DNA of 64,000 bases from Chiua virens. Its lineage: Eukaryota > Basidiomycota > Agaricomycetes > Boletales > Boletaceae. The stretch lies in NCBI GenBank assembly GCA_019787685.1, contig JAHNUO010000010.1, forward strand, positions 1,116,001 to 1,180,000. Reading direction: 5' to 3'. This document shows positions 1 through 64,000 of the stretch, one piece after another. The notes below the pieces were generated by a model. That model was not told the DNA's origin and did not search any database. It saw only the letters and a program-made list of their open reading frames with translations. The position numbers and the translations under genes were made by a program. How positions within the stretch are numbered: position 1 is the stretch's first letter; the number at the start of each line of letters is the position of its first letter.

Positions 1-814
1 AGCCCCAAATGACGAGGGAGAGAGTAAAAAGAAGGGAGAGGGTGGCGTTGCAGACATTGCGGGTATCTTCGGAGATGGCGACGACGGAGGGGCCGCAGAT
101 GACGGGAAGGAGCTGCATGACAGCCGAGATGATGGCGAGGGGACCTAGAAGGGAGTGTGGGAAGCGAGAAAGAAAGAAGGAGGCAGGGCGTACCGATAAG
201 GGTAAATATGAGTCTGGCTTCGAGATCAGAGGGGAAGAGGAGGGTGAGGAAATGAATGTGTGTGATCTGATGGTGAATGTGAGAAGGACGCATGGGAACG
301 CATGGGAACGGGAGCAGACCTGTACGACGACAGAGGTAGTCGCGTTCATGACGACCCAGGTAGCGCTCTCAGCAGAGGTCCAGGAGTGGAGATAAGCGAG
401 AGTGGGGTCGTTTGAGCTATTGGTGTACTCTGCGGCGGGCATTTCGACAGCAAGGTAGCTGAGCATGTAGGGCCAGTGCTGGCTTTGCTCCACTGCAGTT
501 GAGAAAATAACATAAATGGTGGCGATGGAGGATATGAGGAGGGTGATGACGCCTGTGATCTGGAGGACATAGTTTGTACGAGCGAGGGGCCAGTGATACT
601 GGGCGGTAAAAAGCAAGTGGAGCAAAAGGACGCCAGCGAGAGTGAGGACGATGCCGATGAGAAATATCTGGACGGGGAGAGACTGAACAAACGGAGGTCT
701 ATATTGTAGAATTGGGTCTTGCGGGTAAGCCTGGGACTGATTGTTGTCTGACTGGGCCATGACGGCTTGGCCAAGGGAGAGAAAGAGCAACAAGACACGA
801 CATGCGTCCTTCAT
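1..814 (-). CDS. multi-pass membrane protein, 3' end beyond window
   Basis: The start codon is at 814-812. Exons are 320-814, 194-266 and 144 down to the window edge. The two introns are 53 and 49 nt, and the reading frame stays open across both (I-G-P at the second junction). The protein starts with a signal-peptide-like stretch (MKDACRVLLLFLSLGQAVMA). Hydrophobic segments follow at about residues 45-70 and 80-105, then one across the exon 2/3 junction and another near the edge. Several N-x-S/T sites lie in a loop at about 130-155. Similar multi-pass proteins of unknown function are common in mushroom-forming fungi, but I cannot name the family. The first intron holds a 10-bp tandem duplication on the plus strand at 291-310. 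Confidence 0.7.
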   Translation of the reverse strand, partial: MKDACRVLLLFLSLGQAVMAQSDNNQSQAYPQDPILQYRPPFVQSLPVQIFLIGIVLTLAGVLLLHLLFTAQYHWPLARTNYVLQITGVITLLISSIATIYVIFSTAVEQSQHWPYMLSYLAVEMPAAEYTNSSNDPTLAYLHSWTSAESATWVVMNATTSVVVQVCSRSHAFPCVLLTFTIRSHTFISSPSSSPLISKPDSYLPLSVRPASFFLSRFPHSLLGPLAIISAVMQLLPVICGPSVVAISEDTRNVCNATLSLLFTLSLVIWG

Positions 815-2503
815 TAGCATCATCGTTACAAACACTAGTCTTGGCATCATCCCCTTTCCTTGGCCCTCTCATCAAAATATAAACAAACACTTCACGGCAC
901 ATCGGCTTGGCACGCATCGCAAGTGCTCTCTACACGACGGGAAAAACAGTGTGATCTCAACGTTGTCGAAGACAAGCGAACCTCCGAGTCCGAACAGCTC
1001 TTGTAACTTGGGATCTTTTGAACACTACTTCAGGGGTACACTATGTCGCGAATTTCTTTTGGCCATGCTAATGCCGCCGGCTTACGACCTACAGGGTTCA
1101 TTACAAGCCATGATAAATTATGGTCATTACAACGAAAATATATATATTATAATTGTTTTGAATTTGCAGGATCAGGCATAATTTATAATGAAGGCAACCT
1201 CGTGATAATTTATGGTAAGTCATTTCCAACTTGCAAGAAATTTCCAACATATATATGGTTATATTAAGAGTTTGCCATATACAAGTGATGGCATTTATTC
1301 AACATGGCTCTACAGGCAACCCTGAACCTCTGAGAGCAAGCTATCAAACCAGAATGATTTTAATTGCTCATTCTCATTTCACTAAAGTTCAAGCCCAAAG
1401 CTCATAAAACAAAAACAAAAGTGATAAACAATGTTGGAGACCTCCACATGAAAAGCATTGTATTCATAGCATCAGTCAAAGCAGGAAGTAGCAATAGGCA
1501 ACTTGAACATACATGCACGTTGATGGCATAAGTAACATCCATAACATCTTGTTCAGGACAAGTCATGGATGATGTAACCTTGAAAACTGAAAATGAGATA
1601 CAGAGATTGCAGACAAGTATGCAGAGTTCTGTCAAATAAACAAACAAAACATCTTTCTTCATTTTATTCTCTGAGCTGTATAACATTGGTAACCACCACA
1701 TCCTCAATATTGTGGAAAATCAAAGCAGAAGATATAAATGAGAATTTGTAAAGTACTGGAATTCTCAGACCAGCAACTTGATATGAGGGACATATACTGG
1801 AAGGAAAGAACATTGAGAGTATAGAGAAAGGGAATTGATAGCATCATAATCCAGATCATCAAAGTCAAAATGCAGTTGAAGAACACATAGTTCTCACTCA
1901 GTATTTCCTGCACCTTGGAAACAACCCTTACACCAATAGGGAAATGAGCAATCACAGTAACTGATACAACATCAGAAAGAACAAAAAAGAGAAAGAGAGA
2001 ACAACACATCTCCCTTGTTCATTGAACTCATACTAACTGCACAAACCAACTGACAGTAATTTGGGTGGTGAGAACAAAAGACAACAGAATGTCAAAGAAG
2101 AACAGGGGTCTATGCTCACTGGCAAATGACACTCTATTGTCAAAAAGTCATGCCAGTGTGGATGACATGTACACAATATAGTGCATCAGGAAATCAGTGA
2201 AATGATGATATGCCTAGTTTAATTTGTGATGTAAGAATGTGTTGGAATTACCTAGGAATATCATCACTTCACTGGTTTCCTGATGTGCCTAAGGGCCAAG
2301 AAGTGAAACATGAATGGCAAGTTTGTATGCTAGCATACTAGCCTGAGTATATTCTTCATAGATTTTGTACCACAGCAACCACACATTGCAGGAGAGGTAT
2401 TTTGTATGAGCATGCAAGAAACAAAGCAAAGAAACTTCTGATAAGAAAAATACATGGATGTTGATCTACACCATAGTGTATGCAAGCACATTCTAGACCT
2501 CTA
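815..2503. other. AT-rich stretch without a supported gene
   Basis: The stretch from about 1000 to 2500 is clearly AT-richer than most of the window and resembles the microexon region next to it. Minus-strand open stretches at 1402-1707 and 1704-2009 are rich in hydrophobic residues. They have no convincing start, splice pattern or recognisable motif. It could hold decayed coding sequence or the 3' region of the GTPase gene at 2504-21065. The first ~200 bp form the promoter side of the membrane-protein gene. Confidence 0.35.
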
Positions 2504-5500
2504 TCATATGGTCACTGTTTCACTTGCTGAGTTATTGGCTAAAATATATTCAAAATATAATTTGAATAAAAGGGCTAATGGCTTACAAATAAGATTTTGA
2601 GAAATCAGAGGCATAATGAGCTGTCTCATTTGCCTTGCAACTCCAAAGTTGAATTGAGGAATAAGCTCAGAAATTGCTTTCTTGACTTTGTGGATTGTTC
2701 CAGATGATTCATAAAGTTGAGCTGCAACCATAATTGGATTTTCAACACCTTGCTGGTGTAGAAAGAAGGAATGTTCAAGAATAATGGCAAACTCTACCAA
2801 ATACTGATGAATATAATTATCGATTTTTATTGAAAACTGACCAATGCCTAGATAAAGTGCTTGGCACCATGGAGCCACTTTCAAAGGAGACTAAATTATA
2901 TATATGAATATGAGATATGAATAAACATGAAATCAATAGACTTACTAGAGATGTAGATGGTGAAGAATGTGTTACTGCATTTTGATGAATAAAGGGCTTA
3001 TGGAAAAAAAAATTGGATTGATCAAAACAAACAAAATAAGAAGACACAATAAATCAACATACACCCTGAGATTTCAATATCTGTTTGGTTGATATCAATA
3101 CTGGCATTGTAAATATTTGAAACTTGATATCACAAACCTCCTATATGTAGAATAGAAGTTAGAATAAAGCAGACTTGGGAATTCTATTCATACCTGCTAA
3201 TCAATTGAAAGGAATGAAAGGAAAACATTAGAAATGCAAGCAATTGATATATGTGTGCACAGGCTCACATCCTAAGAAATGGTGAAGTAAGTGAATGAAT
3301 CAGAGGTAAGTAAATTCATACCATCTATTATAATATAGTGGAGGAAGACATGTATCAAGATAAAGATTAGCATTCTTTTAGAACAAAAATCACAATTGGA
3401 TATCTTACTCTCTATATGTAAATGAGAGAAAGGGGCAAAGATAGAGAAGCAATTAGCATTCTTCTGAAAGTTAATTCATAATGAGAGCACTAACTTCCTA
3501 CAAATAAAATGACAGCAGGAAGGATGAAGGAGTGTTAGCATGACTTTGGAAGTCCATTGACAATCAGAGCACCTACATGCTATAATTTGGAGGACAGAAG
3601 CAGGGACAAAGAGCAGGGATAAATTCCAACTGACTCAAAAGCCTATTCCCAATTAGAACACTCACTTGCTACAAATAACATAATAATGGGCATATGATTA
3701 AAACCACATGAGTTAGTATCCTTTTAAAGGTCTGTTTGTAATAAAATAACAACCCACTGGCTGTAAATGAAATGACAGAAGCATACACAAATAAAGAAGC
3801 ATGGATCAGCATCCTTCTAGAAGCCCTTTTACCAACCAGGGCACTTACAGGCTATAATGAGAGGGTGAAGACAAGGTTGATGAGATACAAATTAGCACCC
3901 TTTAGAAGCCTATTTACCAACCAGGGTACTTACAGGCTACAACAAGGACACACAGGCATAGATCAGCACCCTTCTAATCCAAAACCCATTCACAATTAGA
4001 GCACTTACATACTATCCATGAATAGAAGGATGATGCCAAAAACAGCCAAGCATGGATGAGCATTTCTCTGAAGGTCAATTTAAATTAAAGCACTTACTAA
4101 CTATGAATGAGAGAACAAGGGAAAGAATAGAGGGGCATGAATTAGTATCCCTTTGAAAGCCCAGTCATGATCAGAATACTTACAAGCTATGGATGAGAGA
4201 ACAAAGGGAAGCATGGAGAGGCATGGATCAGTATGCCTCTGATCATAATCAACACACATACTGTTACGGTAGTTCCGGGTAGGACCTAACGTAGCCGCAA
4301 AAGCGCCAAGTACCAAGTGGCTGCGATAACTCAAACAACCACCACTTGGTATGTGGTGCGCTGAAGAGTCGAACAAGGAGTTCTGGTCAGCGGGTGGCTA
4401 CCAGAGAGACGAGTGAAGACTCAGGCGTTGCTGAGAATTGTCCAGTTGGGAATCTATACCCTTGGGACGGTCAAGGTTCAAGGGTACCCTGTTGAGGGTT
4501 CGAGTGTGGGGTCAAGGGACGACGAGAGAAGTCCCAAGTCAAGAGGTCACAGGGATGGGATCCGAGTGGAGCAGTGATACTCAGCTAGATTGCGGGTACT
4601 ACAGAAGTACAGTGGTACGGAGGGAGTATCGCTGCGAGTAATATACGTTTGATATAAAGGGTGTTCCAACGAAGGGAAGAACTAAGTAAAGGGAACAAAG
4701 GTGAAGTGGGGACACTTCGTGAGAAGAGGGAGTCGTGCAACGACGACCGATCAAGGAACAAAGAAGCTACCATGCTATGGAGCGATATGATCTCCGCAAG
4801 TATGGGGAGTAGGTCATAGAGCGGAAGAGCTAGGTAAGAGTCCATTGGGAAAATGGAGTCGACAAGGCAAAAGAGAAAAGTTGTAACACATACAAGCTAT
4901 GAAAGAGAGGGCAGAGACAAAGATAAAAGAACATGGATTAGTATTCTTCTGGTTTGAGACCAATTCACAATTAGAGCACTTACTGCCTACAAATGAGAAG
5001 ATAGGGACAAAGTTAAAGAGGTGTGAATCAGCATCCTCCTATAAGTCCATTCATAGTCAGAGCACTTACTCCCTATAAATGACAGGGTAGGAAAGGGACA
5101 AAGGGGCACAGTTCAGCATTCTTCTAAAAGCCCATGCATAGCACTTACAAACTATGAATACAAGGACAAAGGCAAGAACAAAGCATGGAAGTCACCATCC
5201 TTCCACAAGGTCACTTATAATCAGAGCACTTACTGGCTATGAATGAATAAACAGAGGCAAAAACAGAGAAACATGCATCAGGACCATTTTGCAAGATCAT
5301 TCACAATCAGAACACTTACTCCCTATGAATGAAATGGTAGGGACAAGGACAAAACAGCATGGATCAGCATCTTGGTCCAAGCTCATCAATTCACTTACAT
5401 TCTATGTGAGAGGATAGGGAAAAGAACAAAGGCATGAATCAGCATCTTTCTGAGCCTATTCACAATAAGAACACTTACAAGCTATGAGTGAGATAATAAA

Positions 5501-8500
5501 GATATGGACAAAAGTGATTTGATTGGCATCATTGTGGTCCAAAGCCTATTCACAATCAGAGCACTTACATACTATAAATGAAAGAATAGGGAAAAGATAC
5601 AGAGAAGCATGGGTCAGTATCATTCTAGAAGCCTATTCATAATCATACCACTACTTACTGCCTATAAATGAGAGAAAAGGGAAATGATGAGGCATAGATC
5701 AGTATCCTTTTGAAAGCCCAGCTATAATCATAGTGCTTACAAGCTATAATTGGGAGGAAAGGGGCAAGGACAAATGAGCATGAATGAGCATCCTTCTAGA
5801 GGGCCATTTACAATTGGGGCACTTACTGCCTATGCATGAGAAAACAAACACAAGGATAGATAGGCATGGATTAGCATTTTTGAATGCCCATTCACAAAGC
5901 ACACACAAACTAGGGATAAGAAGACAAGAGCAAGAACAAAAAGGCATAGGTCAATATCCTTCTGAAAACCTATTTACACTCAGAGCACTTACTTGCTATG
6001 AATAAAAGGACAGAAGTAAGGACAGAGAACAGAGGGTCATGGGTCAACATTCTTCTAGAAGCCCATTCACAATCAGAGCACTTACTTGCTATAAATGAAA
6101 GAACAGGGGGAAGGGCAGAAGGGCATGGATGAATAATCTTCTGGTCCAAAGCCTATTTACAATCAGACCACTTACAAGCTATTAATAAGAGGTGTAAGGA
6201 TAGGGACATGGATGAACATCTTTCAAGAAGCTTGTTCACAATTAGAGCACTCACATACTGTATATGAAAGAACAGGAACAAGGACAAAGTGGCAGTGGTA
6301 TGGATTAGCACCCTTCTGGAAGCTTATTCACAACCATAGCACTTACAAACTACATATGAATGAGAGGAGAGAGGCAAAGGCCAACAGGCATAGATCAGTA
6401 TCCTTCTGGAAGCCCATTCATAATCAGAGCACTTACTGCCTATAAATGAGAAATTAAGGGCAAGGGAAGAGTTACTTTTTCAGGATATCAACTAACAATC
6501 AGAGCACTTACCTCCTATGAAGGAGAGGATAGGAATAAGGACAAATAGGCAAGGATCAGTATCCTTTTGGAGGCCCATTCACCATTAGAGCACTCACTCT
6601 CTATGCATAAGAAGCCAGGAACAAAGGCAGAGGGGCATGGATTAGCATTTCTACAAACCCATTCATGATTAGATTACACACTGCCTATAAATCAAGGGAG
6701 AGACATGGACAGAAGGGCATAGATTAGCTTTTCTAAAATCTTATTTATAGCTAGAGCACTTACAAACTATGAATAAGGGCACAGGGAAGAAGATAGATTG
6801 ACATGAATCAGCATTCTTCTGATCCATTGGAAACCCATTTACAATCAGAGTACTTACTGCCTATAAATGAGAGGACATGCACAAAGACAGATGGACACAT
6901 TGCAATAATGTGAGGCATGAGCAATCGCAACGTAAGATCTTCGGACAAGCGGGCGAGGAGCTCCCACGCTTCTCTCTTCTGAGCTCCTCACACCAGCTCT
7001 ACGCTCGAGTCCAGCTTGCCCTTGAGCTTCGTCACTTCTTGCTACGCATTCCTTCAGTAGTTTCACCCTTAGCACCTTCATTTAAGTGGTTACACCTTTC
7101 ACTATAATTAGTCCTTTCTTTAATCATGGACCAGCAACCTGAACCCATGCCAGACTTTGCGGCCGACAATGCGCGTCCATTGCGAGATGCCCTCATCCTC
7201 GCCTTCAATTGGGACGAGGAGCAAGCCATCAGACACCTGCAGGACACTTGGCGTCAAGCTCACCCAGAGCAAGAGCAGCCTGCAGATCCGCCAGCGAGAG
7301 AACCAGCGCCAGTCCCTGAGGACAAACCAAGGAACATGGCCAAACCGGCACAGGACAAAAAGAAGTCCATAGCAGACTTCGATGAGGACATGCCTCCACC
7401 CAGCTTCATTCCCACCAGACCATCACAATACGCCCTCAGCAAACTCGAGGCTTTTGAATATGTGGAGCTTTGGTACTTTACTAAAGAGGGTTGCTTCGAG
7501 GCTGCAAAGCAAGCACGTTCGCAACCAGAGGATGCCTATGGCCTCCTCTCGACGGAGGACATCCTCACCCTTCGTCCAGTCACGTCGGTCAAGGCCTCCA
7601 GGAATGCCAAATCCGACCACGAGTTATCCCTCACAGAGATGCTACAGGCGCGCACCTCATACCTGGAGCACGTCAGAGAAGCTGGTTGGCCGGAAAAGCA
7701 CATTAATGCACTTTTCAAGTTCTTCTGGAACCTCGAATCCCACCCGTATTGTTCACTCATGAGACACGGCGACCGCATCCTCGCCACCTATGCAGCGAAA
7801 ACCAGGAGGCTCTGGCATGACAAGCTCAAACTGGGCCTCGGCAATGCCTTCAACATAGCCCTCATTAACGACCATCTAATGCAGCAAGTCGTCACAGAAG
7901 TGAATGATGCCATGCTCGGACAGGTCAGTCCGATTCCTTGCTTGTTTCGTACCACGAACTAACAGCAACCATACCCTTTTTTTTTCTCTCTCACGCCTGC
8001 CCTCGCTGTTATGCCTGTGTGCTCATACTTTTTCAGCCCACGTTCTAATGGATGCCTCTTGACATGATGACTTGTGCAGGTCAAAAGTCTCATGTCCTCA
8101 CAGGCATCTCCAACGTCGGGCCAAAGGCGGTCTCGCCACTCACAATCTGCACGTGCAGACCTAATGCGAGACCGCCGTCATAACTCGAGATCTCTCTCTC
8201 CCCTCCAGCAGCGGTTTCGCAGCTCTAATGGATCGAGCAGAGACTTACCCCATCCTTCCATGGACACGAAGCCCCCCCAGAAGCGTCCCATGCAGGGAAA
8301 TGGGCGTCCGAAGTCGGCATGCCCTACTTGCCTCGGAAGAGGCCCCCACGACTTCTACAATTGTTTCGTCAAATTCCTATGGGATGGGTCCCCAGCTTAC
8401 GCCAGATGCACCCCAGAGGGATGTCTTGTTGACCCCAATGGACACGTCTTGATGATCTGTGGCGATGCAAAGCTCAGCCACAGAGCTAAGTCTTTGGACG

Positions 8501-11500
8501 AGTGGAGTTTAGCGGCACTCACCTCTTTCCTTCGTGCCGCCTGCTCCCCCTCGCACTGCAGGATCACTCGTCCTCAACTTTGTCGCTCACTCACCATCCT
8601 TTGCACATCTTTTCATTCCTTTTCTTTCATTTCACCATGGCTGACCCCAACCTCGAAATCCGTCCTGACTTTGCAGCTGTTCTGTACCAACCCGTATGCA
8701 ACGCCATCATAGCAGCAAACAACCTCAACGACGACGAAGCTATCGCTATCCTCCAGAACGCCTGGGACATGGACCATGATACTCGAGTAGCCGCCTGGAA
8801 CCAACAACAAGCAGCCAACCAGCCAAACCAACAAACCCCCCCCCCGCCACCCCCTCCACAGCCACTACCGCTGCCTCTACCTCCTGTGCAGCAACAACTG
8901 CCTCAACCTCCAGAGGAACCAGTCCAACTCCCGGACCAGCAGGTCCCTGACAAAGGAAAGACCAAGGCTATCGATTTCGACATCAATTATGCTCTCACAA
9001 AACTCTCATCCATCGAATACGTCAAACTATGGTACTTCACCCCTGAAGGCTCTGCAGAAGCCTCCTTGCTTCACCGCACCCAAGCTGATGACACTTTTGG
9101 CATCACCAACAACAACAACGTACTCACCTTACGCTCTGTTGCATCTGTGAAAGCTTCGTGCAACGCGCGCGCCGACCATGACCTTACCTTTCTCCAATTC
9201 CTACAAGGAAAAGACTCCCTCCTCCACTTCGCCAAACAGCTTGGGTGGCCTGCCAAGCACCTTGACAGCATGGCACTCTTCTTCTGGAACCTCGAGAACC
9301 ACCCCCTCCACAGTGTCCCACAGGGAGACCGTGTCATTCTCCATTATGCCGAGCGCATCCGCCATCAATGGCACGACGACATGAAGTATAACCCTGCTGA
9401 TGCGTTCAATATTGCCATCATCAATGACCCGTTGATGAACTCCATTGCCCTAGAAATTAGCCTCACAGCACAGAACCGGGTCACACAAAGAGTCAGTTTA
9501 TTCCCCATCTTAATTGCGAATTTGTCCTAATAACATTCCCCTCATGTCATCTTCTTCGTCACTCCAACCCCCTCCCAACCCTTCCGATGGCCATGGTATA
9601 TTCATTACCCCATTGACGTTCATCATACCCACACATGGGAATGTGCCCATTGATCCACTCCCTCATGATTAGAACGAGCACTCCCACAAGTCCTACCGCT
9701 CTCCACCACTTTCACGAAGAGTGCGCCGTGCTTACCCGCACCACTCTGAGGCACCAGAGCGATGCCACAATTCCCGCTCCACCTCCCCGCCACCACCCCA
9801 ACGCCGATTTCGTGCCACCCAAAATCCCATCCCATCCTCCCCCCCCCCAAACCTCGCCGCCGCCGCTCTTCCAGTGCCTCCAAGCATTGCAAATCAGCCT
9901 GCCCAGTATGCCTTGGAAGACACCCACACCGTGTCGGGGAATGCAATGAACCCAAGCTCTGGGACAGCAGTTCAGATGCATATGCCTGCCGCTCCACAGA
10001 AGGGCGCCTTGTCGACTCCAAAGGAAATGTCTTATGCAGTGACTGGCAAAAACCAAATGGATGCGCCCTCGTACATAGATCAGCCCGTCATGATTGCTCC
10101 GGCTGCAGAGACCCCAGCCATGGTGCTCAGAAATGTCATCATGCACAGGTGCGGCTGAGCCATAACTCCTTATAAGTGTTACAATTTCTTTCTTTCGTCT
10201 CACTCGTACTCCTTTACTTCACTCGATACCTAGGTATCCTCGTACGTTCATCCGTACTCGTTTCTCCTTACCTTTGTAACTCCGCACCGGCCTTACCCGA
10301 GTGCTTACGTTTCCCCTTTCACGTCATCATCCGATGGCATCGTACTTACTCATTTCATTCTCGTCATCATCCGATGGCTTTGCATTTGTCATTTCATCTT
10401 CATCATCGTCCGTTGCCTTCGCATCGTACGATTTCCCCTTTTGTTTACTGCGCACTCCTTTTGGCCCTTTGGCCCTTCCGCTCTTCTGGCCTTCCCCTTT
10501 TAGTTACTTGGTCCGTGCGCAGTTCTCGTAGTATAAATACCTCGCAGCGATACTCCTGTACCCCAGTCTTGATCTCTGCAATCTAGCTGAGTATCACTGC
10601 TCCACTCGGAACCTTCCTTGTGACCACTCGACCAGGGACTTCTCTTGTTGTCCCTTGACCCAAACACTCGGACTCAATGTAGTCAACCCTCGACCCTCAA
10701 CCGTCCCTCGGGTATAGATTCCCAACCGGACAACTCTCAGCAACACCTGAGTTTTCACTCGTCTCTCTGGTAGCAATCTGCTGACCAGAACTCCTCGTTC
10801 AACTCTTCAGCGCACCACGTATCAAGTGGTGGTTGTTTGAGTTATCGCAGCCACTTGGTACTTGGCACTTTTGCGGCTACGCTAGGTCCTACCCAGAACT
10901 ACCATAACAATAAGCCTGAGGCATGGCGGCGCCTACTCCTTTCCACCGATCTACATAACCAATACCCAGACATATATGAAGGACTTTCACACGGCTTCAT
11001 CGCCAATGTTCCCCCACTCACTTCCACCTTCTCCCCCCCTAATAACCCATCTGTTTATGAATTTCGCCACATATTCAATGAAAACCTGCAAAAAGAATTT
11101 ATCAAAGGACATTACCTTGGTCTGTTCTCCCAATGTGATATCGAGGATGTGCTGGGTCCCTTCCAAACCTCCCCCCTCTCACTAATCCCCAAGCCAGGTA
11201 AACCGGGCAAATACCACCTCATACAGAACCTCTCACACCCACACCCACCAGCTTCTCCTCCCTCTATCAACTCCCTCATTCGCTCAGACGATTTCCCTTC
11301 CTCCTATAGCACTTTTCCCGTAGTAGCCCTACTCCTAAGTAGCTTGCCACCAGGTTCCCAGGCGGCAGTACAGGATGTAGCTGAAGCTTATTGAACCATT
11401 CCCCTGCACCCGTCCCAGTGGCACGGTCTCATAGTTCGTGTATCAGATTCAACGTTTGCAATTGATACATCATTATGCTTCAGTTTCGGACCCTCTGGTG

Positions 11501-14500
11501 GTATTTATGGCAAGGTCGCTGGTGCTGGTGTAGACCTCATGCGAGCTCAGGGTATCAGGCCCATCCTAAGATGGGTTGATGACCATTTATTCATTAGACT
11601 CCCGGTATCCAGCATACAACATTATAATCACCAACATTCACAAGCTGCTGCCCGCATAGCCTCGAACAAAAACCCTATTGTCAAAGGTGGACGCCATTAT
11701 TTCATTGGATCCACCCTTACCAATGGTGAAGCTGAACAATTTGACGAGAACTGCGTGTTCCCCATCAGGGACTTTTCCTCCACCTCCCCCCGTCCTCCAG
11801 AGGACCAATTATTTTCTCATAATTTTGAGGATATAAACCGTATATCAGAAGAATTGGGCATTCCCTGGGAACCTTCCAAGGACTCCCCATTCTCCAACAC
11901 TCCGACATTCCTTGGTTTCATTTGGAATATCAATGCTCACACAGTCCAATTAACCGAGACCAAGTGAGAAAAATACATCACTGCGATCTGCGAATGGAAT
12001 TTACGCCACACACACATTTTATCTGATGTGCAGAAACTGCATGGCAAACTCGCACATGCTGCATGTGTGATACCCGATGCGAGACCCTATCTCGTAAACC
12101 TAGAGCTCATGCTCTCCATCTTTGGCGACAAACCCTGGCGGCCACGCACCCCACCAAAAGGAACCCATGAGGATATGAAATGGTGGTTAAAAAGCCTCAA
12201 TTCACCCACCCGTCCTATATCAATCCCACACCCCCGTCCTCCCTACCAAATAAAAGCCTACTCAGATGCGAGTTCCACCACAGGCATCGGCATCACACTC
12301 AATGATAAATGGCGTGCCTGGTCCCTGTGCCCTGGTTGGAACACAGACAGGCGCGACATTGGTTGGGCTGAAGCCGTTGGCTTCAAACTCCTTATACACA
12401 CCATACTCCATTCTGGCACCACTGACCTTCATTTCCAAGTTTTCGGCGACAACCAAGGAGTCATTGAGGGCTGGCAACATGGACGCAGTTGCAACCGTCC
12501 CATCAATGATGTCTTCAAATGCATTCACCCCATCCTGGCTGACGCAGACTGCTCCGCCGTCATCCACTACATACCCAGCGCTCACAACCCAGCTGATGGC
12601 ATATCATGTGGCATATATCCCTCCATACATTCCCTCATCCCAGCCTTCCCTATCCCCCAACCCCTCAAACTCCTACTCCATGACCCATTTACCCACATAC
12701 ACTAGCCCCGCACACACTACAACCCCTGGGCCCGCTAATGCCACTCAGGCGGGTGTATTAAAAATCACCCAACTCGCTGCTCCCATCAATGCTCCCACCC
12801 CCAAATCAACAAGATCCCTTTCCCCTGTTCGCCCATCTTGCCCAGCACGTGAACGGCTTGTCCGATGGCTTCCCTCTTCCCCTCATAAATTAGCTCTCCC
12901 CTTCGACACCACAGATGTCGACCGCATCTATGCCATAATTCCTTTCGCATGGGCAGAATCTACCAAAGAAACTTATGGTTCGGGCCTCCTCGTTTATCAC
13001 ACCTTTTGTGACTTAAAACAAATACCCGAGCAGCAGAGAGCCCCAGCCTCTTCTGACCTCATCACGGCCTTCATATCATCCCTTGCAGGCCTTTACGCTG
13101 GATCCACTATCATCAACTACATCAGTGGCGTGCATGCATGGCACACGATACATGGTCTCACTTGGTCACACAAATCCGATGAGACTGATGCTCTCATAAA
13201 AGCCGCCAAATCCCTCGCTCCCACTGCCTCAAAACATCCACCTCGGGAACCTTACACAATCAACACCATTTCTATTTTGCACGGTTTTTTCAAGCACTCC
13301 TCCCCACTGGATGCTGCTGTTTTTGCCTGTCTCACAACCACCTTCTTTGCCACCGCCAGAACTGGCGAATTCACAGTACCCACAATCACCATGTTCAATC
13401 CTGAGATCCACATCACACCGTCACACGTTACGAAACAACAGGATTGAAACGGTGTTGAAATAACTAATTTCCGCCTACCGCATACAAAAGCTGCCCCTCT
13501 CGGAGAAGACGTCAATTGGGCCAAACAGGACGGCCTTGCAGATCCCCAGGAAGCGCTGAACAATCACTTTCGTGTCAACTTCCCCACTCCCAATGCCCCC
13601 TTGTTTGCATACCGATCCCCTAAAGGAATCCTCAAACCGCTCACACAAGCCAAATTCCTTAAGACTCTGGAATCCGTCACCAGCAAAGCTGGATTACCTC
13701 GCATCAACGGACATGGTATCCACATTGGATCAACCCTCGAATATCTCCTCCACAACATTCCCTTCAATGTAGTCAAGGTCAAAGGGAGATGGGCAAGCGA
13801 CACATTCCTACTGTATCTAAGAAGACATGCACAGATCTTAGCCCCATACATGCAAGCCGAATCCGAACTTCATCAAGTTTTTCTTCGTTACACCATTCCC
13901 CCGATTCAGAGATAATCTACAGGGTAAGTCACGATCGCCTCCTACTTTTCGGGTGTACTCACTTCGCAGCACGCATCACCGAATGCTCCTACTGGGTTGG
14001 GAACGCAGCTCATCTCTCACCTGACAGGTCTCAGCTTCTGTCCTAGGCCAGGTAGCGCTACACGCTTCTGCCCAATCCTCTCTCACAACTTTTGTCACAT
14101 CCGCTTCCATGTATTGTATTTAATGTTGGAGATCACAATCTCGATTAGTAATAGGTACAGCCATCGCTTACGTAACCGTAGGTACACCGTTCAGTTGTAC
14201 CGTAGTTTCTCTATTGAAGTGACTATATACACACATTTAGTGTTTTTTACAGGTTATGAGCCCTTGTAGTGCTTAAATCCCCCCACCCTCCCAATCACTC
14301 ACCAGAAGCCAACATGGACCCTTCCGACTCCGTCGAACTACTCCCGGACGGAAGCAATTGGCTCGAATGGCGCATAGCCATCGCTGTTGAAACAACAAGC
14401 AAGAAGGGCGCAAAAACGCACGGGAGAAAAACGGCAGCCGCAGCAAGAGTACCGGGTATGGGGCCCCCGGACCAGACTGACAACATAAGACCCGCATCCC

Positions 14501-17500
14501 CAGCGAGCAGCCCCGCGCGATCCCAGCCAGTCGAAACGACCACCACGACGCACGTAAGGACGCCGCCGCGCACAGCCGCATCGAGCGGAAAGAGCCACGG
14601 AAGTGCAGGACAGGTCAGGACAGCGGGGAGAGAGAGCGTCAACGAGGTCAACGGGCATGGTGGAGCCCAAGCAACCAACGACGACTCGCCACGTCAAGCG
14701 CCTGCCAAGCGCATCGACGAAACCACAACAGCAAATGGCACGGATACGTCGGCAGACACGACCACTGCCAAGACGACAGCAGGCGCGTCAGCAGACGCAG
14801 CCGCACCCAATAGCATGCCCAGCATGTCGCCCGAGGGGGAGCGACACCGTCATGACACGGCCGACAACGCTGGAGCAGCCAGCGGTCAACACCGCAACAC
14901 ACTGCCAGACAACGCAAGCGCACGATGCGCGCCGCACGCGCACGACGACGAAGGGCCCGGGCACTACCCAGACACTCTGAATGAGGGGGAGCGTACTGAG
15001 ACACCCCAGACGGCATCGACTGAGGGGGAGCGGACGAGCGCACACGCTCACGAGCAATCGATACCGCCTGACGAAGAAAACAGTCAGCGCGACAGAACGA
15101 TCGATGAAGACTCACCCGGAGATCCTCAAAAGCGAACCGGAAGCGATGGGAGTGGCCAAAGGATGGATAGCACAACGAGCGGCGCACGCCACGGCTCGAA
15201 ACGAGTCAGAACGCGGTCGCTAGCTGGACAGCAACATCAGTCCGAATGGAACAAAGACAAGATAGGAGCGAACGTACCAGCACCATCCACACCATCTCCT
15301 AACCATACCCGACGTCCCCTCCATCATCCGAATCCGCCGCGTCACCGAGGACGAACGAAAACACGAACTAGCCGAATCAGCCGGCACCATATGAGCGGAA
15401 TCGCTCACCTGGCCATACGGTCGCACCAAGACCGACCCGGACGCCCAGAACGCGTCGTATATAGCCTACACGAGCCACGGGAATGATCAGCACACAGACG
15501 ACAGCAGCGGGACGCACCACGGAGCGAGTAGAGGAGATCGTGCGCACGTGCACTATCCCATATCCGCGACCTGCCATATATGGACACCGCTCGAGCGTGC
15601 CGCTTCGGAACCTTCGCATTCACCACGGACTCATAGCATACCTCCACCTTCCTTCATAAACTCATCGGAGGTACATTTCACTCATTTTATTTACATCCAT
15701 TTTCTACTTAGCTACCCAATCTTCGATTGAGGGGGAGTGTTGGAGATCACAATCTCGATTAGTAATAGGTACAGCCATCGCTTACGTAACCATAGGTACA
15801 CCGTTCAGTTGTACCGTAGTTTCTCTATTGAAGTGACTATATACACACATTTAGTGTTTTTTACATTTAAGTAGTTTACAAATACAATACACCACTTCCC
15901 CACTCCTCACGAAGCCAGTCCAAAGATTGTGCAATGACTGGCAAAAACCCCAAGGTTGCTCACGTCCCCACAATGGTGCCAAACATGCCTGCTCAGGCTG
16001 CGGAAACTCCATGCACAGTGCTCAATCATGCCCTAAAGCGCAGCCACGAGACAGCGAAAACGCCATATAAACCTCAGGTGTGGCACACCTTCCTTGCAGA
16101 CGCCAGGCTACTATCGCATTATCCAAATCTCCTTGAGGGCTTGACTCATGGCTTCCGGGCATTCATGTCAGCATTATCTGTAACATATGCGCCCCCCAAT
16201 CATCCTTCCATTCTACAATACAAAGACATCTTTAATGACATTGTGGATAAGGAGTTTTCGAAACAGCAGTACATAGGCCCCCTCACATTATCAGAAGTGC
16301 ACCTCGTCGTTGGTCACTTTCAAACCTCCCCACTCTCCTTAATACCCAAGCCTGGTAAACCGGGCAAATACCACATGATTCAGGACTTGTCACATCCGAG
16401 AGGTTCAGGACAAATCAAATCCATTAATGCAGCCATGTCGCCAGATGACTTCACCGCAATGTACAGTACCTTTCCCATAGTAGCTCTGCTCCTCACCTCA
16501 CTACCACCGGGTTCTCAAGGAGCTGTCAGAGATGTAGCCGAGGCATACCGTACCATTCCCGTACACCCATCACAATGGCATGGCTTAGTAGTTCGCTTGT
16601 CAGAATCCCATTTCGCCATCAACACCAGGCTATGTTTTGGGTTTGCCCCATCAGGAGGCATCTATGGCAACCTTGCTAGTGCCAGTGCTGACATCATGCA
16701 TTTTGCTGGCATCAGGCCTATCCTGCGGTGGGTAGATGATCATCTTTTCCTTCGTATACCTCGTATCCATCTCCATAATTACAACATCATGCGGTGTGAA
16801 GTGGCACAACAAATCTCGTCACAGGGAGGACCATCTATACATGGTGGTCGTTTCTGGTTCAAAGGGGAACAATTGCCAGATGGCTCACACAAGGAATATG
16901 ATGAAGACTGTTCCTTCCCATTGCAGGATCTTGCCTCTGCGAGGAGCAATGGTCACCTTGACTCAGAAAACCAGTTTACATATGATCTATCTGACATTGA
17001 TCACATCTTGGAACAGCTAGGCATCCCTTGGGAGCCATCCAAAGACATCCCTTTCTCCACCAGCCCAACCTTCATTGGATTCACCTGGGACTTGGAGGAC
17101 CACACAGTAAGGCTGGCAGAATCCAAACACCTCAAATACCTGGCAGCCCTGCAGGATTGGGCATCTAAGCGTGCTCACACACTCCATGAAGTCCAGAAGC
17201 TTCTTGGCAAGCTCACGCACGCATCACAAATCTTCCCAGAAGGGCGACCTTACCTCATCAACTTGGAGGCAATGCTCACAATCTTCGGGAACAAGCCTTT
17301 CGTCCCACACACCCCCCCCAAGAACACACAAGAGGACATACAGTGGTGGACGACCCACCTTGCAACCCAATCTCCCCCTGCCCCCATCCCAACACATCAC
17401 ATGCAACTTCCCATCAACCTACATGCCTTCTCAGACGCCAGCTCCTCTATTGGCATTGGAATCATCATCCAAAACAGGTGGCGTGCATGGACTCTACGAA

Positions 17501-20500
17501 ACGGCTGGAACCAGGATAGCATGACATCGGCTGGGCAGAGGCAGTCGGCTTTGAACTCCTCACCCACACTCTTTTCTGCTTCGTTCACCCCCACTCCACC
17601 ATTCTCATCTATGGGGACAACCAGGGTGTCGTTGAAGCCTGGCAGCGGGGCCACAGCAGGAACAAACAAGTCAACAACATATTCAAACGACTCATTCCTG
17701 AGCTCATACACCGAGATTGCCATGTCATCACGCAGTATGTACCCAGCAGTGGGAACCCGGCCGACCCTCTTTCACACGGCATTTATCCCTCCATTGACTT
17801 ACTCCTCCCTCCCATCGACATCCCAAACGACCTCGCCCCCTATCTCCTCGACCCTCCTTGCCTCACAAACACCACCCATTCGCGGGAACACTCAGGCACA
17901 CACACAACCCAAAGGTTCCATTAACAACCCACCATAACCCACCTTGTTGGCCCAAGCACTCGCGGAACAACGTTCACCTCTCCCAGTCTCCAGGCCGCCA
18001 CTGTCCGAATCCATAGATCACGACAATGAGCTCACCCAAACGCGAGGGGCACAAGCACCAGCTTCTGCTTTACGTCCACATTGTGCAGCCAGAAACTGCC
18101 TCCTGATGTGGAAACCAATTCACGCTCGCATGCTCGCACGCTCCAACATCCACTCCAGCCTGAAGACACTCAACATCTCTTCAGTGTGATCCCACATGCG
18201 TGGGCTGACTCCACAAAAGAGACGTATGGATTGGGACTACTCGCCTTTCACACTTTCTGTGATTTCAAGTCAATTCCAGAGGAGGAGCGAGCGCCAATCG
18301 CAGCAGATGTGATGTCAGCCTTCATCTCCCAATTAGCAGGGACATACGCCCCCTCCACCGTCGTCAATTATGTCAGTGCGATCCAGGCCTGGCACGCCAT
18401 CCATGGGCTTCCTTGGGACATCAATGAGAAGGAAACCATTCTCCTATACAAAGCCGCTCGCAATCTGGCCCCACCCACCTCCAAACGTCCACCACGTGAA
18501 CCATACACCCTAGCGACCATAGCAGCAATACGCTCACAACTAGACCTCTCCACCCCCCTGCATGCGGCCGTTTTTGCCTGCCTCACCACCACCTTCTTTG
18601 CTGCTGCGCGCACAGGTGAATTCACAGTCCCCACACTCAGATCCTTCGATCCAACCAGGCACATCTCACATGCAAACGTCTCCTCGGATCAGAATCGACA
18701 GGGCCTTGTAGTAACTTGTTTCGCCCTTCCCTGGACAAAAAAAGCACCCACCGGGGAAGAAGTCAATTGGGCGAAACAGGAAGCACCGCACGACCCAGAG
18801 GAAGCTCTTTTCAATCATTTCCATGTGAATAATCCACCGGATTCTGCAGCACTATTTGCATATCGTTATCGCATGGGGCATGTTCCCCTCACACACTCCA
18901 AATTCCTGAAAGTGCTCGACACCGCCATCGCAGCAGCAGGCCTTCAGCCCTTAAACGGCCATGGCATTCGGATTGGCGCCACCCTGGAGTACTTGTTGCG
19001 AAAACTCCCCTTCGAAGTTGTCAAGGTCAAGGGCAGGTGGGCCTGCGACTCTTTCCTCATTTATTTGCGCAAACACGCACAGATCTTGGCACCTTACATG
19101 CAAGCCAACCTGGAACTCCACACCACTTTCCTCCAGCACACCATTCCACCCATCCAAAGGAGAAGCTGAGCACGGGCATCGCATAGCGACTCCTACCAAA
19201 TGGGTACGCATCGTTCACTGCATGCGTCGTCGCCTCAACACTAACAGGTTGGGAACGCAGCTCCCTGGCTAGCCCATCGGGTGCCCTCTGGGCCGAAGCG
19301 CTTCATGCTTGCCCATCCTCTCATATCCCTCGCATTCGTACGATCATATCACATTATTTGTACATACGTCCTCTACACTAATATTCCACTCTCTTTCTCC
19401 CTCTCGTCGGGTTTCCGCCCTAGCAGAGCACAGTCCAAAGAGGAGAATGTATCAACATTCTTCTGTTAGCCCATTCACAATTAGAGCACTCACTGCCTAC
19501 AAATAAGAGGGGCATGGACAGAGGGGCATGAATCAACATTTTCTGAAAGCCTATTCAGAATTAGAGCACTTACTCTCTATACATAAATGAGATAACATGG
19601 TTGAGTTTTCATGGCTATTTATTCACACTTCAAAACTTGCATACCTGAACATGTGGAAACCATGATGCAATTGCTTTCATCAATTTCTGCTGCTCAGAAT
19701 CTGTCAGTGATTTTTGCTTCCTGTTTATATTGTGAATGAAAGGTATGAGGGCCCTATGTGATATTTTAACAGATATAACCAAGGTTTTGTAAATAATATT
19801 AGTAATTACCTTTCTAAAGCATACTCAATGCAGAGCATGATATTGGTGTGTTGTGCAGTCACAAGTAGCTTTTGCAAAGCTTCTTCATTCAGGGTTGCCC
19901 CAGTCCTTTCCAGAAGAAGCTTGCACCCCTCATTGATCTTGTGGAGATCTTTTGTATATGAAATCAGCTTGAACATGACCCTCCAAAAATTTTACATACC
20001 CTTTAACTCCACATATGCCTTTGGTGGATACCTCATTGCTTGTACCCTCTCCCATGTAGGGTTATTCTTCAGCAAACTGTCAACATTATGCTGTCCCATT
20101 GCAAGCCTTTCTGCTAGAGGTAGTTTGTTGTCCTCAAGTTTTAAGGCTGCAAGGCATTGCACTAGCAGTGCATCACATTTCGTGAATACAAGTACAACAG
20201 GCACTGTGAACAGACAAGAAACATGAGAGAAGAAGCATCATACCCAAGCAAAACTTACCATTCAGCGTGTTACATTCATCAAAAAACTGTTCCTCGGCAG
20301 TCAAGACACCCCGGTGGTATTGGTCCATCGAAATACAGTACCTATTCAACATGTCATTGCCGGTGTGGCATAAATACTGCTATCTCTGCTTACCATATAG
20401 CATGGACCCGCTTCTTGAGAAGTGCGGTTTTTGCACGCTCGGAAATAAAATCCTTCATCTGGTTGAATTCTTCTACACTACCCGCTTCGAAGCCCCGCGA

Positions 20501-21065
20501 GTCATGAAAAACAAAATCCGGGTTGCTTCGAAATACCAATTCGTTCTCGATATCATGCAATCCGCGCTTGAGACATATCAACCAAATGTTATGATAACGA
20601 ACGTCACAGTGGAATTCACCTCCCTAGATTCCTGGATCATTGCTGGGTTGACCTGAATGTAGACGATCAGTGGGCCTGCGTCATCGGACGTCCCGTGAGC
20701 TCGAAGCATACCTTCCTCCCGTCTCCATCGTAGATCACCGGATCTTCCGTAGAGTTACAGATCTGCTTGAGTATTGTAGTCTTCCCAGCGTTGGCCCGGC
20801 CAATGATAAGGACTCTGAAGCGTCCGAATTTCTCTCTGATACTGTCAATCTGCATAGTAGATTCTTCGCGAAGTTCTGCAGGTAGTTCATCGAGTGGTTC
20901 GGCGGTTGATTCCGCGCGTGGTTCTGTAAGGGGTTCCGCAATAGGTTCTGCGGATGGCGCGGGAGATCCTGAGGGAGATCCTCGAGCCTTGGAGCGAAGA
21001 AATAATAGGAGGCGCCGAGCGAGCTTTTTCATTTTCGTTGTTGCTCGTTCGACGTCGACGGACAA
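2504..21065 (-). CDS. P-loop GTPase-domain protein built with 41 three-nucleotide microexons
   Basis: Exons are 20712-21065, 20620-20652, 20394-20566, 20259-20341, 20000-20203, 19810-19948 and 19645-19720, then 41 exons of 3 nt between 19576 and 3063, then 2946-2996 and 2504-2890. The model gives about 540 residues. The G domain shows a P-loop (GRANAGKTT), a G3 motif (DSRG) and a TKCD base-recognition motif. A Pro/Glu/Ala-rich N-terminal tail precedes it. The first seven exons total 1,062 nt, so the first microexon is read in phase 0, and the last two exons continue in phase 0 to a stop. Large GTPase families of this type are known from Agaricomycetes. Exons from about 20.2 kb downstream are AT-rich, unlike exon 1. 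One intron now holds a 12.5-kb transposon nest and another a solo LTR, so the gene may be inactive. A 48-nt optional intron near 2586 would shorten the C-terminus in frame. Confidence 0.75.
3063..6860 (-). repeat. tandem introner-like array with 3-nt exons (main block, 39 units)
   Basis: On the minus strand every unit reads donor GTAAGTGCTCTGATT (or a variant), a GGGCTT..AGAAGGAT core, a branch-like TGCTGATCC, a pyrimidine-rich stretch and an acceptor such as CATTTATAG. Exactly three variable bases separate each acceptor from the next donor. The triplets lie at 3063-3065, 3138, 3194, 3269, 3322, 3409, 3495, 3577, 3666, 3758, 3849, 3934, 4009, 4098, 4184, 4894, 4984, 5070, 5149, 5234, 5320, 5399, 5479, 5569, 5659, 5741, 5827, 5907, 5993, 6086, 6176, 6255, 6347, 6437, 6512, 6598, 6682, 6764 and 6858 (start of each). 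Spacing is 53-94 nt once the LTR is removed. Units at the 3063-3411 end are the most divergent. Confidence 0.85.
4262..4888 (+). mobile_element. solo LTR of an LTR retrotransposon, 627 bp
   Basis: It begins TGTTAC and ends GTAACA, and is flanked on both sides by the 5-bp target duplication CATAC (4257-4261 and 4889-4893). No internal retrotransposon sequence is present, so it is a recombination remnant. The first ~390 bp match the reverse complement of the LTR at 10177-10909. The target CATAC is itself the splice donor (GTATG on the minus strand) of one introner unit. Confidence 0.9.
7126..8451 (+). CDS. gag: Gag-like protein of element A (interrupted by element B)
   Basis: Exon 1 is 7126-7923, an intron (CAG|GTCAGT to TGCAG|GT) is 7924-8079, and exon 2 starts at 8080 in phase 0. 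The N-terminal domain (about residues 95-265) matches the corresponding domain of element B. An Arg/Ser-rich stretch and a cysteine motif (CPTCLGRGPHDFYNC) follow. At 8451 the frame is cut by element B. It resumes at 15930 with a CCHC knuckle (CSGCGNSMHSAQSC) and ends at the TAA at 16068-16070. The 3' part overlaps the RT frame by about 137 nt in a different frame. A Gag role is inferred from position, the zinc knuckle and the basic region. Confidence 0.7.
7924..8079 (+). other. predicted spliceosomal intron in gag A
   Basis: The donor is CAG|GTCAGT and the acceptor TTGTGCAG. Splicing joins the N-terminal domain to the zinc-knuckle half in phase 0. Gag B has an intron at the equivalent site and phase (9492-9672). 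Confidence 0.65.
8637..10175 (+). pseudogene. gag: Gag-like protein of element B, frameshifted
   Basis: The start ATG is at 8637. Exon 1 is 8637-9491, the intron 9492-9672 (AGA|GTCAGT to ATTAG), and exon 2 runs from 9673 to a TAA at 10173-10175. A Pro/Gln-rich spacer (about residues 60-105) precedes the conserved domain. The knuckle half carries a Cys motif (CPVCLGRHPHRVGEC) and a CCHC box (CSGCRDPSHGAQKC). The frame changes at the C-run near 9840-9850, so the two halves are not in one frame. This is either a true frameshift or a homopolymer error. Confidence 0.65.
10039..12705 (+). pseudogene. reverse transcriptase-RNase H of element B, with two in-frame TGA codons and an LTR insertion
   Basis: The frame starts in the gag overlap. 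Where element A has ATG, this copy has GTG (10039-10041). The solo LTR splits the frame at 10177-10909. The RT domain shows the IPKPGKPGKYH motif and the catalytic WVDDH box. In-frame TGA codons lie at 11392-11394 (an Arg codon in element A) and 11965-11967. The RNase H domain is complete, with YSDAS, GDNQGV and NPADGIS motifs. All three open segments share one frame, so nonsense changes rather than frameshifts break it. Confidence 0.8.
10177..10909 (-). mobile_element. solo LTR of the same family as 4262-4888, inverted, 733 bp
   Basis: The ends are TGTTAC.. and ..ATAACA, with a perfect 5-bp target duplication ATAAG at 10172-10176 and 10910-10914. In LTR orientation the first ~390 bp match the LTR at 4262-4888, while the rest differs. 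It is inserted just after the gag B stop codon and splits the N-terminal part of the RT frame of element B. Removing it together with one ATAAG restores the frame. An open stretch at 10176-10586 lies wholly inside the LTR and is not a gene. Confidence 0.9.
12596..13915 (+). pseudogene. tyrosine recombinase of element B, catalytic Arg lost
   Basis: The frame overlaps the end of RNase H and runs to the TAA at 13913-13915. One in-frame TGA lies at 13445-13447, where element A has CGA. The first catalytic Arg is in TARTGEF. The HxxR box reads HGIH instead of HGIR, so the second arginine is missing. The GRW motif and the C-terminal YLR tyrosine remain. DIRS, Ngaro and PAT elements use such recombinases in place of a DDE integrase. 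Confidence 0.8.
14124..14251 (+). repeat. 5' LTR of the copia-type element
   Basis: 128 bp starting TGTTGGAGATC and ending TTTTTTACA. It is identical to the 3' LTR except for one G/A difference in CGTAGG versus CATAGG. The first bases include the short palindrome GAGATCACAATCTC. Confidence 0.93.
14252..14263 (+). promoter_or_regulatory. primer binding site (half initiator tRNA-Met type)
   Basis: GGTTATGAGCCC directly abuts the 5' LTR. It is the complement of the initiator tRNA-Met anticodon stem-loop, whose CAT anticodon can be read in the complement. Copia and Ty5 prime from a half tRNA-iMet in this way. Confidence 0.7.
14314..15486 (+). CDS. GC-rich ORF of the copia-type element with a Gag-like N-terminus
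   Basis: The first ~25 residues contain LPDGSNWLEW, like the N-terminal pattern (L-x-G-x-N-W-x-x-W) of copia Gag proteins. The rest is low-complexity, rich in Thr, Ala, Arg, His and Glu, and matches no Gag or Pol domain I recognise. Three EGER repeats are encoded by copies of the GAGGGGGAG tract (14833-14841, 14983-14991 and 15022-15030). The open frame may be a by-product of high GC. I set the start at the second Met; an upstream in-frame Met lies at 14269. Confidence 0.45.
   Translation: MDPSDSVELLPDGSNWLEWRIAIAVETTSKKGAKTHGRKTAAAARVPGMGPPDQTDNIRPASPASSPARSQPVETTTTTHVRTPPRTAASSGKSHGSAGQVRTAGRESVNEVNGHGGAQATNDDSPRQAPAKRIDETTTANGTDTSADTTTAKTTAGASADAAAPNSMPSMSPEGERHRHDTADNAGAASGQHRNTLPDNASARCAPHAHDDEGPGHYPDTLNEGERTETPQTASTEGERTSAHAHEQSIPPDEENSQRDRTIDEDSPGDPQKRTGSDGSGQRMDSTTSGARHGSKRVRTRSLAGQQHQSEWNKDKIGANVPAPSTPSPNHTRRPLHHPNPPRHRGRTKTRTSRISRHHMSGIAHLAIRSHQDRPGRPERVVYSLHEPRE
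15738..15865 (+). repeat. 3' LTR of the copia-type element
   Basis: 128 bp, 127 of which match the 5' LTR. It is preceded by the polypurine tract at 15729-15737 and followed by the TTTAA target duplication. Confidence 0.93.
15934..17924 (+). CDS. reverse transcriptase-RNase H of element A (frameshift near 17,520)
   Basis: The start ATG at 15934 overlaps the gag A end in another frame. The RT core is intact, with IPKPGKPGKYH, DVAEAYRT and the WVDDH catalytic box, followed by the RNase H start FSDAS. Between about 17,508 and 17,523 the frame moves. The conserved continuation (DIGWAEAVGFELL, GDNQGV, NPADPLSHG) is read in a second frame to a TAA at 17922-17924. The original frame stays open by chance to 17937, but its tail is not RNase H. 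Without the shift the protein would be about 660 residues. Confidence 0.8.
18081..19169 (+). CDS. tyrosine recombinase of element A
   Basis: The YR fold motifs are all present: AARTGEF with the first Arg, HGIR as the HxxR box, KGRW, and YLR with the nucleophilic Tyr near the C-terminus. There are no stops. There is no ATG near the start of the conserved region, and the frame is the same as that of the displaced RNase H tail. The protein may therefore be made as a fusion or by frameshift or reinitiation. It is the most intact gene of the nest. Confidence 0.8.
   Translation: MCSQKLPPDVETNSRSHARTLQHPLQPEDTQHLFSVIPHAWADSTKETYGLGLLAFHTFCDFKSIPEEERAPIAADVMSAFISQLAGTYAPSTVVNYVSAIQAWHAIHGLPWDINEKETILLYKAARNLAPPTSKRPPREPYTLATIAAIRSQLDLSTPLHAAVFACLTTTFFAAARTGEFTVPTLRSFDPTRHISHANVSSDQNRQGLVVTCFALPWTKKAPTGEEVNWAKQEAPHDPEEALFNHFHVNNPPDSAALFAYRYRMGHVPLTHSKFLKVLDTAIAAAGLQPLNGHGIRIGATLEYLLRKLPFEVVKVKGRWACDSFLIYLRKHAQILAPYMQANLELHTTFLQHTIPPIQRRS
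19170..19440 (+). other. 3' non-coding end of element A
   Basis: It shares the stretch GGTTGGGAACGCAGCTC and following CT-rich sequence with the equivalent part of element B (about 13,995-14,100). It ends in CAGTCCAAAG, the same ending as element B at 15916-15925. No gene seen. Confidence 0.6.
19494..19576 (-). repeat. two further introner/microexon units beyond the transposon nest
   Basis: Triplets GCA (19494-19496) and AGA (19574-19576) sit between the same acceptor and donor signals as in the main block. They are the first two microexons in transcript order and follow the exon ending at 19645. Together with 3063-6860 they show one array split by the transposon nest. Confidence 0.85.
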
Positions 21066-21178
21066 AGATTCTCCAGGTTGAGCGCTGTCAACAACTCACA
21101 ACACCATCGATCGATCGATCATGTCAGGGACTACTAGTAGCATGACTGCATGTTTACCATTCAGACAGACTACGCGCT

Positions 21179-24100
21179 CTATGGTAATACTAACACCGTC
21201 CGTCCCTGCCCATCATCATGTACACGTTCCTCCCCCCAGCGCTCGAACCGTACATCTACCACATCGACCAGCTCCCCATCTTCCCCCTCCCCCCTCCGTC
21301 GGTAATCCACCACCTTGACCCGCGGCACCTTGACATACCCACACTCGATCGGTATGATATGCCACCGCACCCGCTCCTCCCCACCCGGCAACATCAACGG
21401 CAGCCGTCCGCTCCGCACCCCAGCCACCACGAACCCGTCCGACGGCTGTGGGTCTAACGACACACTGATCACCGCCGACCGACTCGCGTCCCGGTTCCGC
21501 ACTGCCAACGTCATCGGGATGGGCGTGTGTAATTTGGCCATCGCGGGAACGCCGAGCAGCGCGATCACCGTGTCGCGTGGCAGACTGAGTATCGGGAGAG
21601 GAACGTGTGTCGACGAGAGAGGTCCGTGCTGTCCCCCCGGTAGAATCCTATACACGTCGTGTTACCATACCCACTGCACAAAAATGAGCATTCCTTACCT
21701 CTTCCATGTTACCACATATTCCCCCGCTCCGGGAACGACCGTCTCGTCCTCGTTCCAAGCCAACGCAACCCGACAAACGTCCGAAAACTGGTCACCAGCG
21801 AGATACTCTGCACAACACACTCTCAGTTTCGGCATCCCCACAAGCGGTCCATCACTCACCACCAGGAAATACTCCTTCCACCCCCGCCTCCAACGTCGTA
21901 TCAACCACTTTCGCTTGTCGACCCTCCTAACCCACCCAGTTAGCACCCAAACACAACGACCAAGAACACACCCACCGCGCGACGCAGTACCACCTCTTCC
22001 ACTTCTACTCCACATGCCGCCGCACATTCCACGACCGTCGTCACGACCGCCTCCCCGCCCACCTCCCAATCCTCTTGCAGCACCCCCAGATCCGCGAGCG
22101 CCGGCAACGCCTCGAGCAATCGCTGGTACACCACATCCTGACGCACGAGAAACGCACTCGACGTCGAGATCAACAACGTCTTCAAAATCTCCCCCGTATC
22201 GTGGTTCGCCACCTCGTCCTCGCCTACCGATTCCCGATCGGCCGTACTCGACTGGACGGACACATCGATCGTCCGGTCCCCAGGCGCACCACTGCTCAGC
22301 AACACCATCGTCTTCACGACCGACGCCCCCGACTGCACCGTCCCAAACTGAACACCCTTGATCAAGCCCGACGATCGCTGCCCATCGAATGTCATGAATT
22401 GCACTGTGCGCAGTCAGCGATCGGATCGCGGACACGACCACGGCACCTACCTGCCTCGTCAACCTCGGTCGGCTGCAACAACACGTCGACGACCACATCC
22501 AGCGCGCGATCGTCTGCATTCGTGATCTCGACCGCGATAGGGTATTCCTCATCCAACAACGCTGGCCCCTGGTGCAAAAACGAAACCGACAACTGGTGCG
22601 GGCTGTGTCGAACGCTAAAGTGATCCATGCATCGATAAACGCTCCTCCGCTAGAGCTCAGACACTCACACGACACTCGCAGAATCCTCTCTCGTCACGGG
22701 AACAAACGACACCGGTCGCACGCAACTCAGCCATTGAGGTGCGGCAACACTCGATTCGCGCGACGCACGCGGCTCGTGAGGTATCTCAATCACCCAAGAT
22801 CCTTCTTTCAGCGTCATCACAATATTGGAGATCTACGCCATCAATTCATCGCGACCACACACGAGGGAGAGAACACCTACGCTGAGAACACCGGGCACGT
22901 CCGAAACAACCGTGCCTGACACGACAATCCGGTCCCCTGGTCGCCACCTCAAGTGCACCCCAACCGCAATTGGTTTCTCGCCTCGTATCTGGCCCTAACG
23001 GGACGAGCCGTACTTGGTCCGAATGTGGAGACTCGTCGTGGTAGAGGACGATCGGCGTATACCCTCCCGAGAACAAGATCAAAATCGAGTCAATCGGGAG
23101 CCGAGAGATCATCGCGTCCGGCGGCGCAGACAGCGAGACTTGAAAGGCAGCCTCTTCGCCTACTCGGACCTCGGGCTTCCAAAATACCACCGAAGTGTTT
23201 ACTACAAAAGACGGTCGGTACCGTGTGGAGATGATCAACGTAACACATACGAATAGGTTCGGATTCTTTCAGGTCGACGACCATGATGTTCCCCGTAGAA
23301 AATGGAACAGAGCTCTAATCTTAAATATTGAGTGGCATGCTCGTACACGTTGACTCGCATCTCACCTGGAGAAGGGCGAGTAGATCGTCTTGCAACGTCC
23401 CAGGCTCGTCCATGTCGCCTATCGAGGGGGAAGATCAGTAGGCGACAAGAAACCCATTCGCCCACGTACCATACCCAATCATCTCTACCAACAACCTCAC
23501 CGTCAGCTCCACATCGCCTATCTGCTTCGCACACGCGTACCACGCCGGAAATAGTGGACGAAGTACAGCATTCCACTTTTCCCGCCGGTAAGTCTTGGCG
23601 ATCCGCTTCAAAGAACCTATCGCATCCCATCAGTCCTGACACCAACATACGCTCACTACACGCACCGAATAGCGAGTTCAAACTTGCCCGACTCGTAATA
23701 CGTATGTGCGATACGACACGCGATCCACAACGTCAACCTGCCCTGACTCGTCGTCGAACTGTACTTTTTGAACAATTCGTACGATTTCGTGTAGAGCTGC
23801 ACCAAGCATCAGCCGTATACCGGTGGGATCAATGACTGCCACAAACCTCCAATATGATCGTCAGATGATCCACCTTTTTCTCATTCGGATAGCCAGGCGG
23901 TTGCGATATCTCGCTCGTTAGGAACCGCTCGCGTCTGGCTTCGGTGCAACGCGCCGCCATGTAATAGTAGTAGCCCGGATGTTGCAGTGCATGGCTGGGA
24001 TTCAATCCGAGTGTCCGAACGGCATCCATGTCGAGTGATGCACCGCTCGGACCAACTGCCGACGCAAGTGACGCGCCCGATGCCCGTGTGAGTGGCGCGT

Positions 24101-25602
24101 GCGTTGGGAACGTGAGCGTGGCACGAGATCCCTGCTCGAGAAGCTCGGCAAGCACACGGTGCCTGAGGTTCCGTGAACAGAGCGCTCATGACGTGAGGCG
24201 ATAACAACCCACTGGCGTGTCATCCAGCTCCAATACTCAAATGTCTCCTCGCCGATGCCCCAGCCCCGCGAAAAGTCAGCAAAACGGCGCATGTGTAGGT
24301 TGTGGTGGGATAACGCAAGCGCGTGCTCGTTGTTGTAGAGGTAGAGTTTCGTGATCTGGGGACACATGAGAGTTCTTGAACGGTTGTTCTGGTGTAGGTC
24401 TCACCTTGAAATTGATGGTATCTGCGAGCACCTTGGCTTCCGCCCATCGCTTCGTTCGAGGGGGGAGTATGGCAGTGGACCCGAACATAATCATGAGCGT
24501 CGTATAGGCATCCTGGTAGTGCCTGGATCATGATCAACGATCAGTACGTGCATCACAAGATCTAGACATACTTCAGGGCCACTTCGTCTTCGCCTCTGAA
24601 TTCAGCAAAGCAGGCCATTTTGTATTCGTATCGGACGGTCCAGCCTTCGGGGCGAAGTGGGCGTGGACTTGCGGTGCCGACAGGAATCAAGGGTGGTGGA
24701 TTATAGGACGACGTCTGGGAGTGCCGATTACGTTTCCGACGGACGCGTTTCGAGTGGAAAGTATAGTACTCGACGGCAGGTTCGTACAGTGCGTCTTGTA
24801 AACTAAAACGAGTCAGCTAGTGACACGCCAATAGAAAATACCAACTCACCTATGAACGAAGTCGTCCAACTCTGCTGTACTGACAGGAGTGAGTACAAAC
24901 AGGGCGGCCCTCGAATCTAGACCACTTTGTGTCCGGATAAAGGACAGTCGATCATCCAGGGAGGGATCATCTAGCGACACGTCAGAAACAGTCGCGATCA
25001 AGAACCAACGACGCACCAAGCATTTTCCTGCTGGCCAATAAGACAACGGCGAGCTTGATGTTGCGTTCACTGGTGCTCTTCTTGCGCTGAGCAACCTCCG
25101 CGCACAGTTCTGCATCTCGCTTGTATTCCTCTTCGACGCGCTCGCGTTCACTGTTCGCGTCAGGTTGATCGAGTGGGCCACGCGACGGCGCATTCGGGGT
25201 TTCATACATGCGCAAGAAGAGGACAAACACGCTCGGGAGAAATGCAGTGTGTTTGCGTATCCATATGGGTGCAATGAGGCCGTCTGGATAGAGCGGGGAG
25301 GAGGGCGTGAGCGGGGAGAGCGGTGAGTGCGCCGACGAATAGGTGGGATCTTCCGGGGGGACGAGTTTACGAGGGGGGAATCGGATGCCCTTGTCGACGA
25401 GGACTATGTGGAACGACTTTGATCGTTGTGGTGCCCATATGGAGGGTCGTTGGTGAGACTGGAGGGTGTCACGAAGACGGGCGACGAGGAGTTCGAATGG
25501 GTCCTGCGTCGTCGCTGGCGGTGGTGACGACGACGCACCGAGCCCAGCGATGAACAAGACGGGCTTGAGCTGGGAGAGCAACTCGACGGGATACGCATTC
25601 AT
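21179..25602 (-). CDS. TRAPPC11 / foie-gras-Gryzun family trafficking protein
   Basis: The start ATG is at 25602 and the stop at 21179, with several short introns (for example near 24,850 and 24,560). The N-terminus (MNAYPVELLSQLKPVLFIAG) has the typical opening of fungal TRAPPC11. The helical foie-gras region lies around 25,000-23,800, with HPGYYYY..AARCTEARR near 23,950. The C-terminal half is beta-rich and Gryzun-like (FLHQGPALLDEEYPIAVEI near 22,560). TRAPPC11 is a subunit of the TRAPP III complex and acts in ER-Golgi transport and autophagy. Long open frames on the opposite strand (for example 21315-22361) are shadows. Its start is only 51 bp from the divergent metallothionein ATG. Confidence 0.8.
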
Positions 25603-25653
25603 CGTGATCGGGTCGATATGGTCGTGGGAATTATTGGTATCGACTTGACCACC

Positions 25654-25981
25654 ATGACTAGTACTACTGAGTGTACGTGCCCATCCACCAACTGCGCGTA
25701 CGTCCTCGTCGATTCGTGTTTATCCACCCAGCTCACCGTACTTAGCACTTGCGGACCCACCGGGTCCGGATGCGTGTGCACCAAGGGAAAATGCAACTGC
25801 AACCCCTGTATCAACGCCCCTCACTCGGTCGAGGTAACGTCCTTGTTCACTCTTATAATTATCCACTGACAGCATGTTACAGTGTGGCTGCCACGCTTCT
25901 GGCGTGGACTGTAGCTGCACTCGACAAGGGCGTGTCTGCACTTGTGCCCAGTCGATCCCAGACGCCGCTGCATCCAAGTAA
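25654..25981 (+). CDS. cysteine-rich metallothionein, 76 residues
   Basis: Exons are 25654-25697, 25746-25833 and 25883-25981; the introns are 48 and 49 nt with GT..AG ends. The protein has 15 Cys, mostly as C-x-C or C-x-x-C (for example ECTC, CVCTKGKCNCNPC, CGC, CSC, CTC). It has no aromatic residues after the start, as is usual for metallothioneins. It should bind Cu, Zn or Cd in the cytosol. An in-frame upstream Met at 25618 would add 12 residues; I prefer 25654 because the Cys-rich domain starts right after it. Confidence 0.85.
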
Positions 25982-26141
25982 GAACAAGCCCCTGTAGTGT
26001 TTCATTGTATTTTTAGCCGACCATGTATCGATACAACGCATGCCTTTTTCAGAGTCCTTGTTTTCATGACCTATAAGACTGTTAACCATGCTCGACTTGA
26101 ATCCATCCCGAGCTCATTGATTGAGTCTTCCAGTCCTTTTC

Positions 26142-26528
26142 ATGAACATGCACGCCCGCGCCGTCATTTACTTCTGGTTCACCCTTCTCGCCATGTTCGC
26201 ACTAGGTCCGTGTCATCATCTACTTCCCGCACACACCCAACTCACTCCACTGTCTAGCCCTTGCCTCCCCCGTCCCCGAGCCAGAACCAGCACCAGTTGA
26301 TTCCAGTCTTTCATCCGTCATCTCGAGCAACCTTAATATGGGCTGTCAAAATGGATGCGAAGGCGCAGCGAGCGCACAGCAACTCGTTCGTCGTATTACT
26401 TCCTCTCCGTGTACGATCCTGATCCTGATCCGCTTCAGAACGCAAATGCCGCACTTGACTCCTCAGCGAGCCCGCTCTCCATCCTTGGCGGCCTCGTCCT
26501 CGCCAGCGGTGTTCTCGCAGCCCTATGA
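26142..26528 (+). CDS. small secreted, probably GPI-anchored protein, 93 residues
   Basis: Exons are 26142-26205, 26258-26385 and 26439-26528, all joined in frame to the TGA at 26526-26528. The N-terminus is a signal peptide (ARAVIYFWFTLLAMFALALA). A Pro/Glu spacer follows, then a short middle with two Cys (GCQNGC). The C-terminal tail is hydrophobic after small residues (SSASPLSILGGLVLASG), typical of a GPI-attachment signal. The donor of the second intron is GTTCGT, which is weak. No family recognised. Confidence 0.6.
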
Positions 26529-26835
26529 CGAGCACCTTTTCGCGCATGTAGCCGGACAATACATTGTAGCCATACCGATAATCGGACACCTAGCATTAGC
26601 AGTAACTCATGGACATGTCGATTAGTGTAGGGGCACTGGATGCAAAATCCCTCATCAATAACGATGATTCGTAACATACAATTCGTCACAGTCATCACAG
26701 AGATCCCAACCATGAAATTCAAAAACTAACCCTATAATATCTCCTCTGTCTTTTCCGGTATCTCCTCAGAGTCCTCTGGCCTACACCCCCCACCGCATCA
26801 ATAAAGTTCGCCAAGTCAAGAGAAGAAAGCTTGAC

Positions 26836-27595
26836 TTACGGTCTAACACCACAGCAATAACACGCTCTCGCCGACAACACCACAACAGCAACCCACGTCA
26901 ACACCATCGCCACCAAAATCATCCACACCCCATTTCCAAAGTCCACACTGAAACTCACCCCCGAAGCAAGGGAATTGATATTATTCTTGACTTCGACTAC
27001 CAACGCCACGTCCGCCGCGAACACGACGCTCCCCACGATCGCAGTCACGATCGCGAGGATCAATGCAATGATAGCAACCGCATGTACGTGCAAAAAGAAC
27101 GAGAGGATGAAGATGACGGTCGAGAGACCTGCCGCGACGAGGTGGAGCGAGAGAAGCAGTAGGAGCGCGGTCTCGGCGATATTGGCAAGCGACGTCGAGA
27201 GACCGGCGGCAGCGAGGAGACTCGTCGGGATCGTGTACCCGAGTTGAGGACCGTAACACAGTCCATCCGTGATAGACGGGTCAAATGTGCTACAAAAAGG
27301 CCCATATAAGCGCCCAGCAAACGGGGGACAAAAGGCATCAGTTGACACACTTGTCCGCACAGACACCCCACACCCCAAAGTAGAGCGTCGTCGCTGCATT
27401 CGAGATAGGGTCGACCGAATTGAGTGCTGAGACCTTGATGATGTATATCGAGGGCGTGATCGTCAAGGACAGCCCGACCAAGATGAACAACAGGAAAGCG
27501 GTGAGGAAGATGGCAAATGTCGTCAGAGACACCACGACATGGGCTTGCAGCGGGCGGTGGATGGTGAGTCCACAAAGCTTCATGGTGGCCACCAT
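26836..27595 (-). CDS. SUR7/PalI-type four-span membrane protein
   Basis: Exon 1 is 27351-27595 and exon 2 26836-27289; the 61-nt intron joins in frame. The first membrane span is at about residues 20-45. It is followed by an extracellular loop with GVWGVC and a LCYGPQLGY motif, then three more spans (about 95-125, 130-160 and 195-220). This is the SUR7/PalI (Rim9) architecture: proteins of eisosomes or of the ambient-pH sensing complex at the plasma membrane. A second Met four residues downstream is an alternative start. Confidence 0.75.
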
Positions 27596-27722
27596 ATTCG
27601 TCGGCGGTGCAAAGGGGGGACGAAGGGAAGATGGACTCTTGGTAATGATATACGGGCGGCCAGGGGTGGGTATAAGTACGTAGTCACACTTCTTCGCGTG
27701 CACAGCCAGTGCGCGCCTTGAG

Positions 27723-30291
27723 GCGATCTAGACAAATTTAGGCGTCACTCCAGAAGTGCGAGTGCAAGATCAACATGGCTGGAATGGAAGACGCTTGCGA
27801 ATATTACTTTCCACCAACGTTCGTCGCCCTTTCGGATCGTACATGGTTATAACAATATTAATAGTGTACGAACAATCCTAGCGAGGAGGCCGATTAGGCT
27901 GGATGGAGGTCTTGAGCAGATGATCAATACGTACCTAGGAGACAGTCGCAAGAGACCCAATTTGACATTGCAGGGGTGGGATTCGGAGCCAAACGTTCCT
28001 TGGGTCATTTTAACTGACAGGATTATGCTATAGTCATTGGCACCTATCAATCCGAGCCTGATGATGAACCCACCTGTAGACCCGCACGGTGACCATTGAT
28101 TGTCCCATGGCACAAGAGAGTTGAAGTGAAGTTGAAGCGACACCATGAAAGTGAGGATCATGTGGCAAATTTGACTTGTCGTCCTCGATCAATTCGGTTA
28201 CTAATCCACGGGACCGGCCCGCCCCCCATCAGTGGCACTCGTTAAACGTTCCGACTTTTTCGCACACCGCTAGTACTATTCCCCTGCATCCTAAATACAG
28301 GCAACTCGCCACAGGTGCTAGTACTGGAAATGAATGAACTTCCAGGCTCAGAATTAGCCACTGCTGCTGCGCCAATACGTTAAGATCTGGCCGTGTTTGA
28401 ACTGATATGGGGTGGGCGGACCTCCATATCACTGGTGCGGTTCTCCTCGTACGTTCATCCTCGTCTGCCACAGTTCTGTCAGCTCGCCGCACCGTCCACC
28501 CTTTCTCTCCGTCGGCAGCCTCCTCACTGACAAGGATGGCCCCAATACACAGACGCAGAACGATCGCTCATTCAACGTCTTCTTGCACCCGCGTGTTGCT
28601 GACCTATGTATTTCATCCCAAGCCCTAATATGCTCGCGGAATGGCGAGGAGATGAACATGCGCCCTGCCACCACGACACCTCGACGCGGCAGGTGGAGCG
28701 CGCGGATGCTAGCGTGACCTGTGAGATCGCGAGACGCAAGAGAGCTAACTCGGAACACTCTTGCGACCGGCTTTCCGAATTGCTCGGACGCCGGGTGATC
28801 GCCACATCGATTCCAAAGGCTCAATGTGTCGACGGCCTTGGTCCGAGGTCAAGAATCACCTTAGGAGCGTATCATTTCTTGAATGCGTTGTTGTAAAGTT
28901 CTGCAGTTGGTCGCCGTGCACTGGCATACCTATTGATCGGTTAACTTATGGACTTATCATCAAAGGTCCTTTGACCTACGGCTCGACTTTGTGAATTCGA
29001 CGTACTACATCACAGTCCAAAATGATCCGGTGAGACCAGCAAATCTGTCCGAAATACCTAATGACTCACTGTCAGGTAGGTGATTGGTGTCTTGATCCTT
29101 ACCCCGGCTGGGGACACCCACATCATCAACACCGCCGCTCAATTCCCCGACGCACGAAAGGGTACATCTGAATGTCGGATCTCACTGTACTTCGGGACCT
29201 TGACGAGGAACGTCCCATTGGGACCATTCATCATACGTCGGGTCGTCTTACGGGACTGAGCCATCGGCGCCGCGCGCGTTTCATCCTTCTGTGCAGTTGC
29301 TGCATCTCAAAACCACAATGTCGAGTTCTAGTCGAAGGTCCGGTACCATGATATCAAGCGTGTCCGGCTCTTACACTCAAGGACCTCGAGTGTGTAAAAA
29401 CCTAGGCAAGCTGAAGTATTCCTGGAATGACTATCCGCTCACTGTTTTGGTTGGCAGCGGTGCTTTCTGGAGCATCCTGCGCGTACGCGTGGTACCTAGA
29501 GAACCCCCCTGCCCACTCGACCAGCCAGGTTCCGTATGCGCCACCAAGGCTTATGAAATGCGAGAGTGGTAAATTATGACACAGTACTTGTGACCCGTGG
29601 CCCGTCTGACATGTATATTAGCGCAGAATCGCCCAGAGAAAGAAGGTCTATACAGCCTCGCACGGAGTTCCTGGATCAACTTTTTCACTGGCATCGACAT
29701 CCGACGCAAGCATGACGAAGTACCGCATAGAACACCGTTTTGCCATGCTGGCAAAAAATATGAATGCCAGCTCATGCCAGGCACCGTAAGCAAACGCGAG
29801 TTTCTTTTTGCCCGAGCCAACCTATTGTGATACAGCACAGATCCCGAGACATGATCACCGACACTACGTAAAGGAAAAATGACTCGGACGACCGTATTCA
29901 ACAAGTTGGGCAATGATTTTACTTCCGTGGGTCGGGAACGACATGCAGTTGGTGGTTAGGACCAAAACTGTATTCATTTCCATAGCACGTTCATCGTCCC
30001 TAATTCAGGAACAGGGTACCGGCTTGATTTTATACAGTACGCCGATATTCACTTGCTGAATGGATACAATTTCGGGTGTCTCAATGCACCCCAGTCCTTT
30101 TTTCACCTCCGGTTTTCTTAGGGCAAATTTGATACCTTGACTCAGCATATCTTTCTTGCTAACACGGGAGGGACATGGAAACTTCGAGGATGTTGCGACG
30201 TTGACATGCACAAGTACACGCGAAAGAAAATTTCAAGTGTCAGTGTCGTTCCACAATATTGATGTGCATTATCACGTTCCTTTTATATCAT
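27723..30291. other. gene-poor region, nothing assigned
   Basis: Open stretches here are short, overlap on both strands, and show no conserved motif or consistent intron pattern. A minus-strand reading near 29,263 gives about 40 residues beginning MAQSRKTTRRMMNGPNG before a stop. It is not enough to call. No tRNA or repeat seen. Confidence 0.4.
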
Positions 30292-31118
30292 TCAATCGCT
30301 TCTCCAAAGTCGACACGAGGATTTATCTAACGCTTTACGGATCAACTTTTCCCTTCTATTTGGTGCTAACGCGATGCAAGTGGGAATATTCTCTGGTTGC
30401 TCTGTCCAAATGTGATGTAGTATTGGAAACGGTTCAGCACCTGAGAGCAGCACAGACAGCTTCTGGAGGGTAGTTGTATCTGGTGTCTGAAAGATAGCAT
30501 TACGACCGCACGTGCACCGAGACCACGACCACGCACCTGAAGAACAACCTACAAACCTGTGTCATCTCTATGACAATTTCCAGGCACTCAAGCACTCACC
30601 TTGCGCATGTTCCCGAGATCTGCGAGATAGTCCATCGTTTCTTTCCGATCTCGCGTTTCATGCAACACCTATCAGCAACACGGAATGAAAAAAAGGAATC
30701 GCGGACAAGCACGCGACACGCATACCGCCGTAGCCGCATGTGCAGCTTGAGCCATGAGCGGTCCAGCGCCCCACTTCTCCTTCTGGGAATGTGGATGAGA
30801 GGAAGGAGGGTTGAAAGTCGATGGTCAGTCCGTACATGGATTCATTCAGGCTGTAAGTTCGGCTTCACTGCGGACTCACATCAAAGAGGTCTCTGCGCAC
30901 GACGATCTGCATCACGAGCGGTTCGCGTGCATCGGAAGACTGTTCCGACGCTGATGAAGTGGCATTCTGCAAATCAAAAAAGTACGGGTACAAAAGGTTG
31001 AGTAAGTTCAGAAGCCAAACCTCCCGCCAAGGCCGAAATGGAGGCTTACAGGAACGGATGTATTCGGGGCGTGACTCGGGTCGGAGGCGGATAATGGGTG
31101 TGGTTGCAGATCAGCCAT
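30292..31118 (-). CDS. PTH2-type peptidyl-tRNA hydrolase domain protein (PTRHD1-like)
   Basis: Six exons (31050-31118, 30880-30966, 30726-30782, 30600-30668, 30537-30548 and 30292-30486) all join in phase 0 and give 162 residues. Family signatures are MQIVVRRDLF, KWGAGPLMAQAAHA, the NMRKVVLQ strand and a C-terminus with CIALAPNR. PTH2 enzymes release peptides from peptidyl-tRNA; in PTRHD1-like members that activity is less certain. Exon 5 is only 12 nt (V-V-L-Q), yet those residues are conserved in the family, which supports the model. Confidence 0.85.
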
Positions 31119-31479
31119 CGTGCAGAGTCGCCGTCGGGACCCTGACGAATGAAGGAGCGATAGAAGATTTTCACGAGAGCGATGAGTTTCACGGATGATG
31201 GTGGGATATCGAGCAAGTGGGGTGTATCGGAGGAGATACACTTGCATGGACTCCGGGACAGATCGACCGTCGGAAATCTCGCTGCAATTCGCCGGCTCTG
31301 TCGGCTCACGTGATGTCGGAATGAGCACTGAGCACCATCACATCACATCTTGCAAGAACCCCACACCGGAACATGTCTCGACGATCAGAATGGACATCGT
31401 GAAAGGGAGCGATGATGAAGGAATGTAAGTTCTCTTCGCAATTCATGTTGCTTTACTCTCAACAGGTGAGGGTTCACTG
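31119..31479. promoter_or_regulatory. intergenic region between PTH2 and the terpene-synthase remnant
   Basis: It holds the upstream region of the minus-strand PTH2 gene and of the plus-strand pseudogene. No motif was singled out. Confidence 0.35.
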
Positions 31480-32523
31480 TGAATTTTTATCAGCTAATGT
31501 ACTGGCAAGACGCAGACTATTCGCGCGACTATCCACTCGCTCCTGGCGCAGTGTAATGTCCCTTTGCAGAATCACGCCGTTCGAGTACGACCTTTTAGTA
31601 CCAGGATTGTGTCGACGAGGCGCTTCGACTGTGGCTACCCAATGGAAGGCGACTAGTACTTTGCGACTGGGCGTTGAATACGCAGAAACTGCTGGTGAAC
31701 ACCGTGCAAACCAGATATGGCTGGCACTTTTCACGACGTGCGTCAGCTGCGTAGACGAGGGGCCCTTCCGAAATTCCCAACATTTATCTGTTCAATGAAC
31801 GATTCGTTGTACGGAAACAACAAGGAGCCCTGTCCAGGATGCACTCGCGGTTCTCATTCACCAGGTACCAGACCTGTTTAGTCCCATTCGTTCGAAGCTG
31901 GTTATGACGTCGTGCCTGAGCTTTGTCACTGCCAACCTGTTGTACTACGAGGCGACATCCATGCAGGTATGACTATCACAGTTTTCGCGACTGCACGATT
32001 GATGTATATGGACAGACCGCGAACGCAGCCCTCCAATACCCTATTTACCAGCGCAGGATGACTGCCCTTGCGGAGGGTTGTGCGTATATGGGATTCGCCC
32101 GTAAGATTCCAGTGATAGAATACGTTCAAGCAATACCAGAGATTATGGTGTGCATCACCGACGTAAAGTATGTAGCATGTATCGAATGAAACTGTGTAAC
32201 CACTCACGAATCTTGTAGTGATGTATTGTCATTCTACAAGGGAGAGTCCGGGGGTGAAGCCGCAAATCTCCGCAATGGCAGCTCGTGGCGGAGAATCTCA
32301 CTTGAAGAGCTTCATGACGTTGGGAGAAACCGTGATGGATTACTACAAGATTTTGAAGATAAAGGAAGAACCACCTGTGGCTCATGAGGAAGTTAAGCGA
32401 TTTTGCTCTGGGCGGCTGGATACATCGATTTTCATCTATCCTCGGAGAGGTACAAGTTGGGAGACTCGAATTTGTAGGCGGCCTGTGTCTCTCGAGTCAT
32501 TTATCGCACTAGGAAATATTTAG
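31480..32523 (+). pseudogene. decayed TRI5-like terpene synthase copy
   Basis: The order of conserved blocks follows the copy at 33527-34586. There is an N-terminal helix block (near 31,510-31,600), a segment ending in YYEATSMQ at a splice site (about 31,968), an exon with YQRRMTALAEG (near 32,050), and a degraded NSE-type Mg-binding region (LSFYKGE near 32,230). Frames change at least twice between 31,560 and 31,900, and the last block shifts again, so no intact protein is possible. It is probably a tandem duplicate that has lost function. Confidence 0.65.
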
Positions 32524-33526
32524 GTTTTCTCCGCTGCTGTACTGCCAGTGGGCGCGTTGCTCCAGGGAAAATGATACATCGTGGATCGTGTTTGATGGAT
32601 AATGGAGGCGCATCAACTGAATATTGTGTTCAAGAAAGTGACACTTGCCAAGGCCCTCACGCTGGGGAAATGATGTGTTTCACATGTCTCCATATCTCCT
32701 CTTTCCTTCCTCTAAGGCGTGTTAAGTGGCAACGTGATAGGCGAGACGATTACGAACCATTAGTGAGTTCATCGCCTGCGTCCCTTTCGTCTCTTTGAGT
32801 TCGATGGCAAAGAGACAACAGATTTCATCACAGCTTGATTTCCGCATTTCAAAATGCTTTCGCGTACACGGGTCCCCACCCTAACACAATCCCTGAGTAC
32901 ATCTTCAGCATACACATCCTGGCAGGCCCTGAAGGAGACTAATACTCCGTGATATGTACGTCAAATTGCAGTGACATGTTTAAGGAACTTGCTTGGGTAA
33001 TGTGATACTCTGCTGACGGATGATCGATGATCCATCATCTGTGATCGGTCAAGATTGTCAAAGTGCAACTTGAACCATTCAGGTTTCAATAAGAAATTTA
33101 AAGGTTTGCTTCTGAAGCAGTCGCCTTTGAGTGGTTACAATCGCTCAACTCCTTAGTGCCGGTCATCCAGACGGGAACTACTTGTGTGTCAGACTCCCAG
33201 TGAGGGTGTTCCGTTCCGTCGTGATGGTTCGGACCCTTCAAAGGTAGCGTTTAATTGTTCACAGGTTCGTCCTCCGATGAACCACTTACCATCCTACACT
33301 TGAAACACGGCCAACCCGTGCCACTGTGTACAAGAGACAGTCATGAATCGTTTGTCCTGAATGGGTCTTTGATATGGAATGTTGCGGAAGGGATGTGAAC
33401 ACCGTGACTCGGAAAAGTCAATCTCAAAATGTAGAACGGACACCTTCCAACACCCCGGAGAATGTCATCCTCAGGTATAAGAGCGACGCAAGAATCTGAC
33501 GTCTTTCGGCAAACTCCTCTTTTCCG
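32524..33526. other. spacer between the two terpene-synthase copies, no gene seen
   Basis: Only short unsupported open stretches. The right end is the promoter side of the gene starting at 33527. Confidence 0.4.
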
Positions 33527-34586
33527 ATGCTCGACTCGCAGCAGGTGAGTCGAGGTCGTTGCAGTCTCCTCACTGGCAGCTACCAATGTCTCGCAGATTC
33601 AGACCATCCGTGAAACTATACGCTGGGTTCTTGCCGAGTGTAATGTCACATGCAAAGTCACCCCTTTTGACCACGACTTTTATCGGGAGTGTGTCGACGA
33701 AGCGGTTCGACGTGGCTTTGTGGTGGAGGGCGACCACTCCGTCCAGACGTGCATGCGACCGGGTGTCCTCTATGCGTCAACTGCTGGCAGGCACCTCAAC
33801 TCACGTGCAACTCAGAGATGGCTTGCCCTCTACACATCATGCACATTATACATTGATGAGGTATTCTTCCATTTTCCTTCGGAGATTCCGGAGATCTACC
33901 TGTTCAGTGATCGATTGATCGGTGGCCAACGACAAGGAAACCCCGTCCTGGATGCACTCACCGATATACTTCAAGAGACGCCAGACTTGTTTCGCTCCAT
34001 CCCGTCGAAACTCATCGTGACGTCGACGTTGAACTTTGTCGCTGGGAACCTGTTGGAGTACTGAGACGACGTCCATGCAGGTATGGTCACCACAACCATG
34101 GCAAACATGCAATTGATCAGTATGTCAGATCACGAGCACTGCTCAACAATACCCTGATTACCAGCGCCAACTGTCTGGCCTCGCAGAGGGCTATGCATAT
34201 ATAGCACTCTCACGGCGCGAGATTCCAGTGACAGAGTATGTTCAAGCGATACCAGAGTTGATGCAGTTTATCAACGACATCAAGTACGTACATGGTAGTC
34301 ATGGAGACTGATGCATTCCGCTCACGCATCGTTTAGCGATATAATGTCATTCTACAAGGAAGAGCTTGCGGGTGAGATTACCAATCGGATCTCCACCATG
34401 GCCGCTTGCGATAAGGACACACCTTTGGGAAGCTTCGTGAAGCTGGCGAAGTTGGCGGTCGATCGCTACCATAAGCTGGTGGAAATATTGGAAGGATCAC
34501 CCGCGGCTTGCGAGCAAATCAAGGGATTTTGTGCTGGGTACCTCGACTTTCATCTATCTTCGGAAAGGTACAATTGGCGGACTTGA
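33527..34586 (+). CDS. TRI5-like (trichodiene-synthase family) sesquiterpene synthase, one frameshift
   Basis: Exons are 33527-33544, 33597-34080, 34129-34283 and 34337-34586, for about 300 residues. The first Asp-rich motif is LYIDEVF, a reduced form of the DDxxD box. The NSE-type box NDIMSFYKEE is complete, and an RY pair lies near the end (ERYNW). This fold ionises farnesyl diphosphate to cyclic sesquiterpenes; the product cannot be told from sequence. One extra base near 34062 breaks exon 2 just before its splice site, while reading frame and motifs continue on both sides. The break may be an assembly error or early decay. Confidence 0.75.
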
Positions 34587-35574
34587 ACCTGTATTGACCA
34601 CCCAGTGACCACAGTATCATATTTCCGCCTCGCTTTTCTCTTTCAGCTGTTGTCGATATATTTGACTACTACTGTCGTCGTTGATACCTCTCGACCGAAA
34701 TCTTTTTGTACATTCCGAAGTGGCACTGCAATCTTATCTCTAACCTTGATCGAATGAGCAGAAAGAATGGAATTTCTGATATGTCGGTCGACGAGACATC
34801 CGAGAAGGCTGGAACACGGTGGTATGGATCATGACGCACGAGCCTCGAGGGAAAGCGAGACGTCCGTCGGAAAGGTCTCTGCAACCTTGCGTCAGCGGAC
34901 TGTCACACAAGTATTCGAGCATACCTTGTCAAATCGTCCGAGGCGATCTGGACATCCGAGTTAGTGACCCAGGGCGCCTTGGGGTGTGTTTGGCTTGTAT
35001 GATGACTCGGAGCTACGGCTGCTGAGTTTGTACAGTGCCAGTGAAAGATGGGCCGACCAATGTTGACTCAGATCTCCTGAGGATTGCAAGAGCTTGCGTG
35101 CTCACTAATCCAAGCAACTTTGTATGATCGCTCGTGGTCATTGAGTATTAATTTAAGGCCAAGTCAATTATAAGAAGTTGAACTCGGAGCGCAATGAATA
35201 GTGTGCGGGTTTGTTGTATTGAACAGGACTGGATGGAACCCCTAAGTCAATATTTCAATAATTGTTAGAAATCTAATTTGCAGTCCGAACAATTTGTTGG
35301 CGCGCCCGGGCCGGAACGCAGTCGATCCATATACGTGTGAAGTGCATTGAGTGGGGTTACCTCGACTACATAGAGGGGAGGGTTTATGATGAGTGTGGCT
35401 AATAGACAAGTCATAAGTAGAGTATGTAGGGTGGTGGTACTTTTCATAATCTATGCTATGCAAGGTCATGGAAGTGCAGATAGCAGGAATGCAGACTAAT
35501 GAAAACGAGGGGACTGGCGGAGAGCCAGAAATCAAGCAGAGGACTAAAGAGCCGAAAACGAGGATTCAGGTGAC
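34587..35574. other. intergenic region, no gene seen
   Basis: It contains the 3' sides of the terpene synthase and of the Hsp70 gene. Short open stretches only. Confidence 0.4.
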
Positions 35575-37939
<2,365 letters not shown>

Positions 37940-38281
37940 GGAGGAAGAGAGCGAAGGGTGAAGTGAAGCGGTGGCGCCAATTTTCCAAATTTTTTAGACC
38001 CTCGGGTGCTGACGTCAGCACTTCAAGCCGGCCATTTGCTGGAACTTTCCGTGGGAATCTCCCACGTCGCGGACGCTGGAAATTTTCTCTTGACTGTCAT
38101 GACCAGGGAACATGACTACTGGAGGAGAGTTGCGAGAGTCGTTTGAACTTGAATGTATTGTTGCAAGCACACTAGCAAATGTCGTTGTCATTAATATTGT
38201 CAATGTTAGTTCCGGTATGGTCCGGAAGTCACTTTGACCTTCGGGTTGATCCGACTCCGTTTGCTCTGCACTTTGCCCACG
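37940..38281. promoter_or_regulatory. divergent promoter region between Hsp70 and the APH-fold gene
   Basis: About 340 bp separate the two divergent start codons. No perfect heat-shock element was established by eye. Confidence 0.4.
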
Positions 38282-39800
38282 ATGTCGGACGGCTCTCCCA
38301 GAGGAATTGGCGGTGAATATGGAGCCGTACGCGCTAACATCGACATCGAGAGGCTGAATGCATATCTCCTTGCTTATGTGCCCGCTGTCAGTTCCCCCGT
38401 AGATGTCCAACAGTTCAAAGTATGCTCCCTGTTGCCTCCAATAGACCGGTCCTGTCTAACCTTTCTGTCCAGTTTGGGCAGGTAGGTCTAACCGGCTTCA
38501 TTCGACCTTCCATTGAACCACAACGGAGTTTCTAGTCCAATCCTACTTACTTCCTGACGGATGCTAGGTTCGTATCGAGGTTCATGTCCTACATGCGATT
38601 AAACTCTGATTTTCCCTTAGACGAAAGCGCTTCGTCTTGCGAAAGAAGCCTGCGGGTCAGCTACTCTCCTCCACCGCCCATCAGATTGAGCGTGAATATC
38701 GAATGCTGAGTGCCCTCCACAAGCACAATACGAAGCCAAGCACGAAGATCTGGCAAGCTGTCCCTGTTCCAGTACCGTACGTGCTGTGCGAGGATGTCAA
38801 TGTCATCGGGACCCCCTTTTACATAATGGAATATCTCGACGGCCGAATATTCACTGACACAAGGATGTTGGAAGTCTCTCCAAACGACAGGCGTGAATGG
38901 TGAGTGACGTATCTTAGTTATCTGCCGCACACATAACTAACTACATGATTCACGTCTAGTTGGATTTCCGCTGTGCAAGCCCTTGCTGCACTGGCCTCTC
39001 TCGATCCGGCCGACATCGGACTTGCTAACTTTGGACCGTCCACGGATTATTTCCCCCGCCAGATCAAGTCCTTGACTCGTGTTTCTCAGGTGCAATCCCA
39101 GGTGGTCGATATCGATACTGAATACCGATAGGAAAGATACCGTTTTTCGACGAACTGATGGGTTGGTACCATAAACATCTCCCTGACGAGAAGAAAACTG
39201 GGGTTGCGTGTCGTTCATGGAGACTACAAGCTTGACAATCTGATCTTCCATCCGACCTGAGAATAAAGTGATAGGAATTTTAGACTGGGAGTTGTGCACG
39301 CTTGGTAGCCCAGTAGGTCACTCTGCGCTCTCGATACAATGTACAAGAACCTAAGCTTGGGTACAGCTCGCAGATCTAGGAAATCTCACGCAACCGTGGG
39401 CAATCGATTCCAAACATCTACCAGACGATCCCCAACTCAGAAACTACGATTTACTCAAGGCATTTAAGAACACGACAAAAGACGTGCCAATACCCTTACA
39501 AGACCTGGAGCGTGAATATTGTCGTCTTACCAACCAGGCATACCCCATCAAGGAGATGACGTTTGTCCGCAGTTGGATGCTCTTCAGAGTGAGTTCAAAA
39601 TCTTTTATCCTGTTACGCAGTCGTCTGTAATTTTACAGTTGGCGGTCATCTCGCAAGGGATCGCAGCCAGGTTTGCTAGACGCCAGGCCAGCTCGGAACG
39701 CGCACATATCCATGTTTGGCTCTTCCCCGCAGTAGGCCACTTGGCGAAGGCTTCTCTGGAAGATGATGGTCACATTATCGACAATAAATCTAAGCTGTAA
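38282..39800 (+). CDS. APH-fold phosphotransferase (ACAD10/11-type kinase domain), several frameshifts
   Basis: The start is [14 protein letters not shown] at 38282. Motifs are FVLRKKPAG (ATP-binding Lys region), [21 protein letters not shown], the catalytic [16 protein letters not shown] and [13 protein letters not shown]. The C-terminus near 39,790 is rich in charged residues. Several short introns split the gene. Extra bases near 39,123, 39,200 and 39,258 move the frame inside the conserved catalytic block. The gene is either a young pseudogene or affected by assembly errors. Relatives phosphorylate small hydroxy-acyl or similar substrates; the substrate here is unknown. Confidence 0.7.
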
Positions 39801-39833
39801 ATCACCCGTCCTGTAAGCTGCAACTCGGCGTCA

Positions 39834-41020
39834 TCACGCATAGCTACCCCTCTTTTTATCCACAAATCCCTTGATATCATGCATGGACGGCCGTTCGACA
39901 GGGTTCTGTTTCCAGCATTTCTCCAGTAAACTCCACAGACCTTCTCTTATATCGCGCTTGTAATCATCGTACTTGAGTCTACCGTTCCTTTTCGTGACAT
40001 AGATCAATACCGCAGCGTCGTTTGGAAGACTGTGGTATGGTTGCTTGGCCGAGAAGATCTATGATTGGAATGTATCTGATACGGTGTACGGTGCTCGTGC
40101 TCGCTGTGCTTACCTCAGTCGCTGTGATCCCGAAAGCCCATACGTCGGTTGCAGTTGTGGGCCGAATTGCTACCGAAGTGGTCGGCTTCGGCCAGAAGTT
40201 CAGGGGCCATGTACCGGAGGGTACCAGGCGTGTTTTTAGTCGTAAATCCCGACATTTCCAGCACTATGGAAAGACCGAAGTCGGTGAGAACCGCATGCCC
40301 ATCGTCGTTGATAAGGATATTTCCCTGTAACGATTCCAGGCCGCGATGTGAGGGTTGGGTATCAAGCCTCGAGATGTAACATACCGGTTTGATATCACCG
40401 TGGACGATCTGATGGCTATGCAGATAGGCAAGACCACTAGAAACTTCGTACAGCTAAAATCATACGAGTTAGATGCCCACGTTTGTACCAGAATGGTTGG
40501 ATGAAGGCCTCACCAGATCCACCTTGTTGCGAAGTGAAAGGCCACTGCTCGCGACGTACCTGTTTAGACTTCCGTTCTTGTAGAAAGGTGATACCAATGC
40601 GGGGGTGGAATGGCGGGACATGTCGGTAGTTGTCATGATTCCAAGAAAAGGTACGACATTGTCGTGACTCAGTGTACCCCAAAGCCTTGCTTCTCGAAGA
40701 AGTTTCTACAAGGGCTTTAAACCACCGGATCTAGAAGACCATCTCTGATCGAAGCACTGACCTCGTTAAACTGCTTGACCTCTTCCTCAGTGAAGGCACT
40801 CCTGATAACCTTGATGGCCACCTGGATCCGGGAGAAGTCGTTGGTCGATCGAAATAATCATCGAAGCAAAGTCGATGGACTCACTTTTCGGGTTCTCTGC
40901 TTGGGATCGACTGAATTCTCCGAGCCAGACGTCGGCATGATTACCGGCCTCAAATGCATGTTGGCCAGTTCTGCGAATTACCGATGTGAGATCTTTGAGT
41001 TGAACGTTCATCAACGCCAT
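39834..41020 (-). CDS. protein kinase, TKL-like, one frameshift
   Basis: The start is MALMNVQLKDLTSV at 41020 and the stop at 39836-39834. The N-lobe has AFEAGNHADVWLGEF (glycine-loop position) and VAIKV (ATP Lys). The C-lobe has HGDIKPGNILI (catalytic loop), DFG and RYMAPE. The last exon has the ERPS motif typical of kinase subdomain XI. Introns are 50-80 nt. One extra base near 40,157 shifts the frame after the APE motif. Such stand-alone kinases are highly expanded in Agaricomycetes; the pathway is unknown. Confidence 0.8.
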
Positions 41021-41515
41021 GGCGCTCCTAGATAGTAAATCAAGTGCTACTGTGCTTTTGTGAGTGGCTCTGGAACAGCACAAAGCCTGCTTCAAGTCGG
41101 GTATTCAGAGGCGCCGCACTTGGGCCGTCTAGTAGTGACTCGGATCCTATCGGATCCAGATTAGCGCATACACACAGCCTTGACCTGTCCTTCGATCGAG
41201 TTGAAGCTGGAAATACAGGTACCAACGCCTTCCAGGCCGCTCACTGGCCCGGGCACCTGCTCGCCTGCCAGTGAGCCACCCACAAGCTCGTTCGAACCGT
41301 CTGCGTCAAGGGTAGCACTGCAGTTGTAGGGTTACTCGTGTTTGCCGCGTGATTGGTCCCGATGGACACCGACCTTATTATGTTCGATAACCCAGTCAGA
41401 GTAGCTTACAAAACAAGTAAGCAGTTTGAGTGAGCTTCAGACTTATGAATCCTATCTGGTCCTACTAGCATTCTTTTTCAACTTCAAACTTCCTAACATG
41501 AGTCACATCCCCTGT
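41021..41515. other. intergenic region, no gene seen
   Basis: It holds the upstream side of the kinase gene and the 3' side of the PARG gene. Nothing else supported. Confidence 0.4.
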
Positions 41516-42456
41516 CTAGTAAGACTTCTCGAAGGTCTTCTTAAATGTAGTGAACGTGGTTGATCCGAGGATCGCAAACACGATGCGATCAAAAGAAGAC
41601 CTATACCTTGCGTTTTTGCTCATCAGTAGATCTTCCCAAATTCTAGCCACCACCTCCACATTATTCCGAAATGCCCCTGTTCCAAAGCTTCCCAGAACAA
41701 GATTTTTCGCCCCTTGTTGTTCCATCAGTGACAATATCCTACTCATTCTCTCCTTCATCGTCGACTCTATCATGTTCTCGACCTTGGCCTGGTCTGTAGG
41801 TCCACCCTTTTTGTTACGGACGTCACCCGCATTAACGGCAGCGCTAGTCAAAACATCAACTTCGAAAGGGGTCACCCAGTCTCCAGAGTCATTTCGAAGT
41901 ATGACGATGGAGGGGGTATAGATCATTGCGTGGCTGTAGAAGCCGCCCTGCCGGTCGCGTAGGTGCAATTTATAGAATTGCTCGGCAGCGTCTGTCATAA
42001 GGGAAGGGAACAAGGTGGAAGATCGTGCGATGGACTCTTCCTGTGCCTGGGCACCGTTGAGAAAGCCACCCCCTGGGCGTGTGGCTGAGGCGAAGTTCAG
42101 CACTGCAATCCTCCCAAAGCTTCTTGAGTTATACAACATGTCATGTAAGAGGCGAGCGCCATCAAGTGTCGAGATTTCCATGATCGATATCTCGGTCTTG
42201 GTTGGGGAGAAAGGGGGGCATCCGAGGACCATCTAGATAAAGAATGGTCCTCGGGAGGGTAATAGCGCGTGTTGTGATTGGAGAACCTGATTTTGGCAGC
42301 CAAGTCAAGAGAACCGTTGGGAAACGTAATAGATCCTGCTTTGATAGCTTGCAGAGTGGTGTCTGCGATGTTCTTGAGAGCGTCGCGCTTGCTGATGGGC
42401 TGATTACTAGCGGGATGGGCAGCGCTGGTGCCAATCGTTTGAGGTGAGATATCCAT
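41516..42456 (-). CDS. microbial-type poly(ADP-ribose) glycohydrolase domain protein
   Basis: The catalytic signature PGGGFLNGAQAQEE (GGG-x-QEE) is followed by SSTLFPSL; LNFASATRP precedes it and LGSFGTGAFRNN lies near the C-terminus. This is the bacterial and fungal type PARG/macrodomain-like fold (TIGR02452-like), which removes ADP-ribose chains. The N-terminal exon starts MDISPQTIGT at 42456. The join near 42,190-42,240 needs either an intron or one indel in the C-run, because NTRYYPP and the block TKTEISIMEI lie in different frames. Confidence 0.8.
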
Positions 42457-42940
42457 GCCTTTTGGGTGTGAGTTGTAAGACAGGAGATTTTCAATGAAGA
42501 TCACGAAGCTGAACGACTGACTTTGAGTCAATATTTGTCAATGACTTGTCAAGGTATTGGCAAGCAAACCCAATTTAGTAGGTGACTTGTTGCTGCTCGA
42601 TAGCCAACTAACCGACCCCCATCGTATGTTAGAAGAATTCGATGTGAGAATTGAAGATCTCGGGATGCTCAGAGGAGACTTCGAATTCAAGCATCGAGCT
42701 GGATCTTCCGAAGAAATCTCAGATCTCAGATCCCAACCATGCATCGTGTGCTGGTCACGTGCGAGCGACAAGCCGTGTATCCGTGTAGTCACCGTGATTA
42801 ATTGTCGTGCTCTGCTTGCTATCCGTCTGGCGTTGCCGCAGTCATTTGTCCACTGCCACCTACCACCTGGTATACATGACTCGACTCTGACGCTTTATTC
42901 CGCACCGCAGTTCTGAATCCATTCTTGTATCTACCCTCAG
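42457..42940. promoter_or_regulatory. divergent upstream region of the PARG and hydrolase genes
   Basis: About 480 bp separate the two start codons. No gene or repeat seen; a plus-strand open stretch (42557-42916) has no motif. Confidence 0.35.
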
Positions 42941-45900
42941 ATGCTCAATTCTCTCACTTATTCGGCTGGCCTGCAGCTTGGACCAATTGCTTTGGAAGCA
43001 CTGCTCAAGCATTACTTCGATCGTGTCAAGAAGGAAGAGGCAGCACCCGATCTTCCGTTCACTCAACTTCGACAAGATGAACTTCTATATGATGAGGCGT
43101 TCACCGTAGTCAAGGCACGTTTTTGCATTCACTCCAAGTTATCTTGCAGTGATCTTAATTGAGCGCTCACAGAGATTTTTGGAGGTCGCGACACAGTGAG
43201 TGACCAAGCCACTCTTAGTAGATTGGTGTCTCATGGCTCACAGTCATTCCGTCGAAGAAATCCAAGCATTCTCCAACACCCGGATTCCATCTCCTCCCTG
43301 GGTGCACGTTGAACGGGTTACTGTACCCACATCCTGTTGCGATGAGGCGGCCACCTTTCTCATACAGGCTCTTGGGGGAGCGGAGCATGTATCTCGTTAG
43401 TTGGCGGTACTAAATGGTGGCAAGTACGTGGTGTCTCTGGGTAAGTCGGCCGAAGATAATATCAGCTAAAATTGATGATCCCACAGAATATCTGGAGAAT
43501 GGGTAACCGCCAGGAAAGACTGGGAAGATGCCAAGAAACATCGAGGGGCATCTGGGGAGAAGCGAGGAGGCAACAGTGATTCTTCGCAAGACAGGACCGA
43601 TATGTTACCCACTTCTATCTCAGATCCCATCGACACCAATGGCCAGAATGTCAGGGACTTGCGTTGTATCCTGTATGCCCACGGAGGGGGCTATTATTTC
43701 GGAAGTCTCGATTTGGAAAGGTAGTCCATACTTCCCCTACTTGTTTGTATGTTAAATACCCCCACTGGCTAGGTTCTGCATTCAGCGACTCGCAAGGAAA
43801 ATAAAAGGCCGAGCGTTTGGTGAGTCCTCCATGTATTTACATTAGCCTGACAAGTACTGAACAAAATTTAGCCATTAATTACCGTCTGGCCCCGCAATAT
43901 CCATTTCCTTGTGCGCTTCAGGATCTAGTCGCAGCCTGTGAGTGCGACCAGCTGCCTTTTTTTTTTTTACGAGGATTGACCTCGGAGAATCGAATAGACC
44001 TGTATTTGATCAAGCCTCCTCCCGAAGCAACCCATCAGCCTATTAACTCGTCACACATCGTAGTCGCAGGAGATTCTGCAGGGGGCGGACTGATTCTTGC
44101 TTTACTTCAAGTATTACGTGACACTGGTTTACCGTTGCCTGCTGGCGGTGTTCTGATCTCACCCTGGTGTGATCTGACGCATTCATTCCCGAGTGTCCAC
44201 ACCAATACGACGACGGTAGATCTTCTAGTCGTCGTTCCTGCATGTAAACTTACGGTGTATCAGGACGTTATTCCTCTGTATGGGCTATCCTTTCACAAGC
44301 CTAGTGCATTATGGCCTCCACCATCGGAGGAGATGACACACAGAATCCGTACTAGCATTCGGCGGAAAATTCGACACATCGTCCGTGTCACGAACCGAAA
44401 CAAGGCCGGCGAAGGAGCTGTTCCAGAGCTTACGCAGGATGCTTTGTGCGGCTCGAAGCTCAGGCTTAGTGGTGACGATGGGAAATCAAGTGATATGCCT
44501 ATAGACGTCGGGGCTACCGCAGCACTCCCCTCGGTCGATGAAAAGGATCATCAGACCGTTTCTCTTCAGACCAAGTCTGGGGAACAGTTGAAGATCGATT
44601 CACAGATCCATTTCTACACTCAGAACAGCCTTCTCGGGCACCCTCTTGTTAGTCCGGCCCTATCATATTTAGGCGGGCTTCCCCCGTTGTTCATCATTGC
44701 GAGTGAAAAGGAGGTGCTCAGGGACGAAATCATCTACTCGTGAGTGAGTCGTCATGGCAGCGGGGCGCTAACTGACTTTTTTTTCACCAAGGGCGCACAA
44801 AGCAGTTGATCCCTCAAAATTCCCCCCCAGCGATGAAGCTCGAGCATTATATCCGCCATTGGTAGGCATAGGGGACCGTTACAGGCCTACACAGGTTCAC
44901 CTCCAAGTCTATGACGGTGTGTACATTTAGTAAATAGACAACATAAGCGGGCTCACTCTTATTTTTATAGATGCTGCCCATGTTTTGCCTGTACTTTTCC
45001 CTTTCACGACCCCAGCAAAATACTGTTATCGTGCGATCGCGGCATTCACGAAACATGTTACGGGAATACTGAATCCAATGGAGCTTACGTCAAGTTCCAC
45101 AGACGTAGCTACTTCGACGCCACCCCGAATGGTCAGCAGTCCCATGAGCGAGGATCTTCCCAGCCCTGCACCCGCACAAAAAGGCTTTTGCTCATTCTCC
45201 AACGACCTGTCTGTGAGCGAGTCACCGGGTACCCAGGTCGGCTCGCCCAGTACTCCTGCCGCTACATCAAGCTCGATAATTTCAGGTCCATCTTTTTCTC
45301 CGCCACCGTTCTTCTCGTTCCAGAGGAAACCAGTACCAACATCGATGTCAAGATCAGTTTCCGAACAGTCACTCAGGGGAGGCGGAAGTCGTTCACAAAA
45401 TGGCAAAATCGTGGGAAATTCTAGCAAACTACGAAGAAGCGCGTCTATGATAACCACACCTGGGGTACGCTATGCTGGTGAAGCGAGCGTTTACTACGAT
45501 GACGAGGTAAGTGTCACACTAAGGATCGTGGCATGACGATGCCGTTGTGCATACGGCACAGGGTTAACGTCTTGTTTTCCTTTCTATATTTTGGCAGGGT
45601 CGCCCAACGTGGAGGGAAGGCATGATCCGCGAAAGGGTGTCTACCCAAGGAGTCATCAGACCTCTGGAGCCCGTCGACAGAATTGACGCTCTGCGTGTAC
45701 CATCAGCGATCATCGGGGTTCTCTCGGAGAGGGCTGTGCGTCGCTATCTAGAAGGAAAAACTATTTTCGATCAGAAGTACGCGAAAGAGTTGTTGGCGGT
45801 AGAGAAACATCGGAACCGAAATATAGACCTCGCCAAGAAGGACAGCACACGGAACCTTACCCAGTTACAAGAGTCACAGAATGGGCGGGCTCCAGTAAAA

Positions 45901-46257
45901 CGCAATGAGACATCTCGGTCATTCATAGACAACCTCGAATCATCGACTGGAACCTGGGGGTGGGCATGGGCAGACGAACGACCACCACCTAGCAGTATTA
46001 TCTCCAGACGCGACACGAACGAAGCCCGCAGATTGGCTCGCATCGCCGACCAGTCGATCCTACAAGACGAACTTCAAACGACCAACAACAAATTCTGGAG
46101 CTTCATCGTGAAATTCCTTATCACGTCTCCATCTAGAGAACACCCTGCCTCTGACTCTGAAGTTGTTAACCCTCCAACTGGAGAGGCGGCAATTAAGAAG
46201 AAGAGTAAATCTGCATTCGTGTCGTTTCGGTTGCGTGAGAGGAGGACAGTTAACTAG
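42941..46257 (+). CDS. HSL-family alpha/beta hydrolase with a long disordered C-terminal extension
   Basis: The start is [10 protein letters not shown] at 42941 and the stop at 46255-46257. Hormone-sensitive-lipase motifs are present: the oxyanion box [10 protein letters not shown] (near 43,680), the nucleophile elbow GDSAGG (near 44,080), the region before the acidic residue ([15 protein letters not shown]) and the His region DAAHVLP (near 44,990). After the fold, about 400 residues rich in Ser, Pro and Arg follow. The gene has about nine short introns. One missing or extra base near 43,396 breaks the frame before [10 protein letters not shown]. The likely role is hydrolysis of acyl or steryl esters; the substrate is unknown. 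Confidence 0.78.
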
Positions 46258-46973
46258 TTATCCAGTAAGCCCCATTCAGCTTCGTGAGAAATGTGTTCAC
46301 CGTCGTTTCTAGGGCGTTATGTATGATAATTGTACACTTTTACCCGCAGAGGCGACAGCACAACATGTATTCCCAAACGGAACATACTACGGCGACGCGG
46401 GGCGTCCTAGGAGCCGCTTTATACTTCATCGCCTGGTCGCGAACACGTGTTTGTATACTTGATTCCTAAATTACAATTGAAATGATCCCCGCGCCCTGGA
46501 CTGAACTTGTTTGTCTTCGGTCGGACATTCTTCTGGGCTTTCTCGGCAGGAGGTATCGTATGTCCACAATGACGATTGACTAACCACTTTACCTTTGTGG
46601 CCGCAGTTTTCTCCCTATAGACATGAGGTCTCCGAATCGGGCAAAGTCCTAATGGACACAACCAATCATCAGGTTCGTTTTCATGATCAGATGCTACTGT
46701 GTCTCACAACGATCACAGTAACCAAACACATGTGACGACCCTGTGCACAGTTCCACCACCCTTGACTACACTTCCGGCAGTATCTATGTGAATGATATGA
46801 TACAACTTTAGGTTCCTCGGCAAAACTTCGCTTGTACAATTTTTGCATGAACGGATGCAGCAATGCTAGGTAACACACCGGTCATGGTATGTAGTCTCAC
46901 CTGGCCTATAAAGAGGACGATACCGCAGCGGTCTGTCTTAGACGTCTCAGAATCAACGCGTCAAACGCGCAAA
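46258..46973. other. intergenic region, no gene seen
   Basis: Short unsupported open stretches only. The right end is the promoter side of the GH12 gene. Confidence 0.4.
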
Positions 46974-47970
46974 ATGTTCCTCTCGTTCGCCTTCGCCTCT
47001 AGTCTCTTCGCTTTGGCTAGGGGGAGTACCACCCTCACAGGTCAATATTCCTGCATGACGCAGGGGAGCTATGAGCTCTGCAACAACCAGTGGGGCATCG
47101 GTGAGTGATGCTGTGGTTGAAACGATATGCAACTGAGTGGAAGCTCTCTCGCAGCTGACGGCACAGGGAACCAGACTGCGACATTGATCAGCACGTCCGG
47201 TAATGATATTTCCTGGTCCACTACCTGGACTTGGGCTGACAACGAGAATGATGTCAAAACTTGTAAGAATCCCTTCGTAACGTTGCACGGTTGCTTGACA
47301 CTACAGGCAGATACGAACGTCGAATCAACCACCGCCAAGGGTATGATGGTGGGTTGTCCCTATTGGAGAAAATGCCGAGCCTGATTGTTATTTGACAGTT
47401 AAGCGGGATCACCTCAGCGCCCACAGTTTGGAACTGGGAATACGTGACGGAGTCGTCTGACATTCGTGCTGATGTCTCCTACGATATCTGGATCGGTACC
47501 ACTGCGGATGGTGCTCAGGCTTCCTCCACCTCCTCCTATGAGATTATGATTTGGCTCTCTGGCCTTGGGGGGTAAGCCCGCCGACATGAATTGTTCCTCC
47601 GGTTTTCTTACCCGGTATAATTTAGCATCCAACCCGTTGGTTCCCTTCAGACCTCCGATGTCTCCATTGCTGGCTACACCTGGGATGTCTGGGAGGGGCC
47701 CAACAGCAGTTGGGAGACCATTTCCTTTGTCAGCCAGGACGGCAATATCAACGATTTTAACGTTGATTTGAATGAATTCTTTAGTGAGATACACGCTTCC
47801 TCTTTGTCTGTTGTGGAAAGAATCTGACGTTGTGATAAGCCTGGATCATTGAGAATGAGGGCGTTTCCTCTTCTCTTTACCTTCAGGCCATCGAGTCTGG
47901 CACTGAGCCGTTCACAGGCTCCGCTGAGCTCATGGTCAACAGCTACTCTGTCTCTGTCACTACCGCTTAG
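46974..47970 (+). CDS. glycoside hydrolase family 12 endoglucanase/xyloglucanase, secreted
   Basis: Exons are 46974-47100, 47155-47262, 47311-47348, 47399-47571, 47626-47783 and 47840-47970, all in frame. The signal peptide is MFLSFAFASSLFALARG. GH12 features follow: QYSCMTQGSYELCNNQWG with the two paired Cys, WNWEY, the nucleophile region YEIMIWL, and the acid/base region IESGTEPFTG near the C-terminus. GH12 enzymes cut beta-1,4-glucan or xyloglucan outside the cell. Length (about 240 residues) fits the family and no lesion was seen. Confidence 0.9.
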
Positions 47971-48524
47971 GCGTGCTCAATTAGTAATCCGAGTTTCCTG
48001 ACATTCTGGCTCTGATTTAGGTTCATTGTGTAGTCTGATCTTGCAGATACTTATTTATTGGTGTTGCATGAACAATCATGATGTACATCATCCATGATGG
48101 AGATTCCGCGATCGTATTCAAAGGGTGAATTGACTTTCCTGGAATCACGTAATTTCGAGCCTTATTGTCTTGCTCGAGCCAACTGGCAATTTGTGACTGT
48201 ACCAATATCTCATCCCCATGGTTGCACAATAAGCAGCCCAGCCAAGAAGCTTGCCGTCTCCACGTTCACGTATCCCACGCTCTATTTGCGTGCTCGGGCA
48301 GCTCAACTTTGATTTTTCCAGGCTTTTCTTTTTGTCCAACATCCGGAGGCGGTGATATTGATGGGGAATCATAAATATGCACTCTGAGGGCTCAGCTCTC
48401 GCGCGCTGTCACGACACGGACCATCTCACAAAAGGACTGGCTGGCACAGTCCGAATCCTATAGGCTACTTTTTTTATGCTGATCCGACTCCTGGACCACG
48501 CCCACTAATATCGACGTCACTGGT
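47971..48524. other. intergenic region, no gene seen
   Basis: Nothing supported. Right end is upstream of the hypothetical gene at 48525. Confidence 0.4.
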
Positions 48525-49917
48525 ATGACAAGTTCACGAACTCCTATCCGACTGACATCTCATCGCGGACCACTCGCAACACCTTCGACATCTCCAGAAA
48601 GCAGCCCTACAATGTCGACACCACCCAGCGACATTTCCTGCTGCTCTACCAGTACTGCGTCAAGTCTTGATCTCACTCTCCTTCAGCACAAGGATATCCG
48701 CACTCCAAGTCAGTCCACCCATGCTACATGAATCCATGTCTCCTCTCCACCGTCGGAGACGCCAAGTCCTACAGCAAGGACTATTCAACTGGCGTGCTCA
48801 TATCTCTCGGCTCAGCTCCGCATTCGAAGATCTGGTCCGTTCGGTTTACGATTTTGCAAAAGCGCTGTCGGGGGTCGTCACATTTTGTTTGCTACTTTGG
48901 GCGCTTCTTGAATGGGTAATCGGTCATTAATCGGCATGTCCTTGCGGACACTGAACGACGTCCTCTAGGCACAGTATACATCTGAACTGCATCGACAACC
49001 AACGCCCTGGATGACGATGAAACTGTTTCCCCTTCCATCCTCCAACAGAACTCCGCGTTGCCACGTCAATCCTTCACTATACGAACCGAGTGATCAGCAA
49101 CTTGCGATATTGCAGTTTCTTTCTGGTCAAGTTCAGCATGCAAAGGCGCTGTCGTCATTAAACACCGGACTCGGTTTGTCCCTTCGAAAATTTGTCAAGG
49201 CACACCGGACAGTGTGAGTTGTCCAGTTGTCTCCTGACTATTCACGGTATTGATCATTCATACGAACTTCAGTGTACCAAGGGTTCTCGCTCAACGCAGC
49301 CTCGCTGAGCCACCTTATCTCTTACAGGAAGGCGACATGTTAACCAATGTCACGGAATTGCTTGATGTCTCTCTGCTTGACTTCACGTTTGGGAGTTTCG
49401 TCGGCCGAACCGTACGTTTTCGCTGTGAGATGACTCTACTTTTCGATGACACACTTACCAGCTCACTCTTGCCCTGGATGAACTGGGCGACTTCATCTCC
49501 GAACCTGTGGTTTCACATGGTTCCGCTGCACATGGACAGTACCAGGACGCACACTTGCACGCGATCTATTGGCGTACTACCTCAAATCTCATCTTGGAAT
49601 ATTCCGCAGCACGACCACGCGCCAGACATCTATTGCAAGACCTCCATGTCCTTTATCAACAACTATCACCGATCGTTTCAGATGTTCGTGACGCTGCAAG
49701 CATGGACGAGAGATCGAACATCTGGTGGTGGCAAGACATTGTTCATCATTCTGCCACCTCTGTGGAGGACAGAATGCGAGCGTTTGTGACTGGACTGGAA
49801 ATCTCGCTTGACACCGTTCAACGGTTGGTTGGTTATCTCGACTGGATTACCGAACAACTTGCAAGTGAATTTCCGTACCCGGGCTCGACGTTAGTGGCTG
49901 ATCACTGGTATCCTTAG
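48525..49917 (+). CDS. hypothetical protein with one membrane segment, 390 residues
   Basis: Exons are 48525-48708, 48767-48915, 48969-49213, 49273-49411 and 49462-49917; all joins keep phase to the TAG at 49915-49917. The N-terminal ~60 residues are Ser/Thr/Pro-rich. A hydrophobic segment (GVVTFCLLLWALLEW) lies at about residues 97-111. The C-terminal half is helical, with LLQDLHVLYQQLSP and WWWQDIVHHS. The pattern resembles conserved fungal membrane-associated proteins of unknown function; no family is named. Confidence 0.7.
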
Positions 49918-50951
49918 GCTCAGACGACTTTGATGGACGTTTTGGAGATCCGTTCTAGGACGGACTTTGCCTCATGTTCGATGTCGTTGCGAGAACTATT
50001 CGCTCAGTCGAAGCCTTTAACACCGAAGAAGCTATGTTTCGACCTAAGCGACCGTTGGGGGACGTTGTCCAACCGGCCGGAGAGAGTTAACATCATGGTT
50101 CCAGGCAGTCCGACAGTGCGTGCAGGACGTTGATCGATTGATCTATGTATATGAACATCCATCTCATCATGCCTTATATTGACATTGTAACACAATAAGC
50201 ACTATGTAAATAACCTTAATAGCATGCATCTGTACAGCAACTCGAGCCCTGTATCGCGCGCAGATGTCTTGTATGAGCATATAGGCACTTTCACTCCCTC
50301 CTGAGGCCTGATGTACTGGATGGTAACATTTACTTGGAACGTGTCAATCGTTTATGCCACCCCAACAGTGTCATTAGCTCAGTATTTCCCTCGAGCTCTT
50401 TCTACCTACTCGCCAGAATCCGACACGAGCTCTCACCTCCATTTGTGGAAATGATCGTCGAAAGGATCATCCATCCGGTGATCAGTATCTGTTGACTCCT
50501 TATGATCACAGCCAGCACCGTCGAGGAATGCCCTAGGTCCAAAAGGGGCCAATTGACTCTTCGGAGCGGTGGCTGCATGGGAAACCTTCCTTTATCTTGA
50601 TATATCCTGTAATGATGATCAATTCGCATGAATGTCATATTTATGGAGTCAAAGGACGAACTTACCGGGCGAGATCCACCCCGGGCGGCGGTAAGATTCG
50701 ATTTATGGTGACGATTGTAATGATGCATGTTCAGTCCTTTGACACCGAAAGTCCAAGTGAAACTCGTCCTGAGCAGTGCACAAAGAGTGATATGGGTGGT
50801 TGATTATTGAGTATGGTTCCTAACGGCACTCTGCGAATCTGTGTGCTAGGACGTTGCGGTACAAGCTGTATGCTCAATTGGATGAATAAGAGGAAGACAC
50901 TGAGGTACAAACTCAAGAATCATAAATACGAATCTCGTTACAAACGATCGT
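49918..50951. other. intergenic region, no gene seen
   Basis: No supported coding sequence on either strand. Confidence 0.4.
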
Positions 50952-51734
50952 TTACCGATCCAAGGGCTGAAATCGAGTGTAGTAATGCTTGGTTTGCGCT
51001 TCCACCATCTCCTGCGTGGATTCGGGGAGGTCTTCGACGAAGCGACCTGTAACTCGTACTCAATTTGCAACCCTTTCCACCAGACAGAGATGGATGGATG
51101 GATGGCGAACCTGGTGATCCTGCAAATAATGCCAAGGCAGGTATGACCGCATTGGGTGGGATGATGGTGTTGTCTGCCACCTGGGCACAATCCTTGATGA
51201 TAGTGAATTTCCCCTGGATGTCAGGCCTGATAAATCGGTGGGTAGACATGTTGTACAAAAACGCACGATGATACAATTCTTTCCGATGACGACGTGATTG
51301 CCGATCGTCGCCGCTTCGATGACCGAGTTGGCGCCAATATGAACGTAGTCTCCGATTTTCATCGGATAGTAATTGAAGTTTCCGCGGTACGTTTTATAGG
51401 GTGGCCTATGGACATTCGTGAGTGCTCCAAACAAAGGGAGTCAAGCACACCTCATGATGCAGCCATCCCCGACCAGGCAGTATCTGCCCAAAGATATGAC
51501 GACTGCGTGTCCTGGCCCAGTCCTCCTGAGATCCCCTCGAATGATAGCACCACTGGATATGATCGTCTTGCCCCCGAGGATGATGTTTTGTGGTCCCGCG
51601 ATAGTGGCCCTACGAGAAACCTTGTTACCTGTATCCTTTTTTCAATACATCCATGTGGTATCTCTCAACCGAAAGGGACACATGCGTACCGTTTCAATGA
51701 ACTCGGCTTTCGAGTAATAAACAGGTGTATCCAT
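50952..51734 (-). CDS. dynactin subunit p25 (DCTN5)
   Basis: Exons are 51690-51734, 51451-51635, 51267-51405, 51111-51213 and 50952-51046, giving 188 residues, the usual size. The protein starts MDTPVYYSKAEFIET. It is a left-handed beta-helix of hexapeptide repeats, for example IGDYVHIGANSVIEAATIG and IGKNCII, with NAVIPALALFAGSPG near the end. p25 sits at the pointed end of the dynactin complex and helps dynein bind early endosomes in fungi. No lesion seen. Confidence 0.92.
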
Positions 51735-51834
51735 GGGCTGGGCCGACGCGTCCCGCCAATGAGATGGCTGTAAATGAATAGCCACAGTAGTACACCCTCA
51801 ACCTTCAAGTTACCCTTAGCTTGACCTTCTGTCG

Positions 51835-52788
51835 ATGTCATCTCTCACAACACTAATACTTGGCCAAAACCTATGTCGCAGGGCAGCACTACAAACGTTC
51901 AGGGCTCATTCCGTCGTTGACGGCCAACGTCGGTATTACTCTGCCTGGGTGCGCAACGGCTTTGCGACACAACGGATCTTGACCGCTCGCAGAGACTCTG
52001 ACACACGGCAGCAACTCGCACGTCGTCCATGGTCATCTTCACGTTCCAAATCCACCAGTACCTCGCCGGGCGCCGGAGCCAGCAGTACGCCCGACACTGA
52101 ATCTGTTGCCACATCCGAGTCTTCCGCATACCGTGGACCGTTGACGCAGACCTTCCGTCGTCTCAAAATCTTTTCGCTCGCATCGCTCGGCCTCACTTTC
52201 ACCATGACACCCTTCTTGTTTATCGTCGAATCCTCTCTCCCTACATCAGCGCGTATCTTTCTGACAGCCACCGCCGTATCGACCAGCGGCATCTCCACCG
52301 TGCTGGTCGGCTGGTGTGGTGCACCTTATGTCGTCAATCTTCGTCGCCTCAAGGCTCAGGGTGACAGTGGAGAGGACGGCATCGATGGGGCCCTCGAAAT
52401 GACTACTCTCACCCTCACGCTTAAAAAGCTCACCACGCGTGTCTACGATCCCGACTTTTTAGTCTCAACAAACCGGCCATTCGCGAAATGGGAACTTCCC
52501 CTCGCGATCCAGCTTCCTCCCCCTGGCGAGGACAGCATCGCCGCGGGCAAAGCAGGGTCCCCGAACCAGGAAGAGACAGTAGCAGAAACGTTCAACGACA
52601 AGGGCGAGATCGTCGGTCGTTGGATTGTTACATGGGGCGAGGGAGGGAGTGGAAGTTGTCGAGGGACGGGCAAGGTGGTGCGGTAAGTGTCTCCCATTAA
52701 TCTTTGTCTCTGTCCGTCCGCACGGAATTGACCATTCCATTGTATTCTGTGGTGCAGTTACTTCAATGTACACGAGGAACTTCTCTGA
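51835..52788 (+). CDS. TMEM70-like mitochondrial membrane protein
   Basis: Exon 1 is 51835-52682 and exon 2 52758-52788; the second ends in the short tail YFNVHEELL. The first ~90 residues are rich in Arg and Ser with few acids, fitting a mitochondrial targeting peptide. Two membrane segments follow (FSLASLGLTFTMTPFLFIV and ISTVLVGWCGAPYVVNL), then a C-terminal domain with LTTRVYDPDFL. TMEM70-like proteins help assemble ATP synthase and complex I. Divergent from dynactin p25, with 100 bp between the starts. Confidence 0.75.
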
Positions 52789-55284
52789 TTGGTGGGATGA
52801 AATGGCTACGTTTTTCGTCATGTCTACCTCTCCGAAGAATGTGTCATTGGCCTGGACTGCTCTACCTATGATGTTTACCGTTTCAGTTATTCGCTTGTCC
52901 TGGATAGAACTCTGTGGGCCACGCAACTGAGCAACCGTAAGCGAGATGATAGCGATGGTCGTCTACCCGTCGCAACTTCAAACCCGATCATTACTCATGT
53001 CAGTGAACTGGGCACGCCACTTCGCTGCGCTGGGTGTAACGAATCCAGTTGAATCCCCAAAGTACCCAACTGACTTCACTTCCTATCAATCCGGAACCCT
53101 AGAAGTCCGTCACTTCGCAACACCATGATTATGCCCTATTAATTTTATTTCTGTCGACTGCAGGTTTCCTTACCAAGGCCCGGCAGATGTTGACAATCAC
53201 CATTAGGGTATATCATCGGTATGTTTATTTCGTTTCAGAGATAACCAAAGGAGAAAACAAATTCAACTTTTCTGCATAGCTCTCGCGATCGGCAGTTTTT
53301 AAGCATAGCCTTCAGTAGGACCATATTTCGGATTGTGACCTATGCGAACTAAGATTCCCCCTGTCCCTGGTGATGGGGTTTCATCCTAGTTGGCGAATCA
53401 TTTTCCATCCACGGGTGTTGAACCATCGGGAGGCACATTCCGAGCTTTTATCCGGACTAGCCGTCAGCCCGACGGATCATCCAGAATACTAGCCCCATCT
53501 GAATGCAGAAAATTAAGTAAGTACAACGGAGCGGAATGTCGACTAGTGTTTGTTTTTCATCTGACTGATCCGGGCACCTGTCGATCAGTGGGAACTACCC
53601 GCACGCGCTGGTACGAGTCACATACCTCCGTGGAGAAATCATGTGGCACTTTCTCCCGGCACCTTGTGAACAGTTGACAGTCTGTAACGGGAATTAAGTA
53701 AAGGTACTACAATGCACTCGTGCGGCACGATCTCCATTCAAAAAGTCCCAAGTACCTCATTTCTCTCCTACGAGACCAAGATAAGTACTTGGCTACAGCC
53801 GTGCACCTTCCAAACCGAATGCAATCCAGCAGTATGGTCTATGATTCGGCGACTTTCATGGTTGTTGTTCCAAACGACCTCTTGCCCGTCGTTGATGACA
53901 TTGGGTGAAACGTAGCCGAGCGACCACGGTCCGCTTTTGAGTACTTTCTCCTGTTTTTTGCGCTGGCAGATTCCAGCCGGGCGTAGGAACCGAAGACAGC
54001 TCCATGGCCCATCTACGGTGGGAGCTAAGATCATTCTTCAGAGACTTCACGAGGGCCACAAATTACACCCAGGGTTTGAGACTGTAAGACGGGCATGCGT
54101 TATGCTGCCAGACACTATGATGCTCGGTTGTGAAGGTATAACGTTACAAAATGAGCACTAAAAGTAAGTAAAGTGCCCTTACGAACTCGAAATGAATACT
54201 TCATGTCGCCACCACCAGTTACAGTAAGTAATTAGAATTCAGGAGCCCACAGATAATTGAACCAGAATTAGCTGGGTCGACAAACCTAATTGACTGTCAA
54301 TTAATGATGAGGGCCTCGGTGATCAAATCACACCGGCAATTACTTCCTCTGCTTGGAGAATTGTGTTCGGTATTCGGAGGTTGCACAAGTCATACACGTC
54401 GTTTGGACCGTGTCAGCTGTCTGTATACACTATACGTATGTACAGGTACCTCTTGTCCCGGATCCCGAGAAAAGCACGTTTAGACTTTTTTTGTATCTCG
54501 TTCGTGTAAGCGCTTCTCATAATGACCTGGAGCGAGTCCCGCCGATCTACACCAAGGCTCGATAGAGAAGGGGGCAGGCTTTACTTTGAGTGAGTTAGGC
54601 AGTCAATCGTATAAGAATCCAATGAGGCGCCTTGTACTAGTATTCGTTCGATGTCGCGGTAAACTTCAAATACACATACTCAGCAGTAGATCATATGACA
54701 TAAAATTGCTAGATGAGACCTCTCAAAAAAGAAAATGCTGCTGGACTGTATCGTTCCAAACACATCCACGATGTGTGTCATACATAAGGGCAAAAGGGAA
54801 AGAGAGGGGGGAGAATTACTGTAAGGTGAACCTCAATATTTGGCTAGAAAGCGAAGCTTTGATACCGCGAGAGTGCACATATGACGCTATGCCGCACGTA
54901 TTCTTCTTTCAAAACCAGCCACTACTAGTTGGGCACCGCTAGCCCGCATGTCAACTACTATATCCACTTCGGAATCGGGAGTCGAGAGGGAATTCTGGTT
55001 CTTCAAGGCACTGGGGTGGGCTTGCGCTGCGGAGGCGCCGATGCCAGTGGCAACTTCGGGAGACCACTCTTCTGTTTACGTGTCTCATGCGGCTGGTTCA
55101 CCGGCTGAGTGGTAGATGAGCCTGGTCGAATGGTAGGGCGAATTTAGTGACGGATTGGTCGTCTGATTTCTTGTTGCTAAGACTGTTGTTCACGACTGGC
55201 ACGCTTTCCTTTAACGTTCGAGAGCTCGGCGGAGCGATAGGAGAGCGGGGGGGAAACTAGGTGATGTCGATTCCAGCGCTGATT
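52789..55284. other. gene-poor region, no gene seen
   Basis: The part 52,900-53,600 shares short blocks with 58,030-58,900 (CCCGTCGCAACTT and TTTTCATCT..TGATCCGG), consistent with a larger duplication that includes the TMEM70 gene. The rest holds nothing I can support. Confidence 0.4.
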
Positions 55285-55898
55285 CTACGAGAGAATTAAG
55301 TTGACAAAAAGTAGCCGTTTTTGATGGCGACTTACCTTTGCGATGGGCCTGGGGCTATCCGGCCAGCGATCCTCAGGATCCAACCCCCCGGAATACGGTA
55401 GCGGATCACGGAAGTACCTGAAACACGATCGGCGCTTCGGCATGGGTGGACGTTGAACTTTGAGCCGGAGGTTTGGCAGAGGGAATCTTGACTGCAAGAG
55501 GCTGGCATTCGGACTCGTACTTGTAGGCGACTGCGAAGGGGAGATGATGACTCGGCTGAGAGAGATATCTCCATAGCCGCTAAGGGTGTATTCATCCTTC
55601 TCGTCTTCACTTTGTACCATGCTTTCCGTGTCGGAATCGGAATCAGTAACGATTTTGAATTGGATTGGTAGCATGGCGGCGTATGGCGAAGGTGGTGGAA
55701 ACAATGGGTCTGGTCTGTGGCGAGGCTGGGTTGCATAGCATCGTTGCGTTGAATGTACAGTGATTTCATCCACTTTCTTGGGAGTTGGTGTGTCCTGCAA
55801 ATATACGAACGGTACTTCAGTGACTCGGAATGTACAAGGTCGGCACCACCTACGGGACGAGAAGGGGTTGAAAAAACAGGTGTTGTTACAGCGGGCAT
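55285..55898 (-). CDS. hypothetical low-complexity protein, 3' end unresolved
   Basis: Exon 1 is 55854-55898 (MPAVTTPVFSTPSRP) and exon 2 55336-55794, joined in phase 0 across a 59-nt intron. A donor GTAAGT follows at 55335. The 3' exon is not resolved and probably lies below 55,310. The protein has an acidic Ser/Asp run (TDSDSDTESMVQSEDEKDE) and a basic Pro-rich end (RPPMPKRRSCFRYFRDP). No domain recognised. Confidence 0.5.
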
Positions 55899-56338
55899 GA
55901 TAGCTGAAAGGTGGTCGAACAACTTGAAGAACCAACTTTATATATCCTGAGCGGCGTGGTGGACATGTCTCTGGCAGCTGTTGGATACTATTGTCCTGAC
56001 AATGTCCACAGTGGGTGGACAAGTCCACCACCATACTTGGTGACAACTTGGGTCCTGGATAGGAAACAATGGGTTTAGCAAGTATTCCAGGTCTGCTTCG
56101 TTAGCCAATATTGTACTCCTGCGGATGCCGACGCTGACGCTGCCAGCGTGCGCTCAACTCAAATATGTCGTCACAAAAACGAACATCCAAACAATCCGCA
56201 GGCTTCGAGGACTAACCGTACTGATTCAGTACATAGCTCTGGAATTTCCAAGGGACCTGACAGGCATTTGTTCAGTCTGGACCGTCGAGTGGTCGAAGTC
56301 ATAGGGGCAAATGTCAATAGAAACAAATAAGCGTATAA

Positions 56339-57106
56339 TCAAGCGGCGAGGGGTTGTTTCCAACCGTATGCTCGTACAGGCGCACCATCTGCATCGTGTA
56401 CGCTCAACGGTGTTAAACTCACCCACGTCTCCTCTCCTCCGTCTTTCACAGCATTGCTCAGTTCCCCAACCCGCGTTAAATTTTCGCAAATGAGTACTCC
56501 ATGACCCAGTAACGTTTCATGCATTCCCCACCCTTCTACGTTCACCGCGTGCTTGTCAGAAGGCGTTTCGTCCGGGCTGAGCGCGTCCACGCCGACGATC
56601 TTCGCACCAAGCTCGTGCAATGCGGTAGCGGCGTCTCTTGAGAAGTAGGGGTGTTCAAAGTAGCGCGGCGTGCCCCAGTGGACGTCCCAGCCCGTCCAGA
56701 GTAGCACGATATCTGCCTTGCCCTCCATGCGTGAGCCCAATGCATGATAACGCTGCCATGACAGCGTCCCTTCTTGTCATGTCCGCCCAACTGATCCTCC
56801 CCCGATCTCGTGCGAGATGACGGACGTCCAGAACGACCGCACGACCGACGAACTGAGCAAGCGGAATCTCGTGCATTTTCCGACCCGACGGGAAGAAATG
56901 GAAGGGTGCATCGATGTGTGTGCCCGTATGGGTACCGAGGGAGAGGGCATGCACACGGACGACCATATCAGAGTCTAGGTTGATTAATGGTGCCAGGGAT
57001 GTGGAAGCAACATGCGAGACTCATTTTGAATTCAGGGATCTCCTGGGTAGCATGGCGCTGGCTCGCGTAGGGAGTGGGAGAGATCGATTATCGTGGCGGG
57101 GTTCAT
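56339..57106 (-). CDS. cyclase / kynurenine-formamidase-like metal hydrolase, with frame breaks
   Basis: The start is MNPATIIDLSHSL at 57106. The metal-binding signature HTGTHIDAPFHFF is followed by LAQFVGRAVVLDV, then ADIVLLWTGWDVHW and the C-terminal QPLAA at 56339. The family (Pfam Cyclase) hydrolyses N-formylkynurenine or related cyclic amides or esters. One extra base near 57,034, before the metal-site block, and a further indel near 56,775 break the frame although conserved sequence continues. Assembly error or early decay. Confidence 0.75.
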
Positions 57107-57439
57107 GTTAGTTTGAACACAGGCTGTGATCACTTGGTTGGTAATTATTCTTGCTACTGACTGTCTTCCTACCCTAAGGGGCTGCCTAAGAAGACTACCT
57201 GCACTGATTAGTTCATAGGCTAGTCATCTTCGCCCCCTCGACAATTCTTCCAACCCTACAAGCACATCGCAAAGGATCGACAGTGCCCAGGCCAACAACA
57301 TGCTTGACTCTGGGTCCGTTTCTGGCAGGGTTTGCCATGGACCGCTAACTTAGACCATCCACTGTCTCAAAGTCTTCTCAGTTGAGGCTCACCTTGTCGA
57401 ATCCTTTCTGGGGCACGCCTCTTTCTGATGCCGCCATCT
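57107..57439. other. upstream side of the cyclase gene, no gene seen
   Basis: No supported coding sequence or repeat. Confidence 0.4.
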
Positions 57440-58900
57440 CGACCAGCACCATATAATAACCACCCCGCTGGTCGCCAGCTACAACCACCCAACCACCTTA
57501 GTGGTGACCACGATAACGGCGACGCAGCGGCGTCACTGGCCCGGTGGTAAAAAATGACAAGGCTCGCGCTTACGCTGAAGAGCATGCCACGCGGGTTTAC
57601 GACCCAGTTCCAACCACCGCCGACCATCAGTCAAACGAGATTTCTCCTTCGCGATCGAGCTTCTCTCGCCTATAACAACGTGTGTAAAGCAGGGCTAAGG
57701 AGAGACAATAGCAGAAACGTATTCGACAAATCACATGGATGATGGGACGCGGGGAGAGAACGCAGTCTGGCGAGGTCTGGGGAAGGTGGGAACCCAAGTA
57801 TGCACCCTATCCTTTCTGTCCGAACCGTGTTTCTCGGTCCGACCCCATACGCGCGCCGAATCGACAAACACTTGTCTAGTGTCCCAGTGACACGACACGA
57901 GGCGCTTCTCTGATCGAGACAGACGGCAATGCCATACGTTTACTCGTCGAAGTCGTGGTTCCTCACGGGATTCCCCATACATGCCATACATGACGGTATT
58001 CGCTTTTCGACGAGGAATTCCACACCACCGCATCCGAGTAACCGTAAGTAATGCGCAGATAGTGGTGCTGATGGTATCGCTTATCCCGTCGCAACTTGTC
58101 CGTGTCCGAGGATGCTCGTCCAGCGAAACTGGGTGGCTACGCTGGATGTGACAAAATAGGTTATACGGATCCAACTCAAACCATTCTCATATGTACGATT
58201 CCATCGCTAGGCCTCCGGAGGTCAGATCCTGACACATACAAGTCCATCAATCCATCCCACTCCCGCGGCATACATATCGTCATCATCTGTCAGGATCTAG
58301 CCACTTATCAATTTTGATTCTGATTGAGGCTAATGAGTCTCCCTTCAAGATCCGCTGGACGGTTTCAATTAGGGTAGCCCTCCCGTGTCCGTCAAGCGTC
58401 ATCCTGAGATGACGTCCGGTACCGATTAAGAACGAGTTTGGCAATCTTAGTGTGACTTGGTGGCATTACTCCACGGTCGGCAATCTTCAAGGACCGATTC
58501 GCACGTTCTTACCTCCAGGAAATCAAGTAACCAACACGAGGCTAACGTTGGGTCTCGATCTATCCCGACTTGGGTTCCCTTTGTTTTTGGGTGGTTAGAA
58601 GCGATCCAAATCGACACCTTTTCATCTCCGTTGCGGCGGGAGTCACATTCCGAGGTTTTGTCCGAATCTGACACAGGGTCCAAAGGATCCTGGTATTGCA
58701 CCCAAATCCCAGCTCCCGCGATCCAAATACACAGTTCTTTATATAGGGAAAATACCCCAAAACAGACGACGCTGGCCAAGACAGCAGTGTAGCGAAATGA
58801 AATGGTATCATACACCGATATTGTAGATAGCAACAGATTGTCAACATGCCCACATGGTGGCAACTAAAGTTTGCTTTTCATCTCCTTGATCCGGACCCCT
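57440..58900 (+). pseudogene. decayed duplicate of the TMEM70-like gene and its downstream flank
   Basis: Segments at 57,568-57,730 align with 52,415-52,600 of the TMEM70-like gene: CCACGCG then TTTACGACCC, CGCGATC then AGCTT, AAAGCAGGG, and GAGACA then TAGCAGAAACGT. The reading frame is destroyed by many indels and nothing matches the N-terminal half. Further blocks downstream match 52,920-53,600. Together they indicate one duplicated segment about 5.1 kb away, in the same orientation. Confidence 0.6.
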
Positions 58901-58933
58901 TGAAGTTTTTCGTCTGTGGAATGGAAGTATTGA

Positions 58934-61125
58934 TCAGAAGTGATCTGCTGACGCGTGAACATACGGACAATTAATGTCATACAGATTATCTCTCGGGACG
59001 GGCACAGTGTGCAGATGGATGTTCGAAGCATCGACCATCTCGGGTACGATTTCTTTGAGGTTGCGTGCGCCCAATAGCCGCATGTTCATCTCAAACTCGT
59101 CCTGGTCAGTAATGAACGATTCGTGAGTAACGAAAGGAAAGAAGGGATATGCAATGGTTCATACATGCAAGATTTGTAAGGCCTTCTCCACACCCTCTTG
59201 TCCGTATGACGAGAATGCATACAAGAACGGACGCCCCACTCCCACTGTGTCTCATCTTGTAAGCAGGAACAACGCAATTGGAAGGAAGCCATCGCACCTG
59301 CTGTAGCTCCGAGGGCGATAGCTTTGATAACATCAGTCGCACGACGAACACCTCCGTCAATCAACAACTGAAATTTCTCATTAGGAAAGCTCAATCCGCG
59401 CTTTTCCTTTAGTTTAGCGACAACCTCAACGAGGACCTCAATCCCAGAACGGGCAAAGTCTAGCTGACGACCACCGTGATTGGAAAGCACAACCCCGGCT
59501 AGACCCATGTCGTAAGCCTCTAGGGCATCTTCCCAGCATTGCACGCCCTTCAAGATCAATGGCACTAGAACGCAGGTATATCAATGTTGTCCAGGTTGGA
59601 TAGGATGGCACAACTAACTGTTGGTGACACTCTGGAAGAACTTCATGTCCGACCAATTTAGACCTGGATCAATAAAAGACTGGATATGCGATTGAGTTGC
59701 AGGTTTCCCCTGAGAAATCGGGGAGCGCTTACGCTGATGGCTCTCGCGGCACCTTGCGAGCGATCTACGCCGCCTTGACCAGCTTGCTTTACTTCTGAGG
59801 GATCCTCGGCTTCGAACTTTTGCCTCATATCCTTCTCGCGGCGACCTAGCTGAGGTGCATCAACGGTGATGAACAATCCCTTAATTCCACGCTTCTCAGC
59901 GTGTTGGACGATTCGCTTAGTGATCTCGCGGTCCTTGTTCACATAGAGCTGCAGGAACTGGACCTGGTCGAGAGCTGCAGCATCCACGACCTCGTCAAAC
60001 GAACAAGATGCAAGGGTAGGGATCTACACAGTCGATTGAGACATCCGAGAGATATAACCGACGATTTGTGATCTCACCATCTGTATCACACCGTGTTTCG
60101 CGGCAGCGCGAGTCAGGTTGAGTTCGCCGTCAGGGTGTCCGAGCTTTCCCAGGGCAGTGGCAGTCTGGTGTGTCAGGTTAACAACACTCAAGCTCAAATG
60201 AAGGTCATTCGTACAATGTATACAGGCATGCTGGTCTTATGACCCAGAATCATTGTCGACCAGTCAACATTGGTGACGTCCCTGAGAACGCGAGGACGGA
60301 ACCACACACTACATGACGTGTTAGACGAAACTGATGTTGCACATACAAGGTTGATATACCGGTGGAAAGCAGCGTGGTTTTCGCGGTTAGTAATTTCATC
60401 ATCAGCGGCCGATGAATAGTACGCCCAGGCCTTGTCTGGCATTACCATCCTTGCAATAGCCTGGGAGGAGTGAGTAAAGAGACCATGTGTCCAGCCTAGA
60501 GGACGAACCTCGAAATCATGAAGGTTGAGAATCTCGGAAAGAGCTGGACGAACTGCAAAGCGGGCTTGTCTGGCACGCTCCTCGTCAGTGATCACTTCCT
60601 CGACCTTTTTTACTGTTCCGAGGTCGACGGGCCCCAAGCTATCAGCATACATGAGCGCACGCGAACACTGACCAAGAGTAGTCTCCACTTACTGTTTTTC
60701 CGTTTTGAGGTTGGTGGTGATGGCATCCGGCGGATGAATGGGTTCATACTCCTTTCTGCTAAAGTGGTCAAGCACCATTCCCTTTCCGAACGTAGAACAT
60801 ACGTCGCGTCTTTCCCCGCATATTTGAGAATGATCTTGCTCCCACCTATCCAATTTGTCAAATCCAACTGAAAGCGACCCATGAGGCACTAAAACACACC
60901 AGGATGGTCTAGGACAGTTAGCCGAGTGTAACAGAGCAAAACAGTATGCGCGCACCATCCAAAAAGTCAGTGACATCGTACACGTTTCCTGCATGGGGAC
61001 ACGAAACACTTAGTTACTGCTCCAAAAGCTCGACCAGCACGTGTACCGTGAACAATGATCCAACAACTCTCGCGGCTGTTATGGAGTGCGACTTCATCCC
61101 CTGTCAGTAGCTTTCTGGGGGTCAT
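58934..61125 (-). CDS. CYB2: cytochrome b2-type L-lactate dehydrogenase (cytochrome b5 + FMN domains)
   Basis: The start is MTPRKLLTGDEVALH at 61125. A cytochrome b5 domain follows, with the heme motif HPGG built from a 9-nt exon (60900-60908). Then comes the flavin domain: MPDKAWAYYSSAADDE, LFITVDAPQLGRREKDMR, LILKGVQCWEDA, SNHGGRQLDF with the FMN-site His and Arg, and LLIDGGVRRATDV. The stop is at 58936-58934. About ten short introns are present. The family oxidises L-lactate (or other 2-hydroxy acids) and passes electrons to cytochrome c in the mitochondrial intermembrane space. There is no long N-terminal presequence, which is unusual for a mitochondrial form. Confidence 0.87.
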
Positions 61126-61684
61126 GATGCTGTCTTGAGTATGAGTGTATAGTGAAGGTTAGACGGGCAACCGCGGTCCGCTTTTGCAGGTCGTTGTGCG
61201 AGCGACTTCCCCGCCTCGCATGTCCCGTGCCCTAGTGGGAACGGGCGACAATGATCGTGCGAGACTCCGACACGTCGGCATCCGGTATTGCGTCTTGCCG
61301 AATACCATGCGACCAATTGCATCCACAGTTTTCAGTCGGAGATTGATCATGCTCTGTTGTTGATTGATTGGCTGTCAAAGACGGAACGCCGTCAAGCCCA
61401 ATTTCAGTGGGATCGACTTACCTGATATGGGAAGTGTTCAAGTTGGCATTCCATTGAAAGCGAGCAACGCTACACTCGATCGGTTGTAATATCAACCTTT
61501 ATGCATGTAATTTGTGAAGATTAAAGATAAGAATGAGGGAAAATCTAAGGAATGTGACCAAACGTATTGAGATGCAATGTGACGGCTATTTGTTACACAG
61601 CATAATGCTTCCGGTTCCGAGGCAAGTGCGAGGAGAGAAAAACCAGAAAAAAATTTAAAGGAATGTTTTAAACGATGGTCGACT
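61126..61684. other. intergenic region, no gene seen
   Basis: Upstream side of cytochrome b2 and 3' side of the isocitrate-lyase-like gene. Nothing else seen. Confidence 0.4.
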
Positions 61685-63033
61685 TTATACCACTTCAAAA
61701 GCACTTCCACCGGCACGCGCGTCGAGGTCGACAATATCTGAGAGACCTGAGAGAGCATTAAGTCTTCCGTGATAACAGCTGAGGAGCTGACACCTACCCA
61801 TGACTTCAAAGAATGCTTTTGGGTCCATCCCTTTCGCCGAAGAGAAGTCGGTGCCCGTCTTCTTCAGTGATTGCATAGCTGCACGGATACCGTGCACTGC
61901 AGCGACACACGAGACCAAGGAGAAGACTAGAACTTGGTCAGACGAAATTCAACCATCTTTGTACATCAGACTCACTGATGATCTTGGCTCCAAATGCTTC
62001 AGCCTCCTTACAAGTGAAGGATGGCGTGAGACCACCAGAGATGACGTTGACGAGAACAGGCTTGGGCTCCAATGCCTTCACCGTCTTGGTGAGAAGCTCG
62101 GCAGTCTTGACACCCTCGATGAAGCAAACATCAGCACCCGCATCGGCAGCGAGCTTCAGACGAGTGACAGCCTCATCCATGCCAAGAACTTGAGCGGAAT
62201 CAGTGCGGCCAATGATAACCTATGAATTAATGAATAAGATTTTCATCATTACTCATGTGAGCACCCACAAAGTTGGAACCACCAGGGATAGAGTCACGGG
62301 CAATTACTGCAGCACGGATACGAGTGATAAACTCCTCCCGCGAAACAACTTGCTTGCCCATCAAGTGGCCACAACGCTTGGTTTGCACTTGATCTTCAAT
62401 GTGCATACCAGCCACACCTGCACGGGCGTATTGGTAGACGGTACGGGCAACCATGGCAGTTCCACCGAAGCTAAAGGGGAAAATTCACGGTTAGAACGAG
62501 TCCCGAATCGGAAAAACCAAACAGCGTACCCAGTGTCAGCATCAGCGATAACGGGGGTTGTGGGACTTAAACTGCAGACCATCTGTGCGCTTTGAACGAA
62601 ATCGTTCAAAGTGGCAATGGCAACATCTGGCTGACCAAGGCGTGAAGCTGTGGTAGCAGCTCCGCTTTGGTACAAGCAATCGAAGCCTGCCTCGAGCGCA
62701 CAGCGCGCACTAATACCGTCGCAGATACCAGGGGCAACCTAAATCGGAAGTCAGACGAATATTTTCAGGGACACAAGACTGTATACGAACCACGATACCA
62801 GGGCGAGCGAGTAGCTGACGCAGACGAGTCGCAGCATCCCAAGAGAGAGGACCCTCCAAGAAGTTCTTGGGGTCAAGACGAGGGTTATAGTAAACACCAG
62901 CCTTCAAGGGTTTTTCTGGAGAAGGCGTTGCAATGAGGGCGTTGGCACCGCTGGATTCTTCAACGGGAGTTTGAGGGACAGCTTCCTGGACGGGAACTGG
63001 CTCAGGGGTCTTGTAGTAGTCGAGTCCAGGCAT
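61685..63033 (-). CDS. isocitrate lyase / PEP mutase superfamily enzyme
   Basis: The start is MPGLDYYKTPEPVPV at 63033 and the stop at 61685, with five or more exons. Superfamily motifs are GFDCLYQSGAATTASRLGQPD, VIADADTG (metal-binding Asp), GMHIEDQVQTKRCGH (catalytic Cys loop) and VNVISGGLTPSFT. This subgroup includes oxaloacetate acetylhydrolase, dimethylmalate lyase and carboxyphosphonoenolpyruvate mutase. The KRCGH loop shows a lyase active site, but the substrate cannot be fixed by eye. If it is the acetylhydrolase it would make oxalate. No break seen. Confidence 0.82.
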
Positions 63034-63878
63034 TGTAAAGTGGAAGGTTGTCTGTATACACAAAGGGGATTAAGAGAAGAAGTGTGTTGGAGTGGAAGAC
63101 GAAAAGGGTGGGCTTTATAAACCCGCTCAAGGTTCCAACCGGAATATTTTTCCATTGAGCGGGAGGCAATGTGTTCAAAGGGTCATGCCCTGGTTACGTA
63201 GAGGTGTGACCTGTGTGCGACACCGGAGATTCGCCCATACGGAGAGGCGTGTTGAGATATCAGATTCCACGCCCCAGTTAGAAAGGATGCCGCGGGGACA
63301 GACGGGCGAAAGAGACCTGTACAAAGACGGAAAGGCGTTAGAGAGAGACGCATATGGATGAGACCCAAGATCGCTCGAATCCTGTTGCGTGACCGGATTG
63401 GGCTACGAGGGCACGGCTCGATTTCGGCGCCGCCGTCAGTTCAGGGTCCCATTACCGTATCATGAATAACGCTTGTTCACCACATATCCAACTTGAAGGG
63501 TGATGCTTACTACATGTTCAGTGTATTAGCGCTGTTCCCACGCAAAACCAGTTGAAAATAGACCGTCGATATCGTGAGGATGTACAACTACGCGTGGACT
63601 CCAGAGGTGGTCCCTGGTGACCGACTTCTCCTAGGAGTAGGAGGTAGAGACGGGACTTGAGCGGAAATATGAAGCGAACATAGTAAACCTTGGAGCCGGG
63701 CCAAGGAAACACCTAAAAATAGACTAGACTGTGATAAAGCTGGATCTCGATCACAGATCTGAACTGTCTGGACCATAAACGGAATGGCGACCAATCAGAT
63801 CTTCGTTGGCTTAGACTTGTTGCGCCAACATTAACGCTCGTCTCATATCTTACACTGCGACACTACAGTAGCACTGCT
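63034..63878. other. intergenic region, no gene seen
   Basis: Contains the promoter of the isocitrate-lyase-like gene. No supported coding sequence. Confidence 0.4.
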
Positions 63879-64000
63879 ATGAGTCTCAAGTTCGGACCAG
63901 AGTGGAAAAGTGTCACTGAAACACTCGATAATCACCGCCGACCACCGGACCTGGGCGCTTTCTTGGCTTCGGCCACCTCCCCAAACACTAACTCTCAGTG
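63879..64000 (+). CDS. start of a gene running off the right edge
   Basis: An ATG at 63879 opens a frame to the window end (about 40 residues, beginning MSLKFGPEWKSV). The MxLKFGPEW opening is reminiscent of the N-terminus of fungal GYF-domain proteins, but only this short part is visible, so the family is a guess. Confidence 0.4.
   Translation, partial: MSLKFGPEWKSVTETLDNHRRPPDLGAFLASATSPNTNSQ

Follow-up and report, generated by a model that had tools for sequence, protein, structure and literature searches.

Tandem arrays of predicted single-codon exons in a GTPase gene family of Chiua virens

Described systems closest to the arrays

Constant repeat units that carry a few hypervariable codons are known from fungi and from the PRDM9 gene. 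The tandem NLR repeats of Podospora HNWD (het-d, het-e) belong to a fungal gene family, are homogenised within and between loci, and are highly diverse at a few codons of each repeat (PMC1805685, PMC2873952). The PRDM9 zinc-finger minisatellite consists of 84-bp tandem units with variable recognition positions (PMC3890296). A constant unit with a hypervariable codon was likewise found in 26/26 Chiua loci. However, the Podospora unit is coding (WD40), as is the PRDM9 unit (PMC3890296), whereas the constant part of the Chiua unit is a spliceosomal intron of 82–83 nt, and one codon per unit is predicted to reach the protein. Translation of the constant part as in HNWD or PRDM9 is contradicted by stops in all six frames in the six arrays tested. 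Signs of HNWD- or PRDM9-like unit duplication and deletion were absent, with no excess of repeated k-mers and no neighbour similarity (10 loci).

The introns of Schistosoma micro-exon genes are not known to be copies of one another. These genes resemble the arrays in that short exons, most with a length divisible by three, follow each other in large number and the proteins are variable; exons given as 6–81 bp in the text of the paper and 3–81 bp in its abstract, and long introns, set them apart from the Chiua arrays (PMC10526429). Introners provide many near-identical introns per genome (PMC9860276, PMC4457414). By published accounts they insert into many genes (PMC9860276), whereas the Chiua copies found are lined up head to tail within a single gene family, with 3 nt between neighbours. 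The spliceosome is able to use single exons of 3 nt or 1 nt, but in these reports such exons occur singly (PMC4674806, PMC7392893), whereas the Chiua rows comprise 15–74. Neither a paper on rows of single-codon exons nor a Chiua virens genome paper was found among the open-licence PMC papers listed.

The window locus and its gene family

The window, a 64,000-nucleotide stretch of the Chiua virens genome, holds one such array on its minus strand (Table 1). AG-NNN-GT units were present where the original prediction had placed them. The 41 units it counted apparently consist of 36 array units, four downstream 3-nt exons (making 40 single-codon exons) and GGT at 3065-3063, which is apparently no single-codon exon but closes the 18-nt exon at 3080-3063, which is kept in paralogues. 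AG-TAT-GT at 4260 was rejected as an array unit, being the end of the 627-bp LTR-like insert; it is still counted in the array statistics that cover the window, and is left out of the 36-unit tally. In the exon model the GTPase exons sum to 1029 nt, where 1062 nt had been claimed, and end in phase 0 with the residues WFPHVQ; the proposed phase-0 reading of the triplets as whole codons is supported at the sequence level. The model frame has no stop between the beginning of the GTPase and the conserved C-terminus, and it carries on past the array into real downstream exons, as proposed. In place of two normal final exons, the model has a 51-nt exon, a 49-nt exon and a last exon.

Table 1. Features of the window locus.
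Feature	Position	Strand	Remarks
GTPase part, seven conventional exons	19645..21032	-	exon model and frame, family matches
Individual GTPase exons	21032-20712, 20652-20620, 20566-20394, 20341-20259, 20203-20000, 19948-19810, 19720-19645	-	
Array, 36 predicted single-codon exons (first AGA 19576, last AGA 3411)	3409..19576	-	repeat-family introns between
Transposon nest, in the intron separating units 2 and 3 of the array	6930..19440	.	edges approximate
627-bp LTR-like insert TGTTACAA..CCGTAACA in array intron	4262..4888	.	5-bp target duplication GTATG
Downstream single-codon exon ATG	3322..3324	-	paralogues: CTT, CTG, ATG, ATT or TTT
Single-codon exon GAT (Asp)	3269..3271	-	same in 21/21 strict tails and in L043
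Single-codon exon CAG	3194..3196	-	variable among paralogues
Single-codon exon GAG (Glu)	3138..3140	-	same in 21/21 strict tails; GCA in L043
18-nt exon ILKSQG	3063..3080	-	conserved in paralogues
51-nt exon PFIHQNAVTHSSPSTSL	2946..2996	-	
49-nt exon SPLKVAPWCQALYLGI(E)	2842..2890	-	aligns with P0121; with P0122 by eye
Last exon, start FAIILEHSFFLHQQ	2504..2793	-	3' end uncertain; stop TGA 2506-2504 if intron-free beyond

The window copy of the array is old and broken up by transposons. Its introns, originally described as near-identical, have a mean pairwise identity of 0.65; values of 0.98–1.00 were obtained for young arrays elsewhere. Array units 2 and 3 are 12,636 nt apart, with the transposon nest between them. 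Four ORFs of the nest gave no match to Pfam; by eye, two look like reverse transcriptase and tyrosine recombinase. This gene copy contains an intron of 12.6 kb and may be dead.

The array type does not belong to one gene, as had been thought, but to one large GTPase gene family with at least 25 arrays, the window array among them. In each array one ∼83-nt intron recurs 15–74 times, its donor, branch point and acceptor intact, and single variable codons lie between the copies. In these genes, GTPase exons lead up to a phase-0 junction after WFPHV(E/Q); next come the array, four 3-nt exons, an 18-nt exon and conserved C-terminal exons. Every locus read was a GTPase paralogue by an exon 3 or exon 7 match, among the matches listed; most were picked for strong array matches, and lone intron copies elsewhere would escape.

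Genome matches with a 3-base spacer numbered 1463, against 11 with 4 bases and 29 with 6 bases, the last by eye mostly 3-base units in another register. With spacers of 0–12 allowed, the spacer was exactly 3 in 622/628 strong acceptor-donor pairs (22 loci plus the window). The branch A, which lies outside the scoring region of the scan, was retained in 343/344 introns from 14 older loci. GT and AG ends were demanded by the scan; four units have GC donors. One 5-nt and one 2-nt spacer break the frame of L031. The triplets flanking an intron differ freely, so no 3-bp target duplication was seen. A translated tandem repeat was rejected because neither 85 nor 86 nt, the commonest unit lengths, is divisible by three, and because the six arrays tested can be read without a stop for at most 171 aa, and that on the opposite strand. 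An ordinary minisatellite was rejected as a complete explanation, since variation falls mainly on the triplet and the spacer measures 3.

Downstream of the array, GAT and GAG were fixed as 3-nt exons in 21/21 strict tails, amid introns 65–85% identical to those of the window, although the strict search pattern itself required GAT and GAG. With a relaxed pattern the L043 tail reads GAT, CAG, GCA. Two relatives, P0008 (on a contig of 1529 bases) and P0121 (on one of 1094 bases), are reading frames free of introns and are 61% identical overall. Their WFPH-to-NLD segments, 16 and 32 residues respectively, are variable, mutually unrelated and low-complexity. The public gene models examined stop near WFPH or begin past the array, a warning that annotation can miss array genes. 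One of them, P0122, by eye has the residues encoded by the 18-nt exon at its start and continues with the same downstream exons. In Butyriboletus, another genus of the Boletaceae, model P0024 likewise stops directly behind WFPH.

Five proteins were compared with Pfam MMR_HSR1 (PF01926). P0029 and P0061 scored over the curated cut-off, P0008 (21.8 vs 21.9) and P0001 fell just under it, and the C-terminal piece P0121 gave no match. The predicted fold of the product may resemble that of immunity-related GTPases (IRG), and, as a guess, the protein may serve to recognise self/non-self or pathogens.

Composition and variation of the triplets

Among the 711 array triplets there were 4 stops, all TGA (one each in L032 and L004, two in L048). 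In 3000 within-array base permutations the mean expectation was 78 and the minimum 59. Non-stop triplets such as GGT, CGT, GTA and others were also depleted, so part of the stop depletion may reflect a constraint on the triplet alphabet. The stop depletion, together with the frame that runs on into conserved exons, supports the proposal that the 3-nt microexons are read as whole codons in one frame, with splicing predicted. The predicted array peptide of L046, for example, has 36 residues, EYGLGPGYYLDPLPPG..

Usage within the arrays approached one codon per amino acid. Unit pairs with the same residue had the identical codon in 1769/1884 cases, and fourfold synonymous sites differed in 65/764 within-array pairs; variable positions thus alter residues and rarely give synonymous codons. 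L051 is the exception, where fourfold sites differed in 10/51 pairs although intron diversity was 0.0008. Fourfold variation here exceeds intron variation, which counts against selection on residues alone because synonymous sites should then match the constancy of the introns. The third base was A or T in 97% of array triplets, and Ile and Met were not encoded at all. Fixed downstream 3-nt exons, unlike array triplets, often end in G. Host codon usage was rejected as the cause of the A/T third bases since 41% of codons in the C-terminal exon region of the same family end in C or G (16 loci; stretches of up to 75 codons, which may overrun the exon end in some loci).

Triplet diversity exceeded intron diversity in 26/26 loci, with ratios from 1.7 to 765. 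Of the 378 pairs of identical introns in L051, 328 follow differing triplets. The paralogue pairs L046/L051 and L032/L052 have flanks 98–99% identical and identical introns in common, and their triplet strings have no positional homology. Triplet order was not conserved in 5/6 paralogue pairs tested; L037/L038 keep triplet order and differ in their introns. Unit number also varies between paralogues (36 vs 30). Triplet composition tracked gene relatedness (Mantel r 0.26, P 0.0008, 21 loci).

The order of triplets looks random. No block duplications were detected (k=3 repeats 63 vs 54 ± 9 shuffled), adjacent identical units were not in excess (113 vs 112 in shuffles), adjacent introns were no more alike than distant ones (10 loci), and Tajima's D was negative in 21/24 loci. 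These results fit a burst, or exchange over very short tracts, better than ordinary unequal crossing-over, which was rejected in its simple form as sole source of the triplet order for want of a block signal. Random mutagenesis of the triplet was rejected as well, since synonymous codons are few, with L051 again the exception.

Origin and meaning of the arrays

The arrays are best read, and we think probably so, as a hypervariable codon minisatellite. An intron would form its constant part, and exchange together with selection on the peptide would have diversified it. Judged from sequence, in at least 25 GTPase genes the arrayed single-codon exons are likely to be spliced into a hypervariable stretch leading from the GTPase part to the C-terminal helices. 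Splicing would pass through the consecutive 3-nt exons by intron definition. Because the constant part of the repeat is an intron it would be cut from the mRNA, leaving only the variable codon of each unit. As each unit contributes a single codon in phase 0, the frame would survive whenever units are exchanged, gained or lost through events inside introns. Exchange would make the introns uniform and selection on the peptide would maintain codon diversity, in the manner of PRDM9 zinc fingers or Podospora HNWD repeats except that the scaffold would be spliced out. The product would be a fast-changing low-complexity GTPase segment. This reading is favoured because of the 3-base spacing, the splice signals, the stop depletion, the fixed 3-nt exons, the residues in relatives, and the excess of triplet over intron diversity. 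Weighing against it are the broken frame of L031, the TGA units, the unordered strings of paralogues, and the fact that skipping the entire array would keep the frame too.

In an introner-type burst, one intron would have copied itself to each codon boundary of a low-complexity exon that was already in place, possibly through reverse splicing. This is how the spread of fungal introners has been interpreted (PMC9860276). The star-like relationships of introns within arrays, with no neighbour effect (10 loci), fit such a burst, as does the negative Tajima's D, which purifying selection could also give. The random codon order is that of an ordinary low-complexity stretch, and P0008 and P0121 hold a contiguous variable stretch at the array point. 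The codons themselves fit poorly, since C/G third bases make up 3% in the arrays vs 41% in the C-terminal exon region. L046 and L051, moreover, share introns and not codons, so the codon string changed after or together with the spread of the intron. No insertion process is known to hit a sequence at 3-nt intervals in a constant phase. With a triplet alphabet unlike host exons and paralogue pairs that share introns only, the original prediction of an intron-like element invading successive codon boundaries of one exon is not supported, and we consider a burst unlikely.

The triplets could instead be untranslated, the array being skipped as one long intron or lost through chained splicing. The flanking phases permit this, 3-nt exons are difficult to recognise, and public models end near WFPH or start beyond the array. 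Skipping is improbable, however, given the depletion of stops, the near use of one codon per amino acid and the exact 3-base spacing; relatives also carry residues at this point, and GAT and GAG are fixed as single-codon exons.

A dedicated rewriting process, by mutagenic copying or cassette assembly, would swap codons at triplet sites and leave the introns constant. Close paralogues with common introns and unrelated triplet strings, the absence of block duplications, and the synonymous triplet sites of L051 that vary more than its introns speak for it. We give it a low probability, as random rewriting should yield synonymous codons, of which there are few, L037/L038 hold their triplet order though their introns differ, and composition follows gene relatedness. 

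The boldest reading, less likely than not, is a codon-by-codon diversification engine in a eukaryote. The recognition stretch of the GTPases would be a row of interchangeable one-codon cassettes in identical introns, rewritten between close copies amid constant surroundings and read by dozens of successive single-codon splicings.

The hypervariable codon minisatellite, if RNA confirms it, would be a route, not described before, by which a protein is built and diversified codon by codon. Should the codons be spliced in, the spliceosome would assemble tens of residues singly, far past the lone 3-nt and 1-nt exons in the reports cited above. The introns would then serve as the scaffold through which a hypervariable protein region recombines, its frame protected by design. 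The arrays make testable the tandem multiplication of introns, the identity of introns beside differing exons, and a use in fungal recognition.

Layout of the array gene and its relatives in the genome

The original prediction was a row of 41 consecutive microexons; 36 array units and four further 3-nt exons are present, but the next exon is 18 nt long. Entry into the triplets in phase 0 was confirmed by the exon model, in which the seven upstream exons end at WFPHVQ and total 1029 nt rather than the 1,062 nt proposed. A further candidate unit, AG-TAT-GT at 4260, was ruled out because it is the end of the LTR-like insert. It is included as 1/711 in most unit counts; without it there are 710 units and the same four stops.

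Features of the GTPase gene in the window
Feature	Position	Strand or location
GTPase gene	21032 to about 2504	minus
Seven ordinary exons, 1029 nt, ending WFPHVQ in phase 0	start of gene	minus
Array, 36 AG-NNN-GT units	first 19576, last 3411	minus
Four 3-nt exons, ATG, GAT, CAG, GAG	3' of array	minus
18-nt exon, exons of 51 and 49 nt, last exon	3' of the four 3-nt exons	minus
Transposon nest, about 12.5 kb	6930-19440	intron between array units 2 and 3
LTR-like insert, 627 bp, 5-bp target duplication GTATG	4262-4888	within another array intron

The transposon nest contains two similar ORF sets (e.g. 15934-17937, 18081-19169 and 12028-13447). By eye its ORFs resemble reverse transcriptase and tyrosine recombinase; the four run against Pfam gave no match.

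GTPase exon 3 has 84 matches in the genome, about 70 of them close. The one-unit array pattern gave 1385 matches at ≤2 mismatches and the control gave 0. Twenty stretches of 8-10 kb were picked from these matches, and arrays are present there by selection. L051 and L052, picked by GTPase similarity alone, also contain arrays. The unit set comprised 711 units from 26 loci, counting the window and the 3-kb loci L004, L011 and L018; the loci represent 25 arrays, as L035 and L036 form one. Beyond them, pattern matches lie at about a dozen places on contigs C3, C4, C10, C11, C24, C26, C34, C46 and C70.

Spacing, splice signals and fixed single-codon exons

Arrays with 3-nt spacing and splice signals are present in the sequence. 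Using a pair score that ignores the spacer, 622/628 strong acceptor-donor pairs (22 loci plus the window; spacers 0-12) are exactly 3 nt apart. Genome-wide there were at least 1463 N3 matches versus at least 11 N4 and at least 29 N6, the last being, by eye, mostly N3 units seen in a different register. Where the scan skipped units and left long gaps, one or more 3-nt units, their donors either GT or GC, are present in 18/20; the gap in L043 is the tail, the group of exons 3' of the array. GC replaces the GT donor in four array units (L041, L035, L036, L050). The branch A is retained in 343/344 introns of 14 older loci and the T two bases 5' of it in 337/344, both positions falling outside the region scored by the scan. 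Every unit is presumably spliced. In L031 (C2:2027.6-2027.8k) adjacent units have 5-nt and 2-nt spacers that would break the frame, and this copy may be dead.

The second and fourth 3-nt exons of the tail are GAT and GAG in 21/21 loci fitting a strict pattern, which itself required these triplets. The exons preceding GAT and between GAT and GAG vary, and the 18-nt exon comes next in the same loci. All loci with at least 400 bases 3' of the array fit the pattern except L043, which by a relaxed pattern has GAT, CAG, GCA; the L035, L052, L004 and L011 stretches stop too early for comparison. Tail introns are 65-85% identical to those of the window.

Codon-like triplets between constant introns

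The triplets have codon-like statistics and the flanking exons are conserved. Thirty-two kinds occur among the 711 units, each array using its own set of 5-14. Only four are stops, all TGA, against an expected mean of 78 and minimum of 59 when bases were permuted by position inside each array (3000 permutations). Non-stop triplets such as GGT, CGT and GTA are rare too, so the depletion is not confined to stops. Almost every residue is written with a single codon (TAT 114 vs TAC 1; GGA 100 vs 5 for all other Gly codons; TTT 54 vs TTC 0), and 1769/1884 same-residue pairs have the identical codon. Against this pattern, fourfold synonymous sites are unlike in 65/764 within-array pairs, and in 10/51 pairs in L051, above its intron variation. 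How closely the genes are related is weakly reflected in triplet composition (Mantel r 0.26, P 0.0008; 21 loci). The array codons would be translated.

The simplest origin proposed was insertion of an intron-like element at successive codon boundaries of one exon. The C-terminal exon region has TTC 30 vs TTT 26 and C/G third bases in 41% (16 loci; at most 75 codons per locus, possibly overrunning the exon end), unlike the array codons. The array is therefore not merely an ordinary exon cut up.

The introns are constant and the codons variable. Triplet diversity exceeds intron diversity in 26/26 loci (ratio 1.7-765, median 5.1). In L051 the introns vary at one site, and 328 of its 378 identical intron pairs are preceded by differing triplets. 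Between L046 and L051 the two flanks match at 98.6% and 98.2% and 420/1015 intron pairs taken across the arrays are identical, yet alignment of the codon strings does not beat shuffled ones (P 0.88). The same holds between L032 and L052, where 117/600 intron pairs are identical (P 0.35). Among six pairs tested, L037/L038 alone preserved codon order (0/300 shuffles). Codon-string turnover can thus outpace that of the introns, but need not.

Ordinary unequal crossing-over is disfavored by the lack of excess of repeated triplet blocks, by adjacent identical units at the expected frequency (113 vs 112), and, in 10 loci, by neighbouring introns resembling each other no more than distant ones do. 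Rare intron variants, in excess in 21/24 loci with a value, also count against it, though purifying selection would give the same excess; the three oldest arrays, the window among them, have a positive value instead. Intron changes are 72% transitions, led by C→T and G→A. Exchange plus selection would be the engine. Array codons almost always end in A or T, Ile and Met are absent from them, and their order looks random.

GTPase relatives and public gene models

Two family members, P0008 (438 aa; contig of 1529 bases) and P0121 (298 aa; contig of 1094 bases), are 61% identical. Both are uninterrupted where Chiua carries tens of introns, and are therefore probably cDNA. The check proposed was a matching stretch of about 41 residues in related GTPases; between WFPH and NLD, at the array position, P0008 has 16 and P0121 has 32 residues, unrelated and of low complexity. 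The LD of NLD aligns with L/M-D of the Chiua tail codons. P0020 and P0029 are likewise variable at the array position.

Public Chiua models P0006 and P0012 terminate near WFPH, P0009 lies 5' of the array in L044, and P0122 begins, by eye, with 18-nt exon residues found in L031 and L032. At ≥97% identity 2/11 Chiua proteins mapped to the loci read, P0122 not being one of them. No published case of rows of single-codon exons was found in searches of the open-licence PMC literature.

By protein matches the family occurs in many Boletales, plus Serendipita and Mycena, and several members differ in length and sequence past WFPH. A recognition role of some kind is conceivable for the arrays. P0024 (Butyriboletus roseoflavus) stops right past WFPH, like the Chiua models, and P0088 (JGI) has an N/W/D/R-rich segment 3' of WFPH; other Boletales may therefore have arrays or array products.
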